Origin: Clostridia bacterium | GTDB lineage: Bacteria; Bacillota; DSM-521; Neomoorellales; SLTJ01 | Reading direction: 5' to 3' | Assembly (NCBI GenBank): GCA_004347685.1 | Contig: SLTJ01000032.1 | Span: 1-64,000, forward strand | Length of the DNA: 64,000 bases | Shown here: positions 1-64,000 of the stretch, piece after piece | Position numbering within the stretch: position 1 is the stretch's first letter | Layout of the letters: the number at the start of each line of letters is the position of its first letter | The notes under the pieces: generated by a model | The model's input: the letters and a program-made list of their open reading frames with translations, nothing else | Told to the model about the DNA's origin: nothing | The model's database searches: none | Translations under genes and position numbers: made by a program

Positions 1-603
1 CAAAGCTAAGCAGATCACTATTCGCGATCAGGCCATCCTCACCGACCTGGCCCGGTGCCGGGTGCTCAGTTTTTCACAGCTTAAGGACGCCTACTGGCCC
101 GGCGCTAAAGAGCGCACCTGCCGGGAGCGCCTGGAGCGTTTGCAGAAAGCGGTTATATCGCCCAAGTTACCGTCCCCAGCGAAAGACCGGGTCAGGTTGA
201 AGAAATATACCATCTTACCCGGAAAGCCTGTCGGGCAACCGGCGCATCACCGATATTTTCGGCACCGGGTAAGGCGAACGAGGTGGTGCATCAAATCCGG
301 GCTAACGACATATATTTTTCCCTTTCCGAAATAGAAAAGGCCACCTGGGTAATTGGGGACGTATTAGAGAAGACCACGGGGAGGCAGGCCCCGGACGCCT
401 CTTATGTAAGCGATGACGGAGAAGTTGTCCATGTGGAGGTCGACACGGGCCATTACAAGCGCCACCAGGTCCTAGAGAAGCTGGGTGCCTGGAGCAATAC
501 CCGCCAGGTGTGGGTGTGCCCCACGGGTCGGGAGCAATTTTTGCGACGGTGCGGGGTAAGAGATGTACAGGCTTACGTTTTACCGCGAAAGGAGGTGGTC
601 TAA
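1..603 (+). pseudogene. replication-relaxation-like winged-helix protein, 5'-partial and frameshifted
   Basis: An open frame enters from the left edge (frame 2: ITIRDQAILTDLARCRVLSF) and resembles the N-terminal winged helix of replication-relaxation / MobC-like proteins of Gram-positive conjugative elements. Near 148-151 the reading must slip to frame 1 to continue (GYIAQVTVPSERPGQVEEIY), which then runs to the stop at 601-603. One missing base explains the break. The C-terminal half (IEKATWVIGD, VHVEVDTGHYKRHQVLEK) matches the fold expected of the family. Gene 608-1228 is a related, intact neighbour. The frameshift is seen directly; whether it is mutation or assembly error cannot be told here. 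Confidence 0.6.
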
Positions 604-607
604 CCCA

Positions 608-1228
608 GTGGTCTTGACGGAGAGGGACAGACAGGTATTGTCATTTCTGGTCAAATATCGTTTCTGTACCCGGGAGCATATGCTGCGCGCTGGGTTTTTC
701 CCCAGTGACAAGGTTTGTCTGCGGCGGCTCGGGGTTTTGGCCGGCGCTAAATTCATTCGGGCCGGTAGTGTGGGCAGAACGCGGTATTACTTCCTGGCCC
801 CGGCCGGGGGTCTGGAGGTCGGGCTAACCGACGCGGACACGGCCAGGCGATACCGGGACGCCCCGGCGGAGACTGTCGTCCGGCACCTGGTGTGGGGAGA
901 CTTCGCGCTGGCCCGGGGAGTGGGCTATCTGGACCGGCAGGAGGCCCTGGAAGAGCTCCGGCGCTTGGGGGCCAACCTCACATCTTCCGTACTTTTGACC
1001 GCGCGCGGGGTTAAATTGTACTATTCTAATAACGATCTCCATGTACTTCTGGCGGACACCGGCCAGGCCAACTTTCTGCGCCGTGTGAAGGACCTGGCCC
1101 GGCTGCCGCCGGGGCTTTTCCACCTGGACGTGCTCGTTTATGGCCGGGCCCGGCAGGCACAACTTCAGAAAGTTCTTGCCAGCCGGGCGCGGCGGGCCAC
1201 GATCATCGTTTCCACTTGGAAATATTAA
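608..1228 (+). CDS. replication-relaxation-family winged-helix protein
   Basis: A 206-residue protein opening MVLTERDRQVLSFLVKYRF, the usual start of replication-relaxation proteins, where a winged helix (about residues 1-65) is followed by a basic alpha/beta region. I chose GTG 608 because AAAGGAGGTGG lies just upstream; longer in-frame starts would overlap the preceding gene. Such proteins accompany plasmid or ICE replication and mobilisation genes, so this supports a mobile origin for the left end. The exact biochemical role is not established. Confidence 0.6.
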   Translation: MVLTERDRQVLSFLVKYRFCTREHMLRAGFFPSDKVCLRRLGVLAGAKFIRAGSVGRTRYYFLAPAGGLEVGLTDADTARRYRDAPAETVVRHLVWGDFALARGVGYLDRQEALEELRRLGANLTSSVLLTARGVKLYYSNNDLHVLLADTGQANFLRRVKDLARLPPGLFHLDVLVYGRARQAQLQKVLASRARRATIIVSTWKY

Positions 1229-1247
1229 GGAAAGGAGGTGATAGCGA

Positions 1248-1490
1248 ATGTTTAGACGGTCTAAAAGCTATCAAGGTCAAGAAGACACTGATAAACTGCT
1301 GGTTGTCCTGCGGGATATGCAGCACGAAATTACTAAGCGTGGTTTAAAAGACGGCGGCTACGGGGCGCTGGAACTGGTTTTGCGTTGTTTTATCGAAGTG
1401 GTAGAAAAAGGTAACCCGAAACTTCCCGATTACAGCTTTGAGTATATTTGGAGCACACTCCCAAAGAGTCTCTGTAATTTGGACGAATAA
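1248..1490 (+). CDS. hypothetical 80-residue protein
   Basis: Begins 19 nt after the preceding stop with a strong site (AAAGGAGGTGATAGCG) before ATG, so it is probably translated in the same operon. It is a mixed-charge soluble protein with one predicted amphipathic helical stretch (about residues 15-45) and no recognisable motif. It could be a small accessory factor of the mobile element. Function unknown. Confidence 0.5.
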   Translation: MFRRSKSYQGQEDTDKLLVVLRDMQHEITKRGLKDGGYGALELVLRCFIEVVEKGNPKLPDYSFEYIWSTLPKSLCNLDE

Positions 1491-1534
1491 TGCCTTCGCG
1501 CCGTGGGGCCCCTTCCCCACCGCGCGAAGGCGGG

Positions 1535-1803
1535 GATGTGCAGGGCCGGACCAAGCAGGCCCCGCGCCGGCCAGAGCGAAAGATCCCGGCCCTTTTCGGC
1601 CCTGAAAGTATGCCGTCCAGGCGGCCTCCCGGCAAGGATATGGTCAAAGAGACCAGCTTGACCACCTATGCTAGGAACATCGCCGTCCCGGAGGATGTGG
1701 TGGGGTTGGTGCGGCCCATCACACACGGTGAGTGTGGGGACGCTCAACAGCAGCCCGGTCCACAGGGAAGTCTTCAAGGCGGCTATCCTGAGCAACTCTG
1801 CGC
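1535..1803 (+). pseudogene. decayed RadC/JAB-domain fragment with its leader
   Basis: About 1640-1803 aligns by eye with the intact radC at 13633-14130. VKETSLTTYARNIAVPEDVV corresponds to VREASLATYVRTIGTPADVA, and the DNA of TVSVGTLNSSPV is nearly identical. Roughly 90 bp encoding the middle of the domain are missing, a 3-bp gap follows, and the catalytic HxHPSG segment is absent. The upstream 1535-1630 also resembles 13370-13460, so leader and gene were duplicated together. The 3' end stops at a junction with a helicase fragment on the other strand. Confidence 0.7.
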
Positions 1804-1982
1804 CGGGTGAGGGTTTCTGTTTTGCCGGCACCGGCGGCCGCCACTACCCGCACGTAAGGCTCCGGGGCGCCGGCAGCTTCCTGTTGCTCTGGCGACAACC
1901 TGTCGAGAACGGCCTGGAGCGTTTGGTCAACCTGTTTTGGCCGGGGAAATTGCGGCCTCCTGGCAGAACCCCTCGCCATCAC
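1804..1982 (-). pseudogene. UvrD/REP-type helicase N-terminal fragment
   Basis: The minus-strand frame reads LDRLSPEQQEAAGAPEPYVR then VVAAAGAGKTETLTRR, the Q-motif and Walker A (AGAGKT) that open superfamily 1A UvrD-like helicases. The similarity ends at about 1804, where the sequence becomes the antisense of the radC fragment. Only some 60 of the usual 600-700 residues remain. It overlaps the 3' end of the radical SAM gene by about 55 nt. It is a remnant, not a functional gene. Confidence 0.7.
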
Positions 1983-3537
1983 CCGTCACTCCCTCCCTAT
2001 AGGTTTTGTCGGTGTCCCCGGCTCGCTCTGTATACTGATTGATCACCGCCCCAAATCCGTCGGTGAGCAACTCCCGGAACGCCCGGCTCACCCGGGTGGG
2101 CCCGAAGAGCTGGAAGGACCGGCTGCGGTAATGGGCGTTCAGGGTGAACATGAGGCGCTGCAAATCAATGTAGTCGGCCAGGGAGCCCTCGTTTAGTTCC
2201 AGAAAAGGGTAGAGTTTGCCGTTGAGCATATGCAGGTCTTTATCCCATCCCCGCTCCTTGATATAGGGGAGGTAAGCATCGTATATCCGGGTACCGGGCA
2301 CCGGGGCAAAGAGCATGGGGATGATGGAGCCCACGGTCTCGGAAGCGAAAATGATGGTTTGCACTACTTCTTCGATTCTTTCCTCCGGGAGGCCGTAGAG
2401 CACAAAGGCGTTGACCTCTAGGTTGCGCAGCCTGTAGCCGGCCGCCTCGGCCATCTTCGCCGCTTGGACGAAATTCTCCAGCCTTACGTGTTTACGCCCC
2501 AGCCGGGTGAGTTTCTCCTGGGAAAAGCTCTCCAACGGCAGGTAGATCTTCTCCAAATGGGCGGCCTTCATCAGGTCGAAAAGGTACTGGGAACGGCTGA
2601 GGCTGGTTACGTCCAGGCCTTCCGGCGCGTACAGGCGAAAGGGCGCCCTCTTCTCCACGAGGAGTTCCAGGATGCGCTGAAAGCCATTTTCATAGTCGTG
2701 AAGCAGGGCATCGGCATAGAAGGCGAACTCCCGGATGCCAAAGGTCTCATACTGGTAATACATTTCAGCCACCACGTCCGCGGGCGGGCGCCGGCGCACC
2801 CGGCGGCCGCTATTGAGCAGCCTTTGGGCGCAGTAACTGCAGTCGTAGATGCAGCCCCGGTTCGGGGTAATGATGGCGTAAGCGGGTGGCTTCTCGTACA
2901 GGGAAAGGTCCGGCCACAGGTCGCTGGCTCCCTCTACCTCCCCACTTACCACCACGTCAGCCCCGGTCATGGCCGCAGCGTGCCCGGGCACCAGGGTAGG
3001 ATAAACCCCGCCCAGGATGACGGTAGTCCGGGAGCCAAAACGGTGCTTGAGCCTAGCCACCAGGTCGCGCACCGCCTCCCACCAGTAGGTCATGACGGCC
3101 GAAATCCACACCTCGTCGGGTGGGTTGTGGGGCGTAAACCCCTGGGCATCCAGCCATTCTTCCATTTGGCGCCACGTCTTGCCGAAGTGATGCTTATAGA
3201 GCCGCAGTTCGTCGGTGCCCTTGGCGATTACCAGCGGCCTGATGGGCGAGGCTGGTTCTTTGCCCGGCTCGCTATATTCCTCGTCAGGGTTGATGCGGTG
3301 CCGGGGCACCCGGCGGGCCGCGTCTGTCTCCAGGAAGTCAAAGAGTTCCACCCGCCGGTAACCGGACTTTTTCAGCCAGGCGCCGATGCGCAAGAGGCCG
3401 GCCGACTGCGCCCATTCCGACCAGTACTGGGTATCGTACACCGGGGGGTTGATCAGGACGGCCGTTTTCTCCTCCGGCCGCCCCGGCAAAAAATCTAATT
3501 TAAGGTCTCTAATTACCACCGCGCTCATTTGGGCCAC
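1927..3537 (-). CDS. B12-binding-domain radical SAM protein
   Basis: A 536-residue protein. Residues about 25-220 have the layout of a cobalamin-binding-type Rossmann domain (VLINPP, ILGGVYPTLVP, DVVVSGEVEG). The radical SAM core follows, with CIYDCSYC giving the CX3CX2C cluster at C229, C233 and C236. Such enzymes use a 4Fe-4S cluster and S-adenosylmethionine for methylation or rearrangement; the substrate is not apparent. A canonical B12 DxHxxG motif is not evident, so cobalamin binding is inferred from the family only. The start is GTG 3537 or ATG 3528; neither has a strong ribosome site. It stands alone between the helicase stub and the nuclease cassette. Confidence 0.75.
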   Translation of the reverse strand: MAQMSAVVIRDLKLDFLPGRPEEKTAVLINPPVYDTQYWSEWAQSAGLLRIGAWLKKSGYRRVELFDFLETDAARRVPRHRINPDEEYSEPGKEPASPIRPLVIAKGTDELRLYKHHFGKTWRQMEEWLDAQGFTPHNPPDEVWISAVMTYWWEAVRDLVARLKHRFGSRTTVILGGVYPTLVPGHAAAMTGADVVVSGEVEGASDLWPDLSLYEKPPAYAIITPNRGCIYDCSYCAQRLLNSGRRVRRRPPADVVAEMYYQYETFGIREFAFYADALLHDYENGFQRILELLVEKRAPFRLYAPEGLDVTSLSRSQYLFDLMKAAHLEKIYLPLESFSQEKLTRLGRKHVRLENFVQAAKMAEAAGYRLRNLEVNAFVLYGLPEERIEEVVQTIIFASETVGSIIPMLFAPVPGTRIYDAYLPYIKERGWDKDLHMLNGKLYPFLELNEGSLADYIDLQRLMFTLNAHYRSRSFQLFGPTRVSRAFRELLTDGFGAVINQYTERAGDTDKTYREGVTGDGEGFCQEAAISPAKTG

Positions 3538-3579
3538 CGCTTTTGACTTTTTTCTGTTAAAAATTACTTAAACTCTCTG

Positions 3580-3609
3580 TTGACAGGTAGCCAGCTACCG
3601 TGGTATCAT
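3580..3609 (+). promoter_or_regulatory. sigma-A-type promoter with palindromic operator, no clear gene
   Basis: TTGACA (3580-3585), an 18-nt spacer, then TATCAT (3604-3609). The spacer begins with the perfect palindrome GGTAGCCAGCTACC (3586-3599), placed to act as an operator. A second inverted repeat, CCAGG-GTAA-CCTGG (3619-3632), follows at the expected transcript start. Downstream are only a 7-codon ORF behind GGAGGTGG (ATG 3639, stop 3660-3662), small hairpins and a T-rich end near 3690. The transcript would be short and convergent with the DUF3800 gene. Confidence 0.5.
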
Positions 3610-3689
3610 GTAGTTAATCCAGGGTAACCTGGAGGTGGATGGCCCGCGTAGGGCCAGCGTGAAGAGCTGCGGCCAGACGGCCCGGCTTT

Positions 3690-4578
3690 TCATTTTATTA
3701 AGAAGACCTTTCCGTACCCGCTAACCCTTCCGGTATAGGATTGCCGATTGTATTTGTTTTGTACAGCAGCCGCTATCTTTTCTCCAAACCTCCCTTTCCA
3801 GGCCCCAGGGGCAATCCGGCTATTTTCCATCAGGATCTGCTGCTTGAGCGGGTAGGCCAGGAGATCAGCCACCTGCAAACCGGCAATATTGGCGCTTTTG
3901 GGCTTGAGTTTGATTTCCTTGCTGGTCAAGGCCCTCTGGAAAAAACCCGCAGGTTTAAACTGGGTTCCAGAAGTGTAAAGATGGGCGTATGCTTCCCTTA
4001 ACTGCTGATCCTCCGTTTTTCCCCGGCTTTCTGCCAGAACATCCCCCTTTGCATTGTAAAAATTTAGAAACCCACAATACCGTTCCATCAGGGCCGCCAA
4101 ACAGTAGTGGTAGGGGTGATATGCAGCATCACCGTACCATTCCACGTGCGATTTCTTATCTATCACCACCATAATTAGGGCATACTCCTGCTCCTGAAGG
4201 AAGGTCAGTAGATCCTTATTAAATTGTGTCTCCCTTTTCGGGTCCCGCAACCGCCAGAAGGGACCTTCCTTATTTACCAGCTCCTTGCGGTGCAAGATTA
4301 CCGGCTCATCCGGGTTGTGAGGAAAGTGTTCTTGCTTTAAGGCTTCGAAGGCCGCATGAAAGGCGGTTCGATACACTTCGTGCTCGACAATACAGCCCAG
4401 TAATCCCAAATACCTTTTCTGGGCTTCTTTCAGGTCCGGATACTGTTCAACAGGTAATGGAAATTCTTGATTATTGATAACAAAACTTAGGCTGTGTTGC
4501 TCCTTGCGCCCGTATGTATGGTCTCCGCTCTCGTCAACATAGAGCCTGAATCGCTTACTTCCGCCTGTCGTCGGCCAT
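3690..4578 (-). CDS. DUF3800 domain protein, N-terminal frame disturbed
   Basis: The DUF3800 signature RFRLYVDESGDHTYGRKEQH is encoded on the minus strand from about 4556 and runs to the stop at 3690 (SANIAGLQVADLLAYPLKQQ near the end). DUF3800 proteins have an RNase H-like acidic DESG motif and often accompany defence or mobile genes. The domain frame has no ATG, GTG or TTG before the conserved motif. An ATG at 4578 behind AGGGGGG starts a reading (MADDRRK) in the neighbouring frame that stops after seven codons. A one-base indel near 4555-4565 would join them. As it stands only an internal TTG (4409) is available, which would lose the DESG motif. It follows the methylase gene by about 30 nt. 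Confidence 0.65.
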
Positions 4579-4609
4579 CCCCCCTGAGAGGCTAAGCAGA
4601 GTTCTCGCG

Positions 4610-7600
4610 TTAAGCCAAGTCGGCCAGAGAATCCTTGATTTCTTTGAGTTCGGCGTCGGTCAGGCCCCAGAGCCGGGCCGCCAGCTTATCTATCTCTTCC
4701 TCCACCGCAGCCAAGCCATCCACATCCCCGGACGCAGCCAGGGCATGGGCCTGTTGGGAAAAGGAGGCCAGGGCGAGATGGAGCGGATCTTCACTGTCAA
4801 AGGCTGGCACCCGCAGGTACTCAAGCAAGTGCATAGATCCGAAGCTCTTTCCCCCTTTTTGGGCGTAGGACTGCGCAGCAAAATTGAAGGGCGCGGAGTT
4901 GATCAATGCACACAGATAATGGGCTAGGCTGGCGTCTGTTGCCTCGACCAGGGTAACTGTTTCCTGAGGGATAACGGGCTTACCTTCTTGGGTACTGAGC
5001 ACCGCGCAGATGATCTCAGATGCAATTCTGCCCCACACCACCTTGTACGGGGCAAAGGTGTAGTCGCCCACAGCGAACATGGTATAGAACGGTGCGCCTT
5101 TCTTGATCATGTCGATTACTCCCCGAGAACGTCGCTGCCGCAGCACCTCCTCAAAGCGCTTCAGGTAGCTGTAGGTCTTGGGGTAGCGGTCGCTCATTTC
5201 GTCTTCGGGGATTGCTTTAAGTCTCTGGCCAGGTAGGTGGGTAACTAGTATAAAGGCCGAAGGCGCGGCCTGCCACTTACCTACGTCCCGGCCCCGTAAC
5301 AAGGGATATAAGAGGTCGGGCTCGACGGCCGCGGTGACTTCTTCCACTTCGCGCCTTGTGCCCTCGGTGATGTTACTCACCACTACCAGGCCGTCCGGCC
5401 GCTGGCCCACGATTTCCACCCAGTACACCCCGTTGGCTCCGCCGGAATACGCGCCGGCATGGGCTTCATAATCCGAGGGCCCCAGGATCTTTTTCACCGC
5501 CCTTACTGCTTTCTCCCTCCCGGTGAGCCAGGCCGCGGTAGGGTCGTTGGTGTCCACCGGCTCGGCCACGAACCGGCTTACCCGCACCCGGGCCAGCACT
5601 TCCTCCAGCTTCAGATCGGGCCGGATGCCATCGCCCCGGCCGGCTTTGCGCCAGTAATTGTATTGTACGGGGTAGCGGTGGGGCAGGCCTTTCTCCAGGA
5701 TGACGATGCTGGTGCGGTTGCTGGCCCCCTCGAAGGGCTGCAACTCGGAGAGGTCGTCCACGAACTGCACCCGCACCGGCACCCCACCCGGCAGCATGAA
5801 GCGGCGGAACCCCTGGCCGGCCCCGGAGGTCTTGAACACCGACTGGGTGATGACGAAGCCAAGTTTGCCCCGGGGCTTGAGGTAGCGGTCCAGGGCCACG
5901 TAGGTCATAAGGATTGAGATGTCGTCTTTGCTCTTGCCTAAGATAGCCTCGAATCCCTTATGAGGGAAAAGCTCATACTTGACCCAAAGGTAGGCTGTCT
6001 GTTGCCGGTAGTTTTCCGGCAGGCTCTCCCAGTTCACCCAGGGAGGATTGCCGGCCACGTAGTCGAAGTAATTTTGCCGGAAGAGGGGCTGGAAGGCGTT
6101 CTTGATAATGCCGGCCCAAACGCCGTTGAGGCCGCGGGTTTCCAGCTCCAGGAGTTGCCGGTAGAGTCCCTCGACCACGGTAATGTCCCCCTCGTCCGGC
6201 CCTTCCAGCAGGGGAAAGGCGGCGGTGAGGCGGCGGCGGAATTGCTCGGCCGTTAATTTGTCCTGCACACATTCTTCCAGCAGGCCGGTGAGCCGGTCAA
6301 CGTAACTGGCGTCCACCAGGGACTTGGGCAGGGTAAAGGTGCCTACCGGCTCCGCAGCCCTAAAAGAGACGGTGTGCTTCTGCATAGCTCCCCACTCTGG
6401 GTTCTGCTCCTCACTGGGGGTGAGGATGGAGTCGGCCAGGTAAACCGGGATATCTACATCGCCCTTCCGGTGGGGGAGCAGGTCGCCCACGGCCAGGAGG
6501 TAGTTGGTGCGGGCGGAAATTACGGCCAGGGGGTTGAGATCAAAGCCCACCACGTTGGCCAAAATCTTTTCTAGCACCTGGCTCTCGGGAATCATTTTCT
6601 CCAGGGCGTATTCCCGCATCTTCTTGATTGCCAGCACCAGGAAGGTGCCGGAACCGCAGGCCGGGTCGAGGAGCCTTTTATCGAGGTTTCCCTGGAAGGA
6701 CCCGGCCTCCAACTGGTTTAAGAGCCGCTCGGCCAGCCAGTCCGGGGTGTAGTATTCGCCCAGGTTGTGGCGCAGCCGGGCCGGCACGAGCTGCTGGTAA
6801 AGTTTTTTCAAAAGGTCCCGGGTTTCTTCGGGATCCACGTCCAGGGTGATTAGGGAGTAGTCGGCCAGGGCGGCGATGATCCGGCTCAAAACAGCAGCCA
6901 GGGTATCGTCCCATACCTCCAGGAACCAGTTGAAGAAGTCCCCCTCGAGGAAGTTCTTCAGGCCGAACTCCCGAAAGATGCCGCCTTTCACGAGGTTCTT
7001 CCGCAGGTACTTGAGGAGTTCGTCCGGCGGCAGGCTGGCCACCTGAGCCAGCCCCGTGCCCAGCCGGGGAAAAGCGTAGTAGGCCACTACCTGCATGGCC
7101 AAAATCTTGATAAAGGTGGCGTAGTAGGTGTGCAGGGCAAAGAAAAAGGGCAGGGCCTCAACAGGGCCGGTGCGGATGCCGAAGCGGCGGGCCAGGGCCG
7201 CCATCTCCAGCTTGGATGAGTTCTCGGCGTAGCCGCAGACCTCGCTGAACTGCCGCGCCCACTGGTCAAAGAGCACCCGCACCCGGGGAGAGGTAGTGCG
7301 GGCGATGGTTTCGTAAAAGGTGCCCACGGCCAGCCTGGCAAGCTGGGTATTTTCTCCGAAGTCGCGGATCAGGTTCTCCGGGGTCACCGCCTTTTCCGTG
7401 CTTAAAGAAGTGAGGTAGCGCAGGAAGCGCTCGGTGGAGGCCGGGCTCACCGGCAGGGGGTCGTCCTCGATCCAACGGCCCTCTTTATAGCGGGCGAAGA
7501 TAAAATAGGTGCCGTCCAGCACCACCCCGGCCAGGCGCTCCGGCCGGTGCCGTTCCAGCCGGTGGAGGTCGTCAATATACTGCTTGACTTGGTCCAAGGC

Positions 7601-7885
7601 GTGGCGGTTGGCTCGGCTTTTGTTGCTCTTATTGAGGGAGCCGGGCCTTTCGTACTCCACCACCAGCCGGTTGTAGACCGTATCGGCCCGGCCGTTTAAG
7701 AGGGTGCGCTCGTGCTCGGTATGGAAGTCCAGCCCCAGCGAGGCGCCAAATCCTTCAATGGCCGGGGCTATCCTCTGCCGGAACTGCTCCTCGTTCCCAC
7801 CGGCCCCGGCCTTCTTGAGCAATGCGGCTAGCCTCGGGGCTTCTTCCTTGATGGCGCGCTCGGCTTCCAGGATATCTAAAGGCAA
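4610..7885 (-). CDS. fused nuclease-domain / N6-adenine DNA methyltransferase (type IIG-like)
   Basis: A 1091-residue protein. Residues 1-110 look like a PD-(D/E)xK-type domain (GRAD at 65-68, VVEYERPG at 75-82, QVKQYIDD). A helical region follows (about 180-370), then an N6-adenine methylase: GEYYTP, motif I DPACGSGTF (407-415), VVGFDLNP, and motif IV NPPW (613-616). The C-terminal 400 residues would be target recognition plus linker. It should bind SAM and methylate adenine; cleavage activity is inferred. In the nuclease motif the expected Lys is Glu (E77-Y-E79). Start TTG 7885 is supported by GGGAGGGAG. It lies 24 nt after the HerA-like gene, so it belongs to that operon. Alternatives are a BREX/PglX-like methylase or an Eco57I-family enzyme. 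Confidence 0.8.
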   Translation of the reverse strand: MPLDILEAERAIKEEAPRLAALLKKAGAGGNEEQFRQRIAPAIEGFGASLGLDFHTEHERTLLNGRADTVYNRLVVEYERPGSLNKSNKSRANRHALDQVKQYIDDLHRLERHRPERLAGVVLDGTYFIFARYKEGRWIEDDPLPVSPASTERFLRYLTSLSTEKAVTPENLIRDFGENTQLARLAVGTFYETIARTTSPRVRVLFDQWARQFSEVCGYAENSSKLEMAALARRFGIRTGPVEALPFFFALHTYYATFIKILAMQVVAYYAFPRLGTGLAQVASLPPDELLKYLRKNLVKGGIFREFGLKNFLEGDFFNWFLEVWDDTLAAVLSRIIAALADYSLITLDVDPEETRDLLKKLYQQLVPARLRHNLGEYYTPDWLAERLLNQLEAGSFQGNLDKRLLDPACGSGTFLVLAIKKMREYALEKMIPESQVLEKILANVVGFDLNPLAVISARTNYLLAVGDLLPHRKGDVDIPVYLADSILTPSEEQNPEWGAMQKHTVSFRAAEPVGTFTLPKSLVDASYVDRLTGLLEECVQDKLTAEQFRRRLTAAFPLLEGPDEGDITVVEGLYRQLLELETRGLNGVWAGIIKNAFQPLFRQNYFDYVAGNPPWVNWESLPENYRQQTAYLWVKYELFPHKGFEAILGKSKDDISILMTYVALDRYLKPRGKLGFVITQSVFKTSGAGQGFRRFMLPGGVPVRVQFVDDLSELQPFEGASNRTSIVILEKGLPHRYPVQYNYWRKAGRGDGIRPDLKLEEVLARVRVSRFVAEPVDTNDPTAAWLTGREKAVRAVKKILGPSDYEAHAGAYSGGANGVYWVEIVGQRPDGLVVVSNITEGTRREVEEVTAAVEPDLLYPLLRGRDVGKWQAAPSAFILVTHLPGQRLKAIPEDEMSDRYPKTYSYLKRFEEVLRQRRSRGVIDMIKKGAPFYTMFAVGDYTFAPYKVVWGRIASEIICAVLSTQEGKPVIPQETVTLVEATDASLAHYLCALINSAPFNFAAQSYAQKGGKSFGSMHLLEYLRVPAFDSEDPLHLALASFSQQAHALAASGDVDGLAAVEEEIDKLAARLWGLTDAELKEIKDSLADLA

Positions 7886-7909
7886 CGGCTTCTCCCTCCC
7901 AGGGTGAAC

Positions 7910-9571
7910 TTAGCGCTGTTCCTGCCGGTAGGCCGGCTTGGGGAAGATGATCTTCACTGGCTGGCGGTAAACCGCGTGGCTGATCAGGAGTTCGCCCTTG
8001 CCCAGCCGGGTCATGCTCATCTTCAACTCGTCGTCCAGGAAACGGTAATCAGGTTGGGCCACTTCCGCCGCGCCGGTGCGGCCCAGGATCTTGGTGGCCG
8101 CGTTGCCGGTGACCCGGTTGTGCACCGCGCTCATGAACTGCTGGGCGGAGATCAAGATGACCCCCAGGGAGCGGCCCCGCTCGGCAATGTCGAGCACCTG
8201 CTCGGTGATGGGGGAGGTCCGGGCCCCGCCGGGAGCGTACTTGTTGAGCTCGTCCACGAAGAAGATTATCTTTTCCGGCACGGGCTCGCTACGGTCTTCC
8301 GGCTCCTCGGCCTTCAGTTCGTAAACGGTGCGCAATAGGTCGCCGAAGACCAGGGTCTGCTCGTCGTCGTAGAGCTTGGCGATGTCCACCACGTAGGTAT
8401 AGCCGCCCTTGATCTTGCGGACCTCGTCGGCCAGCACCTTCTGGTTTTTGGCCCGGGCGTCCATAAAGATGCCCGACTGCCGGGTTTTGACCAGGCGCCG
8501 CAGGTTGCGGCGGAACTTGCCCACGGAAGAGCGGTGGTGGTCGCCCCACCCCTTTGACTGGCCGTCCTTAAAAAGGGGCGGGCCGTTGAGGAGCTGGCTC
8601 CAGCTATGGACGTTCTTGAAGTCCCCCTCGTTATTGACGATCCCCTGCATGATGTCCCCGATAATGGCGTCCATTGTACCGGTGGGGTCGGAGACATTGG
8701 TGAACAGAAGGTCCAGCTTGTCAGCTGCGGCGTCCAGGTCGTAGGCGAACAAGTGATAGCCGTCCGGCTCGAGGAAGCTGTTGGGCCGGCCCGGATGCTC
8801 GCTGGAGGCCGGCAGCAAATAGACCACGTTCTTGAAGGGCCGGGGTTCAAGGCCCAGGTCCTCCCACTTTTCCATCTCCTCCACCGGCAGGGATGGGCCG
8901 GGTTTATCTATCTGCAACAGGTCGGCCTGCTTCACGTTCAGGATGATAACCGCTATCTTTTCCGGGTTGGCGGCCTTCTGAAGGATAGATTGAATAATGA
9001 ACATGGCGTAGGAAGTTTTGGTGGCCAGGCCGCTGATGCCGGAGATGTTGATGTGGGCCGACTCCGGCCCCAAGATGTACCGGCGGTCCAGGTAGGCCAC
9101 GGTGGAGGCGCCGTTGCTCATTTTGATCAGCCCGGCGGGGACCCGGTCGGCCGCCGGCATTTCGGTGATCCCCAGGGCTTCCTCGATCCCGGCCGCGTCG
9201 GCAAAGTGCACTAGGCGCTCGTTGGATACCGGCATGTAGATGTCCCGGTTGTTGCTGAGGACGTTGACCCGGCCCACGGTAGCCCCCTGGCGCAGGGTGT
9301 TGGGCTCCGCGGCTAGTTCCCCAAAGTTGTTGGAGATGAAGTTGGCTAGGTGACTGGCCGCGTCGGTCCGGTGCTCGAGGATGGTCACCAGGCCGTAGGT
9401 CTTGCTGGTCTCCCCGGCGGCCGGGCCTACCTGCTCCACCTGTACGATATCAAAGGGGTTGACGATCACCCCAGGTGCCAGCCAGAAGCTGAATTTATCC
9501 GAGGTGTTGGCCTCCCGCTCGGTGGCGGAAGTACGCCCCAGCGCGGAATTTCCAACTGTTTCGTCCGGCAT
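7910..9571 (-). CDS. HerA/FtsK-superfamily ATPase (DUF87-like)
   Basis: A 553-residue protein. Residues about 25-130 form a HerA-type N-terminal beta-barrel region (LAPGVIVNPFDIVQVEQV). The ATPase has an unusual P-loop GISGLATKTS (178-187), Walker B IIFFVDE (434-440) and a C-terminal ISAQQFMSAVHNRVTGNAAT segment typical of HerA. These proteins form hexameric DNA translocases that work with NurA nucleases in archaeal end resection and in some bacterial defence loci. Its ATG follows the NurA stop codon directly (TAG then ATG), implying coupled translation. A role in moving DNA for the paired nuclease and methylase is inference. Confidence 0.8.
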   Translation of the reverse strand: MPDETVGNSALGRTSATEREANTSDKFSFWLAPGVIVNPFDIVQVEQVGPAAGETSKTYGLVTILEHRTDAASHLANFISNNFGELAAEPNTLRQGATVGRVNVLSNNRDIYMPVSNERLVHFADAAGIEEALGITEMPAADRVPAGLIKMSNGASTVAYLDRRYILGPESAHINISGISGLATKTSYAMFIIQSILQKAANPEKIAVIILNVKQADLLQIDKPGPSLPVEEMEKWEDLGLEPRPFKNVVYLLPASSEHPGRPNSFLEPDGYHLFAYDLDAAADKLDLLFTNVSDPTGTMDAIIGDIMQGIVNNEGDFKNVHSWSQLLNGPPLFKDGQSKGWGDHHRSSVGKFRRNLRRLVKTRQSGIFMDARAKNQKVLADEVRKIKGGYTYVVDIAKLYDDEQTLVFGDLLRTVYELKAEEPEDRSEPVPEKIIFFVDELNKYAPGGARTSPITEQVLDIAERGRSLGVILISAQQFMSAVHNRVTGNAATKILGRTGAAEVAQPDYRFLDDELKMSMTRLGKGELLISHAVYRQPVKIIFPKPAYRQEQR

Positions 9572-10753
9572 CTATTCTCCCTCCCCTACGTTTTCTTGGC
9601 CTTCCGGGCCGGCCTGCGCGCGGGCTTGCGGCCAGCGGATGGCCCCCAGCAGTACGTCTTCGGAAAAGAAACGGTTCTTGATGGCCTGTTCGGCCATGAA
9701 GATCGGGTAGAGGTGGCAGTGCCAGCGCCGGTCCCGGCCATAGGGGGTGACGTTGCGCTCGGCCACCAGGGCCCGGGAGATCAGGTCGGCCAGCTCCGCC
9801 TCCACCGGCGTGCCGCCGGGCCGCGGCAGCTCCACCTTCACCACCCCCATCAGCGGGTAGTCCAGCTCCCGCTGCTCCCGCAGCCGCACGTACCAGAAGG
9901 CTACTTTGCCGTTGTAAGCACTGAAGGCGGCCGTCCGGTGGGCGTGAGGCAGGCCGGCCAGGATGGCGGTAACGTCCCGGCGGTCCTCACCCCGGCCCCG
10001 GGACCTGCGGCCTAAGTAAAACTGCGGGTCCTTACGGAACGACTTGGCCACCCCGACAAGATACCGGCTCTCCACAAACTCGTCCAGCTTTACCGCGCCG
10101 TCTAGGATCAGCCAGTTGTGCGCGTCGCGAGAGCCATCCGTGGCCCTGATCATTTCGATCTCCAGTTCGTGCATGCGGTGCCTGGCTTTGGCCCCGGCTT
10201 TGTTACGCAGGTCGCCTTCTTGATCTTCCCGGTTCAAGGCATGGGTTTTGCTGACATCGTGGAGCTCTACGAGCCCGTCTGACCGGTCAAAGTGTTCCAA
10301 CTGGTGCCAGACCGCGTCTGAAATTCCTTTCGCCCCTTTGGGGAGCAGAAGTAAGACCTTGTGCTTGCTGGCCAGCAACCGGAGGTTGCCATCGGGTCGG
10401 CGTTCGATCACGGCCGCGCCCACCTGGGCCAGCTCAATGGGGAAGGAACGGTTCCCTTCAATACCTGTGGCCAGGAAATAGGTGCGGATGCTGCCGTCAA
10501 TGAAGAACCGGTAGAAGGGCTGCTCGATGCGGGGCAGTGGAGGCGTGGGCCGGTAAAGGGAGGTCAGGCTGGGCGTTGGCGTCTCGGCAAAGGCCGTTAC
10601 TTCCCCCATCTCCCGGTTGATCAGGGTATCCTCCAGTTCCTCCGGATCGGGATGCAGGTAATCTTCCACGGCCTTGCCGGCCGCCGGGAGCACGTCTATA
10701 TTGTCGGCCAGCACTTCCAGTACCGGCGTTAATTCGGCCAGGGGATTAGGCAT
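9572..10753 (-). CDS. NurA-like nuclease
   Basis: A 393-residue protein with NurA-type landmarks: FFIDGS (D86-G87-S88) opening an RNase H-like fold, a second acidic strand LILDGA (D218), RYLVGVAKSF (about 230-239), and a C-terminal YPIFMAEQAIKNRFF region. NurA is a Mn2+-dependent 5'-3' exonuclease/endonuclease that acts with HerA. It is the first gene of a minus-strand operon with the HerA-like ATPase, nuclease-methylase and DUF3800. GGGGGT precedes ATG 10753. The 268 bp upstream hold no other gene; the operon promoter probably lies there, but no convincing -35/-10 pair is visible. Confidence 0.75.
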   Translation of the reverse strand: MPNPLAELTPVLEVLADNIDVLPAAGKAVEDYLHPDPEELEDTLINREMGEVTAFAETPTPSLTSLYRPTPPLPRIEQPFYRFFIDGSIRTYFLATGIEGNRSFPIELAQVGAAVIERRPDGNLRLLASKHKVLLLLPKGAKGISDAVWHQLEHFDRSDGLVELHDVSKTHALNREDQEGDLRNKAGAKARHRMHELEIEMIRATDGSRDAHNWLILDGAVKLDEFVESRYLVGVAKSFRKDPQFYLGRRSRGRGEDRRDVTAILAGLPHAHRTAAFSAYNGKVAFWYVRLREQRELDYPLMGVVKVELPRPGGTPVEAELADLISRALVAERNVTPYGRDRRWHCHLYPIFMAEQAIKNRFFSEDVLLGAIRWPQARAQAGPEGQENVGEGE

Positions 10754-11021
10754 GACTATTACCCCCTAGATTCCACAGACCATCACCATCACCATTTTTC
10801 TGCCTGACACAGGTAAATTCGCCATAAATAGTGGGAAGTCCTCCCAGGGCAAAGTCAAAAAGTTATTCCCCGCTCACCCGACATATACGGCAGAAAATAG
10901 CTAGGCGGTGGTTGAAGCAGTCGTTTCGACAGTTAGAGGAAGCATTTTGGCTGGTCGAGCCGGCAGGCTTTTTATGTACGCGGCGGCCTTCATCCGCTAT
11001 CCCTCAGGAGACTGATCGCGT

Positions 11022-11436
11022 ATGTTCGCGGATACCCGCGGCACGTCCACCCTGGAGACCGCGCTGATGCTCCCGGTGCTGCTCTTCCTGACGCTGGGGA
11101 TCTTCGCTTTTACCCACGTGACCTTCCTGAAGGTCGCGGCCACGGAAGCCGCCAGGGAAGCAAGCCGGGCGGCGGCGGTGACCTATGACGTCCCCGGCAA
11201 GGACTGGCGCGCGCAGGCCCAGGTGAAAGCCGGCGATGTCCTGCGCACCGTGGGGGTGAACCCAGCCACGGCGGACGTCAAAGTTTCCGTCAGCGGCGAC
11301 AGTCAAAGTCCCCGTGCCGGGGGCCGTGGTGTCGGTCATGCGGCTGGTCGGCGGGGGCGATCTGTTCGAGGGCCGCTATTTGAGGTCGGAGGCTGGCGCG
11401 AAGCTGGAGCCAGTCTGGTCTACCGATCCAAGATAA
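11022..11436 (+). pseudogene. TadE-like pseudopilin-type membrane protein, frameshifted
   Basis: RGTSTLETALMLPVLLFLTL is the TadE/TadG N-terminal signature: a charged leader, a Glu, then one membrane helix. The frame is good to about 11300 (ADVKVSVSGD). The protein then continues sensibly only in another frame (VKVPVPGAVVSVMRLVGGGD) to a stop at 11434-11436. A single indel near 11300 broke it. No other tad genes are present, so this is probably a cargo remnant of a conjugative element. Confidence 0.65.
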
Positions 11437-11537
11437 TCAGCATTATCTTGGAATAGCAAAGGACTTAGCCGCGCAGTTTCAAGGGTTGTGGGCCTGCTGG
11501 TTTAGGGTAAAACTTTATCGTTATCTTGGGTTCAGAA

Positions 11538-11564
11538 ACACTTCGGGAAAATTTCCCGAAGTGT
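11538..11564. repeat. 13-1-13 hairpin, copy 1
   Basis: Perfect inverted repeat: left arm ACACTTCGGGAAA (11538-11550), centre A, right arm its exact complement (11552-11564). It has the same length and AAA-N-TTT core as four other copies in the island, but a different outer arm. Confidence 0.85.
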
Positions 11565-11654
11565 CACGGCGTCTCCCTGGAGGAGCGGGAGGCGGCGAGG
11601 GAGCGTATCAAAGAAGGCGCGAGGTTAGGGGCAATAATTACCGATACTGGCGGA

Positions 11655-11681
11655 CGCCCCAAGGAAACTTTCCTGGGGGCG
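11655..11681. repeat. 13-1-13 hairpin, copy 2
   Basis: Left arm CGCCCCAAGGAAA (11655-11667), centre C, right arm TTTCCTGGGGGCG (11669-11681). There is one mismatch, at the seventh pair from the centre (A opposite G), the same position and bases as in copy 5. Confidence 0.8.
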
Positions 11682-11751
11682 GGCCGGACCCGCGACAAGG
11701 CGGCTAGCTGCGCCGGCGACCCCGGCCGAACCTGGAGGCGGCGGTGAAAAG

Positions 11752-11778
11752 CCCGTTGTGCAAAATTTGCACAACGGG
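11752..11778. repeat. 13-1-13 hairpin, copy 3
   Basis: Perfect inverted repeat: left arm CCCGTTGTGCAAA (11752-11764), centre A, complementary right arm 11766-11778. It shares CCCGTT with copy 5. It lies just after the degenerate ParB-like frame. Confidence 0.85.
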
Positions 11779-11879
11779 GATCAAGGCAAAACCCGCGGCG
11801 GGGAGCGGGAGGCGGCGAAGGAAAGGCCGTGGGAAGCGGGAATAACAAACCTACTACCGTAACCTGGAGGTGACACGCG

Positions 11880-12194
11880 ATGAGCCGGGGACTGGGTGAG
11901 CAGCAGCGGCAGGTCCTAATAGCCCTGGCCCGCCACCCGGAGCGGGGCCGCGAACTGCCCCTGCGGGCGCTAAAGGCGGAGATGTGGGGCACGCGGCCGC
12001 GCTACCGCCTGATAGGGCGGCAGGTGGTGCGGGACGGCGCGAAACTTGCCGCGGGCCACGCCAGCAACCTGAACCGGGTATTAGCCAGCCTGGAGAGGCG
12101 CGGCTTAGTCCGGCAGTGGGTGGAATGCGACGGCGGCAGGCGCTACCGCCATATCGGCCTGACCAACCGTGGGTTAAGTGAGTATACACGATAG
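11880..12194 (+). CDS. small winged-helix DNA-binding protein
   Basis: A 104-residue protein, start supported by CCTGGAGGTGACACGCG before ATG. Residues about 5-100 read as a winged-helix domain: EQQRQVLIALARHPE, then a recognition helix ASNLNRVLASLERRGLVRQW and a wing VECDGGRRYRHIGLT. It is probably a transcriptional regulator or element-encoded replication accessory. Hairpin copy 4 follows 16 nt after its stop. The family is not recognised more precisely. Confidence 0.55.
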   Translation: MSRGLGEQQRQVLIALARHPERGRELPLRALKAEMWGTRPRYRLIGRQVVRDGAKLAAGHASNLNRVLASLERRGLVRQWVECDGGRRYRHIGLTNRGLSEYTR

Positions 12195-12210
12195 GTACTC
12201 ACTTAACAAT

Positions 12211-12237
12211 TCGGTCCAGGAAAATTTCCTGGACCGA
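12211..12237. repeat. 13-1-13 hairpin, copy 4
   Basis: Perfect inverted repeat: left arm TCGGTCCAGGAAA (12211-12223), centre A, complementary right arm 12225-12237. It is followed immediately by the 16-nt palindrome GTTGAACGCGTTCAAC (12241-12256), upstream of the recombinase. There is no T-run, so it is not a standard terminator on the + strand. Confidence 0.85.
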
Positions 12238-12278
12238 TTCGTTGAACGCGTTCAACTTGCTTAAGGAGGCGAATACCC

Positions 12279-13168
12279 ATGGCAAAACTCTACACCTTAA
12301 GCCCACTCCAGGCAGGCAAAATATCCGACCTGGCCCAGGACTTTCTGGCCGACCTGGGCCGCAGGGGCTACAGCAGCCACACAGTACGCGCATACCGGAG
12401 CGCCTTGGCCGGGCTGGCCGAAGCCCTGGAGGACAAGGACGCCGCCGAGATAACCGCCCAGGACCTGGCCGCGGCCCTGGACAAGGAGAACTGGGACACC
12501 GAAACAAGGGCCGCCCGCCAGGCTGCTGTAAGGAGCTTTTTTAAGTGGCTTTCGGACCAGGGCTGCCTGGCCCGCAACCCGGCTGCTGGGCTGGGCAGCG
12601 TCAAGCGGTGTGAGGGATTGCCCCGCCCCATCCCCCAGGGCGACCTGGACAAGGTGCTGCGGGCCGCAGACGACCTGCCCCTGGCCCTTAGGACTTTAGT
12701 CCGGCTGCTGGCCGATACCGGCCTGCGCGCCGGAGAAGCCCTGGCCCTGGACGCGGCTGACGTAACTTGGGACAAGGGCCAAGAGGCAGTAACCATAAGG
12801 CGCGGCAAAGGGGGCCGGGGTCGGGTGGTGCCCGTGACAGTGGACATGAAGTGCTACCCCCTATTGCGCCGCCTGTGCCGGGAGCAACAACAGGGGCCGC
12901 TGTTTGTAACGCAAGGGGCACGCGGGCGGATTATGACTGGGCATATTACTGGTGGCAGAAAACGTTACAAGCAGCCGGTATGGCTGACAAGGGATATACA
13001 ATTCACCAGCTCCGGCATTCTGCCATCACCCGCTGGGTGGCCGGTGGCATGAACCTAGTGGTCGTCCGGAGGGCGGCCGGGCACAGGAACATGCAGACCA
13101 CGGCCAGGTACGCTGAAGTAACCGGCGGGGACCTGCGAAGGGAGATGGAGAGGGTGACGCGGCCCTGA
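12279..13168 (+). pseudogene. tyrosine recombinase (XerC/D-like), frameshifted
   Basis: SD TTAAGGAGG precedes ATG 12279. The core-binding domain (LADLGRRGYSSHTVRAYRSA) and the first half of the catalytic domain are intact: Arg in TGLRAGEALAL and Lys in RRGKGGRGR. After LFVTQGARG (about 12912-12930) the frame goes wrong. The proper continuation (RADYDWAYYWWQKTL) with catalytic HQLRHSAI, GHRNMQ and ARYAEVT is in a second frame ending at 13168. The single slip separates the active-site residues, so the enzyme is probably dead. Confidence 0.75.
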
Positions 13169-13632
13169 ATCTGCTTATTATTTTGCCCTGTAACCGGCCT
13201 TGGCCAGGATACAGGTAAAAAACATTAGGGCGACAAGAAACTCCCCTTGCACCAAACGACAGAGGGCTGTTTTTTTTGCTAAAGCAAACGGGGTCCCGTT
13301 AAGGAAATTTTCCTGAACGGGCAGGGCTGGACAAGCTGTCCGGCCTTTTTCTTTGCTCCGGCAAAGCCCTGGCGCCGGGCCGAGCAGGCCGGCCCCGCGC
13401 GAGTCAGAGTCTTTTCCCGGCCCTTTTCGGTCGCGGCATTATACCGCTCTGGCGGCCTTAAAGGGTCAAGGGGTTCGGGCCGTGAACATATCCTCCCTCC
13501 GCTTCGCTCCGGTCCGGTATCCTTCCCGATCCCGGCTTCGCCGCCCCTTGACCCCCGGCCGCCGTGGCGGTGGCGCCGTAGGTGCCCGAAAGGGCGAAAA
13601 AATGGGTCGGCAGGCCAAGGGGGCAAAGCGCG
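13169..13632 (+). other. long leader of radC, no gene seen
   Basis: About 460 bp without a convincing ORF. It contains hairpin copy 5 (13295-13321) and a run of eight or more T near 13270. A segment at 13370-13460 resembles 1535-1630 upstream of the broken radC copy, which suggests a conserved leader or regulatory region carried with radC. Confidence 0.5.
13295..13321. repeat. 13-1-13 hairpin, copy 5
   Basis: Left arm CCCGTTAAGGAAA (13295-13307), centre T, right arm TTTCCTGAACGGG (13309-13321). There is one A/G mismatch at the seventh pair from the centre, as in copy 2. Confidence 0.8.
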
Positions 13633-14130
13633 ATGGCGCGGCAGTTGGCGCTGTTTGAGAAGGCGGGCAGCTATGCCCAGACAAAGGAGAAGGTTTACCG
13701 CGTGCAGGTGGTGAGGCTCCAGATGGTGCGGGAAGCCAGCCTGGCGACCTACGTCAGGACCATCGGCACACCGGCAGACGTGGCGGATTTAGTGAGGCCG
13801 CTGCTGGAGGGGGCGGACAGGGAGCACTTCTTGGTTCTATGCCTGGACACCAAGAACCGGGTAAGCGCCATACACACGGTGAGTGTGGGGACGCTCAACA
13901 GCAGCCCGGTCCACCCCAGGGAAGTCTTCAAGGCGGCCATCCTGGCTAACGCGGCCAGCGTCATCCTGGCCCACAACCACCCCAGCGGGGATCCGGAACC
14001 AAGCCGGGACGACCGGGAAGTCACGGCCCGCCTGGTGGAGTGCGGCAAGATCCTGGGCATCGGGTTGCTGGACCACGTGGTTTTAGGTGAAGGAAGGTTC
14101 TACAGCCTTAAAGAGGCGGGGCTTCTCTAG
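13633..14130 (+). CDS. radC: RadC-family JAB/MPN domain protein
   Basis: 165 residues from ATG 13633 (AAGGGGG upstream). The JAMM metalloprotease-like motif HNHPSGDPEPSRDD is complete, as is the preceding TVSVGTLNSSPVHPREVFKA block, so the catalytic zinc site is intact. It lacks the N-terminal HhH region of housekeeping RadC, which is typical for plasmid, phage and ICE-borne versions. The cellular role of RadC is unsettled. A second, broken copy lies at 1535-1803. Confidence 0.8.
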   Translation: MARQLALFEKAGSYAQTKEKVYRVQVVRLQMVREASLATYVRTIGTPADVADLVRPLLEGADREHFLVLCLDTKNRVSAIHTVSVGTLNSSPVHPREVFKAAILANAASVILAHNHPSGDPEPSRDDREVTARLVECGKILGIGLLDHVVLGEGRFYSLKEAGLL

Positions 14131-14137
14131 CCCCGCC
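14115..14137 (+). terminator. hairpin across the radC stop codon
   Basis: GGCGGGGC (14115-14122), a 7-nt loop and GCCCCGCC (14130-14137); the TAG stop lies at the loop/stem edge. No T-run follows, so it is a weak terminator or an mRNA 3' stabiliser. Confidence 0.35.
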
Positions 14138-14156
14138 CGGAAAGGAGGCCTTCAAG

Positions 14157-14375
14157 ATGAGCAAGGCAAGGGAGTTCGCCGAGCTGGCGGGAACCGAAGT
14201 ACAGCCCTGGATGGAATGGGAAGGTTGGACAGTCTGGGTAGGCTGCGATACCTGCGCCGGGGACGGCCCGGAAGCTCCCTGCTGGGGCTACACCGGCTGC
14301 CACGGCTACCTCCAGGGGTGTGGGTGCCGGGAATGCACGGACCAGGAGGCGAAGGAAGCGAAAGAGGCCGGGTAG
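14157..14375 (+). CDS. small Cys-rich protein
   Basis: 72 residues with AAAGGAGG before ATG. It has Cys/His clusters (CDTCAGD, CWGYTGCHGYLQGCGCRECTD) that look metal-binding, between acidic flanks. It lies between radC and the excisionase-like gene and ends in a terminator hairpin. No family is recognised; a small zinc-ribbon accessory protein of the mobile element is the best guess. Confidence 0.55.
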   Translation: MSKAREFAELAGTEVQPWMEWEGWTVWVGCDTCAGDGPEAPCWGYTGCHGYLQGCGCRECTDQEAKEAKEAG

Positions 14376-14388
14376 ACCCCGGCCTTTT
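14366..14388 (+). terminator. Rho-independent terminator
   Basis: GGCCGGG (14366-14372), loop TAGAC, CCCGGCC (14378-14384), then TTTT. The stop codon of the Cys-rich gene sits in the loop. Confidence 0.65.
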
Positions 14389-14439
14389 CCTTAGTGTGAA
14401 TCAGTTCACAGACAAAGAATCAAGAAGGGGGTGAATTTG

Positions 14440-14631
14440 ATGGTAAACTGGGACGACCTGCCGCTGCTTCTCCGGGTTGAAGACGTAGCCAAACTGCTGC
14501 AAATAGGCCGCAATTCGGCCTATGACCTTTGTCACCGGCGGGGATTTCCGGTTGTGCGCGTAGGGCGCATATTCCGGGTGCCCAAGGATGGCCTGAAAAA
14601 ATGGCTGGAGCAGCAGACAGTCGTTGAATGA
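14440..14631 (+). CDS. excisionase-family helix-turn-helix protein
   Basis: 63 residues, LLRVEDVAKLLQIGRNSAYD then GRIFRVPKDGLKKWLEQQ: a MerR-like winged helix of the excisionase (Xis/AlpA) type. ATG 14440 has AAGGGGGTGA at good spacing; an upstream GTG (14431) is too close to it. It sits directly upstream of the integrase and probably sets the direction of recombination. A palindrome TGTGAA-TCAG-TTCACA (14395-14410) lies in its leader. Confidence 0.75.
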   Translation: MVNWDDLPLLLRVEDVAKLLQIGRNSAYDLCHRRGFPVVRVGRIFRVPKDGLKKWLEQQTVVE

Positions 14632-14651
14632 TGTGGTATTATATGTCACAA

Positions 14652-14670
14652 GGGGGGCCACAGGCCCCCC
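14652..14670 (+). repeat. GC hairpin between xis-like gene and integrase
   Basis: GGGGGGCC (14652-14659), loop ACA, GGCCCCCC (14663-14670), no T-run. It may attenuate or space translation between the two genes. Confidence 0.5.
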
Positions 14671-14699
14671 AAAGGGACAAAAGGAAAGGAGTGTGCGAA

Positions 14700-15890
14700 A
14701 TGGGTGGTAAGCGCGGGAACAACGAAGGCTCAGTCACCCAGCGCTCCGACGGCAGATGGCAGGGTGCCGTCACTACAGGCCGGGACCCGGCAACCGGCAA
14801 ACTCAAAAGGGTTTTCTTCTACGGCGCTACACGGGAGGAGGCTGCCAGGAAGGTGACTGCTGCCCTGGCCGAAGTGCAGCGTGGGACCTTTGTTGAACCG
14901 ACCAAACTCACTGTAGGCCAGTGGCTGGAGACCTGGCTGGTGGAGTATAAGAAGACCGAACTGCGGCCCACGACCTGGGATAGTTATGAGATAACGGCCC
15001 GTGTTCACATCAAGCCGGCCGTCGGCGAACTGAAGCTCAAGGACCTGCGGCCTGAGCATTTGCAGCGGCTGTATAATGAAAAAGCCAAAGCCGGCCTTTC
15101 ACCGAAAACAGTCACCTACATTCATACAGTCATTCACGGTGCATTGGGACAGGCCGTCAAGAATGGCCTAGTGATAAGAAACGTGGCCGAGGCCACCACC
15201 CTGCCCCGCAAGGTGAAGAAGGAAATTCGCCCTCTCACCCTGGAGGAGGTGAAACAGCTATTCGATGCCATTGAGCAGGACCGGCTATTCCCGGCTATTT
15301 ACTTGGAACTGGCCACCGGCCTGCGACGCGGCGAACTCCTTGGTCTGCGCTGGCAGGACGTGAACCTGAAGGCTGGGACCATTACCGTCAAGCAGGGACT
15401 TGTCCGGGTAAGGAACCACGAAGCCCAAGAGGGGGAGCGCAAGACTATGCTGGTGTTCCAGGAACTAAAGACGGCTACCGCCAGGAGGACTATTCCTATC
15501 CCGGAGGATGTCCTGGCCGAACTGAAACGGTGGAAGGCCCGGCAGAATGAGGAGAAACTGGCATTAGGCCAGGGATACCGGGATAATGGCCTGGTGTTTT
15601 GCGCTGAGGACGGCCAGCCGTTAGACCCCAGGAGCTTTACCCGACATTTCGACCAGATGCTGAAGTGTGCTGGCTTACCCCATATCCGTTTCCACGATGC
15701 CAGGCATACTTTCGCCACAATGATGCTGGAGCTTGGGGAGTCTCCCAAGGTGGTGCAGCAGATGCTGGGTCATAGTCAGATTGCCGTAACCCTGGATATT
15801 TACAGCCACGTATCCCTAGATCTGGAGAGGAAGGCGGCGGCCCGGCTGAATGAGGTGCTGAAAAAAGAAAAGGCCCCTTCCGCAAGGTAA
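14700..15890 (+). CDS. tyrosine-type site-specific integrase
   Basis: 396 residues from ATG 14700 (AAAGGAG upstream). It has an AP2-like arm-binding N-terminus (GSVTQRSDGRWQGAVTTGRD), a SAM-like core-binding domain (about 60-160), and a catalytic domain with Arg in TGLRRGELLGLRW, HDARHTFATMMLE, GHSQ and the Tyr in TLDIYSHV, all present. It resembles integrases of Tn916-type ICEs and phages. The gene ends about 140 bp from the 3' end of tRNA-Pro, which suggests integration at that tRNA. Confidence 0.9.
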   Translation: MGGKRGNNEGSVTQRSDGRWQGAVTTGRDPATGKLKRVFFYGATREEAARKVTAALAEVQRGTFVEPTKLTVGQWLETWLVEYKKTELRPTTWDSYEITARVHIKPAVGELKLKDLRPEHLQRLYNEKAKAGLSPKTVTYIHTVIHGALGQAVKNGLVIRNVAEATTLPRKVKKEIRPLTLEEVKQLFDAIEQDRLFPAIYLELATGLRRGELLGLRWQDVNLKAGTITVKQGLVRVRNHEAQEGERKTMLVFQELKTATARRTIPIPEDVLAELKRWKARQNEEKLALGQGYRDNGLVFCAEDGQPLDPRSFTRHFDQMLKCAGLPHIRFHDARHTFATMMLELGESPKVVQQMLGHSQIAVTLDIYSHVSLDLERKAAARLNEVLKKEKAPSAR

Positions 15891-15910
15891 GGGACCAAAA
15901 CCCGACAGCC

Positions 15911-15948
15911 TAGCCGGCAGGGATGGCTCCCCTGGCCGGCTATTCTTT
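15911..15948 (+). terminator. integrase terminator
   Basis: TAGCCGGCAGGG pairs imperfectly with CCCCTGGCCGGCTA across a short loop, followed by TTCTTTT. It is well placed 20 nt after the integrase stop. Confidence 0.6.
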
Positions 15949-16030
15949 TGTCCAAGGCCCGGTTGATGTCAGGTTGATGTCAAACCCTCTTTTGATGTCA
16001 CTAGCCGAACCCTGGAAGCCTTGATTTTGC

Positions 16031-16107
16031 TGGTCGGGGCGGGGGGATTCGAACCCCCGGCCTCTTGGTCCCAAACCAAGCGCGCTACCAAGCTGCGCCA
16101 CGCCCCG
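16031..16107 (-). tRNA. tRNA-Pro (anticodon TGG)
   Basis: The minus strand folds as a full cloverleaf: acceptor CGGGGCG/CGCCCCG, D-arm GCGC/GCGC, anticodon stem CTTGG/CCAAG with loop TTTGGGA (anticodon TGG), T-arm GGGGG-TTCGAAT-CCCCC, discriminator A and an encoded CCA. The 3' end points toward the integrase, the usual geometry of an attachment site in a tRNA gene. Confidence 0.95.
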
Positions 16108-16141
16108 GCAGGCAAGAGCCGGATGATACCCACCATGCTGT

Positions 16142-16170
16142 ATTATACCTGCTCCATGGCAAATAATCAA
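16142..16170 (-). promoter_or_regulatory. promoter of tRNA-Pro
   Basis: On the minus strand TTGATT (16170-16165), exactly 17 nt, then a perfect TATAAT (16147-16142), about 35 nt before the tRNA 5' end. Confidence 0.75.
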
Positions 16171-16335
16171 TCACCTGTTTCATACTAACCCCAGAAGGAT
16201 TCTCTCCGGTTAATAACGAAACTAATTAAATCTAAGCACCGAGAGCTTATATCAAGATTTGCATGCATGACGCCGGGCTGTGACCTTTCCGGGCCTCCGG
16301 GAGGGCATGACCGTTAACCAGTGGGAGGTAGGGAA

Positions 16336-16932
16336 ATGGATCTCAGGGCAGCCCTGGCCAAGGCCTGGTCAGAACTTCAGGCCTCTGACCCCGTAGCTAT
16401 TGAAGATCGGTGTGGTGTGGTTTACGACCGGGGGCCGGGCGGGATCATGGTGCCATTTTTTTTGACGCAGTATACGGTGCATACCGGGACAAAGACCTTC
16501 AGCCCCGAACCCGGGTTGCAGGAACAGGTCCTCATCCTCCATTATCTGCTGCATGCCTCCGGGACACCGCTGACCGGGCGTTGGATCTCCTTCCGTGAAC
16601 TTCCGGGTGGAAGCCTGTATATGGATGCCTTTCGTCGCCGGGCGCTGCTGCCCCTGATGGGGACGTTCGGCAATTCAGCCCCTGGGCTCCTGGAGGCGGC
16701 TGCGGCTTATGGCCGTGAGGTAGGAGAGTGGGGGCATGCCAGTGTAATCCTGCGGCCGTTCCCCCGTGTACCCGTAGGAGTAGTCGTCTGGGAAGGTGAC
16801 GAGGAGTTGCCGGCCAATGCCAGCATCCTTTTTGACAGTTCCGCCCCGGACTATCTGCCGACAGAGGATTATGCCGTGCTGGCCGGGCTGATAGCGACCG
16901 GTTTGGCCAGGGCGGCGGGGTCGAGCCGGTAA
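16336..16932 (+). CDS. DUF3786 domain protein
   Basis: 198 residues from ATG 16336, chosen over GTG 16321 because GGGAGGTAGGGAA sits just before it. It matches the DUF3786 pattern: an N-terminal AKAWSELQASDPVAIEDRCG, then LILHYLLHASGTPLTGRWIS, FRELPGGSLYMDAFRRR and PLMGTFG. The family is common in strict anaerobes, often near corrinoid or iron-sulfur enzymes, but its function is unknown. Soluble, no signal peptide. It is the first chromosomal gene right of the island. Confidence 0.8.
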   Translation: MDLRAALAKAWSELQASDPVAIEDRCGVVYDRGPGGIMVPFFLTQYTVHTGTKTFSPEPGLQEQVLILHYLLHASGTPLTGRWISFRELPGGSLYMDAFRRRALLPLMGTFGNSAPGLLEAAAAYGREVGEWGHASVILRPFPRVPVGVVVWEGDEELPANASILFDSSAPDYLPTEDYAVLAGLIATGLARAAGSSR

Positions 16933-16989
16933 GTCCGCAAAAACTACAGACAGCTTTCCGCAAACAGTAAAGCTATACAGGAGTCGAAA

Positions 16990-17886
16990 ATGCCGGTTAC
17001 AAAACAAGAAGGGGCAGCCACCGCGACTGATGACCCCGTGGCTGAGATCGGAAAGCAAATAGAGGTTTACCAGAGAGAACTGGACCGGCTCAACAGCACT
17101 GCCAGTTTTGCTTATACCTACCTGGTAGTGGCTGCTCCCACCCTGGCCGCTTTCCTGTTGTTGATCATCATATCCCAGGGACTGCTGGATTTTACCACCG
17201 GGATCACCGCAGCCCTATTTTTTTCCTTGTTGATAACCTGCGCCTACCTGGTGATAACCCAACCGGCCCGCGAGGAAAAGGCCCGGCAGCTCCAGCATCA
17301 AATCCGCCGCCTGGATAGACAACAGAGAAATCTGGCCAGCGGCCGGCGGGGAGAACAAGAAGTTGCCTTTGCCTTGCAGTGGCTGCCCAAGGAGTACATC
17401 GTTATCAATGATATTCAGGTAGCCTCACCCGGTCTGGGGGCGCAACAATTAGATCACGTGGTGATTGGACCGCAGGGTGTTTTTCATCTTGAGACCAAAA
17501 ACTATAACGGGGCGGTAATCATCTCTCCTGACGGTCAATGGATGCTGCTGCGGCCTGGAGAAAACGGGCTGGTCAGGGAAGGCATAGATAGTCCCTTGGC
17601 CCAGGTCAGGCGTCACGAAATGGTCCTGCGCCAGATACTTGGTTCCCTTAATGTCGGCAGGGAGGTCCCCCTGGTTTCCCTGGTGGTTCTTTCCCACCCC
17701 CGGTGTATTATGGAGGGCCGTGACCCGGAACTAACAGTTCTGAAGAAGGACCACCTGGTGAGCTATATCACCGACTATCAGAATGCGGCCAAGTTTAGTG
17801 CCCGCCAGGTGCGGCGCATCGCCCTGGCCCTGGTAAGGGCCGGTACGGCGTCCGGTACGGCGGCCGGCGAGACTGACGGCGGCTGA
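16990..17886 (+). CDS. membrane-anchored NERD nuclease-related domain protein
   Basis: 298 residues. A short coiled-coil start (IEVYQRELDRLN), two membrane helices (about 45-65 and 75-92), then a NERD domain: RRGEQEVAFALQWLP, ASPGLGAQQLDHVVIGPQGV, FHLETKNYNG (the D...ExK-like core). NERD domains resemble restriction-endonuclease folds, but the activity here is unproven. It faces the cytoplasm beside the membrane. No clear operon partner. Confidence 0.75.
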   Translation: MPVTKQEGAATATDDPVAEIGKQIEVYQRELDRLNSTASFAYTYLVVAAPTLAAFLLLIIISQGLLDFTTGITAALFFSLLITCAYLVITQPAREEKARQLQHQIRRLDRQQRNLASGRRGEQEVAFALQWLPKEYIVINDIQVASPGLGAQQLDHVVIGPQGVFHLETKNYNGAVIISPDGQWMLLRPGENGLVREGIDSPLAQVRRHEMVLRQILGSLNVGREVPLVSLVVLSHPRCIMEGRDPELTVLKKDHLVSYITDYQNAAKFSARQVRRIALALVRAGTASGTAAGETDGG

Positions 17887-18067
17887 ACCCGGAGAGGAAA
17901 CCAGCTTCACCGGGCCATGCCCGACCGGGCTGTGCCCCCGGGAGGCCGGGGAGAGGCGGCGGGTGCCGGTTCGCAGCCGATCGGGGCATATTGTTGCCGC
18001 ATACCCGGGCAGAGGGTCTGTTTCAGCGCCTTGCCGGGCGGGGGTTGGGCACGGAGGCGGGCGGGAA

Positions 18068-18958
18068 ATGCGCCAGGCGGTCAGCGTCAGCCTGGGGTCA
18101 AGCCAGAATGATTATTCGGTTGCAATGGAGCTCGGGGGCGAACGGGTTGGCCTCAGGCGGATGGGGACCGACGGGGATGTTCGTCGCATGGCGGGCCTGC
18201 TGCGCCAATTAGACGGCCAGGTAGAGGCTATCGGCCTGGGGGGCATTAACCTTTGCTTCTTTTGCGGTCGGAAACCGTACCCTTTTCACCAGGGGCAAGA
18301 ACTGGCCGGTTTGGCACCGGATACCCCGGTGGTAGACGGGAGCACCCTGAAGGAGTGGGTGGAGCCGGAGACGATCCCCTTCCTGGCGCGGAACTGGGGG
18401 CTGGATTTCCAGGGCCGGACAGCACTGCTGGCCTCCGCTCTGGATCGTTATCCCCTGGCTGCGGCCATGAAAGCCCACGGCGCGCGCTTGATCGTAGGCG
18501 ACGCCATGTTCGCCCTTGGCCTGCCTGTGCCTTTTCATTCCCTGGCCGCCTTTAACCTGGTCGCTGGTTTGACCCTCCCTTTTTTCTCGCACTTTCCTAT
18601 TGGGTCCCTCTATCCTCTGGGGGAACGCCAGTTGGAAATACGGCCGCGCTGGTGCCGGTACTACCGGCAGGCGGACATCCTGGCCGGCGACTGGCATTTC
18701 CTTCGCAGGCACCTGCCGCAGCGCCTGGACGGTAAGATCGTCATTACCTCGACCGTGACCGCCTCGGACCGGGATTCACTGTCAGCCCGAGGCGCTAAAA
18801 CGCTGGTAACTTTCATGCCGGCCATCGGGGGGCGGTCGCTGGCCGCCAATGCCTGGGAAGCCGCCTTCACGGCCGCAGCCGGCCGGCGCCTGCAGGGGCG
18901 GGAACTGCTCGAGGCAGTCTGGTCAGCCGGGCTTGAACCAGAGGTAACGGTCTTTTGA
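18068..18958 (+). CDS. quinate 5-dehydrogenase-like conserved protein
   Basis: 296 residues from ATG 18068 (GGAGGCGGGAA upstream). The opening MRQAVSVSLGSSQNDYSVAM, then GTDGDVRRM and VEAIGLGGINL, match a Firmicute family commonly annotated quinate 5-dehydrogenase. The late VITSTVTASDRDSLSARGAK region is also characteristic. The name is uncertain, since the family lacks the classical Rossmann GxGGxA of AroE/YdiB. Real function unknown; it may be a regulatory or sugar-dehydratase-like protein. Confidence 0.6.
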   Translation: MRQAVSVSLGSSQNDYSVAMELGGERVGLRRMGTDGDVRRMAGLLRQLDGQVEAIGLGGINLCFFCGRKPYPFHQGQELAGLAPDTPVVDGSTLKEWVEPETIPFLARNWGLDFQGRTALLASALDRYPLAAAMKAHGARLIVGDAMFALGLPVPFHSLAAFNLVAGLTLPFFSHFPIGSLYPLGERQLEIRPRWCRYYRQADILAGDWHFLRRHLPQRLDGKIVITSTVTASDRDSLSARGAKTLVTFMPAIGGRSLAANAWEAAFTAAAGRRLQGRELLEAVWSAGLEPEVTVF

Positions 18959-19042
18959 GAAGGCAGCCGGCGGCAGGTTAGAGGCGGGTCCGGGAAACAG
19001 GCCAAGTAATGATTTCTCACCAGGCGGACAGGAGGAACGGGC

Positions 19043-20053
19043 ATGGATCTTCGCCATGTGGGCGAATGGGGACTGATTAAGAGGTTCACCCGCGGCTCAG
19101 TGGTGGTGCCGGAGCGGGTTATCGCCGGGATTGGGGATGACGCGGCCGTTTTGCCCGGGCCGGAGCCTGGAGAGGTTCTCCTGGCTACCACTGACATGCT
19201 GGTGGAAACAGTACATTTCCGCCGGGAGTGGTCTACGCCCGAAGACGTAGGCTACAAGGCCATGGCCGTCAACTTGAGTGACATAGCCGCCATGGGCGGG
19301 AGGCCTGAGAGCGCCCTCCTGAGTCTGGCCGTGCCAAAACGGCTGGAGATCGCGTGGGTTGAATCCTTTTCCGCCGGTTTACGGTCCTGTGCGGCCAGGT
19401 TCGGGGTAAACATAGTCGGCGGCGATACGGTAGCCAGCCCCAATGAGGTTATTACCATCAGCATTACCGTCCTGGGAAGCGTCCTTCGCGACCGCTGCCT
19501 TTACCGCCACGGTGCCCGGCCGGGAGATGTACTCATGGTCACCGGCAACCTCGGGGGAGCGGCCGCTGGCCTGGCCCTGTTGCAGCATCCGGAAATGGAG
19601 GTTGACGCGGCTTCGCCTTTGCTGCGGCGCCACCGCCGGCCCGAACCGCGGGTGGAGGCGGGGAAGCTCCTGAGCGCCCTGGGCGGCGTAACCTGCGCGG
19701 ACGATATCAGCGACGGGCTGGTAAGCGAGATGTACCAGATCTCCGAGGCCGGCCAGGTGGGATTGGAGATATACGTGGAAAAGATCCCCATGGCGCCCGG
19801 AGTAAATGAGGTCGCGGCCTTTCTGGGGTATGATCCCCTGGAGCTGGCTCTTTACGGCGGTGAAGACTATGAACTTCTCTTTACTGTGGCTCCCGGCGCG
19901 GTGGCGAAAGTGGCCCGGACCCTCCGGGAGGCAGGTATCGAGGTTACGCCCATCGGGCTTGTTTTGCCTTCCGGGGAAGGGATCTCCTCACTCCGGGGGC
20001 TCAAGCGCAGTCCCCTGCCCCCTGGCGGCTACGAGCATTTTCGTAGCAACTAG
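19043..20053 (+). CDS. thiL: thiamine-monophosphate kinase
   Basis: 336 residues, full family length. ThiL phosphorylates thiamine monophosphate to the pyrophosphate cofactor with ATP in the cytosol. Motifs: IAGIGDDAAVL (about 28-38, Mg-ATP), DMLVETVHF, VGYKAMAVNLSDIAAMGG, NIVGGDT, LMVTGNLGGAAAGL, CADDISDGL and YGGEDYELLF. ATG 19043 follows GGAGGAACGGGC. It stands alone; thiamine pyrophosphate riboswitch elements are not visible. Confidence 0.95.
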   Translation: MDLRHVGEWGLIKRFTRGSVVVPERVIAGIGDDAAVLPGPEPGEVLLATTDMLVETVHFRREWSTPEDVGYKAMAVNLSDIAAMGGRPESALLSLAVPKRLEIAWVESFSAGLRSCAARFGVNIVGGDTVASPNEVITISITVLGSVLRDRCLYRHGARPGDVLMVTGNLGGAAAGLALLQHPEMEVDAASPLLRRHRRPEPRVEAGKLLSALGGVTCADDISDGLVSEMYQISEAGQVGLEIYVEKIPMAPGVNEVAAFLGYDPLELALYGGEDYELLFTVAPGAVAKVARTLREAGIEVTPIGLVLPSGEGISSLRGLKRSPLPPGGYEHFRSN

Positions 20054-20179
20054 AACTTTTTTAGGATGTAGAAGGAATTTCTATCTCGGGCGCGAATAGA
20101 AGTAACGTTGCCCAAACAGGCCTAAACCACAAGGAAATTGTATCTCAAACTTCGTGTCGGCCTGAAGGAGAGGTTGTTG

Positions 20180-21829
20180 TTGCGGGAAATAAAAGTAGCC
20201 GTCATCGGGCGGGACGATGATTTTTGCCGCGAACTCGAGCACACCGGCCTGGTGAAGATCGTAGGCGCATGGGAGCCAGGCCCGGGCAAGGCGGATATCG
20301 CCGCACTGCTTGCGGGGATGCCAGCCGCCGACCACCCGGATATGGTCATAGACCTGGCCGGAAAGGCGGAAACCTGTCCTTTGCCCCCCGACAACGGCGT
20401 GGCTTTCCTGAACCGGAAGGCGGCGGAAATGCTGCTGGCCCACCTCAGGGAACTGGAACAGCTCATGGAGGCCAGGCGGGTCAAGGGCGAGTTGCAGGCC
20501 ATCCTTAATGCCGTGCAGGAAGGCATTGAAGTGGCCGACGCCAGCGGCGTGGTAAAATACGTTAACCATGCTTTTACCCGCATAACCGGGATTCCCGAGG
20601 AGCGGCGGGTGGGGGAGAACATCCTGGAGGCGTCTCCGAACGGGGCCCTGGCCCGGGTGCTGATCAGCCAGAAAAGCGTTACCGGTCTGCGGACCAAGGT
20701 CGGTGGGGCCGGCGTGGAAGTGATATCCAACGCTTCCCCCATCGTGGTTGACAGTAAGATTGAGGGCGGAGTCGTGGTTTTCCAACCGATGACAGATCTC
20801 CTCAAGCTCATGGAGGAACTGCAGAATAGCAACACCCTCATCGAGAACCTTTATGCCCGCATTGATCAGATCAGCGGGGCCAAATATAATTTTGACGATC
20901 TCGTGGGACAGAGCCGGCTTTTCCGAAATACCATGGAAATCGCCAAGAAGGCCGCCAAAAGTGACTCCACGGTGCTCATCAGCGGGGAAAGCGGTACCGG
21001 CAAAGAGATTTATGCCCATGCCATACACCAGAACAGCAACCGCCGCGATAAGCCATTCATTAAAGTAAACTGCGCGGCCATTCCCGAAAGCCTGCTGGAA
21101 TCCGAGTTCTTCGGTTATGAAAAAGGGGCCTTTACCGGGGCGGTGCGGACCAAACTCGGCAAGGTGGAATTGGCCAACGGCGGTACCCTTTTTCTGGACG
21201 AGATTGGGGACATGAGCCTTTTCCTGCAGGCCAAGCTGTTGCGCTTCCTCCAGGAAATGGAGTTTGAGCGCGTTGGCGGCACCCAGACCGTCAAAGTGAA
21301 TGTGCGGGTGGTGACCGCCACCAACCGGGACCTGCGGGCCATGGTCCGCAACGGGAGCTTCCGCGAAGACCTGTACTACCGGTTGAACGTGGTCGAACTG
21401 CACATCCAGCCCCTGCGCGAAAGAAGGGAGGATATCCCGCCCCTGGTCAACCACCTTATTTTCAAGTTTAACCGCAAGCTGGGCAAAAAGGTGCGCGGGG
21501 TCTCGCCGGAGGCCATGCAGTTGCTGGTGGATTACGACTGGCCCGGCAACGTTCGGGAACTAGAAAACGTCCTGGAGCGCGCCATGGTGGTGGTTGAGGC
21601 TGATGAGCTGACCCACAAGCACCTGTCGCAATACCTGCGCCCCCTGGACGTGCCCGGGACAGGCCCTTATGTCGAGGTGATGCCCTTGGAGCGGATGGAG
21701 CAGATTATGCTGAAAGCCGCCCTGTCCAGGTACGGCAATACCCTGGAAGGAAAGAAAAAGGCGGCCCAGGCTCTCAATATCTCCCTGGCTACCCTTTATA
21801 ACAAGCTGAAAAAGCTGAACACGGTCTAG
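20180..21829 (+). CDS. PAS-domain sigma-54-dependent activator of the methylmalonyl-CoA cluster
   Basis: About 550 residues. An N-terminal receiver-like segment (IKVAVIGRDDDFCRELE) is followed by a PAS domain (ILNAVQEGIEVADASGVVKY) and an AAA+ domain with Walker A GESGTGKE, the sigma-54 contact loop GAFTGA, DEIGDM and an Arg-finger region. A Fis-type HTH (KKKAAQALNISLATLYNKLK) ends it. It would open sigma-54 promoters in response to a ligand sensed by PAS. Three consecutive TTG codons follow AAGGAG; TTG 20180 has the best spacing. It heads the succinyl-CoA / methylmalonyl-CoA cluster, as a comparable regulator does in Pelotomaculum, and a consensus sigma-54 site lies at 30119. Confidence 0.85.
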   Translation: MREIKVAVIGRDDDFCRELEHTGLVKIVGAWEPGPGKADIAALLAGMPAADHPDMVIDLAGKAETCPLPPDNGVAFLNRKAAEMLLAHLRELEQLMEARRVKGELQAILNAVQEGIEVADASGVVKYVNHAFTRITGIPEERRVGENILEASPNGALARVLISQKSVTGLRTKVGGAGVEVISNASPIVVDSKIEGGVVVFQPMTDLLKLMEELQNSNTLIENLYARIDQISGAKYNFDDLVGQSRLFRNTMEIAKKAAKSDSTVLISGESGTGKEIYAHAIHQNSNRRDKPFIKVNCAAIPESLLESEFFGYEKGAFTGAVRTKLGKVELANGGTLFLDEIGDMSLFLQAKLLRFLQEMEFERVGGTQTVKVNVRVVTATNRDLRAMVRNGSFREDLYYRLNVVELHIQPLRERREDIPPLVNHLIFKFNRKLGKKVRGVSPEAMQLLVDYDWPGNVRELENVLERAMVVVEADELTHKHLSQYLRPLDVPGTGPYVEVMPLERMEQIMLKAALSRYGNTLEGKKKAAQALNISLATLYNKLKKLNTV

Positions 21830-21936
21830 CCGGTATCTGGCGGGGAACCCGCTACGGGACCTTCATCGTCAGGCTTATTTTATTGCGCCGGGTAGGAATT
21901 AAAATTATTCCAGGATCCGATTGAGGAGGGCGGAAA

Positions 21937-23046
21937 ATGAAGCTATTCGAGTGCATGGGCAAAGATCTCTTTCGCTCCCAGGGAATTCCCGTTCCCGACG
22001 GCGAAGTGATCACCCAGGCGGCCCAAGCGGCCGGGGTTTTGGAACGCATCCCGGCGGCCGTACTGAAATCCCAGGTTCTCAGCGGCAAGCGGGGCAAAGC
22101 GGGAGGGATAAAGTTTCCCCGAGATGCCGCCGAAGCCGTGGCCCAGGCCGGGGAATTGCTGGGACAGGAATTACAGGGTTACCAGGTGGAAAAAATCTTG
22201 GTAGAGGAAAAACTGACCATCCAGCACGAGTACTATCTGGCCATTACTGTGGAGAACTCCATGCGCTGCCCCCTGATTTTGGCTTCGGCCGCCGGGGGCA
22301 TGGACATTGAAGAAGTACCCGAGGAGATGATCGTGCGGCGGCCGGTGGACCCGGTCCTGGGGGTTTCGGAGTATGTAGGCCGGGAGATCGCCTGGCGCAT
22401 GGGGCTCTCCGGTGAGCCCTCCAAGCAATTCGCCGCTCTGCTGCCTGGGCTGTACCGGTTATTCATGGAGTTGGACGCGGAGCTGGTAGAGATAAACCCA
22501 TTGGTGTGGACTGGGGAAAAACTGGTGGCGGCCGACGCCAAGGTGACCGTGGATGACGAGGCGCTGTACCGGCACCCGGACCTACCCCGGGTGGAGGAAA
22601 AGACAGCGCTGGAGCAGAAGGCCCAAGCCATCGGCCTCTCCTTCGTGGAGCTGGATGGAGACATCGCCATCATGGCCAACGGCGCGGGGATAACCATGGC
22701 TACCCTGGACATAATCCAGCATTACGGCGGCCGACCGGCCAATTTCCTGGATGCGGGCGGCGGGGCCAACGTGGAGCAGACGGCCCAAGCTCTGGAATTG
22801 CTCCTGGCCACCAACCCCAGGGTGATCTTTATCAACATCTTCGGCGGCATCACCCGGTGTGACGACGTGGCCACGGCTTTCAGCCAGGTCAAGAAGACCA
22901 GGGGGATCCCGGTGCCAGTAGTAATCAGGCTGGTAGGGACGAACGAGGCCCGAGGCGTAGAGATTCTGCGGGAAACCGGGATTGAGGCCTACCGTTCCAT
23001 GAGCGAGGCCGCGGCCAAAGCCGTCGAACTGGCGCAAAAAGCTTAG
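21937..23046 (+). CDS. sucC: succinyl-CoA synthetase beta subunit
   Basis: 369 residues with an ATP-grasp fold: VLKSQVLSGKRGKAGGIKF, LVEEKL, LVEINPLVW, and the C-terminal NIFGGITRCDDVA that contacts the active-site loop. With SucD it interconverts succinyl-CoA and succinate with ATP formation, the substrate-level phosphorylation step of the methylmalonyl-CoA route. ATG 21937 follows TTGAGGAGGGCGG. It is slightly shorter than the Proteobacterial form. It lies 13 nt upstream of sucD. Confidence 0.92.
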   Translation: MKLFECMGKDLFRSQGIPVPDGEVITQAAQAAGVLERIPAAVLKSQVLSGKRGKAGGIKFPRDAAEAVAQAGELLGQELQGYQVEKILVEEKLTIQHEYYLAITVENSMRCPLILASAAGGMDIEEVPEEMIVRRPVDPVLGVSEYVGREIAWRMGLSGEPSKQFAALLPGLYRLFMELDAELVEINPLVWTGEKLVAADAKVTVDDEALYRHPDLPRVEEKTALEQKAQAIGLSFVELDGDIAIMANGAGITMATLDIIQHYGGRPANFLDAGGGANVEQTAQALELLLATNPRVIFINIFGGITRCDDVATAFSQVKKTRGIPVPVVIRLVGTNEARGVEILRETGIEAYRSMSEAAAKAVELAQKA

Positions 23047-23059
23047 GGAGGTTAAGAAG

Positions 23060-23926
23060 GTGGCCATCTACATAGACGAAAACACGCAGGTACTGGTCCA
23101 GGGCATTACCGGACGGCAGGGAAGCTTTCACACTGGGCAAATGCTGGCCTACGGCACCAGGATTGTGGCCGGGGTGGCTCCGGGCCGGCGCGGGCAGACG
23201 GTGGAAGGAGTGCCTGTTTACGACACTGTAGCCGAAGCCTGTTCCCGCTATCGCGTTGACGCTTCCGTTATTTTCATCCCCGCGGCCGGGGCCAAAGACG
23301 CGGTCCTCGAGGCCCTGGAGGCCGGGGTCGGGGTGGTGGTATGCGTGACCGAGCACGTGCCCCTGCACGACGAAATGCTCATGGTGGCCGCCGCGCGCCG
23401 GAAGGGGGCAGTCCTCATCGGCCCCAATACCTTTGGGGTTGTCTCCTCCGGCAAATGCAAGATCGGGATTCCCCCCAACCAGGTCTTTGTCCCCGGGCCG
23501 GTAGGCGTGGTTTCCCGCAGCGGCACCCTGAGCTATGAGATCGTGGCCAATCTCCTGGCGGCCGGCATCGGCACCACCACCGTCGTCGGCATGGGCGGGG
23601 ACCGCATCGCCGGGAGGAACTTTATCGAGGTCCTGCAGGACTTTGAAAACGACCCCGAAACAAAGGCCGTGGTCATGATCGGGGAAATAGGCGGCACGGC
23701 CGAGGAACAGGCGGCCGAATACATCCGGCACCACCTCACCAAACCGGTGGTAGCCTACATTGCCGGCAAGAGCGCGCCGCCCGGCAAGCGCATGGGCCAT
23801 GCCGGCGCCATCATCGAGCGCGGCCGTGGGACCTTTGCCGGCAAAGTGCAGGCCCTGCAGGCAGCCGGGGTGCAGGTGGCCGGCCTGCCTCTTGAGGTGC
23901 CGGAACTCATTAAAGAGGTCATCTAG
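23060..23926 (+). CDS. sucD: succinyl-CoA synthetase alpha subunit
   Basis: 288 residues: a CoA-binding Rossmann domain ([22 protein letters not shown]), [17 protein letters not shown], and the phospho-histidine in GHAGAI (about residue 247). Start GTG 23060 with GGGAGG upstream. It forms the heteromeric enzyme with sucC just before it. The sequence through the catalytic loop is complete. Confidence 0.94.
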
Positions 23927-24039
23927 GGCGGCTGCCTCACTTCTCACTTTCGGGACAGGTGCCACGCCGCCAGCGGCGTCCCGGCACCGGCAGGGATGTG
24001 AAAATACGCGAGGGCGAGGCGGGAGCGGAATTTAGGTCT

Positions 24040-24104
24040 GGAACCGGCGCAGCCGGTTCCTACGAGATCCAACCTCTAACCTCCAACCTCCCAACTTCCA
24101 AATT
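24040..24104 (+). repeat. intergenic hairpin plus CT-rich degenerate repeat, copy A
   Basis: GGAACCGGC-GCA-GCCGGTTCC (24040-24060) is followed by TACGAGATCC and a tandem-like AACCTCTAACCTCCAACC tract up to AAATTA, just before the ribosome site of the mutase gene. The same arrangement, with a different palindrome, occurs at 37132-37195. Confidence 0.7.
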
Positions 24105-24120
24105 AGGAGGTGTGTCAAAG

Positions 24121-25797
24121 GTGTTTGATCGCGACTACGTGCAGCAACTGGAGCAAAAACAGGCGGAATGGGAGCAGCGGGTGGCCAAGGAGATAGAGAA
24201 ACGGCCGGAGCGGAAAAAGGAATTCACCACGGATTCCGGCATCGGCATCGAGCGGGCCTACACGCCGGTCAACATTGGCGCCAAGGATTATGAGCGTGAC
24301 CTCGGCTTTCCCGGGGAGTACCCCTTTACCCGTGGCGTCCAGTCCACCATGTACCGGGGCCGGCTGTGGACCATGCGGCAGTATGCCGGTTTCGGTACGG
24401 CCGAGGAGACGAATCAGAGGTTCAAATACCTCCTGGAGCAAGGGCAGACCGGGTTGAGCGTGGCCTTTGACCTGCCGACGCAGATAGGCTACGACTCCGA
24501 CCATCCCCTGGCCCGGGGTGAAGTGGGCCGCGTGGGCGTGGCCATCAATTCCCTGGAGGATATGGAGATCCTTTTTGACGGCATACCCCTGGACCGGGTG
24601 AGCACATCCATGACCATCAACGCCCCGGCCGCCGTGCTGCTGGCCATGTACATAGCCGTCGCTGAAAAACAGGGCGTGCCCGCGGATAAGCTGGACGGCA
24701 CCATCCAGAACGACATCCTCAAGGAATACGTGGCCCGGGGGACGTATATCTTCCCGCCCCGGACTTCCATGCGGCTGGTAACGGATATCTTCGCCTACTG
24801 CGCTAAGAACGTGCCCAAGTGGAATACCATCAGCATCAGCGGCTACCACATCCGCGAGGCCGGGTCTACGGCCGCGCAGGAAATAGCCTTTACCCTGGCC
24901 GACGGGATAGCCTACGTCGAGGCCGCCCGGGAAGCCGGGCTGGAGGTGGACGAGTTCGCCCCGCGGCTGTCCTTCTTCTTTAACGCCCACGTCAACTTCT
25001 TCGAGGAGGTAGCCAAGTTCCGGGCCGCGCGCCGCCTCTGGGCGCGGATTATGAAGGAGCGTTTCGGGGCCAAGAACCCGCGCTCCCAGATGCTGCGCTT
25101 CCACACCCAGACTGCCGGGTGCTCCCTCACCGCGCAGCAGCCAGAGGTAAACATCATGCGAGTGGCCTTCCAGGCCCTGAGCGCCGTCCTGGGCGGGACC
25201 CAGTCCCTGCACACCAATTCCTTTGACGAAGCCCTGGCCCTGCCCAGCGAAAACGCAGTCCGTATCGCCCTACGTACCCAGCAGGTGATCGGGTACGAAA
25301 TAGGGGTTACCGACACAGTGGACCCCCTGGGCGGCTCGTACTTCATCGAGGCTCTCACCGACGCCCTGGAGACAGAAGCGCAGGAATACCTGGAGCGGAT
25401 AGACGCCACGGGCGGGGCGGTGAAATCCATTGAGCTGGGCTTTATGCAGCAGGAGATCCAGGAGAGCGCCTACCGCTACCAGAAAGCCATTGAGTCCGGG
25501 GAAAAGATGGTTATCGGCGTCAACAAGTTTCAGATGCAGGAAGATACCCGCCCGGCCTTGCTGCGCCTCGACCCGGCCATTGCCGAACGCCAGGTGGAGC
25601 GGCTGGCGCGTCTGCGAGAGAAGCGCGACGCCGGCCGGGTGGCGGCTGTCCTGCAGCGGCTGCGCGAAGCGGCGGTCGGGACGGACCCCTTGATGCCGGT
25701 GATCCTGGAGGCGGTCAGGGCTTACGCGACCCTGGGCGAGATATGCGGTGTGCTGCGGGAAGTGTTTGGGGAATACAAGGCGGAACAAGTGGTGTAG
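24121..25797 (+). CDS. methylmalonyl-CoA mutase large subunit (catalytic domain)
   Basis: 558 residues from GTG 24121 (AGGAGG at 24106). It is the (beta/alpha)8 acyl-CoA mutase domain: [80 protein letters not shown] and [12 protein letters not shown] are family hallmarks. The B12 domain is a separate gene (25906). It converts methylmalonyl-CoA to succinyl-CoA. In-frame codons upstream to 23959 lie in the intergenic repeat and are not counted. Confidence 0.93.
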
Positions 25798-25905
25798 GTG
25801 CGGAGGTTTTGTGGCCGCAGAGCTTAGCCGGCAGCCGGGGAAAGACAGACCACCCCTCATGATGGGGGTGCGACAAGAATGCTAGCGAAAACGGGAGGGA
25901 CCGAT

Positions 25906-26301
25906 ATGGCGGATAGACCTATCCGGGCTTTGGTCGCCAAGGTGGGCCTTGACGGCCACGACCGGGGGGCGAAGGTAATAGCCCGGGCCCTGCGGGACGC
26001 GGGGATGGAAGTTATATATACCGGCCTGCGCCAAACACCGGAGCAGGTGGTGGAGGCAGCCCTGCAGGAAGACGTGCAGGTGGTGGGGCTGAGCAGCCTC
26101 TCCGGAGCCCATATGCAGCTTTTCCCGCCAGTGGTGGAGCTGCTCCGGGCCAAGGGCGGGTACGACATCCTGGTGATCGGCGGCGGGGTCATTCCCGAGG
26201 AAGATATACCTTACCTGAAGGAAGCCGGGATTACCGAGATTTTCGGACCGGGAACGCCGACTACCAGGATAGTGGAGTACATCCGGGAGCACGTCTCCTA
26301 A
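25906..26301 (+). CDS. methylmalonyl-CoA mutase small, cobalamin-binding subunit
   Basis: 131 residues from ATG 25906 (GGGAGGGACCG upstream). The base-off B12 signature D16-G-H18-DR-G21 is present, followed by [30 protein letters not shown] and [15 protein letters not shown], all standard. It assembles with the large subunit just upstream; the split arrangement is usual in archaea and propionate-metabolising Firmicutes. Confidence 0.93.
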
Positions 26302-26333
26302 GAGGCTGTTAAAAAACTCCTTTGAACAGCCTC
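26302..26333 (+). repeat. GAGGCTGTT hairpin, copy A
   Basis: GAGGCTGTT (26302-26310) pairs with AACAGCCTC (26325-26333), then CGGGGTTTTG. A related hairpin starting GAGGCTGTTA is at 40026-40056. It may act as an intra-operon partial terminator. Confidence 0.5.
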
Positions 26334-26375
26334 CGGGGTTTTGTCACATCCATCCAGTCCTTGGAGGTATGAGAG

Positions 26376-27926
26376 GTGTCAATTGACGAATTGCTTGCCG
26401 ACCTGGCGGCACGCAGGCAGGAAGTCACGGCCGGAGGCGGGCCGGGCCGGGTCAAGAAGCAGCACGAGAGCGGGAAGCTCACGGCCCGGGAAAGAATAGA
26501 CCGGATCATGGACCCGGGGAGCTTTGTCGAGATCGGAGCCTTTGTCACCCACCGGGCTACCGATTTCGACATGGCCGGGACCAGGGCTCCGGGAGAAGGC
26601 GTGGTTACCGGGTACGGCACCGTTGACGGCCGCCTGGTATATATCTTTGCCCAGGATTTCACCGTCATCGGCGGTACCCTGGGGGAGATGCACGCCGCCA
26701 AGATCTGCCGGGTAATGGACCTGGCCGTACGGAACGGCGCCCCTTTGATCGGAATCAATGACTCCGGCGGGGCCCGCATCCAGGAAGGCGTGGACGCCCT
26801 GAACGGCTACGGGGAGATCTTCAAGCGCAACACCCATGCCTCCGGCGTTGTCCCGCAGATCTCCGTGATCATGGGACCCTGCGCCGGGGGAGCGGTTTAC
26901 TCCCCGGCCCTGACCGACTTTGTCTTCATGGTGGAAAAGACGAGCCAGATGTTTATCACCGGCCCCCAAGTGATCAAGTCCGTAACGGGGGAAGACGTAT
27001 CGCCCGAGGTGCTGGGCGGGGCCCGCACCCATAACACCACCAGCGGTGTGGCCCATTTCCGGGCCGCCAGTGAAGACGAATGTATAGCCCAGATCAAGAA
27101 ACTCCTGAGCTACCTGCCCGGCAATAACCTGGAAGATCCCCCGCTGGCCCCGGCCACCGACCCGATTGGCCGGGTGGAAGAAGGGCTGCGCCAGGTAGTC
27201 CCTGCTGACCCCAACAAGCCCTACGACGTGCATGACGTGATTCTGCCGGTCGTGGATGACGCCAGCTTCTTTGAGGTGCAGGCTGGGTGGGCCCGCAATA
27301 TGGTCATCGGCTTCGCCCGCCTCGGCGGCCGGGCGGTGGGGATCCTGGCCAACCAGGCCCGGCACCTGGCCGGGTGCCTGGACATCAACGCCTCTGACAA
27401 GGCGTCGCGCTTCGTCCGCTTCTGCGACTGCTTTAACATCCCCCTGGTCACCTTCGTGGACGTGCCCGGTTACCTGCCGGGGACCGACCAGGAATACGGC
27501 GGGATAATCCGCCACGGAGCCAAGCTTCTTTACGCGTATTCCGAAGCTACCGTGCCCAAAATCAGCATCGTCCTGCGCAAGGCTTACGGCGGGGCTTACC
27601 TGGCCATGTGCTCCCGCTCCCTGGGCGCGGATATCGCCTTTGCCTGGCCCATGGCCGAGATCGCCGTGATGGGCCCCGACGGCGCCGCCAACATCGTTTT
27701 CCGCAAAGAAATCGAGGAGGCCGAAAACCCGGTTGAGGTGCGCAGGCAGAAAATCGAGGATTATCGTAACCTCTTCGCCAACCCTTACCGCGCCGCCTCC
27801 CGGGGCTTCATTGACGACGTCCTGGACCCGGCCGAGACCCGGCCGCATCTGACAGCGGCGCTGGAATCCCTGGTGAACAAGCGGGAAACCCGGCCGGGAA
27901 AGAAACACGGTAACATCCCGGTATGA
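26376..27926 (+). CDS. mmdA: methylmalonyl-CoA decarboxylase alpha subunit (carboxyltransferase)
   Basis: 516 residues, GTG start with TTGGAGGTATGAGAG upstream. It has the biotin-dependent carboxyltransferase (crotonase-like) fold: SGKLTARERIDRIMDPGSFVE, GINDSGGARIQEGV, MGPCAGGAVYSPAL, FVDVPGYLPGTDQEYGGIIRHGAK, and the C-terminal AVMGPDGAANIVFRKEIEEA. It moves CO2 between (methyl)malonyl-CoA and the biotin carrier encoded at 28353. With the beta and delta subunits it should form the membrane decarboxylase. The transcarboxylase 12S subunit is a close alternative, but the neighbours favour the decarboxylase. Confidence 0.9.
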   Translation: MSIDELLADLAARRQEVTAGGGPGRVKKQHESGKLTARERIDRIMDPGSFVEIGAFVTHRATDFDMAGTRAPGEGVVTGYGTVDGRLVYIFAQDFTVIGGTLGEMHAAKICRVMDLAVRNGAPLIGINDSGGARIQEGVDALNGYGEIFKRNTHASGVVPQISVIMGPCAGGAVYSPALTDFVFMVEKTSQMFITGPQVIKSVTGEDVSPEVLGGARTHNTTSGVAHFRAASEDECIAQIKKLLSYLPGNNLEDPPLAPATDPIGRVEEGLRQVVPADPNKPYDVHDVILPVVDDASFFEVQAGWARNMVIGFARLGGRAVGILANQARHLAGCLDINASDKASRFVRFCDCFNIPLVTFVDVPGYLPGTDQEYGGIIRHGAKLLYAYSEATVPKISIVLRKAYGGAYLAMCSRSLGADIAFAWPMAEIAVMGPDGAANIVFRKEIEEAENPVEVRRQKIEDYRNLFANPYRAASRGFIDDVLDPAETRPHLTAALESLVNKRETRPGKKHGNIPV

Positions 27927-27942
27927 AGGAGGTATGGTCTTC

Positions 27943-28344
27943 TTGAGCGACTGGTCCCTGGGATTGACCATGACCATCATGGGCATGGGCATGGTCTTTC
28001 TGGTACTGGCTATTTTGGTAGTTCTGGTCTACCTGTTCAACTGGATATACTACCGCTACGTCGAGCGCTCCAGGGCTCCGGCAGAGGCAGGGCGGGGAAG
28101 AGAACCCTTGGCCGCCGGGGAGCCCGCCAGGCAGGTGCCGGAACTCAGCCTGGAACCGGTAACTGATTGTTTGTCTCCCGCAAAGGTAGCGGCCATCATG
28201 GCGGCCATCACAGCCTTGGCCGGCCCGGAGCGGGGTTTTCACCTGGTCAAGGTGGCCTCGTCCCGAGGTAGCCTGAGTTGGGCCGCGGCGGGCCGCCAGA
28301 CCCTGATTGACCAGCGGCAGCAATATCTGGCGAGAAAGGAGTAG
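27943..28344 (+). CDS. mmdD: methylmalonyl-CoA decarboxylase delta subunit (OadG-like)
   Basis: A small single-span membrane protein. SDWSLGLTMTIMGMGMVFLV is the OadG-type membrane helix, then NWIYYRYVERSR and a Pro/Ala-rich linker to a cytosolic tail (VAAIMAAITALAGPERGFHL). It links the alpha/biotin part to the beta channel. ATG 27934 sits almost on the AAGGAGG; TTG 27943 has normal spacing, so I use that. It is followed directly by the biotin carrier. Confidence 0.8.
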   Translation: MSDWSLGLTMTIMGMGMVFLVLAILVVLVYLFNWIYYRYVERSRAPAEAGRGREPLAAGEPARQVPELSLEPVTDCLSPAKVAAIMAAITALAGPERGFHLVKVASSRGSLSWAAAGRQTLIDQRQQYLARKE

Positions 28345-28352
28345 GAAAACCT

Positions 28353-28781
28353 TTGGTGCGTAAATTTCGCGTTACGGTAGACGGAGAGACCTTTGAAGTT
28401 GAGGTGGAAGAAATCTCGGCCCCAGCGGCGCCGGCCCCGGCGGCAACTCCTTCTCCAGCCCCGCCGCCGGTTCGGCCGGCATCTGCTTCCGGGTCTGAGC
28501 CCCGGGCCACGGTGGCTTCCACCCCCGGTCCCGCCCCGCAACCGGCAGCCCGGCCGGCAGGAAACGGCGGAGAAAAAATCGTCAGCCCCTTACCGGGCAC
28601 GGTGTTGGACATCAAGGTCAGCGCCGGCCAGCCGGTGCAGGCCGGGCAGGTGCTACTGATCATCGAGGCCATGAAGATGGAAAACGAGATCGTGGCCCCG
28701 GTAGCGGGCACGGTGCAGGAAATCGCGGTCAGCAAGGGCCAGACCGTGGCTGCGGGTGATCTGCTGGCCGTGGTCGGTTAG
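28353..28781 (+). CDS. mmdC: biotin carrier (gamma) subunit of the decarboxylase
   Basis: 142 residues. An N-terminal beta segment (KFRVTVDGETFEVEVEE), a long Ala/Pro linker (about 22-72), then a biotinyl domain with EAMKMENEI; the biotinylated lysine is K108. It carries carboxyl groups from the alpha subunit to the beta subunit. Start TTG 28353 (or GTG 28356) after AAAGGAGTAGG. It is 12 nt from the beta gene. Confidence 0.9.
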   Translation: MVRKFRVTVDGETFEVEVEEISAPAAPAPAATPSPAPPPVRPASASGSEPRATVASTPGPAPQPAARPAGNGGEKIVSPLPGTVLDIKVSAGQPVQAGQVLLIIEAMKMENEIVAPVAGTVQEIAVSKGQTVAAGDLLAVVG

Positions 28782-28792
28782 GAGGGGACCGG

Positions 28793-29944
28793 GTGGGTTT
28801 TGCTGAGTTTCTCAATAACGGCGTCCAGAACTATCTTGCCAATTACCTGGGCCTCACCGGAGTGACCTGGGGTAACCTGGCCATGTTCCTCATCGCCGCC
28901 ATCCTGCTCTACCTGGGCATCGGCCGCAAGTTTGAGCCGTTGTTGCTGGTGCCTATCGCTACCGGCATGATCCTGGGCAACGTACCCCTCACCGGCCTGC
29001 AGCGGGAGCCGACGGCCTCCCTGTTCGGCGGCCTTCTTTACTACCTGGGCTTCGGCACATGGAACGGCATCTACCCGCCGTTGATCTTCGTCGGCATCGG
29101 CGCCCTCACCGACTTTGCGCCTTTGATCGCCAACCCGGTCTCCTTCCTCATGGGGGCGGCGGCCCAGTTCGGCATCTTCACCAGCTTTCTGGGGGCCCTG
29201 CTTTTAGGCTTCACCCCCCAGCAGGCGGCCGGGATCGGGATCATCGGCGGCGCCGACGGGCCGACCGCCATTTACACCAGCTCTATTCTCTCGCCGGAGA
29301 TTGTGGCTCCAATAGCCGTAGCGGCCTACTCTTATATCGCCCTGGTGCCCATGATCCAGCCGCCGGTCATCAAGCTCCTGACCACCAAGGAAGAACGGGC
29401 CATCATGATGGAACAACTGCGCCCGGTCTCGCGCACCCAGAAAATCCTGTTTCCCATTGTCGTCCTGATCGTCTGCGGCCTGCTGGTGCCCAACTCCATT
29501 TCCCTGGTCGGCCCGTTTATGCTCGGCAACCTCCTGCGGGAATCCGGGGTGACCAACCGTCTGGCTAAAGTGGCGGAGACGGCCATCTTGGACACGGTAA
29601 CCATTTTCCTGATGCTTACCGTGGGCGCCAGCGCCTCAGCCGAGAGGTTCTTCTCCCTGGAATTTATCAGCATCCTGCTCCTCGGCCTGGCTGCTTTTAT
29701 TGTGAGCACGGCCGCCGGAGTGCTGTTCGGCAAGGTGATGAAGATTCTCTCCAAAGGGAAAATCAACCCCATAATCGGGGCGGCCGGTGTCTCGGCCGTG
29801 CCCGAGGCGGCCCGCTGTTCCCAGCACCTGGGTCAGGAGGCTAACCCCAGGAATTTCCTGCTCCTGCACGCCATGGGGCCCAACGTGGCCGGCGTCATCG
29901 GTTCGGCCGTGGCCGCCGGGGTGCTCATCTCCATGCTGCAGTAA
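28793..29944 (+). CDS. mmdB: Na+-pumping decarboxylase beta subunit
   Basis: 383 residues, GTG start with GGAGGGGACCGG. Multiple membrane helices and the conserved GIGIIGGADGPTAIYTSS segment, which carries the Asp of the sodium/decarboxylation site in OadB/MmdB. LLHAMGPNVAGVIGSAVAAG closes it. It decarboxylates carboxybiotin and couples this to Na+ export. It is the last gene of the decarboxylase set and is followed by a terminator. Confidence 0.92.
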   Translation: MGFAEFLNNGVQNYLANYLGLTGVTWGNLAMFLIAAILLYLGIGRKFEPLLLVPIATGMILGNVPLTGLQREPTASLFGGLLYYLGFGTWNGIYPPLIFVGIGALTDFAPLIANPVSFLMGAAAQFGIFTSFLGALLLGFTPQQAAGIGIIGGADGPTAIYTSSILSPEIVAPIAVAAYSYIALVPMIQPPVIKLLTTKEERAIMMEQLRPVSRTQKILFPIVVLIVCGLLVPNSISLVGPFMLGNLLRESGVTNRLAKVAETAILDTVTIFLMLTVGASASAERFFSLEFISILLLGLAAFIVSTAAGVLFGKVMKILSKGKINPIIGAAGVSAVPEAARCSQHLGQEANPRNFLLLHAMGPNVAGVIGSAVAAGVLISMLQ

Positions 29945-29952
29945 GCTTTGCC

Positions 29953-29994
29953 GCCCCGGACGGCGCTGGGCCTCCCGGGGCTCATTCTATTTTG
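29953..29994 (+). terminator. terminator of the decarboxylase operon
   Basis: GCCCCGG (29953-29959) pairs with CCGGGGC (29975-29981), followed by TCATTCTATTTT. It begins 8 nt after the mmdB stop. Confidence 0.55.
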
Positions 29995-30118
29995 TAGAAG
30001 TGGGAAATAACCCGGACCCCTGGGGGCGCTCGCGCTGCGGTCAGGCGCGGTGCAGGGAGAGGCGGCCGGGTGGCCTCTGCGGTGCCGTTCCCCGTCGTGG
30101 CCCGGCCATGCCGGGGGC

Positions 30119-30134
30119 TGGCACGTTTCTTGCA
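30119..30134 (+). promoter_or_regulatory. sigma-54 promoter (consensus)
   Basis: TGGCACGTTTCTTGCA matches the -24/-12 consensus TGGCACG-N4-TTGCA at every fixed position. It is 29 nt before a strong Shine-Dalgarno (30163-30171), now next to the IS607-family element. A PAS/sigma-54 activator gene lies 8 kb upstream in the same cluster. I infer that it originally drove the fumarase genes. Confidence 0.8.
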
Positions 30135-30162
30135 AGGGTAGGCTACAGAAGATTTCTTTTTT

Positions 30163-30171
30163 GGAAGGAGG
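30163..30171 (+). promoter_or_regulatory. orphaned Shine-Dalgarno of the fumarase gene
   Basis: GGAAGGAGG followed by ATGCG at the left junction of the IS607-family element. The right junction reads AGGATGCGGGTGAGG. Joining the flanks puts this site 6 nt from GTG 32919 of fumarase alpha, which is normal spacing. In its present place it precedes only a 5-codon frame. Confidence 0.6.
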
Positions 30172-30203
30172 ATGCGCAGCAGCTACTGATACACTAATAG
30201 GGA

Positions 30204-30232
30204 TTGACAAAAAGTAACAAACATACTAAGCT
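30204..30232 (+). promoter_or_regulatory. tnpA promoter, possibly leaderless transcript
   Basis: TTGACA (30204-30209), 17 nt, TAAGCT (30227-30232). The ATG of tnpA is at 30239, only 6 nt further, and no Shine-Dalgarno precedes it, so the mRNA may begin at or next to the start codon. Confidence 0.5.
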
Positions 30233-30238
30233 TAAACC

Positions 30239-30913
30239 ATGGAACTATTAACCATCAGCAAAGCCGCAAAGAGACTGGGCGTTCACCCCAACAGCCTACG
30301 CAATTGGGAGAAACAAGGTTTAATCAAGCCAGTCCGCTTGCCCGGAGGTCAGCGCCGGTACTCTATGGACGACCTCAACCGGCTTTTAGGGTCAGGCCAA
30401 GTCTTGGCCGGCGGGCAGGAGACAGTAGTCCTGTACGCCCGGGTATCCGCCAAGAAACAGGCCGAGGCCGGCAATTTGGACCGGCAGATGGGACGGTTGC
30501 GGCAATACGCCGGGGAGAACGGCTTTGCCGTCAGGGCCGAATTAACCGATATAGCCAGCGGATTAAACCAGAAGCGTCGGGGCTTAACGAACGTACTCAA
30601 GCTAGCCGAGCGGGGCGAATATAAGAAGCTGCTTATCGAGTACCCCGACCGGCTGGTCCGCTTCGGGTACGAGTACATTGAGCGGCACCTGAAATACTGC
30701 GGTGTAGAAATAATCGCCATCGCCGAAAAAGAGCCGGAAGATGCCCAAGCCGAATTGGTGCGGGACCTATTAGCCATCGTCACCTCATTTTCGGCCCGGC
30801 TGTACGGGGCCGGAGGCGGCAGGAAAGTCAGGGAAGGTTTTCGGGAACTGATCGCGGAGGTTCAGACGGGTGAAGAAGCGAAAGAAGAACAAAAAGAAAG
30901 CAGCCGGTCCTAA
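30239..30913 (+). CDS. tnpA: IS607-family serine recombinase TnpA
   Basis: 224 residues. MerR-type HTH at about 1-50 (ISKAAKRLGVHPNSLRNWEK, PGGQRRYSMDDL), then a serine resolvase domain with the catalytic S70 in YARVSAKKQ, and EYPDRLVRFGYEYIERHL. This small order (DNA-binding first, catalytic second) is specific to IS607. It catalyses excision and insertion via a Ser-DNA link. It overlaps tnpB by 44 nt. Confidence 0.93.
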   Translation: MELLTISKAAKRLGVHPNSLRNWEKQGLIKPVRLPGGQRRYSMDDLNRLLGSGQVLAGGQETVVLYARVSAKKQAEAGNLDRQMGRLRQYAGENGFAVRAELTDIASGLNQKRRGLTNVLKLAERGEYKKLLIEYPDRLVRFGYEYIERHLKYCGVEIIAIAEKEPEDAQAELVRDLLAIVTSFSARLYGAGGGRKVREGFRELIAEVQTGEEAKEEQKESSRS

Positions 30914-32579
30914 CGGCGGCATAATATACACTGTCCAGGGTGAATGGTTCCCAAAGGATTACCCTGCATTCCGCTTCCCGGAATGGCACCGGGGTAATGA
31001 AGATCCCTTGGTCACAGAGATGCGCCTATTTTCCGCCTGTGTCCGCTGGGCCTTCAACCGGCTTTTAGAAGGCAAAGCCCGGGAAGAGCTCAAGAAGGAA
31101 GGCCAAGAACTTTTCGGCCTCAACTCCCGTTACGTGGACGATGCCATCCTCAAGGCCAAAGAAATTATCGGGTCCCAGCAAGAGCTGCTGGCTTTGGAAA
31201 TTGAGGAGACCCAAAAGAAACTGGGCCGGGCCAAGAAGAAGCTGGACCGGGCGGAGAAGGACCTGGACAAAGCGAAGGCTGGCGACGACCCGGGCAAGAT
31301 CGAGAAAGCCAAGCGGGTAATCCACGGCCGGCGGGCCCGGGCAAGAAAGTTGTCTGCCAAGCTAGCCGAACTCCAGGCGCACCAGGAAAACGGCACCATT
31401 CCGAAGGTGGTATTCGGGGGAAAAAGCCTCTGGAGGCGGGTGTGCAAGGGCCAAAGCACTCGGGAAGAATGGCGTAACGCCCGGCAGAACCGGCTGTATG
31501 CCCGAGGAGACGAAACCAAGGGCGGCAACCCGAACCTCAAGCTGGTTCATCAGGACGGAGAATTCACCCTGAGCGCGGCCATATCTCACCTGGCCAAACC
31601 CGGCAAGATTGACGCCAAAGGAGTGCAGCACACCAAACACGCGCCCCGCGTTACGGCTAAACTCTGGCTGCCGGAGAAGCACCGGCTGAAGGTATGGGAA
31701 CTGCTTCTGGGTGGAGTTCCCTACACCGTAGAACTAATCAGGGGCCAGGACGGTCGCTACCGGGCGCACATCACCTTTGCTGTGGAGACCCCGCGGCTTA
31801 TTACCAATTCTAACCTGGGTTATCTAGGGATGGACACCAACCCGGACGGAGTGGCCTTGGCCAACATAGGTTACTTCGGCCAACCGGAGCCCTGGCCGGA
31901 AGGGTTTGATATACCTTACCCGAGAGCATTACACAAGTTTGCCGGAGAATTTCAGGTGATAATGCAACCGAACGGGTTTCTGTATATCAAGATACCCGAA
32001 CTGGCCTACAGCCGGGGGTACAGGCGTACTTACCTTATCGGGGTGTTGGCCCAAGTGGTGGTGGATATAACCAAAGTTTTAGGCAAACCCATGGCGGTAG
32101 AGAACCTGGATTTCGGCAAAGACCGTCTGGACACGAATAAGAGGTTCAACCGGATGGCGGCCAACTTTCCGTACCGGAAAGTAATTGATGCCGTCATGCG
32201 GAAAGCCTTCAAGGAGGGGGTAAGCGTCAAGTCGGTCTGGCCGGCGCACACTTCTACAGCCGGTTACTGGAAGTACATGGAGCGTTACGGCGTCGTAGTG
32301 CACCAGGCGGCTGCTTTGGTGATCGCCCGGCGGGCGACAGGTTTCAAGGAGAGAATTACCGAAGAACTGAAACAGAACGTCGAGAAGATCAAAGAGGAGC
32401 TGAGCCAGAAGGTCAAAACTTTGCCTGGGGAAGGAAAAGGGATGACCCGAAAGGTAAAACGGCTTTTCAGGCGGCTGGACGAGAAGATTCTTGTCCACAA
32501 CGGATTAACTCGTTTTAAGCAGGAATCGTTTTACTCCGTCTGGCACGACTTGAAAGAGCTGGCTTTATCGAGTAGGTGA
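30870..32579 (+). CDS. tnpB: TnpB-like RNA-guided nuclease homologue, divergent
   Basis: 569 residues, longer than the usual 370-450, with an inserted coiled coil (about 100-170, EETQKKLGRAKKKLDRAEKD). RuvC-like motifs: GMDTNPDGVALANI (D322) and MAVENLDF (E411). The third site reads VVVHQAAALVIARR; Q479 is where an acidic residue would usually lie. No CxxC zinc ribbon is seen. GTG 30870 is preceded by GCGGAGG inside tnpA. TnpB proteins cut DNA guided by an RNA from the element's right end. Whether this one is active is uncertain. Confidence 0.85.
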   Translation: MKKRKKNKKKAAGPNGGIIYTVQGEWFPKDYPAFRFPEWHRGNEDPLVTEMRLFSACVRWAFNRLLEGKAREELKKEGQELFGLNSRYVDDAILKAKEIIGSQQELLALEIEETQKKLGRAKKKLDRAEKDLDKAKAGDDPGKIEKAKRVIHGRRARARKLSAKLAELQAHQENGTIPKVVFGGKSLWRRVCKGQSTREEWRNARQNRLYARGDETKGGNPNLKLVHQDGEFTLSAAISHLAKPGKIDAKGVQHTKHAPRVTAKLWLPEKHRLKVWELLLGGVPYTVELIRGQDGRYRAHITFAVETPRLITNSNLGYLGMDTNPDGVALANIGYFGQPEPWPEGFDIPYPRALHKFAGEFQVIMQPNGFLYIKIPELAYSRGYRRTYLIGVLAQVVVDITKVLGKPMAVENLDFGKDRLDTNKRFNRMAANFPYRKVIDAVMRKAFKEGVSVKSVWPAHTSTAGYWKYMERYGVVVHQAAALVIARRATGFKERITEELKQNVEKIKEELSQKVKTLPGEGKGMTRKVKRLFRRLDEKILVHNGLTRFKQESFYSVWHDLKELALSSR

Positions 32580-32830
32580 CCCCGTTAGCCGGGACCGGAC
32601 AACCCGGTAGGCCGCATCTAACAGATCGCGAGGAGGCGAAGCCGTAAGGCTTCCGGTTGACAGTCAACGCAAGATGTGTGCCCTGTGGCATCCCCGTAAG
32701 TCCGTGTTTTGCGCCTGTCAATCGCTGTTCTCCCGTCCGGGTCGGGTACCCACCGCAGGTGGGTGGTCCCGGGGCCGAGGTCTCCCTGTCGTAATGCTCA
32801 CTCCCAGGGGTGGGCAAAACAAAATCCGAA
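32580..32830 (+). ncRNA. candidate omega-RNA at the element's right end
   Basis: There is no gene between the tnpB stop and the fumarase. Several stable hairpins occur: GAAGCC-GTAA-GGCTTC (32638-32653), GTTGAC-A-GTCAAC (32656-32668), ACCCACC-GCA-GGTGGGT (32748-32764), and CTCCCAGGGGTGGG near 32812. TnpB guide RNAs normally arise from this place. The boundaries and guide cannot be fixed from sequence alone. Confidence 0.4.
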
Positions 32831-32912
32831 AGGAGCGAAAACCTGGTCAAGGGGAGGCCGGGCTGCACAAGACATGACTGTTGTTATGGATTGTAAGCTT
32901 TTTTGAACCAGG

Positions 32913-33761
32913 ATGCGGGTGAGGACGATAACGTCTGACGCCGTGATTGAGGCGGTGGCCAGCCTGTGCCAGGAGGCCAACTTCTATCTCGGTGACGATG
33001 TCAAGGAAGTGCTGCAGAAAAGCCTGGAAGAAGAAGTTTCTCCTCCAGGCCGGGACGTGATCAAACAGATTCTGGCCAACGTGGAGATTGCGGCCGGCGA
33101 GCAGGTTCCTATGTGCCAGGATACGGGAGTGGCGGTAGTTTTCCTTGATCTGGGGCAGGACGTGCATGTGGAGGGCGGCTATCTGTACGACGCGGTTAAT
33201 GAGGGGGTGCGGCGCGGCTACACTGAAGGCTACCTGCGCAAGTCTATGCTCGGCCATCCCCTGGGAGGCAAGAATACCGGGGACAACACCCCGGCTGTAA
33301 TCCATACCCGGATTGTGCCGGGGGACAAACTCACCATTACCGTGGCCCCCAAGGGCGGCGGCAGCGAAAACATGAGCGCGGTAGGCATGCTCACCCCGGC
33401 GGCCGGGGCGGAAGGGGTAAAGAAATTCGTCCTGGAGACGGTAAAGAAGGCCGGCCCTAACCCTTGCCCGCCTATCGTGGTCGGAGTCGGGATTGGCGGT
33501 AATTTCGAGAAGGCCGCCCTGCTGGCCAAGGAGGCGCTCCTGCGGCCCCTGCGCCAACCCAGCCCGCAGCCCGATATCGCCGAGATGGAGCAAGAGTTGC
33601 TGACAGAGATAAACAAGCTGGGGATCGGGCCCCAGGGCTTTGGCGGGAGGATAACCGCCCTGGCGGTACATATCGAGATCTTCCCGTGCCACATCGCCAG
33701 CCTGCCGGTGGCGGTAAACATTAACTGCCACGCGGCCCGGCACCGGAGCGTCACCCTCTAG
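32913..33761 (+). CDS. fumA: fumarase alpha subunit (class I, N-terminal type)
   Basis: 282 residues. Fe-S hydro-lyase alpha domain: VEIAAGEQVPMCQDTGVAVV (cluster Cys), GNYT-like KNTGDNTPAVIHTRIVPGDK, KGGGSENMSAV and GVGIGGNFEKAALLAKEAL. It converts fumarate and malate together with the beta subunit downstream. ATG 32913 lies at the IS junction without a ribosome site. The ancestral start is probably GTG 32919, whose Shine-Dalgarno is now at 30163. Expression today may rely on read-through from the element. Confidence 0.9.
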   Translation: MRVRTITSDAVIEAVASLCQEANFYLGDDVKEVLQKSLEEEVSPPGRDVIKQILANVEIAAGEQVPMCQDTGVAVVFLDLGQDVHVEGGYLYDAVNEGVRRGYTEGYLRKSMLGHPLGGKNTGDNTPAVIHTRIVPGDKLTITVAPKGGGSENMSAVGMLTPAAGAEGVKKFVLETVKKAGPNPCPPIVVGVGIGGNFEKAALLAKEALLRPLRQPSPQPDIAEMEQELLTEINKLGIGPQGFGGRITALAVHIEIFPCHIASLPVAVNINCHAARHRSVTL

Positions 33762-33827
33762 GGCGGTGAGCCAGAAACCCGGCCGGCTTTTCCTCCTGGG
33801 GAGCAGGTGAGTTCCGGCCCCAGGGGT

Positions 33828-33867
33828 GGCAATGCCTGGCGATCTGGTGGACCCGAAAGGCATTGCC
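33828..33867 (+). repeat. hairpin between fumarase genes
   Basis: GGCAATGCC (33828-33836) and GGCATTGCC (33859-33867) are perfect inverted copies around a 22-nt loop, within the unusually long 194-bp gap between the two fumarase subunit genes. Confidence 0.55.
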
Positions 33868-33955
33868 GGACCCGGATCCTGCCAGCCGGATTTCCTGCCT
33901 GCCGGAGCAGGCGTTCGAGTTCTCGATATTGTGGGCTCTAAAGGAGGTTGTAAAG

Positions 33956-34513
33956 GTGGCTGATAAATATGTTTCCCCCCCGCTGACAGACGCTGACGTG
34001 GAAGGACTGGTGGCCGGGGACCAGGTTTACATTACCGGTGTTATTTATGCCGCCCGGGACTCGGCCCATAAGAAGCTGGTGGAACTCCTGAACCGGGGGG
34101 AAGAACTGCCGGTGGACCTGCGGGGCCAGATAATCTACTACGTCGGCCCTTCTCCGGCCAAACCGGGCCGGCCCATCGGTTCGGCCGGTCCAACCACCAG
34201 CGGCCGCATGGACCCCTACACCCCCGGGCTGATCGCTGAAACCGGGTTGAAAGGCATGATCGGCAAGGGCTCGCGTTCGGCGGCAGTAAAGGAGGCCATT
34301 ATCAAACATAAAGCCGTGTATCTGGCGGCGGTGGGCGGGGCGGGGGCCCTGATCGCCCGGAGCATCAAAAAGGCCGAAGTGGTAGCCTACCCGGAGCTGG
34401 GCCCGGAGGCTTTGCAGCGGCTGGAAGTGGAAAACCTGCCGGCCATCGTAGTAAACGATTGCCACGGTGCCGACCTGTACGAGGGGGGCATGCGGAAATA
34501 CGCCCTGCCGTGA
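33956..34513 (+). CDS. fumB: fumarase beta subunit (class I, C-terminal type)
   Basis: 185 residues from GTG 33956 (AAAGGAGGT upstream). Fumarase C-terminal swivel domain: GDQVYITGVIYAARDSAHKK, IIYYVGPSPAKPGRPIGSAG, PTTSGRMD, MIGKGSRS and YLAAVGGAGAL. It completes the active site with the alpha subunit encoded just before. The longer in-frame opening to 33863 has no initiation signal. Confidence 0.92.
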   Translation: MADKYVSPPLTDADVEGLVAGDQVYITGVIYAARDSAHKKLVELLNRGEELPVDLRGQIIYYVGPSPAKPGRPIGSAGPTTSGRMDPYTPGLIAETGLKGMIGKGSRSAAVKEAIIKHKAVYLAAVGGAGALIARSIKKAEVVAYPELGPEALQRLEVENLPAIVVNDCHGADLYEGGMRKYALP

Positions 34514-34604
34514 GTGGCGGTTGGGTGATGGTTAAGGTGATGGCGTTTTTGGTTCTCTCTCAGTTGGAGTTCGCATAAGCTTTCTTAAGGTTATCCTGAG
34601 GAAC

Positions 34605-34650
34605 CTTTTCGGTGCCCGGCCAATAGAATATAGCCAGGGACACCGAAAAG
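34605..34650 (+). repeat. hairpin upstream of a short basic ORF
   Basis: CTTTTCGGTG (from 34605) pairs with CACCGAAAAG (34641-34650), a 10-bp stem whose 26-nt loop contains AATAGAATATAG. It directly precedes the GAGGGGTGAG ribosome site of the small ORF. Confidence 0.5.
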
Positions 34651-34663
34651 AGGGGTGAGAGTC

Positions 34664-34735
34664 TTGCGCGTCTACTACGTACCGTTACCGAACATCCTGA
34701 AAAAGCTGTTGCGGAAGATTTTAAGGCAGGAGTAA
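34664..34735 (+). CDS. possible 23-residue basic amphipathic peptide
   Basis: TTG 34664 follows GAGGGGTGAGAGTC. It encodes MRVYYVPLP then NILKKLLRKILRQE, a strongly basic amphipathic helix, and stops at 34733, immediately before a Rho-independent terminator. Such peptides can be membrane-active toxins, leader peptides or chance. The translation start and terminator together argue that this is a real short transcript. No family recognised. Confidence 0.35.
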   Translation: MRVYYVPLPNILKKLLRKILRQE

Positions 34736-34762
34736 GGGTAGCTGCAAGGCTACCCTTTTTTT
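34736..34762 (+). terminator. Rho-independent terminator
   Basis: GGGTAGC (34736-34742), short loop, GCTACCC (34749-34755) and seven T. It could also serve the convergent minus-strand coiled-coil gene that ends at 34765. Confidence 0.8.
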
Positions 34763-34764
34763 GC

Positions 34765-35271
34765 TCAAAACAGCCATGAGGCCACAGCAACGGCTACACC
34801 TACCGTAGCCACGATGGTGCCGATTATCCACCAGGTAGTATTATGAACCTCCTGGTGGACTCCCTGAATCTCTTGGCGCAGGCCATGCACCTCCTGCTTC
34901 ACTTCTTGCCGCAGGCCGTCTGCTTCTTGCTTCATTTCCTGGCGCAGGCCATGCACCTCCTGCTTCACTTCTTGCCGCAGGCCGTCTACCTCTTGCTTCA
35001 TTTCCTGGCGCAGGCCGTCTACCTCTTGCTTCATTTCCTGGCGCAGGCCGCCTACTTCCTGCCGCAAGCCGCCTATTTCTTGCTTCACTTCCTGGCGTAA
35101 GCCACCTATTTCTTGCTTCACTTCTTGCCGCAGGCCGTCTATCTTGGTATCGAGTTTGTTGAGCTGCTGCAAAGTAATGCTAAAGAGGTCAAAGAACATC
35201 CTGGTATTGAATTCCCGTTCTTCTTCCCCGGCAGCAATTTGCTTCTTGGCATCTTCTTCCGGTAAGGCCAC
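34765..35271 (-). CDS. coiled-coil repeat protein with C-terminal membrane anchor
   Basis: 168 residues from GTG 35271 (GGGAGGGAG upstream). An acidic head (LPEEDAKKQIAAGEEEREF) precedes about ten 11-residue repeats of the type GLRQEVKQEVD, which form a long right-handed or hendecad coiled coil. The protein ends with a hydrophobic helix (WWIIGTIVATVGVAVAVASW) and Leu-Phe. It resembles tail-anchored coiled-coil proteins near DUF1640 or hemolysin-XhlA types. Function unknown. The DNA repeats (33 bp) make it prone to length change. Confidence 0.6.
   Translation of the reverse strand: MALPEEDAKKQIAAGEEEREFNTRMFFDLFSITLQQLNKLDTKIDGLRQEVKQEIGGLRQEVKQEIGGLRQEVGGLRQEMKQEVDGLRQEMKQEVDGLRQEVKQEVHGLRQEMKQEADGLRQEVKQEVHGLRQEIQGVHQEVHNTTWWIIGTIVATVGVAVAVASWLF
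34885..35130 (-). repeat. 33-bp tandem repeats inside the coiled-coil gene
   Basis: Units such as CAGGCCGTCTACCTCTTGCT recur every 33 bp or its multiples with few changes, encoding the 11-residue GLRQE(V/M)KQE(V/I/A)(D/H/G) unit. Confidence 0.7.
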
Positions 35272-35292
35272 CTCACTCCCTCCCTTAGCCAT

Positions 35293-35322
35293 ATAATACC
35301 ATGGTATCGGGGATAAGGGCAA
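35293..35322 (-). promoter_or_regulatory. promoter of the coiled-coil gene
   Basis: On the minus strand TTGCCC (35322-35317), 18 nt, TATTAT (35298-35293). The palindrome ATACCATGGTAT (35296-35307) overlaps the -10 and could be an operator. The predicted transcript start fits GTG 35271. Confidence 0.5.
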
Positions 35323-35454
35323 TGAATAATTTGCGTACCTGCTCCGTTTAGCAGGGAATGTCAGGATGGGTGGCGAAAACATTCATCTAAGCTAAGTCCA
35401 TCTGAGTCATGTCAAGCCGGGCCAAGCCGGGCCAAGCCAAGGGAGGAAACCAAA

Positions 35455-35865
35455 ATGAGTATCAAGATCGCCCATGTCGGCGTGGCTGTGAATAGCCTCC
35501 AGGAGACCCTGCGCTTTTACCACGAGGTATTGCAGGTCCAGGAGAAGGGTATAACAGAAGTGGAGCGCGACGGAGTTACGGTGGCCTTTATCGGGGTAGG
35601 TGAAAGCAACATCGAGCTGCTGGAGCCCCTGGGACCGGACACCAACGTCGGCAAATTCCTGGCCAAACGCGGTGAAGGTATCCACCACCTGGCGATCCGG
35701 GTGGACAATGTGGCCGAGGCCATGGCCCGAGCCAGGAAGCACGGGTACCAGTTGATTGATCCCGAGCCGCGCCCCGGCGCGGGCGGGACCACGGTGGCCT
35801 TTATCCACCCCAAGAGCACCAGCGGCGTGCTGATGGAGCTAGTTGAGGGAGAGCCACAGCATTAG
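35455..35865 (+). CDS. mce: methylmalonyl-CoA epimerase
   Basis: 136 residues, GGGAGG before ATG. Two vicinal-oxygen-chelate (glyoxalase-fold) halves with the metal ligands visible: IAHVGVAV (His), GIHHLAIRV (His) and VLMELVE (Glu). It interconverts (R)- and (S)-methylmalonyl-CoA between the mutase and decarboxylase. It is 10 kb from the mutase genes but in the same functional block. Three copies of AAGCCGGGCC-like sequence precede it. Confidence 0.93.
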   Translation: MSIKIAHVGVAVNSLQETLRFYHEVLQVQEKGITEVERDGVTVAFIGVGESNIELLEPLGPDTNVGKFLAKRGEGIHHLAIRVDNVAEAMARARKHGYQLIDPEPRPGAGGTTVAFIHPKSTSGVLMELVEGEPQH

Positions 35866-37032
35866 GTGAGATTGTTGCCGGACATTTACCTTGACAACAG
35901 CGCGACCACGCCGGTGCTGCCGGAAGTAGCCGAGGCCGTGGACCGGGTACTCCGGGAATTCCCGGGTAACCCCTCCTCGCTCCACGCCAAGGGCCTGGAG
36001 GCCGAGAGGCTGTTACGGCGGGCCAGGGAGGAGACGGCCCGCCTGGTGGGGGTCAAGCCCGAAGAAGTGATCTTCACCTCCGGGGGAACCGAAGCCAACA
36101 ACCTGGCCATCCGCGGTATCGCCCACCGCCGGCGGCGGCAGGGGAGACACCTGATCACCACCGCCATCGAGCACGCCTCGGTCCTCAACACCTTCCGGGA
36201 GCTCGAGGAAGATGGTTTTAGGGTTACCTACCTCAAGGTCAGCACCGGGGGGCTGGTCGAGCCCGGAGAGGTGATACGGGCCGTGGGCGACGATACCACG
36301 CTGGTAAGCGTTATGCACGTGAATAACGAGACCGGCAGCCTCCAGCCCATAGCCGAGATCGGGCGCCTGCTGGCGCCGTACCAGCCGCAGGTGGCCTTTC
36401 ACGTGGACGCCGTGCAGTCGGCGGGGAAGCTCGACCTCTTCCCGCACCGGTGGGGTGTGGATCTCCTCACCCTCAGTGCCCACAAGATCCACGGCCCCAA
36501 GGGGGTAGGAGCCCTGGTGGTGCGGGAAGGAGTGCGCCTGGAGCCCCTTTTTGCCGGGGGCGACCAGGAAAGAGGTTTGCGACCCGGCACGGAAAACGTG
36601 CCCGGCATTGTCGGCCTGGGCGAGGCGGCGCGGTTGGTGCGGGGAATGGCCCCGGAGGCGCGGGTAAGGTGGCCCCGCCTGCAGCAGCTTTTTCTGGCAG
36701 AACTATCCCGGGGCGCGGATTATGTGGTCAATGGGCCCGGGCCGGGTTCAGAGCCCGGCGTGCCTTACATTCTGAACCTTTCCTTCCCCGGCGTCCGGGG
36801 CGAGGTCCTGGTGCACATGCTGGAGGAGCAGGGGATTTACGTTTCCACCGGTTCGGCCTGCCACTCCCGCCGGCCCGAGCCCAGCCATGTCCTCGTGGCC
36901 CTGGGTTTACCCCGCCGGCGGTGGGAGAGCGCTATCCGGGTGAGTTTCTCTTTTCTCACCACGGAAGGAGAAGTGGCAATGGCGGCTGCGCTTCTGGCCC
37001 GGACCGTGGAGGAATACCGCCGGATGATGTAG
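35866..37032 (+). CDS. cysteine desulfurase
   Basis: 388 residues, NifS/IscS family, PLP-dependent. YLDNSATTPVLPEVAEAV, TSGGTEANNLAIRG, HVNNETGSLQPIAEIG, the PLP lysine in TLSAHKIHGPKGVG, RPGTENVPGIVG and the sulfur-carrying Cys in STGSACHSRRPEPSHVL are present. It releases sulfur from cysteine for Fe-S clusters and, by its position before thiI, for tRNA thiolation. Start GTG 35866 directly follows the epimerase stop; TTG 35872 and TTG 35875 are alternatives. Confidence 0.93.
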   Translation: MRLLPDIYLDNSATTPVLPEVAEAVDRVLREFPGNPSSLHAKGLEAERLLRRAREETARLVGVKPEEVIFTSGGTEANNLAIRGIAHRRRRQGRHLITTAIEHASVLNTFRELEEDGFRVTYLKVSTGGLVEPGEVIRAVGDDTTLVSVMHVNNETGSLQPIAEIGRLLAPYQPQVAFHVDAVQSAGKLDLFPHRWGVDLLTLSAHKIHGPKGVGALVVREGVRLEPLFAGGDQERGLRPGTENVPGIVGLGEAARLVRGMAPEARVRWPRLQQLFLAELSRGADYVVNGPGPGSEPGVPYILNLSFPGVRGEVLVHMLEEQGIYVSTGSACHSRRPEPSHVLVALGLPRRRWESAIRVSFSFLTTEGEVAMAAALLARTVEEYRRMM

Positions 37033-37131
37033 CAGACTTGTGGCCAGCAAGCGCAGTTGACACCCATGCCACCTATGTGCACCATCAGAGAAATGGAACC
37101 TGGGGTTAGGCAGATGGCTGGATTTTAATGG

Positions 37132-37195
37132 GGAAGTAGCTAGCTACTTCCTACGAGTTCCAGCCTCTAGCCTCCAGCTTCCAGTTTCCAGATTA
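37132..37195 (+). repeat. intergenic hairpin plus CT-rich degenerate repeat, copy B
   Basis: The palindrome GGAAGTAGCTAGCTACTTCC (37132-37151), then TACGAGTTCCAGCCTCTAGC and further CCTCCAGC-like units to AGATTA. The layout equals copy A at 24040, with the hairpin sequence replaced but complementarity kept. Confidence 0.7.
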
Positions 37196-37211
37196 GACGA
37201 GGTGAGGACAA

Positions 37212-38504
37212 ATACCTTCCCAGGTAGTTATTGTCCGTTACGGCGAAATAGGCTTGAAAGGCGCCAACCGCCTGGATTTTGAGCTCCGGCTGGTGGCCAA
37301 TATGCAATGGGCCATGCGCGACCTGCCCCAGCGTCACATCAGCCGTACCTTTGGCCGTATTTTCGTCCCTGTGGATGGCGACGGGCCCGAAGTAGTGGAA
37401 CGGCTGGCCCGCGTCTGCGGTATCGTCTCCCTCAGCCTGGCCCGGCGGGCGCCGCTGGACATAGAGGCCATTCTGGCGGTCAGCCTGGATTTGGCCCGGG
37501 AAAACATCCGGCCGGGCGAGACCTTCAAGGTGGAGACCCGGCGGGCCAACAAGAAGTTCCCGCTGACTTCGCCGGAAGTCAGCCGCCTCGGGGGGGCCCA
37601 TATCCTCGGCCACATGCCGGAGGTTACTGTAGATGTGCAGCAGCCGCAGAGGACCGTTCACATCGAGATTCGGGACCAGGAAGCCTACATCTACGTGGAT
37701 TCCGTATCCGGGCCGGGCGGCCTGCCGGTCGGCTCCAGCGGCCGGGGCCTGCTGCTCCTTTCCGGGGGCATTGACAGCCCGGTGGCCGGCTACCTGGCCA
37801 TGCGCCGGGGGGTAAGGGTTACCGCCCTGCACTTCCACAGTTTTCCCTTCACCAGCGAGCGTTCCAGAGAGAAGGTGGTGGACCTCTGCCGCCGCCTGTC
37901 GCTCTATGGGGGCCCTGTCAGCCTCTATGTGGCCTATTTTACCGAGATCCAGAAGGCCGTGCGCCAGAACTGCCCGGAGGAACTTTACGTGACCATCATG
38001 CGGCGGATGATGTTCCGCCTGGCCGAGCACTGGGCGCGGGAGACGGGCTGCCTGGCCGTATTCACCGGCGAGAATCTGGGCCAGGTAGCCAGCCAGACCA
38101 TGGAGAGCATAGCCGTGATCGGCGAGGTGTGCCGTTTGCCCATCCTGCGGCCTTTGATCGGCATGGACAAGGCCGACATCATTGCCTGGGCCAGACGCAT
38201 CGGTACCTACGAGATCTCCATCCGACCCTACGAAGATTGCTGCACCCTTTTCGTTCCCAGGCACCCGGCCACGAAACCCAAGCTGGCAAAGGTGGTGGAA
38301 TCGGAAGCCTCCCTGGATATTCAGGCCCTTCTCGCCGAAAGCATGGCCCGGACCGAGGTGGTCCGAGTCGGCGGGGACGAAGACACCGGCCGGGAGGATA
38401 CCGGCGCCTCTCCACTTTATAAGGCCACCTGGACGGAGCAGGAAAACCGGGAAGACCAGGGCGACAGCGGTCTTGACCGGCCCGGCCCGCGCGTGTTAGA
38501 ATGA
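37212..38504 (+). CDS. thiI: tRNA 4-thiouridine synthase, non-canonical start
   Basis: About 430 residues. N-terminal ferredoxin-like start VVIVRYGEIGLKGANR, THUMP domain, then the PP-loop ATPase SGGIDSPVAGYLAMRRG, and FTGENLGQVASQT. It transfers sulfur to U8 of tRNA and supplies sulfur for thiazole. The frame opens after TGA 37203 and the conserved start is preceded by no ATG, GTG or TTG. ATA 37212, just after GAGGTGAGGACAA, would give MPSQVVIVRYGEI; ATT 37230 is another option. TTG 37254 would cut off conserved residues. The rhodanese extension is absent, as usual in Firmicutes. Confidence 0.85.
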   Translation: MPSQVVIVRYGEIGLKGANRLDFELRLVANMQWAMRDLPQRHISRTFGRIFVPVDGDGPEVVERLARVCGIVSLSLARRAPLDIEAILAVSLDLARENIRPGETFKVETRRANKKFPLTSPEVSRLGGAHILGHMPEVTVDVQQPQRTVHIEIRDQEAYIYVDSVSGPGGLPVGSSGRGLLLLSGGIDSPVAGYLAMRRGVRVTALHFHSFPFTSERSREKVVDLCRRLSLYGGPVSLYVAYFTEIQKAVRQNCPEELYVTIMRRMMFRLAEHWARETGCLAVFTGENLGQVASQTMESIAVIGEVCRLPILRPLIGMDKADIIAWARRIGTYEISIRPYEDCCTLFVPRHPATKPKLAKVVESEASLDIQALLAESMARTEVVRVGGDEDTGREDTGASPLYKATWTEQENREDQGDSGLDRPGPRVLE

Positions 38505-38526
38505 GCCTAACAATTGACGGAGATGA

Positions 38527-39030
38527 GTGCCTTTGCTGGAAATCATCAAGCCCGGCCTGTACGTCAGCTCCCTGGCCAGGGTGCCGGTAGGAGTCCTGGT
38601 TGACAGGGGGATCAAGGGCCTGGTGGTGGATCTGGATAACACCGTCACCCTGTGGAATGACGACTACCTGGCCCCGGAGGTGCTGGAATGGTTTTCCACG
38701 GTCAGCCGGGCCGGGCTCAAGGCCTGCCTCACTTCCAACAACAGCCCGGAACGGGGCCGGCGGGTGGTGGAAAGGCTCGCCCTGCCGGCGGTTTTTAACT
38801 GCGGCAAGCCACGGCGCCGGGGCCTACGGCAGGCCCTGGAGGTACTCGGTATGACCCCCCGGGAAACGGCCCTGATCGGCGACCAGATTTTCACTGACGT
38901 CCTGGGCGGGAACCGGCTAGGATTGTATACCATCCTGGTCAGGCCCATCAGTCCGTACGAGTTCATCGGCACCAGATTCATGCGCCGGCTGGAACGGGTG
39001 GTACTGCGCTCCCTGCCCGGGCCGGAGTGA
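38527..39030 (+). CDS. yqeG: YqeG-family HAD IIIA phosphatase
   Basis: 167 residues, GTG start after GGAGATGA. HAD motifs: VVDLDNTVTLWNDD (nucleophile Asp), LTSNNSPER, and ALIGDQIFTDVLGGN. It matches the YqeG/PGPMT1-like family, which includes phosphatidylglycerophosphate phosphatases. It sits upstream of aroE as in many Firmicutes. Confidence 0.9.
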   Translation: MPLLEIIKPGLYVSSLARVPVGVLVDRGIKGLVVDLDNTVTLWNDDYLAPEVLEWFSTVSRAGLKACLTSNNSPERGRRVVERLALPAVFNCGKPRRRGLRQALEVLGMTPRETALIGDQIFTDVLGGNRLGLYTILVRPISPYEFIGTRFMRRLERVVLRSLPGPE

Positions 39031-39127
39031 TCGCGAAGTTCTTTGCCTCTCATAGTGGGAGGGCAAGCTCAAACCTTCGATTTGGGGCGGCCGACCGTAG
39101 CCGTCGTCGGAAGGGAGAACACCAGGC

Positions 39128-39997
39128 ATGAGCCCTGCTGTTACCGGAAAAACAAAATTGTTGGGCGTGCTGGGGTATCCGGTGGAACACTCCCTTTCGC
39201 CGGCCATGCATAACGCGGCCCTGGCCGGCCTGGGGCTGGACGTGGTTTACCTGCCCTTGCCGGTGCGCCCTGCGGATCTGGGTCGGGCCGTGCGGGGGAT
39301 GCAGGCTCTGGGCTTTATCGGCGCCAACGTGACCATCCCCCACAAGGAGGCGGCATTGACCCTGGCCGACGAACTGGGCGCGGAAGCCCGCCTGATCGGC
39401 GCCGTCAACACCCTGGTCTTCCGTGGCGGGAAGATACTCGGCCATAACACCGACGCCGCCGGCTTCCTCCTTTCCCTCAGGGAGGAGGCGGACTTCGATC
39501 CCGCCGGCAAAACCTGTCTGATCCTGGGAGCCGGCGGGGCGGCCCGGGCCGTGGCCGTGGCCCTGGTACAGGCCGGTTCGCGGGCCGTGTACATAGCCAA
39601 TCGCACCCGGGAACGGGCCGCAGAACTGGCCTCAGGGCTGCAGCGGGACCTGGGAGTGCCCGCGCGGGCACTGTCCATCGAGGAAGGCGAGCTGGCCCCG
39701 GTGCTGGAGCAGGCCGACCTGGTGGTGCAGGCTTCGCCGGTGGGCATGCACCCCCACCGCGGCGCGCCTCCCATCATTGACCCGGCCTTGCTTTCACCGG
39801 CGGCCCTGGTGTACGACCTGATCTACAACCCGCCGGAGACAACTTTCCTGCGCCTGGCCCGCGAAAAGGGCTGCCGCACCCTGAACGGCCTGGGGATGCT
39901 GGTATACCAGGGCGCTATGGCCTTTAAACTCTGGACCGGCGTTTCCGCCCCGGTGGCGGTCATGCGGGCCGCGATTACAGATCTGGTGAGGAGTTGA
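39128..39997 (+). CDS. aroE: shikimate dehydrogenase
   Basis: 289 residues. NADPH-dependent reduction of 3-dehydroshikimate. GYPVEHSLSPAMHNAAL, NVTIPHKEAAL (catalytic Lys), GAVNTLV, NTDAAGF, ILGAGGAARAVAVAL (nucleotide loop) and NRTRERA. Start ATG 39128 after GAAGGGAGAAC. It is the first of four shikimate genes in order aroE-aroC-aroK-aroB. Confidence 0.95.
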   Translation: MSPAVTGKTKLLGVLGYPVEHSLSPAMHNAALAGLGLDVVYLPLPVRPADLGRAVRGMQALGFIGANVTIPHKEAALTLADELGAEARLIGAVNTLVFRGGKILGHNTDAAGFLLSLREEADFDPAGKTCLILGAGGAARAVAVALVQAGSRAVYIANRTRERAAELASGLQRDLGVPARALSIEEGELAPVLEQADLVVQASPVGMHPHRGAPPIIDPALLSPAALVYDLIYNPPETTFLRLAREKGCRTLNGLGMLVYQGAMAFKLWTGVSAPVAVMRAAITDLVRS

Positions 39998-40025
39998 ACG
40001 GCGCGAAGAAAGCCTGCAATGCCCA

Positions 40026-40056
40026 GAGGCTGTTAGAAACATCATGGCGCAGCCTC
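40026..40056 (+). repeat. GAGGCTGTTA hairpin, copy B
   Basis: GAGGCTG (40026-40032) pairs with CAGCCTC (40050-40056). It shares GAGGCTGTTA(A/G)AAA with 26302 and lies just before aroC. Confidence 0.45.
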
Positions 40057-40082
40057 CCAGATTTCCATGGCGGTGATGCCAG

Positions 40083-41300
40083 GTGTCTTTTCGCTTTTTG
40101 ACCGCCGGAGAATCCCACGGCCGCGAACTAACGGTGATCGTGGACGGGGTACCGGCCGGCCTGCCTCTGGAGGCAGGGTACATAAATGAGCAGCTCGCCC
40201 GGCGCCAGGCCGGGTACGGCCGGGGCGGGCGGATGGCCATTGAGCGGGACGAGGTACGCATAACAGCCGGGGTGCGGGGTGGTCTGACCCTGGGAAGCCC
40301 CGTATCCCTGGTAATCGCCAACCGGGACTGGGCCAACTGGGAGGCGGTCATGGCCCCCGGCCCGGAAGCGGCCCTGGACCAGCGGGTGGTCACCCGGCCC
40401 CGGCCCGGTCATGCCGACCTATCTGGCGGCATGAAGTACGGCCACCGCGACCTGCGCAACGTCCTGGAGCGCTCCAGCGCCCGGGAAACGGCCGCCCGGG
40501 TGGCTGCGGGCGCGGTGGCCCGGAGGCTCCTGGAAGAACTCGGGATGGAGATCCTCGGTCATGTGCTCCAGATCGGCCCGGTCCGGGTGGAAAGAGACTT
40601 AACCTTGGACCAGGTCCGGCAGGAGGCCCCGGCCTCCCCGGTGTTCTGCGCCGACCCCACGGCGGCGGCCGGGATGATGCGAGCCATTGACGCGGCCCGG
40701 GAAGACGGCGACACTCTGGGAGGTATCTTTGCCGTATTGGCCCTGGGGCTGCCGCCCGGGTTGGGCAGCTATTCCCAGTGGGACCGGCGGCTGGACGGGT
40801 TGCTGGCTCAGGCCGTGATGAGCATCCCGGCCATCAAGGGGGTAGAGATCGGTCTGGGTATGGGGGTGGCCGCAGTGCCAGGCTCCCGGGTGCACGACGA
40901 AATATTCTACTCACATGGCGGGGAGGGGGCGCCAACCGGCGTGGGGCCGGGGCGCTGCGCCGGTACCTGCCCGGCGCGGAACTTCCACCGCCACACCAAC
41001 CGGGCCGGTGGCCTGGAAGGCGGGGTCACCAACGGCGAACCCCTGGTGGTGCGGGCGGCCATGAAGCCCATCCCTACCCTGCGCCGGCCCCTCTGGAGCG
41101 TGGACATCGAGAGCAAAGAGGCGGTAGAGGCGGCCTTTGAGCGTTCCGACGTGTGCGCCGTACCCGCGGCCAGCGTGGTCGGCGAGGCCATGGTGGCCGT
41201 AGTCCTGGCCGCGGCCCTAAGTGAAAAGTTCGGCGGTGACAGCTTGGCGGAAATACGGCAAAACCTGGCCGCTTACCGGGAACGGCTCGATGCCTATTAG
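40083..41300 (+). CDS. aroC: chorismate synthase
   Basis: 405 residues, GTG start. FMN-dependent conversion of EPSP to chorismate. [59 protein letters not shown] and [20 protein letters not shown] are the family signatures. Slightly extended insertions fit Clostridial/Peptococcaceae forms. Confidence 0.95.
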
Positions 41301-41400
41301 CGTGGCGCCTAGGTTGGGATCTGAAGTCATATCCGGCTGCCAGTCGGGTTTAGGGTTTGGCCGGAGTTTGTTTTCCCTGTCGAAAAGGAGTATTCTCCAC

Positions 41401-41928
41401 GTGTCCAAGACAAACATCGTGTTGATCGGCTTCATGGGGGCCGGCAAGTCGGTTGTCGGCCGGGCCCTGGCCCGCAGGCTGCGCAAGCGATTTGTTGATA
41501 CCGACAGCGAGATCGAAGCTATGGCCGGGCTGGCTGTTCCCGAGATATTTTCCCGGCACGGCGAGCCATATTTCCGTCAACTGGAAAAACAGGTGGTCCG
41601 GCGGGTGGCGGCCGGGGAGCACCAGGTAATCGCTACCGGCGGCGGCACGGTGGTGGACGAGGAAAACGCGCGGCTCCTGCAGGCTACAGGCGTCATCGTG
41701 TGGCTTATGGCCTCTGCAGAGGCCGTTTACCGGCGCGTGGGGCAGGCGACCAACCGCCCCCTCCTGAGCGGGCCCGGTGAGGCTGACCCCCGCCAGCGCA
41801 TCCAGGAACTGCTGGCCCGGCGGGAAACCGTCTACCGCCAGCGCGCCGGCTTCAGCCTCAACACCGACGGGCTGACCCCCTGGCAGGTGGTCCGGGAGAT
41901 AGAAGCCCGCTTGAGTTATGAGTTATGA
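41401..41928 (+). CDS. aroK: shikimate kinase
   Basis: 175 residues from GTG 41401 (AAAAGGAG upstream). P-loop GFMGAGKS (about 10-17), DTDSEIEAMAG, FRQLEKQVV, ATGGGTVV and RPLLSG lid region. It phosphorylates shikimate with ATP. The longer in-frame opening from 41221 lies within aroC and is not used. Confidence 0.93.
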   Translation: MSKTNIVLIGFMGAGKSVVGRALARRLRKRFVDTDSEIEAMAGLAVPEIFSRHGEPYFRQLEKQVVRRVAAGEHQVIATGGGTVVDEENARLLQATGVIVWLMASAEAVYRRVGQATNRPLLSGPGEADPRQRIQELLARRETVYRQRAGFSLNTDGLTPWQVVREIEARLSYEL

Positions 41929-41974
41929 GTTCGGAACTCACAACTCGGAACTTAGAAAGAAGTGAAGTACATCC

Positions 41975-43063
41975 ATGGCGACTTTAACCGTATCCCTGGG
42001 GGAGCGCAGTTACCCCATCCTCATCGGGGAAGGCCTGCTCCCCAGGCTGGGGGAACACCTCCGGGAAAAGGGCCGGAACCTCAGCCGCGGCACATTCCTG
42101 GTGAGCAATCCCACTGTGTTTTCCCTTTATGGTCCCGTGGCCGAAGGGGCCCTGCAGGCCCAGGAGTTTTCCGTCACCCCGTGCCTGGTGGAGGACAGTG
42201 AGAAAGCCAAAAGCCTCGACTGGGCGGCTCGCCTCTATGACGCAGCCATTGAGGCCGGCCTGGACCGCCGCTCGCCCATTATCGCTCTGGGGGGCGGGGT
42301 GGTGGGTGACCTAGCCGGCTTTGTCGCCGCCACCTACATGCGCGGCGTCCCCTTTATCCAGGTGCCGACTACCCTGCTGGCTCAGGTAGACGCCAGCGTA
42401 GGCGGCAAGGTGGCCGTTGACCACCCGCGGGGCAAGAACTTGATTGGCGCCTTTTACCAGCCCCAGATGGTGGTTATTGACGTGAATACCTTACAAAGCC
42501 TGCCGGCCAGGCAAGTCCGGGCCGGGCTGGCCGAGGTGGTCAAGTACGGCGTCATCTGGGACGCCGATTTCTTGGACTTCGTGGAGACCAACGCGGCCCG
42601 CCTCCTGAACGGCGAACTGTTCCTCATGCAGCAAGTGGTGCACAGATCCTGCGCCATCAAGGCCCAGGTCGTTTCCCAGGACGAGCGGGAGAGCGGTCCG
42701 CGGGCCATCCTGAACTTCGGCCACACTGTGGGCCACGCCATCGAAACCCTCACCGGCTATTCCAGCTACCACCACGGTGAGGCCGTGGCTATGGGCATGG
42801 CTGCCGAAGGCCGGATCGCCCGCGCCCTTGGCCTGTGGTCCGGGGAGGAGCAGAGCCGGCTGGAGAAACTGCTCATAGCCCTGCAGTTGCCGGTGAGCCT
42901 GCCGCCCAGTTTCGCCGCCAAAGAGGCGCTGGCCGTCATGGTCAGGGACAAAAAGGCCACCGAGCAGCGGCTTACCCTGGTGCTCCCCAAGCACTTCGGT
43001 GAGGTGACCGTTTACCGCGATTTGCCCGCGGAAACCGTCCTGCAGGTCTTGGAGGCCCGGTGA
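41975..43063 (+). CDS. aroB: 3-dehydroquinate synthase
   Basis: 362 residues. NAD- and metal-dependent cyclisation of DAHP. ALGGGVVGDLAGFVAATYMR, VPTTLLAQVDASVGGKVAVD, KNLIGAFYQP, RAGLAEVVKYG and the metal ligands in NFGHTVGHAIE and YHHGEAVAMGM are present. The ATG follows AAGAAGTGAAG. Confidence 0.95.
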   Translation: MATLTVSLGERSYPILIGEGLLPRLGEHLREKGRNLSRGTFLVSNPTVFSLYGPVAEGALQAQEFSVTPCLVEDSEKAKSLDWAARLYDAAIEAGLDRRSPIIALGGGVVGDLAGFVAATYMRGVPFIQVPTTLLAQVDASVGGKVAVDHPRGKNLIGAFYQPQMVVIDVNTLQSLPARQVRAGLAEVVKYGVIWDADFLDFVETNAARLLNGELFLMQQVVHRSCAIKAQVVSQDERESGPRAILNFGHTVGHAIETLTGYSSYHHGEAVAMGMAAEGRIARALGLWSGEEQSRLEKLLIALQLPVSLPPSFAAKEALAVMVRDKKATEQRLTLVLPKHFGEVTVYRDLPAETVLQVLEAR

Positions 43064-43103
43064 AGGCTCCGATACCATGTCAGAATAACGGAGAGAGGTA
43101 CCC

Positions 43104-44831
43104 TTGGCCATCCGCAAAGAGCTTGGCGAATTCCTGTTAGAAAACAATCTCATCACCCGCAGCCAACTTAATGAGGCCCGGCGGATCCAGCGGGAAACGG
43201 GGCAGCGACTCGGGCGGGTGTTGGTCAGCCTTGGCCACGTAAGGGAACAAGACATAGTCAATGCCTTGGAGTTTCATCTCGGCATTGCCAGGGTCAGCCT
43301 CTACGACCTGGCCCCGGACAGCGATCTCGTGCGCATCGTCCCGGAGACCCTGGCCCGCCGCTACAAAGCGGTGGCGGTAAAAAAGGAAGGCAACAAACTG
43401 ACCGTGGCCATGGCCGACCCCCTTAACATCATGGCCCTGGACGACTTGCGGGCCGCCACCGGGTGCGAGATAGTCCCGGTTCTGGCCGATGAAGCCGAGA
43501 TTGACACGGTGCTGGATAATTTGTTGAGCATGAGCGAACTTTTTGCCGGAACGAATGGAGAGGAAGAAGACACCACGGTTCTGGAGATGGGCCGGTTTGA
43601 CCTGGACGATCTCCCGGAGACAGCCGTCGAGGCGGCGCCGGTGGTGCGGGCGGTAAACTCCATCATCCAGCAGGCGGTCAAGTCCAGGGCCAGCGACGTT
43701 CACCTGGAGCCGCAGGAGAAGTCCCTCCGGGTGCGTTTACGGGTGGACGGCTTCCTGCGGGATATCATGAGCATTCCGCGCCGCTTTCACGCCCCCATGA
43801 TATCCCGGATCAAGATCATGGCCGAAATGGACATCGCCGAAAGGCGGGTACCCCAGGACGGCCGGGTGCGGGTGCGGGTGGGGGGCAAGGAAGTTGACCT
43901 GCGCGTTTCCACCCTCCCGACCATTTTCGGCGAGAAGGCGGTTATCCGGCTGCTGGACAAGAGCCAAATGTTGCTCAGGCTGGAGGATCTCGGCTTTAAT
44001 GACGAGCTCCTGGCCGGGTATCGCAGCCTCATCCGCCGCCCCTACGGCATGATCCTGGTGACCGGCCCCACCGGCAGCGGCAAGACCACCACCCTCTACG
44101 CCACCCTCAACGCCATCAACACCGTGGAGAAGAATATCATCACCATTGAAGACCCGGTGGAGTACGTTCTCCCGGGCATAAACCAGATTCAGATTAATCC
44201 CAAGGCCGGCCTGACCTTCGCCTCCGGCCTGCGCTCCATCCTGCGCCAGGATCCGGACGTGGTCATGGTGGGCGAGATCCGGGACTCGGAAACGGCCGAT
44301 ATCGCCATCCGGGCCGCCACCACCGGGCACCTGGTCTTCAGCACCCTCCACACCAACGACGCCGCCGGGACGGTGGGCCGCCTCCTGGATATGGGGATGG
44401 AGCCCTTTCTGGTCGCTTCTTCCGTGGTGGGGGTAATGGCCCAGCGCTTGGTGCGCGTTGTCTGCCCCCATTGCAAAACTGCCTACGAGCTACCGCCTGG
44501 GGCGCCGGAACGGGCTTTCCTCGGTGTTCCCGCGGGGGAAAATCTCACCCTGTTTAAGGGCAGCGGGTGCAGCTTTTGCAACCGTACCGGCTACCATGGC
44601 CGGGTAGCGGTACATGAGCTCATGACTGTTACCGGGAAAATCCGCGACGCCATTCTCGGTAAGGCTTCCGCGGACGATTTCCAGGCCATCGCCAAGGCCC
44701 AGGGCATGCGCAATCTGCGGGATGACGCGCAGGGGAAAGTCCTGGCCGGGATTACCACCTTTGAAGAACTTATGCGGGTGGCCTACCTGGAGGAAAACGA
44801 GGGGAAGCCGCCCGCTGCCGGGGAGGAATAA
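43104..44831 (+). CDS. pilB: type IV pilus assembly ATPase PilB
   Basis: 575 residues, TTG start. MshEN-type N-terminal domain (LGEFLLENNLITRSQLNEAR), then GspE/PilB ATPase: RASDVHLEPQ, GPTGSGKTTTLYATL (about 320), IITIEDPVEY, LRSILRQDPDVVMVGEIRD and the zinc site CPHCKT...CSFCNRTGYHGR. It drives pilin polymerisation from the cytoplasmic side. It overlaps closely with pilT (3 nt). Confidence 0.95.
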   Translation: MAIRKELGEFLLENNLITRSQLNEARRIQRETGQRLGRVLVSLGHVREQDIVNALEFHLGIARVSLYDLAPDSDLVRIVPETLARRYKAVAVKKEGNKLTVAMADPLNIMALDDLRAATGCEIVPVLADEAEIDTVLDNLLSMSELFAGTNGEEEDTTVLEMGRFDLDDLPETAVEAAPVVRAVNSIIQQAVKSRASDVHLEPQEKSLRVRLRVDGFLRDIMSIPRRFHAPMISRIKIMAEMDIAERRVPQDGRVRVRVGGKEVDLRVSTLPTIFGEKAVIRLLDKSQMLLRLEDLGFNDELLAGYRSLIRRPYGMILVTGPTGSGKTTTLYATLNAINTVEKNIITIEDPVEYVLPGINQIQINPKAGLTFASGLRSILRQDPDVVMVGEIRDSETADIAIRAATTGHLVFSTLHTNDAAGTVGRLLDMGMEPFLVASSVVGVMAQRLVRVVCPHCKTAYELPPGAPERAFLGVPAGENLTLFKGSGCSFCNRTGYHGRVAVHELMTVTGKIRDAILGKASADDFQAIAKAQGMRNLRDDAQGKVLAGITTFEELMRVAYLEENEGKPPAAGEE

Positions 44832-44834
44832 CAT

Positions 44835-45887
44835 GTGCAGGTAGACGAGATCCTGCAGGCCGCGGCCCAGGTGCAGGCCTCAGACGTGCACCTGACGGTG
44901 GGACTGCCACCGGTTTTTCGCGTGCGCGGCGAACTGCAGCGGCAGCAGCAGTGGGAGATGTTAAAACCGCCTGACACGCTGGCTCTGGCCGACCAGCTCA
45001 TGCGGCCGGAGCAAAAGCAACGCTTCCAGGAGGCGGGCGAACTGGATTTCGCCTATGCCATCCCGGGGGCCGGCCGCTTTCGCGTGAACGTGTTCCGCCA
45101 GCGGGGCAGCGTAGCCGTGGCCATGCGACTGATAAACGCGACCATCCCTACCATTGAAGAACTGGGACTGCCCGAGGTTTTGGTCGAGTTTACCCGCAAA
45201 ACCAAGGGGCTGGTGCTGGTGACTGGGCCTACCGGCAGCGGAAAATCCACCACCCTGGCCGCCATGATCGCCCTCATCAACCAGGAGCGCAGTTGCCACA
45301 TCATCACCCTGGAAGACCCCATTGAGTACCTGCACCGGCATAACCAGAGCATTGTCAACCAGCGAGAGATAGGCACCGATTCCCATTCCTTCGCCGCCGC
45401 CCTGCGGGCCAGCCTGCGGGAAGACCCGGACGTGGTCCTGGTGGGTGAGATGCGCGACCTGGAAACCATCGGTACCGCCATCACCGCGGCCGAAACCGGC
45501 CACCTGGTCTTCGCCACCCTGCACACGGCCAGCGCCGCCCAGACAGTTGACCGCGTCATTGACGTCTTCCCGCCCCACCAGCAGCAGCAGGTCCGGGTGC
45601 AGCTTGCCGATACCATCCAGGGGATCGTGGCCCAACAGCTCCTGCCGCGCCTGGACAAACCCGGCCGGGTAGCGGCTATCGAGGTCCTGGTGGCCACCCC
45701 GGCCATCCGCAACCTCATCCGCGAGGGCAAGACCCACCAGATCTTCTCCGCCATCCAGACCGGCGGCCGCTACGGTATGCAGACCATGGACATGGCCCTG
45801 AAACAGCTCTACCAGGCCGGCAAGATCAGCCGCGAAGAAATGATGACCAGAGTAACCGATACCAGCGTATTGATGCAGATGATGTAG
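44835..45887 (+). CDS. pilT: pilus retraction ATPase PilT
   Basis: 350 residues, GTG start after GGGGAGGAATAACAT. VTGPTGSGKSTTLAAMI (about 130), HIITLEDPIEYLH, LRASLREDPDVVLVGEMRD, and the C-terminal AIRNLIREGKTHQIFSAIQT typical of PilT. It depolymerises pili for twitching. Confidence 0.95.
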   Translation: MQVDEILQAAAQVQASDVHLTVGLPPVFRVRGELQRQQQWEMLKPPDTLALADQLMRPEQKQRFQEAGELDFAYAIPGAGRFRVNVFRQRGSVAVAMRLINATIPTIEELGLPEVLVEFTRKTKGLVLVTGPTGSGKSTTLAAMIALINQERSCHIITLEDPIEYLHRHNQSIVNQREIGTDSHSFAAALRASLREDPDVVLVGEMRDLETIGTAITAAETGHLVFATLHTASAAQTVDRVIDVFPPHQQQQVRVQLADTIQGIVAQQLLPRLDKPGRVAAIEVLVATPAIRNLIREGKTHQIFSAIQTGGRYGMQTMDMALKQLYQAGKISREEMMTRVTDTSVLMQMM

Positions 45888-46136
45888 CAGGGCAAGGATT
45901 TTTGTCGTATTGATGGAGGAATTTGCCCTTCCCTGGCGAAATAATTTAGAAACGGGTAAGGATGGGTGCTGCTTGCTTGCAGTGACCCTGAGACTACAGG
46001 TTACAACCTCCCGGCGCTTAACTCCGTGTCTTGTCAGGTGTTCACCCCAGTGCAGCCGCCGGCGCATGGAGGGTTTGGGGTAGCGCCTAACGTGGGGACA
46101 AGCTGAGTGCCGGGCCACCTGGGGAGGAGAGAAGCA

Positions 46137-47348
46137 TTGGCCAGTTACGCCTACCGGGCCCGGGACGCGGGCGGCAAACTGGTGGCCGGGATATTGGAGG
46201 CCGAACACGCCGCCGCGGTCATTGACCGGCTGCGCCAGCGTCAGCTCTTCGTGGTGGAAGTAAAGCCCCAAGCCGCCTCGCGAGGCGGGTTTTCCTTGCC
46301 GCTGCCGGGGCGGAAGGTATCTTCGCGGGACCTGGCCGTTTTCTGCCGCCAGCTTGCCACCATGGTCAGTGCCGGCATGCCGCTGATGAGCTGCCTGGCC
46401 GTCCTGCAGCGCCAGTCCGAAAATTCCAGGCTGGCCGAAGCTGCCGGCGGGGTGCGCGATGCCATCCAGGGCGGGGCCAGCCTGTACGAGGCCTTGAGCA
46501 GGTATCCCAATGTATTTCCCCGCCTTTTCATCAGCATGGTTGAGGCCGGAGAAGTAGGCGGCGTACTGGACAGCGTGCTGGAGAGGATGGCCGAGCACTA
46601 TGAGAAGGAACACGACCTGAACGAGAAGGTGCGCTCGGCCATGGCTTACCCGGCAGTGGTGTCGGTGGTGGCAGTGGTTGCCGTCGTCTTCATGATCACC
46701 TTTATCCTGCCCACCTTCACCTCCATGCTCACCGGCATGGGGGCGCCGCTGCCGCTGCCCACCCGCATCATCATGGGGCTGAGTGACTTCATGCGCAATT
46801 TCTGGTATGTCGTCATTGGCGGGTTGGCCGGCGCTGCCTTCGGGCTGTGGCAGTACATAAACACCGACCGGGGCGAGGAGTGGAAAGACAGGACGCTCCT
46901 GCGCCTGCCCGTCTTCGGCCCCCTGGTGCAGAAGATGGCCGTTTCCCGCTTTACCCGCACCCTGGGCACCCTGGTGCGGGGCGGCGTGCCCATCCTGCAG
47001 GCTCTGGACGTGGTCAAGGCCACGGCCGGCAACCGGGTCATTGCCGCCGGGGTGGACCGGGCCCGGGCCACCATCCGCGAAGGCGAAGGCATGGCCCGGC
47101 CCCTGGAGGCCACCGGCGTCTTCCCACCCATGGTCACCGAAATGATCGCCGTGGGCGAGGAAACCGGGGCACTGGACACGCTTCTCGAGAGGATAAGCTT
47201 CTTCTACGACCGCGAGGTGGATGCCGCGGTAAGCCGTCTCTCCAGCATGATCGAGCCTATCCTGATAGTGGGGCTGGGGGGCGTGGTAGGTTTCATGGTG
47301 CTTTCCATGATGCTGCCCATGTTCAGCCTGTACGGGGCGGTGCAGTGA
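46137..47348 (+). CDS. pilC: type IV pilus inner-membrane platform PilC
   Basis: 403 residues from TTG 46137 (GGGGAGGAGAG upstream), MASYAYRARDAGGKLVAG. Two GspF domains (about 65-190 and 270-395) with membrane helices (VVSVVAVVAVVFMITFILP and a C-terminal PILIVGLGGVVGFMVLSM). It anchors the pilus base and contacts PilB and PilT. The 250-bp gap before it holds no gene. Confidence 0.93.
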   Translation: MASYAYRARDAGGKLVAGILEAEHAAAVIDRLRQRQLFVVEVKPQAASRGGFSLPLPGRKVSSRDLAVFCRQLATMVSAGMPLMSCLAVLQRQSENSRLAEAAGGVRDAIQGGASLYEALSRYPNVFPRLFISMVEAGEVGGVLDSVLERMAEHYEKEHDLNEKVRSAMAYPAVVSVVAVVAVVFMITFILPTFTSMLTGMGAPLPLPTRIIMGLSDFMRNFWYVVIGGLAGAAFGLWQYINTDRGEEWKDRTLLRLPVFGPLVQKMAVSRFTRTLGTLVRGGVPILQALDVVKATAGNRVIAAGVDRARATIREGEGMARPLEATGVFPPMVTEMIAVGEETGALDTLLERISFFYDREVDAAVSRLSSMIEPILIVGLGGVVGFMVLSMMLPMFSLYGAVQ

Positions 47349-47354
47349 GGCAGG

Positions 47355-47370
47355 TGGCTTATAGGTTGCC
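47355..47370 (+). promoter_or_regulatory. possible sigma-54 promoter of the pilin gene
   Basis: TGGCTTATAGGTTGCC has GG and GC with exactly 10 nt between, and TGGC/TTGC elements intact. It is 193 nt upstream of the major pilin. Pilin genes in several bacteria use sigma-54, and a sigma-54 activator is encoded in this window. Unproven. Confidence 0.4.
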
Positions 47371-47562
47371 GGAGCAGGCAGGGCCAGTTTGCCAGCGGGC
47401 ATGAGGGGGTGGGAAGGGGGTTGACGGCAGCGGAGCAACAGGCGGGTTAAAGTGGGGTAAGGGGTCTCCCCTGCTGTAGAGCGGCTGGAACTTGGAACTT
47501 TGGCTGCCGCAGAGAGTGGAAAGTACTTGCAACGGGGTAAGAAAAAAAAGGAGTGAAAGAAC

Positions 47563-47958
47563 ATGCTCAAGTGGTTGACCGGGATGCTGGCCCGGACTAG
47601 GGACGACCGGGGTTTTACCCTGATCGAGTTGATCGTGGTGATGATCATTATCGGCATTCTCGCCGCAGTCGCGGTGCCGGCGTTCACGAATCGGTCAGGC
47701 GAAGCCAAAGAAGCTGCTGCCAAGGCTGACCTTAAGTCGATAGGTAACGCCATAGAATTGTATTACGCAGACAACAATGCTATGCCAGGAACGTCCGACA
47801 ACATTAGCAGCCTGAAAACTGCCTTAGTGCCAACATACCTCCGTAACATGAGCATATACGATCCTTGGGACCAGCTATATCAATACACCTATAGCGGTAG
47901 CACTTACCAACTCAAGTGTACTGGTAGCGATCCTGACCTTTACTATCCTGAACAATAA
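47563..47958 (+). CDS. type IV prepilin (major-type)
   Basis: 131 residues, AAAAAGGAGTG before ATG. A 17-residue leader ends DDRG, cleaved before FTLIELIVVMIIIGILAAVA (Glu5 present). The globular part AKADLKSIGNAIELYYADNN and IYDPWDQLYQYTYSGS is GspG/PilE-like. AT-richer than its neighbours in the 3' half. It is likely the main pilus subunit. Confidence 0.9.
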   Translation: MLKWLTGMLARTRDDRGFTLIELIVVMIIIGILAAVAVPAFTNRSGEAKEAAAKADLKSIGNAIELYYADNNAMPGTSDNISSLKTALVPTYLRNMSIYDPWDQLYQYTYSGSTYQLKCTGSDPDLYYPEQ

Positions 47959-48007
47959 TTGTCCCTCCACTATGTTGGACACTCAAGCTACATGGTAACA
48001 CCAGCGG

Positions 48008-48457
48008 ATGGATGGGATGGTAAACGGCGGTTTTCTCAGGATGAATAACTTGGCCTTCACCTTGGTGGAACTCATAGTGGTAGTGCTGGTAGTGGCCACC
48101 CTGGTCGCGGTAGCTGTGCCGGTGTTCAGGGACCGGTCGGAAGATGCCAGGAAAGCCGCGGCCAGGGTGGACCTGAAGGCCTTGGAATCGGCCATGGAGA
48201 TGTACCGTACCGACTGGCACGCATATCCGTCTAATGGCGGCGCCGACCAGCCGGTCGCCACATTGCGTGGTTTCCTGCTGGGGACCCATATGACCCGGAT
48301 GAACGTGTATGATCCGTGGGGTAAGACTGCTACCAATGAGTATCACTGGAAGAGCGACGGCGACACGTACGTGATATGGTCAGGTGCCGGGGGTAGCCGG
48401 GGCCCGGACGGCCCTGACACCGGCGACCTGTATGTGCCCGGCGGGCTCGGCGAGTAG
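48008..48457 (+). CDS. second type IV prepilin with Ala at the cleavage site
   Basis: 149 residues or less. AFTLVELIVVVLVVATLVAV is the N-terminal helix, but the residue before Phe is Ala (NNLA-F) rather than Gly. The body AARVDLKALESAMEMYRTDW and NVYDPWGKTATNEY resembles the preceding pilin, so this is a tandem paralogue. Starts at ATG 48008, 48017 or 48041 are possible; the last gives a five-residue leader. No strong ribosome site. Confidence 0.8.
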   Translation: MDGMVNGGFLRMNNLAFTLVELIVVVLVVATLVAVAVPVFRDRSEDARKAAARVDLKALESAMEMYRTDWHAYPSNGGADQPVATLRGFLLGTHMTRMNVYDPWGKTATNEYHWKSDGDTYVIWSGAGGSRGPDGPDTGDLYVPGGLGE

Positions 48458-48787
48458 AGAGGGCTGGTAGCCTCACTCCATGCGGCGGGCTGTGTGAACT
48501 GCGGGGCCATCGCTGCCTTTACCATGGCTGGCGGGGGCCCTGGTTTGTTTTTCAGTTCGGGCCGGCACAGTACGATGGCCCGGGTACTCCGCCGGGGGCG
48601 GAGGGAAAACGTAGCGCCACTTCCGGCATACAATAGTATTTGCGTACGAAAGCAGAGCGGAAGCGAGGGAGAATGGGGGCTGCCAGCGAAAACAAGTGGC
48701 GAAAAGCACAATGGCCGTGGCCGTCCTGCTTCCCGGCAAATTCGAAGATGATCCGGGGCAACGAATCTGTGTCAGCAACGAAATCGT
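48458..48787 (+). other. intergenic region, no gene seen
   Basis: About 330 bp between the pilin and a toxin-antitoxin module. Short frames on both strands lack ribosome sites and family features. The toxin-antitoxin promoter lies at its right end. Confidence 0.5.
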
Positions 48788-48816
48788 TTGCTTTTCCCCG
48801 CAGAGCGGTGTATAAT
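48788..48816 (+). promoter_or_regulatory. promoter of the Phd/PIN module
   Basis: TTGCTT (48788-48793), 17 nt, perfect TATAAT (48811-48816), then GGAGGTGG ahead of ATG 48840. Confidence 0.65.
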
Positions 48817-48839
48817 ATGGTCACCGGAGGTGGCCATCC

Positions 48840-49109
48840 ATGATGACTATAAACATAAGCCGGGCTAAGGCGGAGTTTTTGGATCTCATCCGGCGTGCCG
48901 AGAACAACGAAAACGTAGTCATCGAAAAAAAAGGAGCCCCTGTAGCCGCCGTTCTATCTTACAACGAGTATGTAGATCTGAAAAGGGTGCGTGATTACCT
49001 GGCCATGCAGAAAATCTACCAGGTTACAAAAGATGCAGGGATAACGGCCCGGGAAGTCTATGAAGAATCGCGGCGGCAATTGAAAACGAGGGGCAGCGGT
49101 GATGATTAG
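48840..49109 (+). CDS. Phd/YefM-type antitoxin
   Basis: 89 residues. MTINISRAKAEFLDLIRRAE and VVIEKKGAPVAAVLSYNEY are the Phd/YefM DNA-binding fold; the C-terminal tail (KTRGSGDD) would wrap the toxin. It overlaps the PIN toxin gene by 11 nt. It should repress its own promoter. Confidence 0.88.
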   Translation: MMTINISRAKAEFLDLIRRAENNENVVIEKKGAPVAAVLSYNEYVDLKRVRDYLAMQKIYQVTKDAGITAREVYEESRRQLKTRGSGDD

Positions 49110-49584
49110 AGAAGAACGCCCCCGTATGGATATGGTGGTTGACGCCAGTGCTCTCCTGGCCGCCTACCTTCCCGACGAGGGTACCCCTCAAGCCCACTGC
49201 CTAATGGAAGATTACGCTCTGGGCAGAGTAAACCTTTGGGCACCGAGGCTGTTGATCCTCGAACTTCTCAACGCCTGTTTGATGGCCAGGAAGCGTAATC
49301 GCATCTCCGAACACGTGCTCGATGACCTTGCTACCCGGATCGCCGCACTAGACATTCATTGGGCTGATGTGGAAGAGAACGCTCAGCAAGTATACTCGCT
49401 CAGCAAGGAGCACGGGCTCACCGCCTACGACGCCGCCTATATAGTAGCGGCCCAAATGAGGGGATGCAAACTGATCACTGGCGATCTGAGGATGTACGAA
49501 ACCGTCAAGGAAAGCTTTCCTTTTGTGGTTCTGCTGGAAAACTACACGGAACTGCGAGACCGGCAGGACAGTATGCCCGAGTAA
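49099..49584 (+). CDS. VapC-like PIN-domain toxin
   Basis: 161 residues. PIN ribonuclease acids: VVDASALLAAYL (Asp), LLILELLNACL (Glu), YDAAYIVAA (Asp) and LITGDLRM (Asp) are all present, so the active site looks intact. It is probably an RNase held by the overlapping Phd-type antitoxin. ATG 49099 or 49102. The start codons lie within the antitoxin's last codons, implying coupling. Confidence 0.85.
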   Translation: MMIREERPRMDMVVDASALLAAYLPDEGTPQAHCLMEDYALGRVNLWAPRLLILELLNACLMARKRNRISEHVLDDLATRIAALDIHWADVEENAQQVYSLSKEHGLTAYDAAYIVAAQMRGCKLITGDLRMYETVKESFPFVVLLENYTELRDRQDSMPE

Positions 49585-49649
49585 GCTTATTCACAAGAAA
49601 CCAGCACCTTCCCGGTCTGTTTGTCCTGATACCTCAGCCCTAGCCCCGG

Positions 49650-49678
49650 TTGACAATCGTATGACATCATGTTACAGT
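49650..49678 (+). promoter_or_regulatory. promoter of the second TA module
   Basis: TTGACA (49650-49655), 17 nt, TACAGT (49673-49678), about 45 nt before ATG 49725. Confidence 0.65.
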
Positions 49679-49724
49679 ATGTACGGCTGGACACAACAGA
49701 TTGTTTTCCGGGAGGAGCGTTGTC

Positions 49725-50084
49725 ATGGAAAAGGCATGGATATCAGTTCAGGAGGCAGCGCAGTACCTAGGGGTGGCGCGCCCTACGATTTACCGGTGGG
49801 CCAGGCAGGGGCGCCTGCCTATTTACAAACTGGCGGGAGGAGTAACGCGGGTAAAGGTCCAGGACCTGGAAAAGCTTCTCATGGAGGCCCAGCCCTTGTA
49901 CAACGTTGCAGGGCCCCAAAACCGGGATTTGCGGCAGCAACGGTCACCGGAAAAGGAAGCAATTACAGAATATTGCCGAAGGCACGGGGAGGGGCGGGCA
50001 AATCTGCGCCGGGCAAGGGATATCCTCGGCCGCCTGCCCTTTTCTCTTTCCGAGAATGTTCGCCGGGTGCGTGAGGAGAGCTAA
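49725..50084 (+). CDS. excisionase-type HTH antitoxin
   Basis: 119 residues from ATG 49725 (GGGAGGAGCG upstream). N-terminal MerR/excisionase HTH: ISVQEAAQYLGVARPTIYRW, then KLAGGVTRVKVQDLEKLL; a charged C-terminal tail follows (RRHGEGRANLRRARDILGRL). It is immediately followed by a PIN-domain gene, a known toxin-antitoxin arrangement in Firmicutes. It probably represses its own promoter. Confidence 0.75.
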   Translation: MEKAWISVQEAAQYLGVARPTIYRWARQGRLPIYKLAGGVTRVKVQDLEKLLMEAQPLYNVAGPQNRDLRQQRSPEKEAITEYCRRHGEGRANLRRARDILGRLPFSLSENVRRVREES

Positions 50085-50086
50085 CC

Positions 50087-50545
50087 TTGCCGGGTTGTTT
50101 CTTTTTCGATACCAGTGCGCTCTTTAAGCGTTACCGCTGGGAAGAAGGCTCAAATGTTGTAGCCGGCATCCTGCAGCAGGACGCCGTTTTTTACATCTCT
50201 GCCATTACCCTGTGTGAAGTGATCTCGAACCTGCGCAGGCTGGCCGATGTGGATGGACTTATCAGCCCTCAGGAATTTGAGGTTCTGAGGGCCACATTCC
50301 TTGGGGATGTGGGCGAGCGGCTTTTCGAGGTAATAGAGGTTACAGCGGATATTATCCTGACAGCTACAGATCTTGCTTCTCAAAAGTATATTGCGCCCCT
50401 GGATGCCATTCAGATTGCTACTGCCCTTTCCGTGCCGGAGAAGCCGGCATTTGTTTGTGCAGATCAAAAACTGATCAGGATAGCTGTTGCCAGCGGCCTT
50501 CATGTGATGGATCCTTTGCACCCGGGTGAGTTTGAGAGGCGGTAG
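50087..50545 (+). CDS. PIN-domain toxin
   Basis: 152 residues, TTG start 2 nt after the antitoxin stop. FFFDTSALFKRY (Asp), ITLCEVISNL (Glu), PLDAIQIATAL (Asp) and FVCADQKLIRIA (Asp) give a complete PIN acidic set. Its partner is the excisionase-like protein. Confidence 0.85.
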   Translation: MPGCFFFDTSALFKRYRWEEGSNVVAGILQQDAVFYISAITLCEVISNLRRLADVDGLISPQEFEVLRATFLGDVGERLFEVIEVTADIILTATDLASQKYIAPLDAIQIATALSVPEKPAFVCADQKLIRIAVASGLHVMDPLHPGEFERR

Positions 50546-50612
50546 CAGTTTGCTGTGCCTGCCATCTAGGGCTCAGGCAGGGAGCGAACCAGGGACCGGA
50601 AGGACATCAGCC

Positions 50613-51374
50613 ATGACGTTTTTTGGGGCCGTCATTTTTTTTGTTTTTGGCCTGGTGGTAGGGAGCTTCCTCAATGTCTGCATCTGGCGCCTCCCCAGGG
50701 GTGAATCCGTTGTCTTCCCGCCCTCCCACTGCCCGGCCTGCGGCCGGCGGCTGGCCTGGCGGGATATGGTGCCGGTCCTGAGCTACATCTTCCTGCAGGG
50801 CAGGTGCCGTTATTGCGGCAGCCGCATTTCCCACCGCTATCCCCTGGTAGAGGCCCTGACCGGCGCCGCCTTCCTGTTTTTGTTTTACCTCTACGGCACC
50901 TCGTCACGTCTGGTGGCGGCCCTTGTGTTAACCTGCGTCCTGGAAGTGGCCGCCTTTGTTGACCTGGAGCACATGCGCATCCCCAACGGTCTGCTGCTAA
51001 CTGGGGCCGTGGCCGGACTCCTGGTCAACCTCCTGCCCGGCAGCCTGGGCTGGCGGGAGATGGCCCTGGGCGCCGTAGCCGGGGCCGGCCCCCTTCTGGC
51101 AGTGGTTCTGGCCAGCCGGGGCGGGATGGGGGGCGGTGACGTGAAGCTGGCGGCCGTGGCCGGCCTTTATCTGGGCTGGCGCCTGGCCCTGACCGGCTTA
51201 TTCCTGGGAGTGGTGGCCGGAGGAGTGATGGCCGTGGTGATGCTGGCCCTGCGCCGGGTGGGTCGGCGGGATCCGATCCCCTTCGGGCCGTTCCTGGCGG
51301 TGGGCTTCTGGGTGGCCATGGTGTGGGGGAAGGAATTGCTGGCCTGCTACCTGCGCCTGACGGCCGGGCGGTAA
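50613..51374 (+). CDS. pilD: prepilin peptidase PilD
   Basis: 253 residues from ATG 50613. VVGSFLNVCIWRLPRGESVV, two zinc pairs CPAC and CRYC, several membrane helices and the catalytic aspartates in VDLEHMRIPN and GGGDVKLAA. It cleaves prepilin leaders and N-methylates the new Phe. The two TA modules now separate it from the upstream pilins. Confidence 0.94.
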   Translation: MTFFGAVIFFVFGLVVGSFLNVCIWRLPRGESVVFPPSHCPACGRRLAWRDMVPVLSYIFLQGRCRYCGSRISHRYPLVEALTGAAFLFLFYLYGTSSRLVAALVLTCVLEVAAFVDLEHMRIPNGLLLTGAVAGLLVNLLPGSLGWREMALGAVAGAGPLLAVVLASRGGMGGGDVKLAAVAGLYLGWRLALTGLFLGVVAGGVMAVVMLALRRVGRRDPIPFGPFLAVGFWVAMVWGKELLACYLRLTAGR

Positions 51375-51390
51375 AAACATGTGCCCTGCC

Positions 51391-51420
51391 TTGACCGGGC
51401 AGCCTTTTTGCTTATATAAT
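51391..51420 (+). promoter_or_regulatory. promoter of the first Uma2 gene
   Basis: TTGACC (51391-51396), 18 nt, perfect TATAAT (51415-51420). A run of five T between them may also end pilD transcripts. Confidence 0.6.
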
Positions 51421-51515
51421 CCATATTAAGATAGGGGCTACGGTCTCTTTCAGCGAGGGACAGTCTGGAGCATTTCGTGCCGGGTTTCTGAGACGGGCAG
51501 GAGGGGTGATCGAGT

Positions 51516-52076
51516 ATGCCGCATGTGCCGCAAATGGCTACCAAGGATCGCATGACTGTTGCTGATTATAAGCGGCTGCCGGAAGGAGCGCCGTATCAGC
51601 TTGTGGGGGGGGAGTTCGTGTTGACGCCTGCGCCCCGGCCGCTGCACCAGGTGGTTTCGGGCCGAATATTCAGGCTCATTTCTGGTTACATAGAGGACCG
51701 CAGGTTGGGTGTAGTTCTTTATGCGCCGGTTGATGTATACCTTGGCGAGGAGGACGCATACCAGCCCGACCTGCTCTACATCTCGGCGGAACGGCAAAAC
51801 CTTATCACCGAGGATGGCGTACACGGCGCCCCGGACCTGGTGATTGAGATCCTTTCTCCCGCTACGGCATATTATGACCTGCGCACGAAATTTAGAGCCT
51901 ATAGGGAAAGCGGAGTGCGGGAATACTGGGTGGTTGATCCCGGCGAGAAAGTCGTCGAGGTATACAGTAACCACGGTGGCCATTTTGCCACCCTGGGTTC
52001 CTTCAAGAAGCACGACAAGCTTGTTTCTCAGGTGCTGTCCGGCCTGGAGATAGAGGTATCAGACATATTTTCGTAA
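51516..52076 (+). CDS. Uma2-family putative nuclease (copy 1)
   Basis: 186 residues, CAGGAGGGGTGATCGAGT before ATG. Uma2/DUF820 PD-(D/E)xK fold: MTVADYKRLPEGAPYQLVGG, AYQPDLLYIS, GAPDLVIEILSP, FRAYRESGVREYWVVDP. The family is widespread in cyanobacteria and Firmicutes with no firm function. A second, only distantly similar copy is at 58881. Confidence 0.85.
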   Translation: MPHVPQMATKDRMTVADYKRLPEGAPYQLVGGEFVLTPAPRPLHQVVSGRIFRLISGYIEDRRLGVVLYAPVDVYLGEEDAYQPDLLYISAERQNLITEDGVHGAPDLVIEILSPATAYYDLRTKFRAYRESGVREYWVVDPGEKVVEVYSNHGGHFATLGSFKKHDKLVSQVLSGLEIEVSDIFS

Positions 52077-52088
52077 GGCCGCATAAAA

Positions 52089-52150
52089 CCGAGGTATCAT
52101 CCCGCATCGGGGCTATGCCGGCTAGGGCGTTGAACCCGGGGATACCTCGG
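52089..52150 (+). repeat. long inverted repeat in the leader of the O-antigen-ligase-like gene
   Basis: CCGAGGTATC (52089-52098) and GATACCTCGG (52141-52150) are perfect complements enclosing 42 nt with further GC-rich pairing. It lies 31 nt before TTG 52182. No known riboswitch core was recognised. Confidence 0.55.
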
Positions 52151-52181
52151 CCCACAAAAACGGGAGAGGTTGTGAACCAAT

Positions 52182-54305
52182 TTGCCGACCTGGGCTCGCC
52201 CGAACTATGTCCTGCTTCTGCTGATGGCCGTCCTGGGTTTGCTCCCCATCTTTAACAGCGGGTATGCCCACCCGGTAATCTATCCCGTCAGCATGGCCCT
52301 TGGAATTGGGGTTATCTTCACCGTCGCCCGCCTCAGAAAACCCGGACCCGGGCATGAGCCCGAGCCCCCAGCTTGGCTGCGGCTGCCGTGGCTTTTTCTC
52401 CTGGCCTTCATATCCTGGGCCGCCCTGGGCCTAGTCTGGTCGGTGGACAGGTACGAGACGCTGCTGGCCCTGGATGAATTTCTCATGGGTGTCTTCATAT
52501 TTCTTCTGGCAGCCACTGCCCTGTCAGAGGCGGATATGGAAAAGCTCATCAGGTTTAACGTCATCATTGGAGCGGCGGTGGCCCTGGTAGGACTACTGGT
52601 GTTCATGTTCCTTGAGACTGAGAGGGTGCGCTCCACCTTCCCGCACCCAAACCCTTTCGCCGCCTACTCCGCCATGGTTATTCTCGCCGGCCTTTTCCTC
52701 TTCCTCAAGGACCGGGATCGCCGTCTTATGGTACCCCTGGCTATCATGGGAGACGCTGTGGTTCTGAGCGGCTCCAGGGGGACATGGCTGGTCGTGCTGG
52801 CTGTAGCGGCGGCTTTGGTGTTTCGCCTGCCGCCGCGCCGGCGCCCGGATCTGGCTAAGCTGCTAATTTTGTTTCTTCTGGTTGTCGTTGTTACCAGTAT
52901 GATCCTCACCGTCCTAGCCCCGATATTACAGCAACACGTGGGAGGTCTCATTGAGGGCAGCGCCATAGGCAGGCGGATTTTCGAGTCTTCGATCCTTCGC
53001 CCCCAGAGCCTGGGCTCAAGTTCCTCAGGGCGATTGTCCTTCTGGGGAGTGGCCTGGCGGATGAGCCTTGACGCCCCCTTCACGGGTGTAGGGCTGGGTA
53101 ATTTCCACACCGCGTACTTCCTTTATTGGTCTGGCGACAGTAATTATTCTCGCTTCACCCATAATTATTACTTGCAGACAGCGGCCGAAACAGGCTGGCC
53201 GGGCGTGCTCCTGCTGTTGGGCTTCCTGGTCACCTTTTTTACCAGGGTGGAGTGGCGCCGGTCCAGGGATTATCCGGCTTGGGGGCTGCTCGGGGGTAGC
53301 CTGGTTTTTCTCGCCCATAGCGTCATTGACTTCTCGTGGAACTTTCCGGCCACAGCGGCCGTCTTCTGGGCCGAGACGGGCATGCTGGCCGCCATGTTGG
53401 GCCGGAAGGGGGAGACGGCGGTTTGGACAGGTAAGGAACCAGGCCGGGTGGCAGGCTGCTTACTCCAGAGCGAAGCGGCGGCGACCTCAGTGGACACGGG
53501 TACAGTTGCAGGTGGCGTTAAACCCTCGTCCGGCTACCCGGGCCCATTTGCGCGCACCTTGGAGGCACGACCTGCGTTTCCCGCTCGTTTCCGGGCCGCT
53601 CGTCTGCTCAACGTTGCCGTCCTGATCGTGGCTGTCTGGCTGGTGGCCGCTTCCGCAACCTTCTGGATGGGAGAAGTGCTGGCGGACCGTGGCCGTAGCG
53701 CCGTGGTCCGGGAGGACCTGGATACGGGCCTGGCCAGGCTGCAGCAGGCGGTGAAGTTGGTGCCGGTGACCCCGGGCTACCGGGCCGACCTGGCCTGGGC
53801 CTACTGGCGGGCCGGAGAGGAGCATAACCAAGCATATTACCGTTGGCAGGCCCGGCAGCAACTGGAAAAGGCGGTAGAGTTAAGCCCCCTCAATTATTCT
53901 GCTAACTTGCAGGTGGGCGAGTTGCTGGTGGCTGAGGCGGACTACCACGCGGCTGAGGCCTATTTCCGCCGGGCCGTGATCTACGGCGGCTTCGTTCCGG
54001 AGCCGTATGCCGACCTGGGCTACCTCTACCTAAGCCAGGAGCGCTACGGTGAGGCTCTGGAAATCATGCAACGAGGCCTGCAGATGGCCGGCCTGGCCGA
54101 GATCAACGCCCCGACGGCCCTGGAGAAACAGCGCGTTCAGGCCGCCCGGCTCCAAATGCATCTGGGCCTGGCCCGGGCCTATGAGGCCCTCGGTAACTGG
54201 TCCGCCCGCCGGGCTGAGTTGGTGGCGGCCCTGGAAATTGACCCGGAGAACGCGGTAGCCAGGCGGGAGCTGAGCAAAGCGCCACCGATAAGCAGTGGTA
54301 GATGA
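52182..54305 (+). CDS. O-antigen ligase/polymerase-like membrane protein with TPR tail
   Basis: 707 residues. About 10-12 membrane helices with the Wzy_C loop (SGRLSFWGVAWRMSLDAPFT, GVGLGNFHTAYF, FTHNYYLQTAAETGWPGV), then a cytosolic or periplasmic TPR array (about 510-700: YYRWQARQQLEKAVELSPLN, AYFRRAVIYGGFVPEPYADL). In pilus loci such proteins may glycosylate pilin (PglL-like) rather than make O-antigen. The TTG start lacks an ideal site. Confidence 0.8.
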   Translation: MPTWARPNYVLLLLMAVLGLLPIFNSGYAHPVIYPVSMALGIGVIFTVARLRKPGPGHEPEPPAWLRLPWLFLLAFISWAALGLVWSVDRYETLLALDEFLMGVFIFLLAATALSEADMEKLIRFNVIIGAAVALVGLLVFMFLETERVRSTFPHPNPFAAYSAMVILAGLFLFLKDRDRRLMVPLAIMGDAVVLSGSRGTWLVVLAVAAALVFRLPPRRRPDLAKLLILFLLVVVVTSMILTVLAPILQQHVGGLIEGSAIGRRIFESSILRPQSLGSSSSGRLSFWGVAWRMSLDAPFTGVGLGNFHTAYFLYWSGDSNYSRFTHNYYLQTAAETGWPGVLLLLGFLVTFFTRVEWRRSRDYPAWGLLGGSLVFLAHSVIDFSWNFPATAAVFWAETGMLAAMLGRKGETAVWTGKEPGRVAGCLLQSEAAATSVDTGTVAGGVKPSSGYPGPFARTLEARPAFPARFRAARLLNVAVLIVAVWLVAASATFWMGEVLADRGRSAVVREDLDTGLARLQQAVKLVPVTPGYRADLAWAYWRAGEEHNQAYYRWQARQQLEKAVELSPLNYSANLQVGELLVAEADYHAAEAYFRRAVIYGGFVPEPYADLGYLYLSQERYGEALEIMQRGLQMAGLAEINAPTALEKQRVQAARLQMHLGLARAYEALGNWSARRAELVAALEIDPENAVARRELSKAPPISSGR

Positions 54306-54418
54306 GTTTCTATCTGTCCGGCCCCGAAACGATATGGTCACCATCTGGTGGCCGCCGGAGTGGCCGGCACGGTAAAGATTTTTTGTTGTTTCTTCATTTC
54401 AGGTATGGTACTATGTGA

Positions 54419-55378
54419 GTGAGAACTGAGGAAATCAGTAGTGGGGTGGGGAAACAGGTGTCTGATCGGGTAGAAGAAGCAAGGGAAAAGTACATGACTG
54501 CCTTCGAGGAAAAACAGGCTGTCGTTCTTGCCGAAACCTTGGTGGAAACGGTGAACGATAGCCAGAAGGAGCTTATCAGGGCAAGCGATTTTAATGAACT
54601 AAAGGATATAGTGAGAGATATAAGCATAAGCGTGGCCGAGCTGGCTAAAGCCCAGAAAGGGACAGATCAGAGTATCCGCAGGCTGGAGAATGCCATGGCC
54701 GAGTTGGCGGAGGCTCAGAAGCAGACAGGAGAAAAGCTCGGCGGCCTGGAGGAGGCCCAGAAGCAGACAGGAGAAAAGCTCGGCGGCCTGGAGGAGGCCC
54801 AGAGGCAGACAGGAGAAAAGCTCGGCAGCCTGGAGGAGGCCCAGAAGCAGACAGGAGAAAAGCTCGGCAGCCTGGAGGAGGCCCAGAAGCAGACAGGAGA
54901 AAAGCTCGGCAGCCTGGAGGAGGCTGTAGCGTGGCTGATCGAGGCGCAGAAACAAACAACAGAAGAAGTAGCCTCTCTGACCAGGGAAATGAAAGCTACC
55001 AGGACGCAACTAGGCGGGCTTTCGCAAAGCATGAGCTATGGCTTTGAAAACGAAGCCTACCGCGTACTGCCGGCCTTGATGGAAAAGTATGGCATAAAGG
55101 TGACCGAGAGGTTTGTGCGGACTGAGATAGACGGCGTGGAGATAAATGTCTTCGGCCGGGGGAAGAAAGACGGCCGGGACGTGCTGCTAGTAGGGGAAAC
55201 CAAACTAAAGTCGGATAACGTGGAAGACCTGGACCAGGTAGAGGCCAGGGCCGCCGTGGTTAAAGAGAAGTACCCGGGAGAAGTGGTTAAATTGCTAATT
55301 ACCCATTATGCCAAGCATTTCATAATCGAAGCAGCCAGGGAGAGGGATATCATCCTGGTGCAAAGTTTTGAGTGGTAG
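54419..55378 (+). CDS. coiled-coil protein with DUF3782-like nuclease domain
   Basis: 319 residues. N-terminal helix (DRVEEAREKYMTAFEEKQAV), a coiled coil of 14-residue units KQTGEKLGGLEEAQ (five copies), then a restriction-endonuclease-like domain: MSYGFENEAYRVLPALMEKY, GVEINVFGRG, LLVGETKLK (E-x-K) and YPGEVVKLLITHYAKHFI. GTG 54419 or GTG 54458 may be the start. Related proteins are common in thermophiles; the substrate is unknown. Confidence 0.75.
   Translation: MRTEEISSGVGKQVSDRVEEAREKYMTAFEEKQAVVLAETLVETVNDSQKELIRASDFNELKDIVRDISISVAELAKAQKGTDQSIRRLENAMAELAEAQKQTGEKLGGLEEAQKQTGEKLGGLEEAQRQTGEKLGSLEEAQKQTGEKLGSLEEAQKQTGEKLGSLEEAVAWLIEAQKQTTEEVASLTREMKATRTQLGGLSQSMSYGFENEAYRVLPALMEKYGIKVTERFVRTEIDGVEINVFGRGKKDGRDVLLVGETKLKSDNVEDLDQVEARAAVVKEKYPGEVVKLLITHYAKHFIIEAARERDIILVQSFEW
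54719..54928 (+). repeat. 42-bp tandem repeats, about five units
   Basis: Near-identical units beginning AAGCAGACAGGAGAAAAGCT recur every 42 bp (14 codons, two heptads). DNA identity is too high for ancient coding repeats, so the copy number probably varies between strains. Confidence 0.85.
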
Positions 55379-55591
55379 ATACGAGCAGATATGGCAATTA
55401 CCGCTGGTCGCTGTAATGGTCCGGCACTAGCCCCATCTTAGCTCGAATATCCAAGATCCTTGAAGAATCCAGTTGCCAATATAGCCTTTCCGATCCATTG
55501 GACCTACTTCGTAGAGAATGGGTACGCAATAGTTTACGTTATCTTTACCCTGCCAGCAGGAAATGTGGCTGTTATCGCCGAATACTGCCAC

Positions 55592-56098
55592 ATGCGGACA
55601 GAAACGCGAAATGCAGGCGTGAAAGAACCCGGGTGGACCACGGCCGGTTTTACCCTAGCCGAGGTAATCTCAGTAGCCTGCATCATGGCTATTGTAAGCG
55701 CGTTGTCGTGGCCCTACCTGGCCGGGACCCTGGCCCATTACCGTCTGGTAACCTCGGCTCAGGAGATAGCCTCGGCCATCCGCCTGGTGCAGCAGCGGGC
55801 CATCACGGAGAGTTTCGCCGGTTACTACATAAACTTCAACGCCACCTTGAACCGCTACGAGCTTCACCTGGACAAGGACGACCTGCTGGGCAGTTTCGAG
55901 CGGCGCTACCTGCCGAAGGGCGTGAAGATAGCGTACGTGAAATTCGGCTCAAGCCCCCTTTCCAGATTGACCTTTTCCGCTACCGGGGTACCGGTCGAGG
56001 GGGGCGGGACGGTGCGCCTGGAAACCGCTTCTGGAGATAAATACTACGTGGTGGTGACCCCGGTGACCGGACGGGTGCGGGCCAGGGCCACGCAGTGA
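55592..56098 (+). CDS. minor prepilin (GspH/FimT-like)
   Basis: 168 residues from ATG 55592. Leader ending TTAG, then FTLAEVISVACIMAIVSALS. The body IRLVQQRAITESFAGYYINF and LTFSATGVPVEGGGTVRLET is GspH/FimT-like. GTG 55565 is an alternative start. It opens the minor pilin set 55592-58713. Confidence 0.8.
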   Translation: MRTETRNAGVKEPGWTTAGFTLAEVISVACIMAIVSALSWPYLAGTLAHYRLVTSAQEIASAIRLVQQRAITESFAGYYINFNATLNRYELHLDKDDLLGSFERRYLPKGVKIAYVKFGSSPLSRLTFSATGVPVEGGGTVRLETASGDKYYVVVTPVTGRVRARATQ

Positions 56099-56248
56099 GT
56101 ATATCGTCCATATTTGTGAAGTGTTTCTTTTGCTGATTGTTTAGCGCACCTGTTTTTTAGCCAGTTGCCGGTGAAGGAGCAAGACCGTCGCTGTTTTCAC
56201 GGTCGAGAGTGGGCAGCTTGCCGGTACGCGATGGGTGGAGGCGGGGAA

Positions 56249-56689
56249 ATGGACCGGCACCGGGCATGTTTAGTCGGCGGTGTAGCGGGTGACAAATGCG
56301 GAGGCGGGAGCCCCTCGCCCGACATAGTTTTGCGATCCGAGGCCGGCTTCACGCTGGCCGAAGTAGTAGCGGCCATCCTCATCCTGGCCGTGGTCATGCT
56401 GGGCGTGAGCGGCATGCTCTACGTCGGCTGGCTCAACACCCAGCGTGGCGGCAGCTCCACCGTGGCCCTGAACCTGGCTCAGGAGAAGCTGGAAGAGGTA
56501 AAGGAGAATCCGGGCAGCGCCGTTAACGTTGTCGGAGGCACGTTTCCTTCTGTATCGGGTTACACTTATAACCTATCGGTTGAGGACCAGGACGACGACG
56601 GCCTGGCGACGGTGACTGTTGCCGTATACTATCAGGTGCGAAGTATCAACCAGGAGGTATCGCTTACGACCATGGTGCGGAAGCCGTGA
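56249..56689 (+). CDS. minor prepilin (PilV/GspI-like)
   Basis: 146 residues from ATG 56249 (GGAGGCGGGGAA upstream). Long leader ending SEAG, then FTLAEVVAAILILAVVMLGV; ALNLAQEKLEEVKENPGS is the PilV hallmark. The late DQDDDGLATVTVAVYYQVRS segment ends in a beta-strand. The longer frame to 56165 has no ribosome site. Confidence 0.82.
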   Translation: MDRHRACLVGGVAGDKCGGGSPSPDIVLRSEAGFTLAEVVAAILILAVVMLGVSGMLYVGWLNTQRGGSSTVALNLAQEKLEEVKENPGSAVNVVGGTFPSVSGYTYNLSVEDQDDDGLATVTVAVYYQVRSINQEVSLTTMVRKP

Positions 56690-56722
56690 GCCTCGCGACA
56701 GGCGGGTAGGGGGCGAGGCATA

Positions 56723-57424
56723 ATGGCAGGAGGACGGGCCGGGCACTTGTGGCTCTTGTCACGGTGGGGGAGATACTTGGCGGCAGGCAGTGGCAGGTCG
56801 TCACCATGCCTGCTGCGGTGCCGGCGCCCTGGCCGGCTTGAGGGGCGTCCAAAGGTAGCGCCCGTATTGAAGTTGTCCGGCAGCCAGCAGGGCGATAAGG
56901 CCTTTACCCTGGCCGAGGTCATCATCGCGGTCATGCTCCTGGCCCTGGTCATGGCCGCCGCCTACCAGGCTTTCTCGGCCGTGGACACTTCCTGGCGCCG
57001 GGGTGAAGACCGGATAGACGCCCAGCAGAATTTGCGGATCGCTGCCGACAGGATAGCGCGGGAGGTACGCCAGAGCGGTACGGTTACTGTGCCGGTGGTG
57101 GGTAATAGTGGCTCGGAGATACAGATACGGTATTCCTCTAATAGGTCGCAGCCCCAGGAGGGCGGCGGCAGCATCACATATAACAAGGTGCGGTTCTATC
57201 TTTCTAACGGCCAGATCCTGCGCGGGGTCAAACTGCTGGCCGCGGAACCAGACCCCTACCCATCTGCCAACTGGTTGGGCAATAACGTGGTGGCCTACGG
57301 CGTGCAGAGTGTCACCTTCAGCCAGCCGGCAAAGGGACTCGTGGTTATTGGGTTGACAACGGAGAGTAGTGGCGGCAACTCCTATACGGTAGAAACCACC
57401 GTGCGGTTACGAGCCTCAGAATAG
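56723..57424 (+). CDS. minor prepilin (PilW/GspJ-like), Ala at cleavage site
   Basis: 233 residues if ATG 56723 is used. The prepilin segment GDKA-FTLAEVIIAVMLLALV starts near residue 60, far too late for a leader, so the true start is probably TTG 56867 or a nearby codon. The residue before Phe is Ala. DRIDAQQNLRIAADRIAREV is GspJ/PilW-like. Coordinates at the 5' end are therefore uncertain. Confidence 0.7.
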   Translation: MAGGRAGHLWLLSRWGRYLAAGSGRSSPCLLRCRRPGRLEGRPKVAPVLKLSGSQQGDKAFTLAEVIIAVMLLALVMAAAYQAFSAVDTSWRRGEDRIDAQQNLRIAADRIAREVRQSGTVTVPVVGNSGSEIQIRYSSNRSQPQEGGGSITYNKVRFYLSNGQILRGVKLLAAEPDPYPSANWLGNNVVAYGVQSVTFSQPAKGLVVIGLTTESSGGNSYTVETTVRLRASE

Positions 57425-57438
57425 GGGGTGTTGGCTGC

Positions 57439-58713
57439 ATGCGTCTTGACACGTTGGGAGAAAAAGGCTTTGCGCTTCCCCTGGTAATCATGATAACCAC
57501 CATTATCATGCTCCTGGGCACGGCCTTCCTCACCCTGGCCGGCACCGAAGAAAGCATTGCGCAGAACCAGGTGGCCCAGACCCAGGCCCTGTTTATTGCC
57601 GACGCCGGGGTGGAGAAAGCTCTCCACGTGCTTGACAAAAAGCCATTGGACAAGTCTGTAACGGAATGGATGTCCGAAAACCAGGGCGAACTGGCTAACA
57701 TAGCCGTGGGCGGCGGCACGGCCAATGTGAGCATCCAGGACAAGGGCTCCCTGATCGAGATAACTTCCCAGGGCCAGAAAGGCAACGCCGTCAAGACGCT
57801 TATCGCTAAAGCCGCTCCCCCGGCCTTTGAGTTTGGTTTGGCCGGCGGGAACGGAAGCAGCACCCTGGAATTCACCGGCAATGGTAATATAGAAGCCGAT
57901 ATCGCCTATGACGGCAATGTTTCGATCGGTAGCAACAGCCGTACGGTGACTGCCCATAAAGTTGTCGTTACCGGCGACTTTACCGTAAACGGCACCCTTG
58001 AGGCGGAGCATGAGTCAGCCGACCCCCCTGTTGACATCCTGCATGTCGGTGGCAAGGTGAGCGCCGGAAAAGATAATGACATTCAGGGCAACTGGCAATA
58101 CGACGTGGGAGGCAGCATCTCCCCGGTAGGAGCCATCGAGGGAGTGGCAGCAGACCTCGGGGAGCCCTACGTCCCACCACCGCCCGATGTGGACCTGAGC
58201 TGGTATTTCCAGCATAAGGACTTGTCGGCAGCAGATCCTAACGATGCCGCCGTGGTAGCAAAGCTAGCAACGGAACCCTCCGGGCCGGAAATCCTGTATT
58301 TCAGCGGTAATTTGACCATACAGTCTCAACACGGTCACGATCCTATTGAATTTAAGGGTGTAAGGGTTCTGGTTGTGGACGGAGACGTAGAAGTCAAAGA
58401 CAAACTTGTGCCTTTTGATGATGACGGTGACGGCAAAGACGACGACGGCAATGCGTTACTCATTTTGGCGACTGGTAACGTGGATCTGACCCCGGCTGGC
58501 GGCGCAGATAAGAGCCGCAACCTAATCGTTATCAGTGAAGGCATGATTACCATGAGCGGAAACGTTGACGTCGAAGGGGCTGTGTGGGGTGCCACCATCA
58601 ACAGTAACGGTTGCGCCGAATTCGAATATGACGAAGACATGGTCGAACTCATCCGCGATACCGGCTTGGTTAAGGAGTACTCCTACCGCCTGGTAAGCTG
58701 GCAGGAGCAGTAA
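57439..58713 (+). CDS. PilX-like pilus protein with acidic Ca-binding-like loop
   Basis: 424 residues. PilX_N-type start EKGFALPLVIMITTIIMLLG, TQALFIADAGVEKALHVLD. A beta-rich body follows (VVVTGDFTVNGTLEAEHESA, FTGNGNIEADIAYDGN). DDDGDGKDDDG (about residue 330) resembles the calcium loops of PilY1, dockerins or thrombospondin type-3 repeats. The body could be a polymer-forming/bactofilin-like surface domain. It probably sits at the pilus tip complex. Confidence 0.7.
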   Translation: MRLDTLGEKGFALPLVIMITTIIMLLGTAFLTLAGTEESIAQNQVAQTQALFIADAGVEKALHVLDKKPLDKSVTEWMSENQGELANIAVGGGTANVSIQDKGSLIEITSQGQKGNAVKTLIAKAAPPAFEFGLAGGNGSSTLEFTGNGNIEADIAYDGNVSIGSNSRTVTAHKVVVTGDFTVNGTLEAEHESADPPVDILHVGGKVSAGKDNDIQGNWQYDVGGSISPVGAIEGVAADLGEPYVPPPPDVDLSWYFQHKDLSAADPNDAAVVAKLATEPSGPEILYFSGNLTIQSQHGHDPIEFKGVRVLVVDGDVEVKDKLVPFDDDGDGKDDDGNALLILATGNVDLTPAGGADKSRNLIVISEGMITMSGNVDVEGAVWGATINSNGCAEFEYDEDMVELIRDTGLVKEYSYRLVSWQEQ

Positions 58714-58880
58714 CCGGTTTGTCAAACCCGGCCGCGCCACGGGCCGCGGGAGGGCAAGACCCTCTGGCTTGCCAGCTCAATCAAGACAAGGTGGCGCCGG
58801 AGCATGCCCGGTTCTGCGGCGGCCAGGCGGCTGAGCCCAATAGAAACTTGGGATACCTCAGAAGGTGGTGACCGGAAAAG

Positions 58881-59528
58881 GTGGACCAAATCAACGAAGC
58901 CATGGCCGAGTACCTGGCCGCCAAAGCCCCTCCCAGGGAACGCATGAGCTTTGAAGAGTTCCTGGCCTGGTGCGACGACACGACCTGGGCGGAGTGGGTG
59001 GACGGCGAGGTGATTATCTTGAGCCCGGCCTCTTTGCGGCACCAAATGATTAAGAAGCTTCTTGTTACCGTAATGGATGTATTTGTTCAGGAGTACCGGT
59101 TGGGCCTGGTGGTGGACGCGCCCTTCCTGGTGCGCCTGCCGGAACGGTTGCGGCGGGGCCGGGAGCCGGACATCATCTTCGTCCGCGCCGAGAAGCAACA
59201 CCTTTTCCGGGAGCCCTACTTCGACGGCGCTCCCGACCTGGTGGTGGAAATCGTTTCCCCCGAAAGCGCCGCCCGGGACCGCCAAGAGAAGTTTCACGAG
59301 TACGAGGCGGCCGGCGTGGGCGAGTACTGGCTGCTCGACCCCGACCGGCAGGAAGCCTGTTTTTACCATCTGGACGCGGGCGGCAGGTATAGAGAGATCG
59401 CTGTCGAAAATGGCATCTACCGGTCTCAGGCGATACCCGGCTTCTGGCTCAAAGTTAGGTGGTTGTGGCAGGACCCGCTGCCCGCCGCCCTGGAGGTTCT
59501 GCGGGAAATCGGGGTGCTATCAAAATAG
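58881..59528 (+). CDS. Uma2-family putative nuclease (copy 2)
   Basis: 215 residues, GTG start. MSFEEFLAWCDDTTWAEWVD, PDIIFVRAE, GAPDLVVEIVSPESAARDRQ, YEAAGVGEYWLLDPDRQEAC give the Uma2 fold with acidic pair D and E. It sits between the minor pilin genes and pilM with a 75-bp downstream gap. Confidence 0.85.
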   Translation: MDQINEAMAEYLAAKAPPRERMSFEEFLAWCDDTTWAEWVDGEVIILSPASLRHQMIKKLLVTVMDVFVQEYRLGLVVDAPFLVRLPERLRRGREPDIIFVRAEKQHLFREPYFDGAPDLVVEIVSPESAARDRQEKFHEYEAAGVGEYWLLDPDRQEACFYHLDAGGRYREIAVENGIYRSQAIPGFWLKVRWLWQDPLPAALEVLREIGVLSK

Positions 59529-59603
59529 CGGAGAATATTTTGGAGGCCTACCAGCTCATGCAGGAAGAAAACTAAGGATAAATAACTTGGAGCAGGTGCA
59601 CAC

Positions 59604-60701
59604 ATGCCTTCCTTCGCCTTCAAATTACCTTCTTTTGGTTTCTCGGGGCGTAGACCCGTTGCCGGGATTGACCTCGGCCACCGGGAGATCAAGGGAGTAA
59701 CCATCAAGAAAGGCCGCTCCGTGCCGGAGGTCGCGGCCGTGGCCAGGGTGAGTACTCCGGCCGGGGCCCTGGATAACGGCAGCGTGGGGAGAATGGAGCT
59801 TTTGAGCCAGGCGCTCAAGGAGGTGGCCGGACACCTGGGGATAGAAGGTCAGAGGGTGGTCACCGCCGCCCCGGCCAGGCACCTGGTGGTGCGGCCCATG
59901 CGCCTGCCGCCTATGCCGGCCGAAGAAGTAGCCCAGGTGGTGGGCATCGAGGCGGAAAAGATACTTCCCGTGCCGGCAAAAGACCTGGTGCTGGACCACA
60001 TCATCTTGGGTGAAACCCAGAACGAGGGGCAGCGGCGCCTGGACGTTCTCCTTTTGGGCCTCCCCAAGACGAGCGCCTACCAGTACTACGAGGCCTTCGG
60101 AGCCGCCGGTCTCAGGCTGGTGGCTATTGATGCCGAACCCCTGGCCCTTTGGCGGGCCCTTCTTCTTACCCCCGCTCCTGGCCCGGACAGCAGCGCCCTC
60201 ATGCTGATCAATGCTGGGGCCGGCTTCACCACCGTTTCTGTTTTTGCCGAAGGGCGTTTGCTTTTTTTCCGGGCCATCCCGGCCGGCGGCAACGAGGCCA
60301 CCGAGGCTGTGGCGGCCGCCTTTGACGTGGACTTTATCTCGGCCCAGAAGATCAAAGAGCAGGACGGGGAGATTATCTTCGGCGAAATAAACATTGCCGG
60401 GCACGATGACCGGACCCTGCACCTGGAGACAGCCCTTCGCGCCGGGCTGATGGACCTGGTGCGCGAGGTCGGGCGGTCGCTGGACTTCTGCGAGTCACAG
60501 AGCCAAAATACCGGGAGATTGGTGGGCCGTGTATTTCTCACCGGGGGCCTGGCCCGGCTTAAGGGCATAGACCAACTCATGGCTGAGGAATTGGGGCTGC
60601 CGGTGCAAATCGCGGCCCCACCCGCGGGCCTGCCGGACGGGACCGCTTTGGATCCGGCCCTCAGCCTGGTCGTTGGCCTGGCCCTGTGGGGGGTGAAATA
60701 G
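59604..60701 (+). CDS. pilM: type IV pilus assembly protein PilM
   Basis: 365 residues. Actin-like ATPase (FtsA fold): VAGIDLGHREIKGVTIKKG, EEVAQVVGIEAEKILP, INAGAGFTTVSVFAEGRLLF, VFLTGGLARLKGID. It binds the N-terminal tail of PilN in the cytoplasm. It is followed without a gap by pilN. Confidence 0.9.
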   Translation: MPSFAFKLPSFGFSGRRPVAGIDLGHREIKGVTIKKGRSVPEVAAVARVSTPAGALDNGSVGRMELLSQALKEVAGHLGIEGQRVVTAAPARHLVVRPMRLPPMPAEEVAQVVGIEAEKILPVPAKDLVLDHIILGETQNEGQRRLDVLLLGLPKTSAYQYYEAFGAAGLRLVAIDAEPLALWRALLLTPAPGPDSSALMLINAGAGFTTVSVFAEGRLLFFRAIPAGGNEATEAVAAAFDVDFISAQKIKEQDGEIIFGEINIAGHDDRTLHLETALRAGLMDLVREVGRSLDFCESQSQNTGRLVGRVFLTGGLARLKGIDQLMAEELGLPVQIAAPPAGLPDGTALDPALSLVVGLALWGVK

Positions 60702-61409
60702 GTGGCAGGTGTGAGTACATACTCCGCAAACCTCCTTCCGGAAGAACTCCGTGAGCAGCCGCCTGACATGCGCCGGCTGGTGCGAATAGCCGTCGTGGCG
60801 GCCACCGTAATTATCCTGGCCGGCGTGTCCCTGGGACTGGGCTGGCAGATTCGGGCCAGTCAGGCCCGGGTAGCGCGGTTGGAAACCGACTTGCAGCAAC
60901 TGCAGCCGCGCGTGGAGCGGGTGGACGGGCTTTTGCGGGAAATAGCAGGTTTCCAGGCCGAGAACAAAGCGCTCGCGGGGCTGATGCAGAGAGACATATT
61001 GTGGTATGAGCTGCTCGGGAAAATAGGCGCCAATACCCCGCCGGAGACCTGGTTTACGGATATAGCTACCGGCGAAGACGGGCAGACCCTGACCCTCAGC
61101 GGCATGACACCTGAGCCGGAGGAGGTCGGACTTTTTCTGCAGGCAGCCAGGTCCATCCCAGAGGTTACCGGCCTCAAGTTATTGAGTTTAGAGCAGGTAG
61201 AAGAGGGTGGCGTCCGCCTGGTCAACTTCAAGGTTGAGGCGCGCTTAAAGCGGCAGCCTCAAGCCGGGGCCACGGGTTCCAAGGATAAAGGCGGGGCCGG
61301 GGAGAGAAACCAGGCCGGGGCGGCGGAGGGAAAACAGCCGGAGGCCGGCGGCAAGGCCACGGGGGCTCCCGGCCATCCAGGCCAGGTGCCGGGGGGACAA
61401 GGGGGATAA
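60702..61409 (+). CDS. pilN: type IV pilus assembly protein PilN
   Basis: 235 residues, GTG start directly after pilM. The N-terminal tail YSANLLPEELREQP (PilM-binding), one membrane helix (VVAATVIILAGVSLGLGW), coiled coil, then a ferredoxin-like domain (TWFTDIATGEDGQTLTLSGM). The last 60 residues are a low-complexity Gly/Ala/Lys tail. Confidence 0.88.
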   Translation: MAGVSTYSANLLPEELREQPPDMRRLVRIAVVAATVIILAGVSLGLGWQIRASQARVARLETDLQQLQPRVERVDGLLREIAGFQAENKALAGLMQRDILWYELLGKIGANTPPETWFTDIATGEDGQTLTLSGMTPEPEEVGLFLQAARSIPEVTGLKLLSLEQVEEGGVRLVNFKVEARLKRQPQAGATGSKDKGGAGERNQAGAAEGKQPEAGGKATGAPGHPGQVPGGQGG

Positions 61410-61419
61410 CCGGACCAGG

Positions 61420-62331
61420 ATGGGCAACCTCAGCGAGAGAGATAAGACCTTGCTGGTAATTGTAGCAGCGGTGGCCATGGTTTTTCTCTTTTACCGTTTT
61501 GTCTGGGCGGCCCGGTGGCCGGCCTACCAGGAGGCCAGGCAGGAACTGGCCGAGCTCGAGAATCAGCTTGAGCAGGCCAGGGGCAAGGTATCCCGCCTGC
61601 CGGCGGTAGAGAAAAGATGGGAAGCGGCCAAAAGAGAACTGGCGCAAACGCGGCAGCAGTTCCGGCTCAACCTGCTGGCTGGCGATCCCTACCTGGAACT
61701 GGCCCGGGAGGCAGAAGCGCGGGCCGAGATTACCAGCCTTCAGCCGGGAGAAGTGAAGGATAACGGCAGCTACCTGGAGCTGCCCCTGGTCCTGAAGGCG
61801 AGGGGACCCTACCTTTCCCTTGTCAACTTCATCGAGCGGGTGGAGAAACTGCCCAACCTGCCGCGCATCAGCGTCTTGCACCTGGTGGCCAAACCCGACA
61901 TTGCTTCCCCCGGCCAGGTGAAGGTGGACGCGGAACTGGATATGAGCCTGTACGGCAGCAAGACGCCGCTTGGTGGTGGTGCGGCCTGGGCGGTGCTCCT
62001 TCCGGGGCGGTTGGATGCCTTCGAACCGGCGATAGGGGCCCTGGCCGCCGGCGGGGAGAACCGCGGCGCAACCGGGGCTCCGGCGGGGGGGCCGGGAGCA
62101 GCGTCCCCGGGCCCGGAGGGCACGGGCCAGGAGACCGCGGCCACGGGTGCAGGCGGGGCCGGACCGGGGACAGGCAGCGGGTCCCCCGGTGACGCCGGGC
62201 CGCCGGAAGGCGCCCCTGGCTCCGGCACCGGGCGGGAGAGCGAGCCTGGTGCCTTGGCGGGCGCTGGCGGGGGCGCGAAGGTCTCCCCCAAGGATATCGC
62301 CGGCTGGTACCGTTTCCCGGCCGGGCGCTAG
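61420..62331 (+). CDS. pilO: type IV pilus assembly protein PilO with long Gly/Ala/Pro tail
   Basis: 303 residues. One membrane helix (LLVIVAAVAMVFLFYRF), coiled coil QELAELENQLEQARGKVSRL, then the PilO ferredoxin-like fold (PLVLKARGPYLSLVNFIERV). From about residue 195 the sequence is a Gly-Pro-Ala-rich tail (GSPGDAGPPEGAPGSG), absent in typical PilO. It partners PilN in the inner-membrane alignment complex. Confidence 0.85.
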   Translation: MGNLSERDKTLLVIVAAVAMVFLFYRFVWAARWPAYQEARQELAELENQLEQARGKVSRLPAVEKRWEAAKRELAQTRQQFRLNLLAGDPYLELAREAEARAEITSLQPGEVKDNGSYLELPLVLKARGPYLSLVNFIERVEKLPNLPRISVLHLVAKPDIASPGQVKVDAELDMSLYGSKTPLGGGAAWAVLLPGRLDAFEPAIGALAAGGENRGATGAPAGGPGAASPGPEGTGQETAATGAGGAGPGTGSGSPGDAGPPEGAPGSGTGRESEPGALAGAGGGAKVSPKDIAGWYRFPAGR

Positions 62332-62414
62332 GGGACCGGTAGACGGACCTGCAGGACGGGGGCCTTCCAACGGGCGATAACCCTAGATAGCGAACTCGGG
62401 GGAGGTGGGTAGTC

Positions 62415-63167
62415 GTGAGGCAAATGAGGTGGCGGGTAGCCGCGGTGCTGGCGGTTGTGGCCTTGGCGGTGGCGGGCGTGGCCGTGGGGGCCACAAGGTA
62501 TACGCCGGCAAAGATTGACGCGGTCTACGGCAATATCCAGGTTTACGTTGACGGGAAGAAGCTGGACACCAGGGGGGTGGAGCCCTTCTTGCTGGCAAAC
62601 AAAGGGGTCTTGATGGTACCGGCGCGGGCCTTGGGCGAGGGCTTGGGCAAGACGGTTACCTGGGACGAAACGGCCGGGGCCGTTTACCTCGGCCGGGTGC
62701 CGGACCGGCCGTCTGCCCCTGCCGCACCGGCCCCGCCGCAGCCGCAGCCGGTCTACCTGGATGACCTCAAAGTCCTGCGGAACGTAGGCTCATTTTACCG
62801 CCAGCAGGACCGCATGCCGTATATCGCCGGCAGGCCCTTCGGCCGGGGCGTAGCCGTGGAGCTGGCCAAAGACGGGAAGGCCGAGACAGTGGTGGACCTG
62901 GCCGGGAAGTTTTCCAGCCTGCAGGGGTACATAGGCGTAGACGACGAGACGCGGAACAGCAGCGGCGCCTTTGTCCTGGTGGTTTCCGGCGATGACATCG
63001 AGCGTTTCCGCAGTCCGGTCATGAAACCGTCGGATTACCCGTACTTTATTACCGTCAACGTCAAAGGGGTGAAAAGGCTCACCCTGGCCGTCCAGTGGCA
63101 GGAGGGAGGCATAGGCGAATATGACCGCCTCATCGCCGCCCTGGCCAACATGGAGCTACGGCCGTAA
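62415..63167 (+). CDS. secreted stalk-domain protein (copper amine oxidase N-terminal-like)
   Basis: 250 residues, GTG start after GGGGGAGG. A signal peptide (VAAVLAVVALAVAGVAVGA) precedes YTPAKIDAVYGNIQVYVDGK, MVPARALGEGLGKTVTWDET, the 'copper amine oxidase N-terminal' repeat domain common on Firmicute surface proteins. The C-terminal part (KFSSLQGYIGVDDETRNSSG, KRLTLAVQWQEGG) has an NPCBM-like beta fold. Likely cell-surface and associated with the pilus machinery, but the role is unknown. Confidence 0.8.
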   Translation: MRQMRWRVAAVLAVVALAVAGVAVGATRYTPAKIDAVYGNIQVYVDGKKLDTRGVEPFLLANKGVLMVPARALGEGLGKTVTWDETAGAVYLGRVPDRPSAPAAPAPPQPQPVYLDDLKVLRNVGSFYRQQDRMPYIAGRPFGRGVAVELAKDGKAETVVDLAGKFSSLQGYIGVDDETRNSSGAFVLVVSGDDIERFRSPVMKPSDYPYFITVNVKGVKRLTLAVQWQEGGIGEYDRLIAALANMELRP

Positions 63168-63540
63168 CCGCCAAAAATAAATGTTACGAACTTCTTAACT
63201 TCAGGCAGGAAAAACGTTGTGCTGCAGCGAACAATTACTAAAACAGGGAAGTTAAGGCCGGGGATTCTGCCGCGCGGGACAGTATTTCCTGGCTTCAGCC
63301 CCCCGGGTCGCCCGTACTGGTCCGGGCGAACATAGAACGGGTCATTATAAAACAGAGATAGCGGGATCGCGCCGGCAAGTAGTTGCCCTTGACAGTAACT
63401 TTCGACACGAAAAATCGCCCCTTCGCTGCTCATATTTTCGTCGAGCCACGTAGGCAAGCGAGGCTTATGGTGGTTTCGCAGCAGGGCTCGAAGAAACAGG
63501 CGCATGTTGGTACCGGTATAAGTATTGGTCGGGTGATTGT
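63168..63540 (+). other. intergenic region, no gene seen
   Basis: About 370 bp with no supported ORF. It contains a TCGCCCG/CGGGCGA hairpin (63308-63329), TTGACA near 63390 without a good -10, and an imperfect CGAC...GTCG inverted repeat around 63400-63440. It may hold the regulatory region of the cytochrome gene. Confidence 0.45.
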
Positions 63541-64000
63541 ATGCGCTATTTCTTGGGGTGGCTGCGCCGGCGTTGGCTGCTGACGGCCCTTATGGCTGTG
63601 GCGGTTCTGTTTGCGGGACTGGCGCTGGCCAACCAGGTTACCAGAATGGAAGAGCCAAGTTCGTGTCCCTCGTGTCATGAGGTTGAATCTGAATACGCTG
63701 CCTGGGCGATTTCTTCCCACAGCCGCATTGAGTGCATCACCTGCCACCGCGGTGGCGAGGGCGTGCTGCAAGTATGGAAGCGCAGGCTTATCTCGGGAAC
63801 ACATCTGGTTGAACACTGGCAGGGCGGGGCCGATTATCCCTTGCGGGCCAAAATACTCCCGGATGACAGCGTTTGTGAAAGATGTCACACTTCTAACCGT
63901 CCCATCACTCCCTCAGGGGACCTGATCATACCCCATGCCGAGCACGTGAGCGTAACCGGCACCCCGTGCGCCACCTGCCACGTGGAAGTGGTGCACGCCG
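63541..64000 (+). CDS. NapC/NrfH-like multihaem cytochrome c, 3'-partial
   Basis: 153 codons are present before the window ends. N-terminal membrane anchor (WLLTALMAVAVLFAGLALAN), then four CxxCH haem sites: CPSCH, CITCH, CERCH and CATCH. The spacing and anchor suit NapC/NirT/NrfH-type quinol-oxidising cytochromes that feed electrons to a periplasmic or surface reductase. GGGTGATTG precedes ATG. It continues beyond 64000. Confidence 0.85.
   Translation, partial: MRYFLGWLRRRWLLTALMAVAVLFAGLALANQVTRMEEPSSCPSCHEVESEYAAWAISSHSRIECITCHRGGEGVLQVWKRRLISGTHLVEHWQGGADYPLRAKILPDDSVCERCHTSNRPITPSGDLIIPHAEHVSVTGTPCATCHVEVVHA

Follow-up and report, generated by a model that had tools for sequence, protein, structure and literature searches.

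The window, a stretch of 64,000 nucleotides, carries on its minus strand a cassette whose constant part is a module of three genes, coding for a NurA-family nuclease, a HerA-type ATPase and a type IIG restriction enzyme, which is co-inherited across many phyla. By sequence comparison, the cassette is a cousin of the DNA-donation operon of the Thermus element ICETh1, and the recurrent fourth gene in its branch is a B12-type radical SAM gene, not the DUF3800 gene that also lies here. We therefore consider it not clearly a new phage-defence system, since it shares the operon type of type IIG enzyme, NurA and HerA with the Thermus donation machinery. With a probability of roughly 0.55, we read it as a TdtA-type module that cuts or nicks, processes and pumps DNA on a tRNA-Pro integrative element, with DNA donation favoured over defence. 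As far as the sequences allow a judgement, the arrangement NurA-HerA-IIG-radical SAM is new and the type of module is already described.

Genes of the cassette and the element that carries it

The open reading frames of the three core genes and the frame with the DUF3800 domain were confirmed at the positions given in Table 1. The initial annotation had proposed a minus-strand operon of four genes, all of which lie where it placed them, but it overlooked the radical SAM gene, which starts 152 nt downstream of the DUF3800 frame. Its identification of the products as NurA (with the motif FFIDGS), HerA, a methylase of 1091 residues and a DUF3800 protein is borne out by reading frames, profiles, motifs and fold, and the intergenic gaps of 0 nt (NurA/HerA) and 24 nt (HerA/type IIG) hold on the sequence. 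A further gap of about 30 nt ahead of DUF3800 presumes a start at the ATG at position 4578, but this codon does not lie in the reading frame of DUF3800.

Table 1. Positions in the window of the cassette genes and of the features that mark the putative integrative element
Feature	Position	Strand	Remarks
NurA-family nuclease, RNase H-like fold, operon gene 1	9572..10753	-	393 aa; profile and fold match
HerA/FtsK-type pumping ATPase, TdtA kind	7910..9571	-	553 aa; Walker A and B motifs; match to D. radiodurans HerA
Bifunctional type IIG/IIC restriction endonuclease-methyltransferase, TspDTI/TthHB27I subfamily	4610..7885	-	1091 aa; motifs and PADLOC model
DUF3800 frame, FRLYVDESG at start, likely damaged accessory	3690..4550	-	no in-frame ATG, GTG or TTG ahead of the motif
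Radical SAM protein, B12-binding-like N-terminal domain	1927..3537	-	CIYDCSYC at residue 229
Tyrosine recombinase, probable integrase of the element	14628..15890	+	PF00589 and PF14659
tRNA-Pro (TGG), probable attachment site	16031..16107	-	3' 48 bp (16031-16078) repeated at C20:2411-2458

The profile of the NurA family matches D. radiodurans NurA (7f6d_H, E 7.2e-6), and PF09376 was found in 8 of 36 relatives; the NurA of the window, taken alone, gave no Pfam match. Significant PDB matches to its AlphaFold model (pLDDT 87) are confined to the 7f6d NurA (the best, E 2.5e-11, with 16% identity in the structural alignment) and, next, TM1739 of T. maritima. The conserved acidic residues are D86, which lies within FFIDGS, E198 and D218. 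HerA matches its D. radiodurans counterpart with E 1.3e-40, and its Walker A (GISGLATKTS, residues 178-187) and Walker B (FFVDE, residues 437-441) motifs are invariant across the relatives.

The type IIG protein scores 1213 bits against the PADLOC model for type IIG enzymes, in a match that spans nearly the full length, and has a C-terminal target-recognition region. The marks of the TspDTI subfamily are D-EXE, (D/P)PACGSG and NPPW (PMC3751577), and the alignment revealed all three signature motifs of TspDTI, TthHB27I and TsoI in the window enzyme, as a nuclease motif D68...E77-Y-E79, DPACGSG at 407-413 and NPPW at 613-616. It resembles the TspDTI, Tth111II/TthHB27I and TsoI family also in domain order and in length (1091 aa compared with about 1105 aa). 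By these motifs, the enzyme is assigned to a real restriction-modification family, in the TspDTI/TthHB27I subfamily. The DUF3800 domain was recognised in the frame carrying FRLYVDESG; judging from its start (Table 1), this is likely a damaged accessory gene, though a sequencing error is possible.

The cassette lies 4-14 kb from the tyrosine recombinase gene; 140 bp separate the latter from the tRNA-Pro 3' end. An exact 48-bp copy of the 3' part of this tRNA is found on another contig of the same assembly (C20), where it is followed by tRNA-Thr and tRNA-Gln, and this repeat has the look of an att duplication. The tRNA-associated mobile island of the initial annotation is thus real, given the recombinase beside tRNA-Pro and the exact 48-bp repeat. 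The window starts at the end of contig C2 and the second end of the element is on C20; the element would be about 18.5 kb long if the two contigs join directly, an extent that we infer because that second end lies on a different contig. The tRNA was the only match in an Rfam scan, and in two genomes of the same family that were checked for an empty site the flanking genes of the window were not syntenic.

Co-inheritance of the module and turnover of its accessory genes

An alignment of HerA was used to scan 84,980 species genomes, and related genomes were searched as well; together this yielded 85 loci, of which 81 were kept after dropping duplicates and one fragment. NurA adjoins HerA in 78 of these 81 loci, and a type IIG gene is near the pair in 55. 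Distance correlations across the 44 loci with all three genes are 0.90 for IIG and NurA, 0.88 for IIG and HerA and 0.88 for NurA and HerA; in 2000 permutations of the distance matrices the highest value was 0.19, and none came near those observed. The proposed core of NurA, HerA and methylase is thus kept together in its neighbourhoods.

In arrangement A, which includes the loci of Thermus scotoductus and Moorella, the order is IIG-NurA-HerA, with or without a gene for an N4/N6 methylase. Arrangement B, NurA-HerA-IIG followed by the radical SAM gene, is that of the window and of L014, L019, L021, L026, L027, L050 and L084; in L020, which is counted here, the radical SAM gene is of the kind found in arrangement C, where the order is NurA-HerA-GHKL ATPase-radical SAM, without IIG. 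The members of branch B group as a single clade in the trees of IIG (support 1.0) and of HerA (99/98), in the latter case together with L022, whose contig ends. Among 398 genomes of the phylum, all seven full-length IIG homologues with at least 48% identity adjoin a cassette HerA, as does a partial one in G306; the more distant IIG homologues, several of them without the N-terminal nuclease part, are not beside HerA.

The radical SAM gene is present in all nine loci of the window's branch that have enough downstream sequence, and in the branch with NurA-HerA-GHKL ATPase a radical SAM gene follows in all 12 loci. In L023, L024 and L025 the contigs end too soon downstream, and no radical SAM match was found in their genomes. 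At E 1e-40, only the two branch B genomes among the 398 of the phylum encode this family, and within the 50 HerA-bearing genomes matches of at least 40% identity are confined to those of branch B.

DUF3800, for which an RNase H fold has been reported (PMC10910872), behaves quite differently. Long DUF3800 frames occur in 2 of the 81 loci, the window and its close relative L014, where the gene is intact with an in-frame TTG start, and L019 has only a decayed copy; the window type is absent from the other 78 loci, and the DUF3800 proteins of L039 and L049 are distant. The set of NurA, HerA, methylase and DUF3800, which had been put forward as a defence cassette of four genes, is therefore complete only in L014 besides the window. 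This grouping fails, and with it a new four-gene defence system is rejected, because DUF3800 is not conserved among the 81 loci. The sequences suggest that DUF3800 is an optional, rare and decaying accessory, probably broken in the window.

Relationship to ICETh1 and to other described systems

In T. thermophilus HB27, a single operon of ICETh1 encodes a type IIG enzyme of 1106 aa, a NurA-like protein of 377 aa, the HerA-like TdtA and an N4/N6 methylase of 410 aa (PMC5365140); the type IIG enzyme is TthHB27I/Tth111II (PMC5365140, PMC7767461). ICETh1 itself is a 14.9-kb element at the 3' end of tRNA-Ile with 47-bp repeats (PMC5365140). The window's gene set had not been recognised among described systems, but its combination of IIG, NurA and HerA is the type of the ICETh1 operon (PMC5365140, PMC7767461). 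Both have a TspDTI-subfamily type IIG enzyme, a NurA-like protein and a TdtA-type HerA in one operon, and in both cases the element has a tyrosine integrase and lies at a tRNA 3' end, with an att repeat that is 47-48 bp long. They differ in gene order, which is NurA-HerA-IIG in the window but IIG-NurA-HerA in ICETh1, and in the accessory genes: the N4/N6 methylase gene (PF01555) that follows tdtA in ICETh1 is absent from the window's branch and occurs in 27 of the 81 loci, in other branches, whereas the window has radical SAM and DUF3800 genes. The hosts and target sites are also distinct, a Bacillota-type bacterium and tRNA-Pro as opposed to Thermus and tRNA-Ile.

The likening to ICETh1 was made through published descriptions and through the cluster of T. 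scotoductus DSM 8553, which has been named tdtA-like (PMC5365140) and which corresponds to our locus L033. Its proteins match those of the window over their full length, with identities of 60% for HerA (60.5%), 45% for NurA and 47% for the type IIG enzyme. A plasmid search returned only 27-34% HerA relatives.

Other known systems fit less well. The PADLOC scan for defence systems found a fit only to the generic type IIG restriction-modification model, and neither NurA nor DUF3800 matched anything. The N6-adenine methylase of the window is weakly similar to MAD2 of MADS and PglX of BREX, and HerA is weakly similar to MAD8 (38 bits); both systems were rejected, as the matches to MAD2 (40 of 720 bits) and PglX (39 of 400 bits) are far under the curated cut-offs. 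In the literature search, no paper was found that joins NurA, HerA, radical SAM and restriction, nor one that joins NurA, HerA, DUF3800 and a methyltransferase, and the paper on MORC restriction mentions neither HerA nor NurA.

DNA donation and the alternatives

ICETh1, the sole relative to have been tested genetically, exports pieces of the chromosome as well as the element to a competent neighbour, a process known as transjugation (PMC5365140). Loss of tdtA leaves no detectable transjugants, and without nurA or the IIG gene transfer drops by 3-5 logs; which of these two losses has the larger effect differs between main text and figure legend (PMC5365140). The IIG enzyme and NurA have been called strictly required and the effect of the methylase minor, and the cuts made by the enzyme have been proposed as starting points for TdtA (PMC7767461). 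If the steps of ICETh1 apply in the host of the window, as we infer, the type IIG enzyme would methylate its own sites and nick or cut nearby where methylation is incomplete. The NurA-HerA complex would take the broken end, trim it and pump double-stranded DNA, with NurA as the processing enzyme and the HerA hexamer as the pump in the order of steps proposed for ICETh1, and, as with that element, a competent neighbour would take up the DNA. Homology, co-inheritance, intact catalytic motifs and element context are established for the window cassette. The host genome has a ComEC gene, which is weak evidence for donation because ComEC is widespread (10 of 14 control genomes).

Restriction-type defence against phages is a possible, though less probable, explanation. 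The type IIG enzyme would mark host DNA and cut unmarked DNA, and HerA-NurA would load on the cut end and degrade the invader. The enzyme does come from a real restriction-modification family, the distribution of the module on mobile elements is patchy, and HerA-type ATPases are coupled to nucleases in Sir2-HerA, HerA-DUF4297 and DndFGH, as they are in the window. The first two of these are anti-phage (cited in PMC12977600), and in DndH type IIG-like domains are combined with a HerA ATPase (PMC10853773). The nucleases in these cases are Sir2, DUF4297 and Dnd proteins, however, none of which is encoded in the window cassette. OLD/AriA-like ATPase genes, also in keeping with defence, lie between IIG and NurA or next to NurA in L052, L053, L063 and L065; a PADLOC and Pfam scan of 84 neighbouring genes, run with no matched control, turned up a few such ATPases. 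On the other hand, NurA is matched by no PADLOC model and HerA by weak HerA-like models only, the literature search found no paper describing the gene set as defence, and the module has been studied genetically only in ICETh1, where the outcome was DNA donation.

A housekeeping role in DNA-end resection or repair, as in the HerA-NurA complex of archaea and D. radiodurans (7f6d), appears very improbable. The two folds match those of the D. radiodurans pair and the genes are adjacent in both cases, but the pair in the window is accessory, mobile and tied to a restriction enzyme, which is its frequent companion. We rejected this role because the distribution is rare and patchy: cassette HerA occurs in 11 of the 398 genomes of the phylum and in 4 of 27 Thermus genomes, one of these copies being interrupted by a stop. 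Thermus has a separate, distantly similar HerA throughout the genus, which matches the T. scotoductus cassette HerA in pieces only, at about 32-46%. It is likewise unlikely that the cassette is selfish or decaying restriction-modification cargo kept by post-segregational killing, with which NurA and HerA share no purpose. The damage to DUF3800 in the window and L019 and a broken second copy of NurA/HerA on contig C19 of the same genome would agree with such decay; the tight co-inheritance of the three genes and their intact catalytic residues argue against it. DNA donation, if it is the true function, would extend to many phyla a machine that is known genetically from one Thermus strain, and the choice between defence and donation becomes a question that knock-outs can test.

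The linkage of the radical SAM gene is a new and specific lead. Its product perhaps carries out methylation or another modification. It is a doubtful but conceivable idea that NurA-HerA machines have repeatedly recruited B12-type radical SAM proteins as working partners, and that the protein may install or recognise a carbon modification of DNA or of a partner and so select the DNA to be pumped or cut. The structural model of the protein (pLDDT 75) resembles AprD4, CysS, TokK and TsrM, all of which act on small molecules.

A sister arrangement and related single genes

Twelve of the gathered HerA-bearing loci (L017 and L088-L098) carry a sister arrangement in the order NurA-HerA-GHKL ATPase-radical SAM, which lacks a restriction enzyme and for which we found no published description in the literature. 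These loci form a single clade in the HerA tree, and their hosts include Clostridia, Spirochaetes, Beggiatoa-like bacteria and others.

The genome from which the window comes has a further NurA/HerA copy on another contig (L018, G000:C19, 2931-4133; identity 88-92%), in which the NurA frame is broken and just the first 33 residues of HerA are present. In a same-family genome, a protein related to the type IIG enzyme is encoded at G002:C6:29807-32329; it shares 61% identity in the C-terminal part and has neither the N-terminal nuclease region nor an accompanying HerA. Marinitoga camini virus 1 (KP836355.1, 38543-40135) encodes a HerA with 36% identity to that of the window.

Further genes and sites in or beside the cassette

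In two loci of the window's branch, the interval that separates the type IIG gene from the radical SAM gene holds either a decayed DUF3800 gene with an internal deletion (L019, 9275-9520; MKKRYRLYVDESGDHSYG...) or, in the DUF3800 slot, a SocA/Panacea-domain gene and one more gene (L084, 12513-13980). In the window, the gap between the DUF3800 and radical SAM genes contains a promoter-like site on the + strand (3580-3609; TTGACA-18-TATCAT, an 11/12 match), which includes the palindrome GGTAGCCAGCTACC and is directed opposite to both genes.

Four relatives have OLD/AriA-like AAA ATPase genes, located between type IIG and NurA or immediately ahead of NurA; in three of them a small partner gene is also present.

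Coordinates of the OLD/AriA-like ATPase genes and of the RadC-related stretches
Feature	Locus	Position
OLD/AriA-like AAA ATPase gene	L052	3539-4711
OLD/AriA-like AAA ATPase gene	L053	5795-7765
OLD/AriA-like AAA ATPase gene	L063	6255-8836
OLD/AriA-like AAA ATPase gene	L065	6871-8818
Stretch overlapping the RadC gene, and the degraded partial copy	window	13415-13955 and about 1584-1801

Other genes of the window

The RadC gene (13582-14130) has a partial degraded copy at about 1584-1801. A second XerC-like recombinase (12279-13168), split over two overlapping frames, is probably broken.

What the first reader, a model, noticed from the sequence alone, without database searches (positions are those of the whole stretch)
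11538..13321. A family of five 27-nt hairpins with fixed geometry but changing arms
Copies at 11538, 11655, 11752, 12211 and 13295 all have 13-nt arms, a single central base and the core AAA-N-TTT. The outer 6-7 bases differ between copies, but complementarity is kept (three perfect, two with one mismatch). Selection therefore acts on pairing rather than sequence, as for a folded nucleic acid or a recombinase/replication protein that reads structure. They lack T-runs and surround a wHTH gene and a tyrosine recombinase. I know of no matching element type.
Basis: seen in the sequence. Interest (0 to 1): 0.75.

Follow-up and report, generated by a model that had tools for sequence, protein, structure and literature searches.

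The report
ParB-type palindromes in a decayed gene
Five mirror-image DNA motifs beside a broken gene belong to a class of palindromes that phage and mobile-element ParB-like genes carry inside themselves, most likely as the landing site for the very protein the gene encodes.

Summary
The five 27-nt palindromes are real and far beyond chance: 5 in 2 kb against 4 in 2000 shuffles. Pairing holds in 38 of 40 outer positions while the letters differ. They are not an unknown orphan element. Pal2, and probably pal3, lie in fragments of a ParB-like gene, between its N-terminal and helix-turn-helix (HTH) parts. In 31 of 47 mobile ParB-like genes from phages, ICEs and plasmids, the gene's best palindrome sits at that same place, with varying sequence. 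A model built only from the window's five retrieves several of these linkers. Chromosomal relatives carry their known sites inside their own genes: parS in 5 and the Noc site in 4 of 45 loci. Among 19 ICE-type genes the half-site follows the recognition helix (8/8 against 1/11). Best reading: intragenic self-binding sites of ParB-like proteins, here left beside a decayed gene. Binding is inferred, not shown. Unexplained: why outer arms stay paired but differ within one locus, and why pal4 and pal5 lie outside ParB-like fragments. RNA-hairpin and terminator readings are disfavoured.

The parts
11538..11564 (.). pal1, perfect 27-nt palindrome; encodes T-L-R-E-N-F-P-K-C in the frame that continues into the ParB-like fragment
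11655..11681 (.). pal2, 27 nt, one mismatch; inside the ParB-like fragment between GGRPK and GRTRDKAA, the place of the linker palindrome in intact relatives
11752..11778 (.). pal3, perfect 27 nt (core GCAAAATTTGC); the frame reads PVVQNLHNGDQGKTRGGEREAAKE, i.e. again followed by a GxTR motif
12211..12237 (.). pal4, perfect 27 nt, between the wHTH and recombinase genes; no ParB-like reading frame found around it
13295..13321 (.). pal5, 27 nt, one mismatch, outer arms mostly shared with pal3; downstream of the recombinase, directly before a terminator-like hairpin
11511..11744 (+). open frame with a ParB-like fragment (end of the helix before the linker, linker, start of HTH); the N-terminal ParB domain is absent, so a remnant
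   Evidence: profile of 9 ParB-like linker-HTH segments: best of 1399 window peptides, E 0.018, next 6.6; 37% identity to the fragment in L026
11722..11823 (+). second ParB-like frame around pal3 (QGKTRGGEREAAKE), with a 21-nt repeat of 11582-11602 at 11802-11822 (95%)
   Evidence: inference
11880..12194 (+). 104-aa protein with a weak MarR-like winged-HTH match, no relatives found
12279..13168 (+). Xer-like tyrosine recombinase split by a frameshift near 12920
13323..13347 (+). terminator-like hairpin with T-run just after pal5

Best explanation
The palindromes are operator- or centromere-like DNA sites of a mobile-element ParB-like protein. Such genes carry one site inside themselves, at the codons joining the N-terminal ParB domain to the HTH domain. 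A homodimer would read the two inner half-sites (here GGAAA), as ParB reads parS and Noc reads its site, to nucleate on its own gene and repress it and/or load onto the element. In the window the ParB-like gene has decayed to fragments, with pal2 and probably pal3 still at the linker position; pal1, pal4 and pal5 would be further sites or relics of further linkers. Shown: existence, position in the gene, codon-level excess over chance, covariation with the recognition helix in one family. Inferred: binding, function, and that all five window copies served one protein family.
For: (1) Position: after removing near-identical genes, 31 of 47 mobile ParB-like genes have their best palindrome (19-33 nt, 16 of 31 perfect) just before the HTH, across Firmicutes ICE-type elements and Staphylococcus, Streptococcus, Vibrio and Pseudomonas phages; of eight genes given to Pfam, all have ParB_N before it and five have an HTH_ParB match that starts at or after it, four of them near or above the curated cut-off. 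(2) It is not a by-product of the peptide: 39 genes were put through synonymous shuffling; gene-wide 0 of 200 shuffles reach the observed score in L057, L069, L073, L074, L076, L081, L085, L094, L103, L108, L109, L111, L115 and L163. (3) Precedents: in 45 chromosomal ParB/Noc loci the parS consensus (at most 1 mismatch) lies inside the gene in 5 and the exact Noc core ATTTCCCGGGAAAT in 4 (consensuses from passages of PMC7383237); B. subtilis parB 'contains a single parS site' (passage of PMC4333373). (4) Helix and site covary: of 19 ICE-type genes, all 8 with S[RK]NQ[IV] have CCCA half-sites against 1 of 11 others, Fisher 1.2e-4; partial Mantel r 0.32, p 0.005. Four NQ genes left out of that set because their top palindrome lies elsewhere or is weak (L102, L105, L106, L107) also have CCCA...TGGG at that spot. 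(5) Link to the window: model R1, built only from the five, gives 8 distinct places at E <= 1 in 160 kb of 48 sources: two in L026, linker palindromes of L057, L191, L183, L059, L064, and one unrelated (L112); the window's best ParB-like peptide is the one holding pal2.
Against: No binding data. The window fragment's profile match is weak (E 0.018), and pal4 and pal5 have no ParB-like context. A single protein should prefer one sequence, yet the outer arms differ between the five and still pair; this is unexplained. The intact genes with the GGAAA core have a 2-nt centre, the window copies 1 nt. 16 of 47 mobile genes lack a top palindrome there. Related genes are not independent, so the Fisher value is too small, and the half-site also encodes part of the conserved peptide (Q-V-G/Q-V-V). 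No intact mobile ParB-like gene was found in this genome: the L057 ParB part found none at E <= 1e-10, and profiles A3 and A4 found one match each, the A3 match at C6; I take it for the chromosomal ParB but did not read it. In the two phages read whole or nearly so, the site occurs once only, unlike the window's array.
Confidence: 0.6

Rival explanations
1. Structure is what is read: the palindromes extrude as cruciforms or fold in single-stranded DNA (during transfer, replication or recombination), so only pairing matters.
For: Outer arms vary but pair in 38 of 40 positions; 9 of 13 pairs changed on both sides, none on one side only; pairing drops sharply about 12-13 nt from the centre in 31 linker palindromes.
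Against: Inner core conserved within the window and tied to the recognition helix elsewhere; NQ-type genes L105-L107 keep the inner half-sites without the full outer pairing; palindromes with almost no loop are poor for extrusion (general knowledge).
Confidence: 0.15
2. An mRNA hairpin in ParB-like genes regulates translation, and the window copies are relics or regulatory RNAs.
For: The + strand folds well as RNA (z -2.1 to -6.2).
Against: No G-U tolerance on the coding strand: 3 G-T against 8 A-C mismatches; no one-sided changes in the window; the only Rfam match in the window is the tRNA.
Confidence: 0.06
3. A mobile palindromic element (as the Rickettsia palindromic elements are recalled to be) that inserts into a permissive linker and into intergenic DNA.
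For: Palindromes occur both in and between genes in the window and around the fragment in L026; length fairly constant (19-33 nt).
Against: No common sequence across genes; the same codon position each time; the palindrome-free relative L075 has a linker at least as long, so no insertion is evident.
Confidence: 0.06
4. Local operators of the wHTH protein encoded at 11880-12194, unrelated to ParB.
For: Pal3 and pal4 flank that gene; pal4 lies 42-68 nt before the recombinase start.
Against: The model from the five retrieves ParB-like linkers and the L026 cluster, while G022 has no relative of the wHTH protein at E <= 1e-6; pal2 lies in a ParB-like frame.
Confidence: 0.1

Closest known systems
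parS inside parB (spo0J) of Bacillus and relatives
   Same: Palindrome read by the dimeric HTH protein, embedded in that protein's own gene (PMC4333373 passage)
   Different: parS is nearly fixed in sequence and 16 bp; in L142 it lies after the HTH and in L140 and L151 at the end of the gene; mobile-gene palindromes are 19-33 nt, before the HTH, and diverge widely
Noc-binding site (NBS) inside noc
   Same: Exact core within the gene (L134, L139, L145, L157); GGGAAAT resembles GGAAA
   Different: Fixed sequence with sites scattered around the chromosome (PMC8429893 passage); here one copy per phage or a local array in the window
sopC-type centromere arrays of plasmids (recalled)
   Same: Several inverted repeats near a parB-like gene, as in L026 and the window
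   Different: Known arrays are recalled as near-identical repeats; here each copy differs
Rickettsia palindromic elements (recalled; a paper with the term was listed, not read)
   Same: Palindromes within coding sequence
   Different: No common sequence, fixed gene position, no sign of insertion

Membership tests
Intragenic self-site of a ParB-family gene | Palindrome lies within a ParB-family coding sequence | tested here: inconclusive
   Met for 31 of 47 mobile genes; in the window pal2, probably pal3, lie in a remnant with E 0.018; pal4 and pal5 do not
Intragenic self-site of a ParB-family gene | Palindrome exceeds what the peptide or composition forces | tested here: met
   Synonymous shuffles, (39 mobile genes); whole-sequence shuffles for the window
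Intragenic self-site of a ParB-family gene | Site varies with the recognition helix | tested here: met
   ICE set only, n 19; not testable for the window, whose HTH is truncated
Intragenic self-site of a ParB-family gene | Encoded protein binds the palindrome | not testable with these tools
   needs a binding assay
parS or NBS proper | Match to TGTTTCACGTGAAACA or TATTTCCCGGGAAATA | tested here: not met
   Window cores are GGAAANTTTCC or GCAAANTTTGC, read by eye against the consensuses
Intrinsic terminator | GC-rich stem followed by a T-run | tested here: not met
   Scan of 11000-14000 lists 13323-13347 and 11809-11792 only, none of the five
Integron attC with IntI | Recombinase scores as integron integrase | tested here: not met
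   TIGR02249 34.9 bits against cut-off 265 for the N-terminal part
Known RNA family | Rfam match at gathering score | tested here: not met
   Only tRNA in the window
REP/RAYT elements | GTAG-type foot and a RAYT transposase | not tested
   recalled; not searched

The most novel reading that the evidence does not exclude
ParB-like genes of phages and conjugative elements generally carry a fast-evolving private 'address' palindrome in their own coding sequence, at the hinge before the HTH, that co-diverges with the recognition helix; gene and binding site thus travel as one indivisible unit, giving each element its own non-cross-reacting partition or regulatory specificity.
Probability: 0.45. 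Interest if true: 0.82.

Novelty: new variant of a known kind. Interest (0 to 1): 0.68.

Why it matters
PMC12704722 (passages seen) surveys ParB-CTPase-fold proteins across phages and mobile elements; DNA targets of the mobile ones were not described in the passages I saw. If each gene contains its own site, those targets can be read from sequence alone, giving many protein-site pairs for studying how DNA-binding specificity and its target evolve together, and a direct test of what mobile ParB-like proteins do.

Tried and rejected
Nothing similar to 11400-13500 was found in plasmids or phages by blastn. The recombinase and wHTH protein have no useful relatives. Model R1 in 398 genomes of the phylum hit 7 others at E <= 0.003: L018 and L020 lie in RhuM-type coding sequence (name recalled) and look like chance; L019, L022, L023 and L024 are single palindromes without ParB context seen; L021/L026 led to the ParB link. 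The tRNA-side attachment repeat was not found in the window; the contig starts at the window start. Searches for prior description: (open-licence library only). They led to parS inside B. subtilis parB but, in the listings and passages seen, to nothing on palindromes inside mobile ParB-like genes; most subscription papers are not held.

Rows left out of the 47-gene count: L065/L026 (the fragment that led here), L070, L078, L079, L082, L083, L084 (canonical-type or partial; L079 and L084 have palindromes at other positions), L060, L086-L093, L098, L099-L101, L162, L164-L176, L179, L185 (copies, frameshifted or unrelated), then L106, L178, L181, L182 as near-identical. L181 and L180 are nevertheless in the 19-gene helix test, where L163 and L180 are 88% alike. 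In some searches minus-strand loci were read on the wrong strand; one search repeats them correctly. L071, L075, L077, L080, L097 and the others without a linker palindrome are counted as misses.

Full report
Observation. Chance is excluded: 2000 shuffles of the 2-kb region gave 4 such palindromes in all, at most 1 each, against 5 observed. The five have 96.9% of cells paired, 9 of 13 pairs with changes on both sides and none with a change on one side only. The genome holds no other member by a covariance model of the five (nothing else below E 0.4), and GGAAANTTTCC is found at 6 places, 4 of them here.

What led on. Searching 398 genomes of the phylum with that model gave one informative locus, G022:C31 (L021/L026): several different palindromes around a short open frame. 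Its peptide matched, at 73% over 44 residues, a gene in an IMG/VR contig (L057) that fuses a ParB N-terminal domain to an MT-A70 methyltransferase. That gene contains a 28-nt palindrome with perfect 13-nt arms, in frame, between the ParB part and the HTH-like GKTRDKVA segment. The same place in L059/L060 holds a different palindrome, and in L064 another.

The class. I then collected ParB-like genes by protein similarity and read 51 that are not chromosomal ParB/Noc; 47 remained after removing near-identical ones. In 31 of 47 the best palindrome of the whole gene lies just before the HTH; 28 of 47 have a top score of at least 9 (27 of these at the linker, L187 elsewhere), against 3 of 40 chromosomal genes, one of those three being parS and one the Noc site. 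Examples: 26 nt with perfect arms in Staphylococcus phage IMEP5 and 24 nt perfect in Vibrio phage eugene 12A10, 27 nt perfect in L108 and 33 nt perfect in L109. Of 39 genes put through synonymous shuffling, 14 named above had 0 of 200 shuffles reaching the observed score gene-wide. In IMEP5, and in 50 of 55 kb of phiAH14a, the palindrome has no second copy.

Reading it. Chromosomal ParB and Noc genes in the same searches carry their known sites internally (parS with at most one mismatch in L121, L140, L142, L147, L151; exact Noc core in L134, L139, L145, L157, of 45 loci), as B. subtilis parB does (PMC4333373 passage; PMC4442127 passage). In 19 ICE-type genes the half-site follows the recognition helix: S[RK]NQ[IV] with CCCA in 8 of 8, others 1 of 11 (Fisher 1.2e-4; partial Mantel p 0.005). 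Four further NQ genes outside that set, without a top-ranked linker palindrome, also show CCCA and TGGG half-sites at that spot. Inside the arms, coding-strand mismatches were 3 G-T, 8 A-C and 9 others of 310 cells, which speaks against an RNA hairpin. These palindromes were picked as the best in each gene, so the paired fractions themselves are inflated; the shuffles are the control.

Back to the window. A profile of nine ParB-like linker-HTH segments ranks the frame 11511-11744, which holds pal2, first of 1399 window peptides (E 0.018; next 6.6). Pal2 lies between GGRPK and GRTRDKAA; pal3 is followed by QGKTR. All five palindromes read [EQ]-[NTI]-[FL] at the centre in the same phase. The model from the five retrieves, in 160 kb, two places in L026 (one of which had brought L026 in, so is not independent), linker palindromes of L057, L191, L183, L059 and L064, and one unrelated place in L112. 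The ParB domain itself is missing here. No mobile-type ParB-like gene was found elsewhere in the genome: one search found none, and the single A3 and A4 matches I take for the chromosomal ParB, without having read them. So the locus is probably a relic or an array whose reader is lost or outside the assembled contig.

What stays open. Why outer arms differ between five copies of one locus while remaining paired is not explained by one protein reading one sequence. Separate origins from several ParB-like genes would explain it, since L057, L059, L064 and L072 share GGAAA with different outer arms; so would structure, or palindrome-perfecting template switching (recalled, not tested). Pal4 and pal5 have no ParB-like surroundings. 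Binding is not shown.

Noticed in passing
11427-11452 and 11521-11529: A sixth inverted repeat, TCCAAGATAATCAGCATTATCTTGGA, with its half TTATCTTGG repeated about 80 nt on; a different core.
   Followed up: no
12173-12207: Perfect 12-nt inverted repeat (GTTAAGTGAGTA/TACTCACTTAAC) overlapping the wHTH stop codon, next to pal4.
   Followed up: no
12279-13168: Xer-like tyrosine recombinase interrupted by a frameshift near 12920; pseudogene, programmed shift or sequencing error not decided.
   Followed up: partly
13212-13258; G000:C10:61251-61298 (L010): A 47-48-bp stretch downstream of the recombinase is 83% identical to a place next to what looks like another recombinase gene; possible recombination site.
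   Followed up: no
4610-10753: Type IIG restriction-methyltransferase (PADLOC 1213 bits) with a HerA-like protein and an unmatched 393-aa neighbour.
   Followed up: no
14628-16107: Integrase next to the 3' end of tRNA-Pro: likely right end of an integrated element; left end not found in the window.
   Followed up: partly
L084: Nostoc plasmid parB with CCCATAACGTTATGGG three times in frame.
   Followed up: no
L079: Aphanizomenon phage parB with a 24-nt palindrome, one mismatch, after rather than before the HTH.
   Followed up: no
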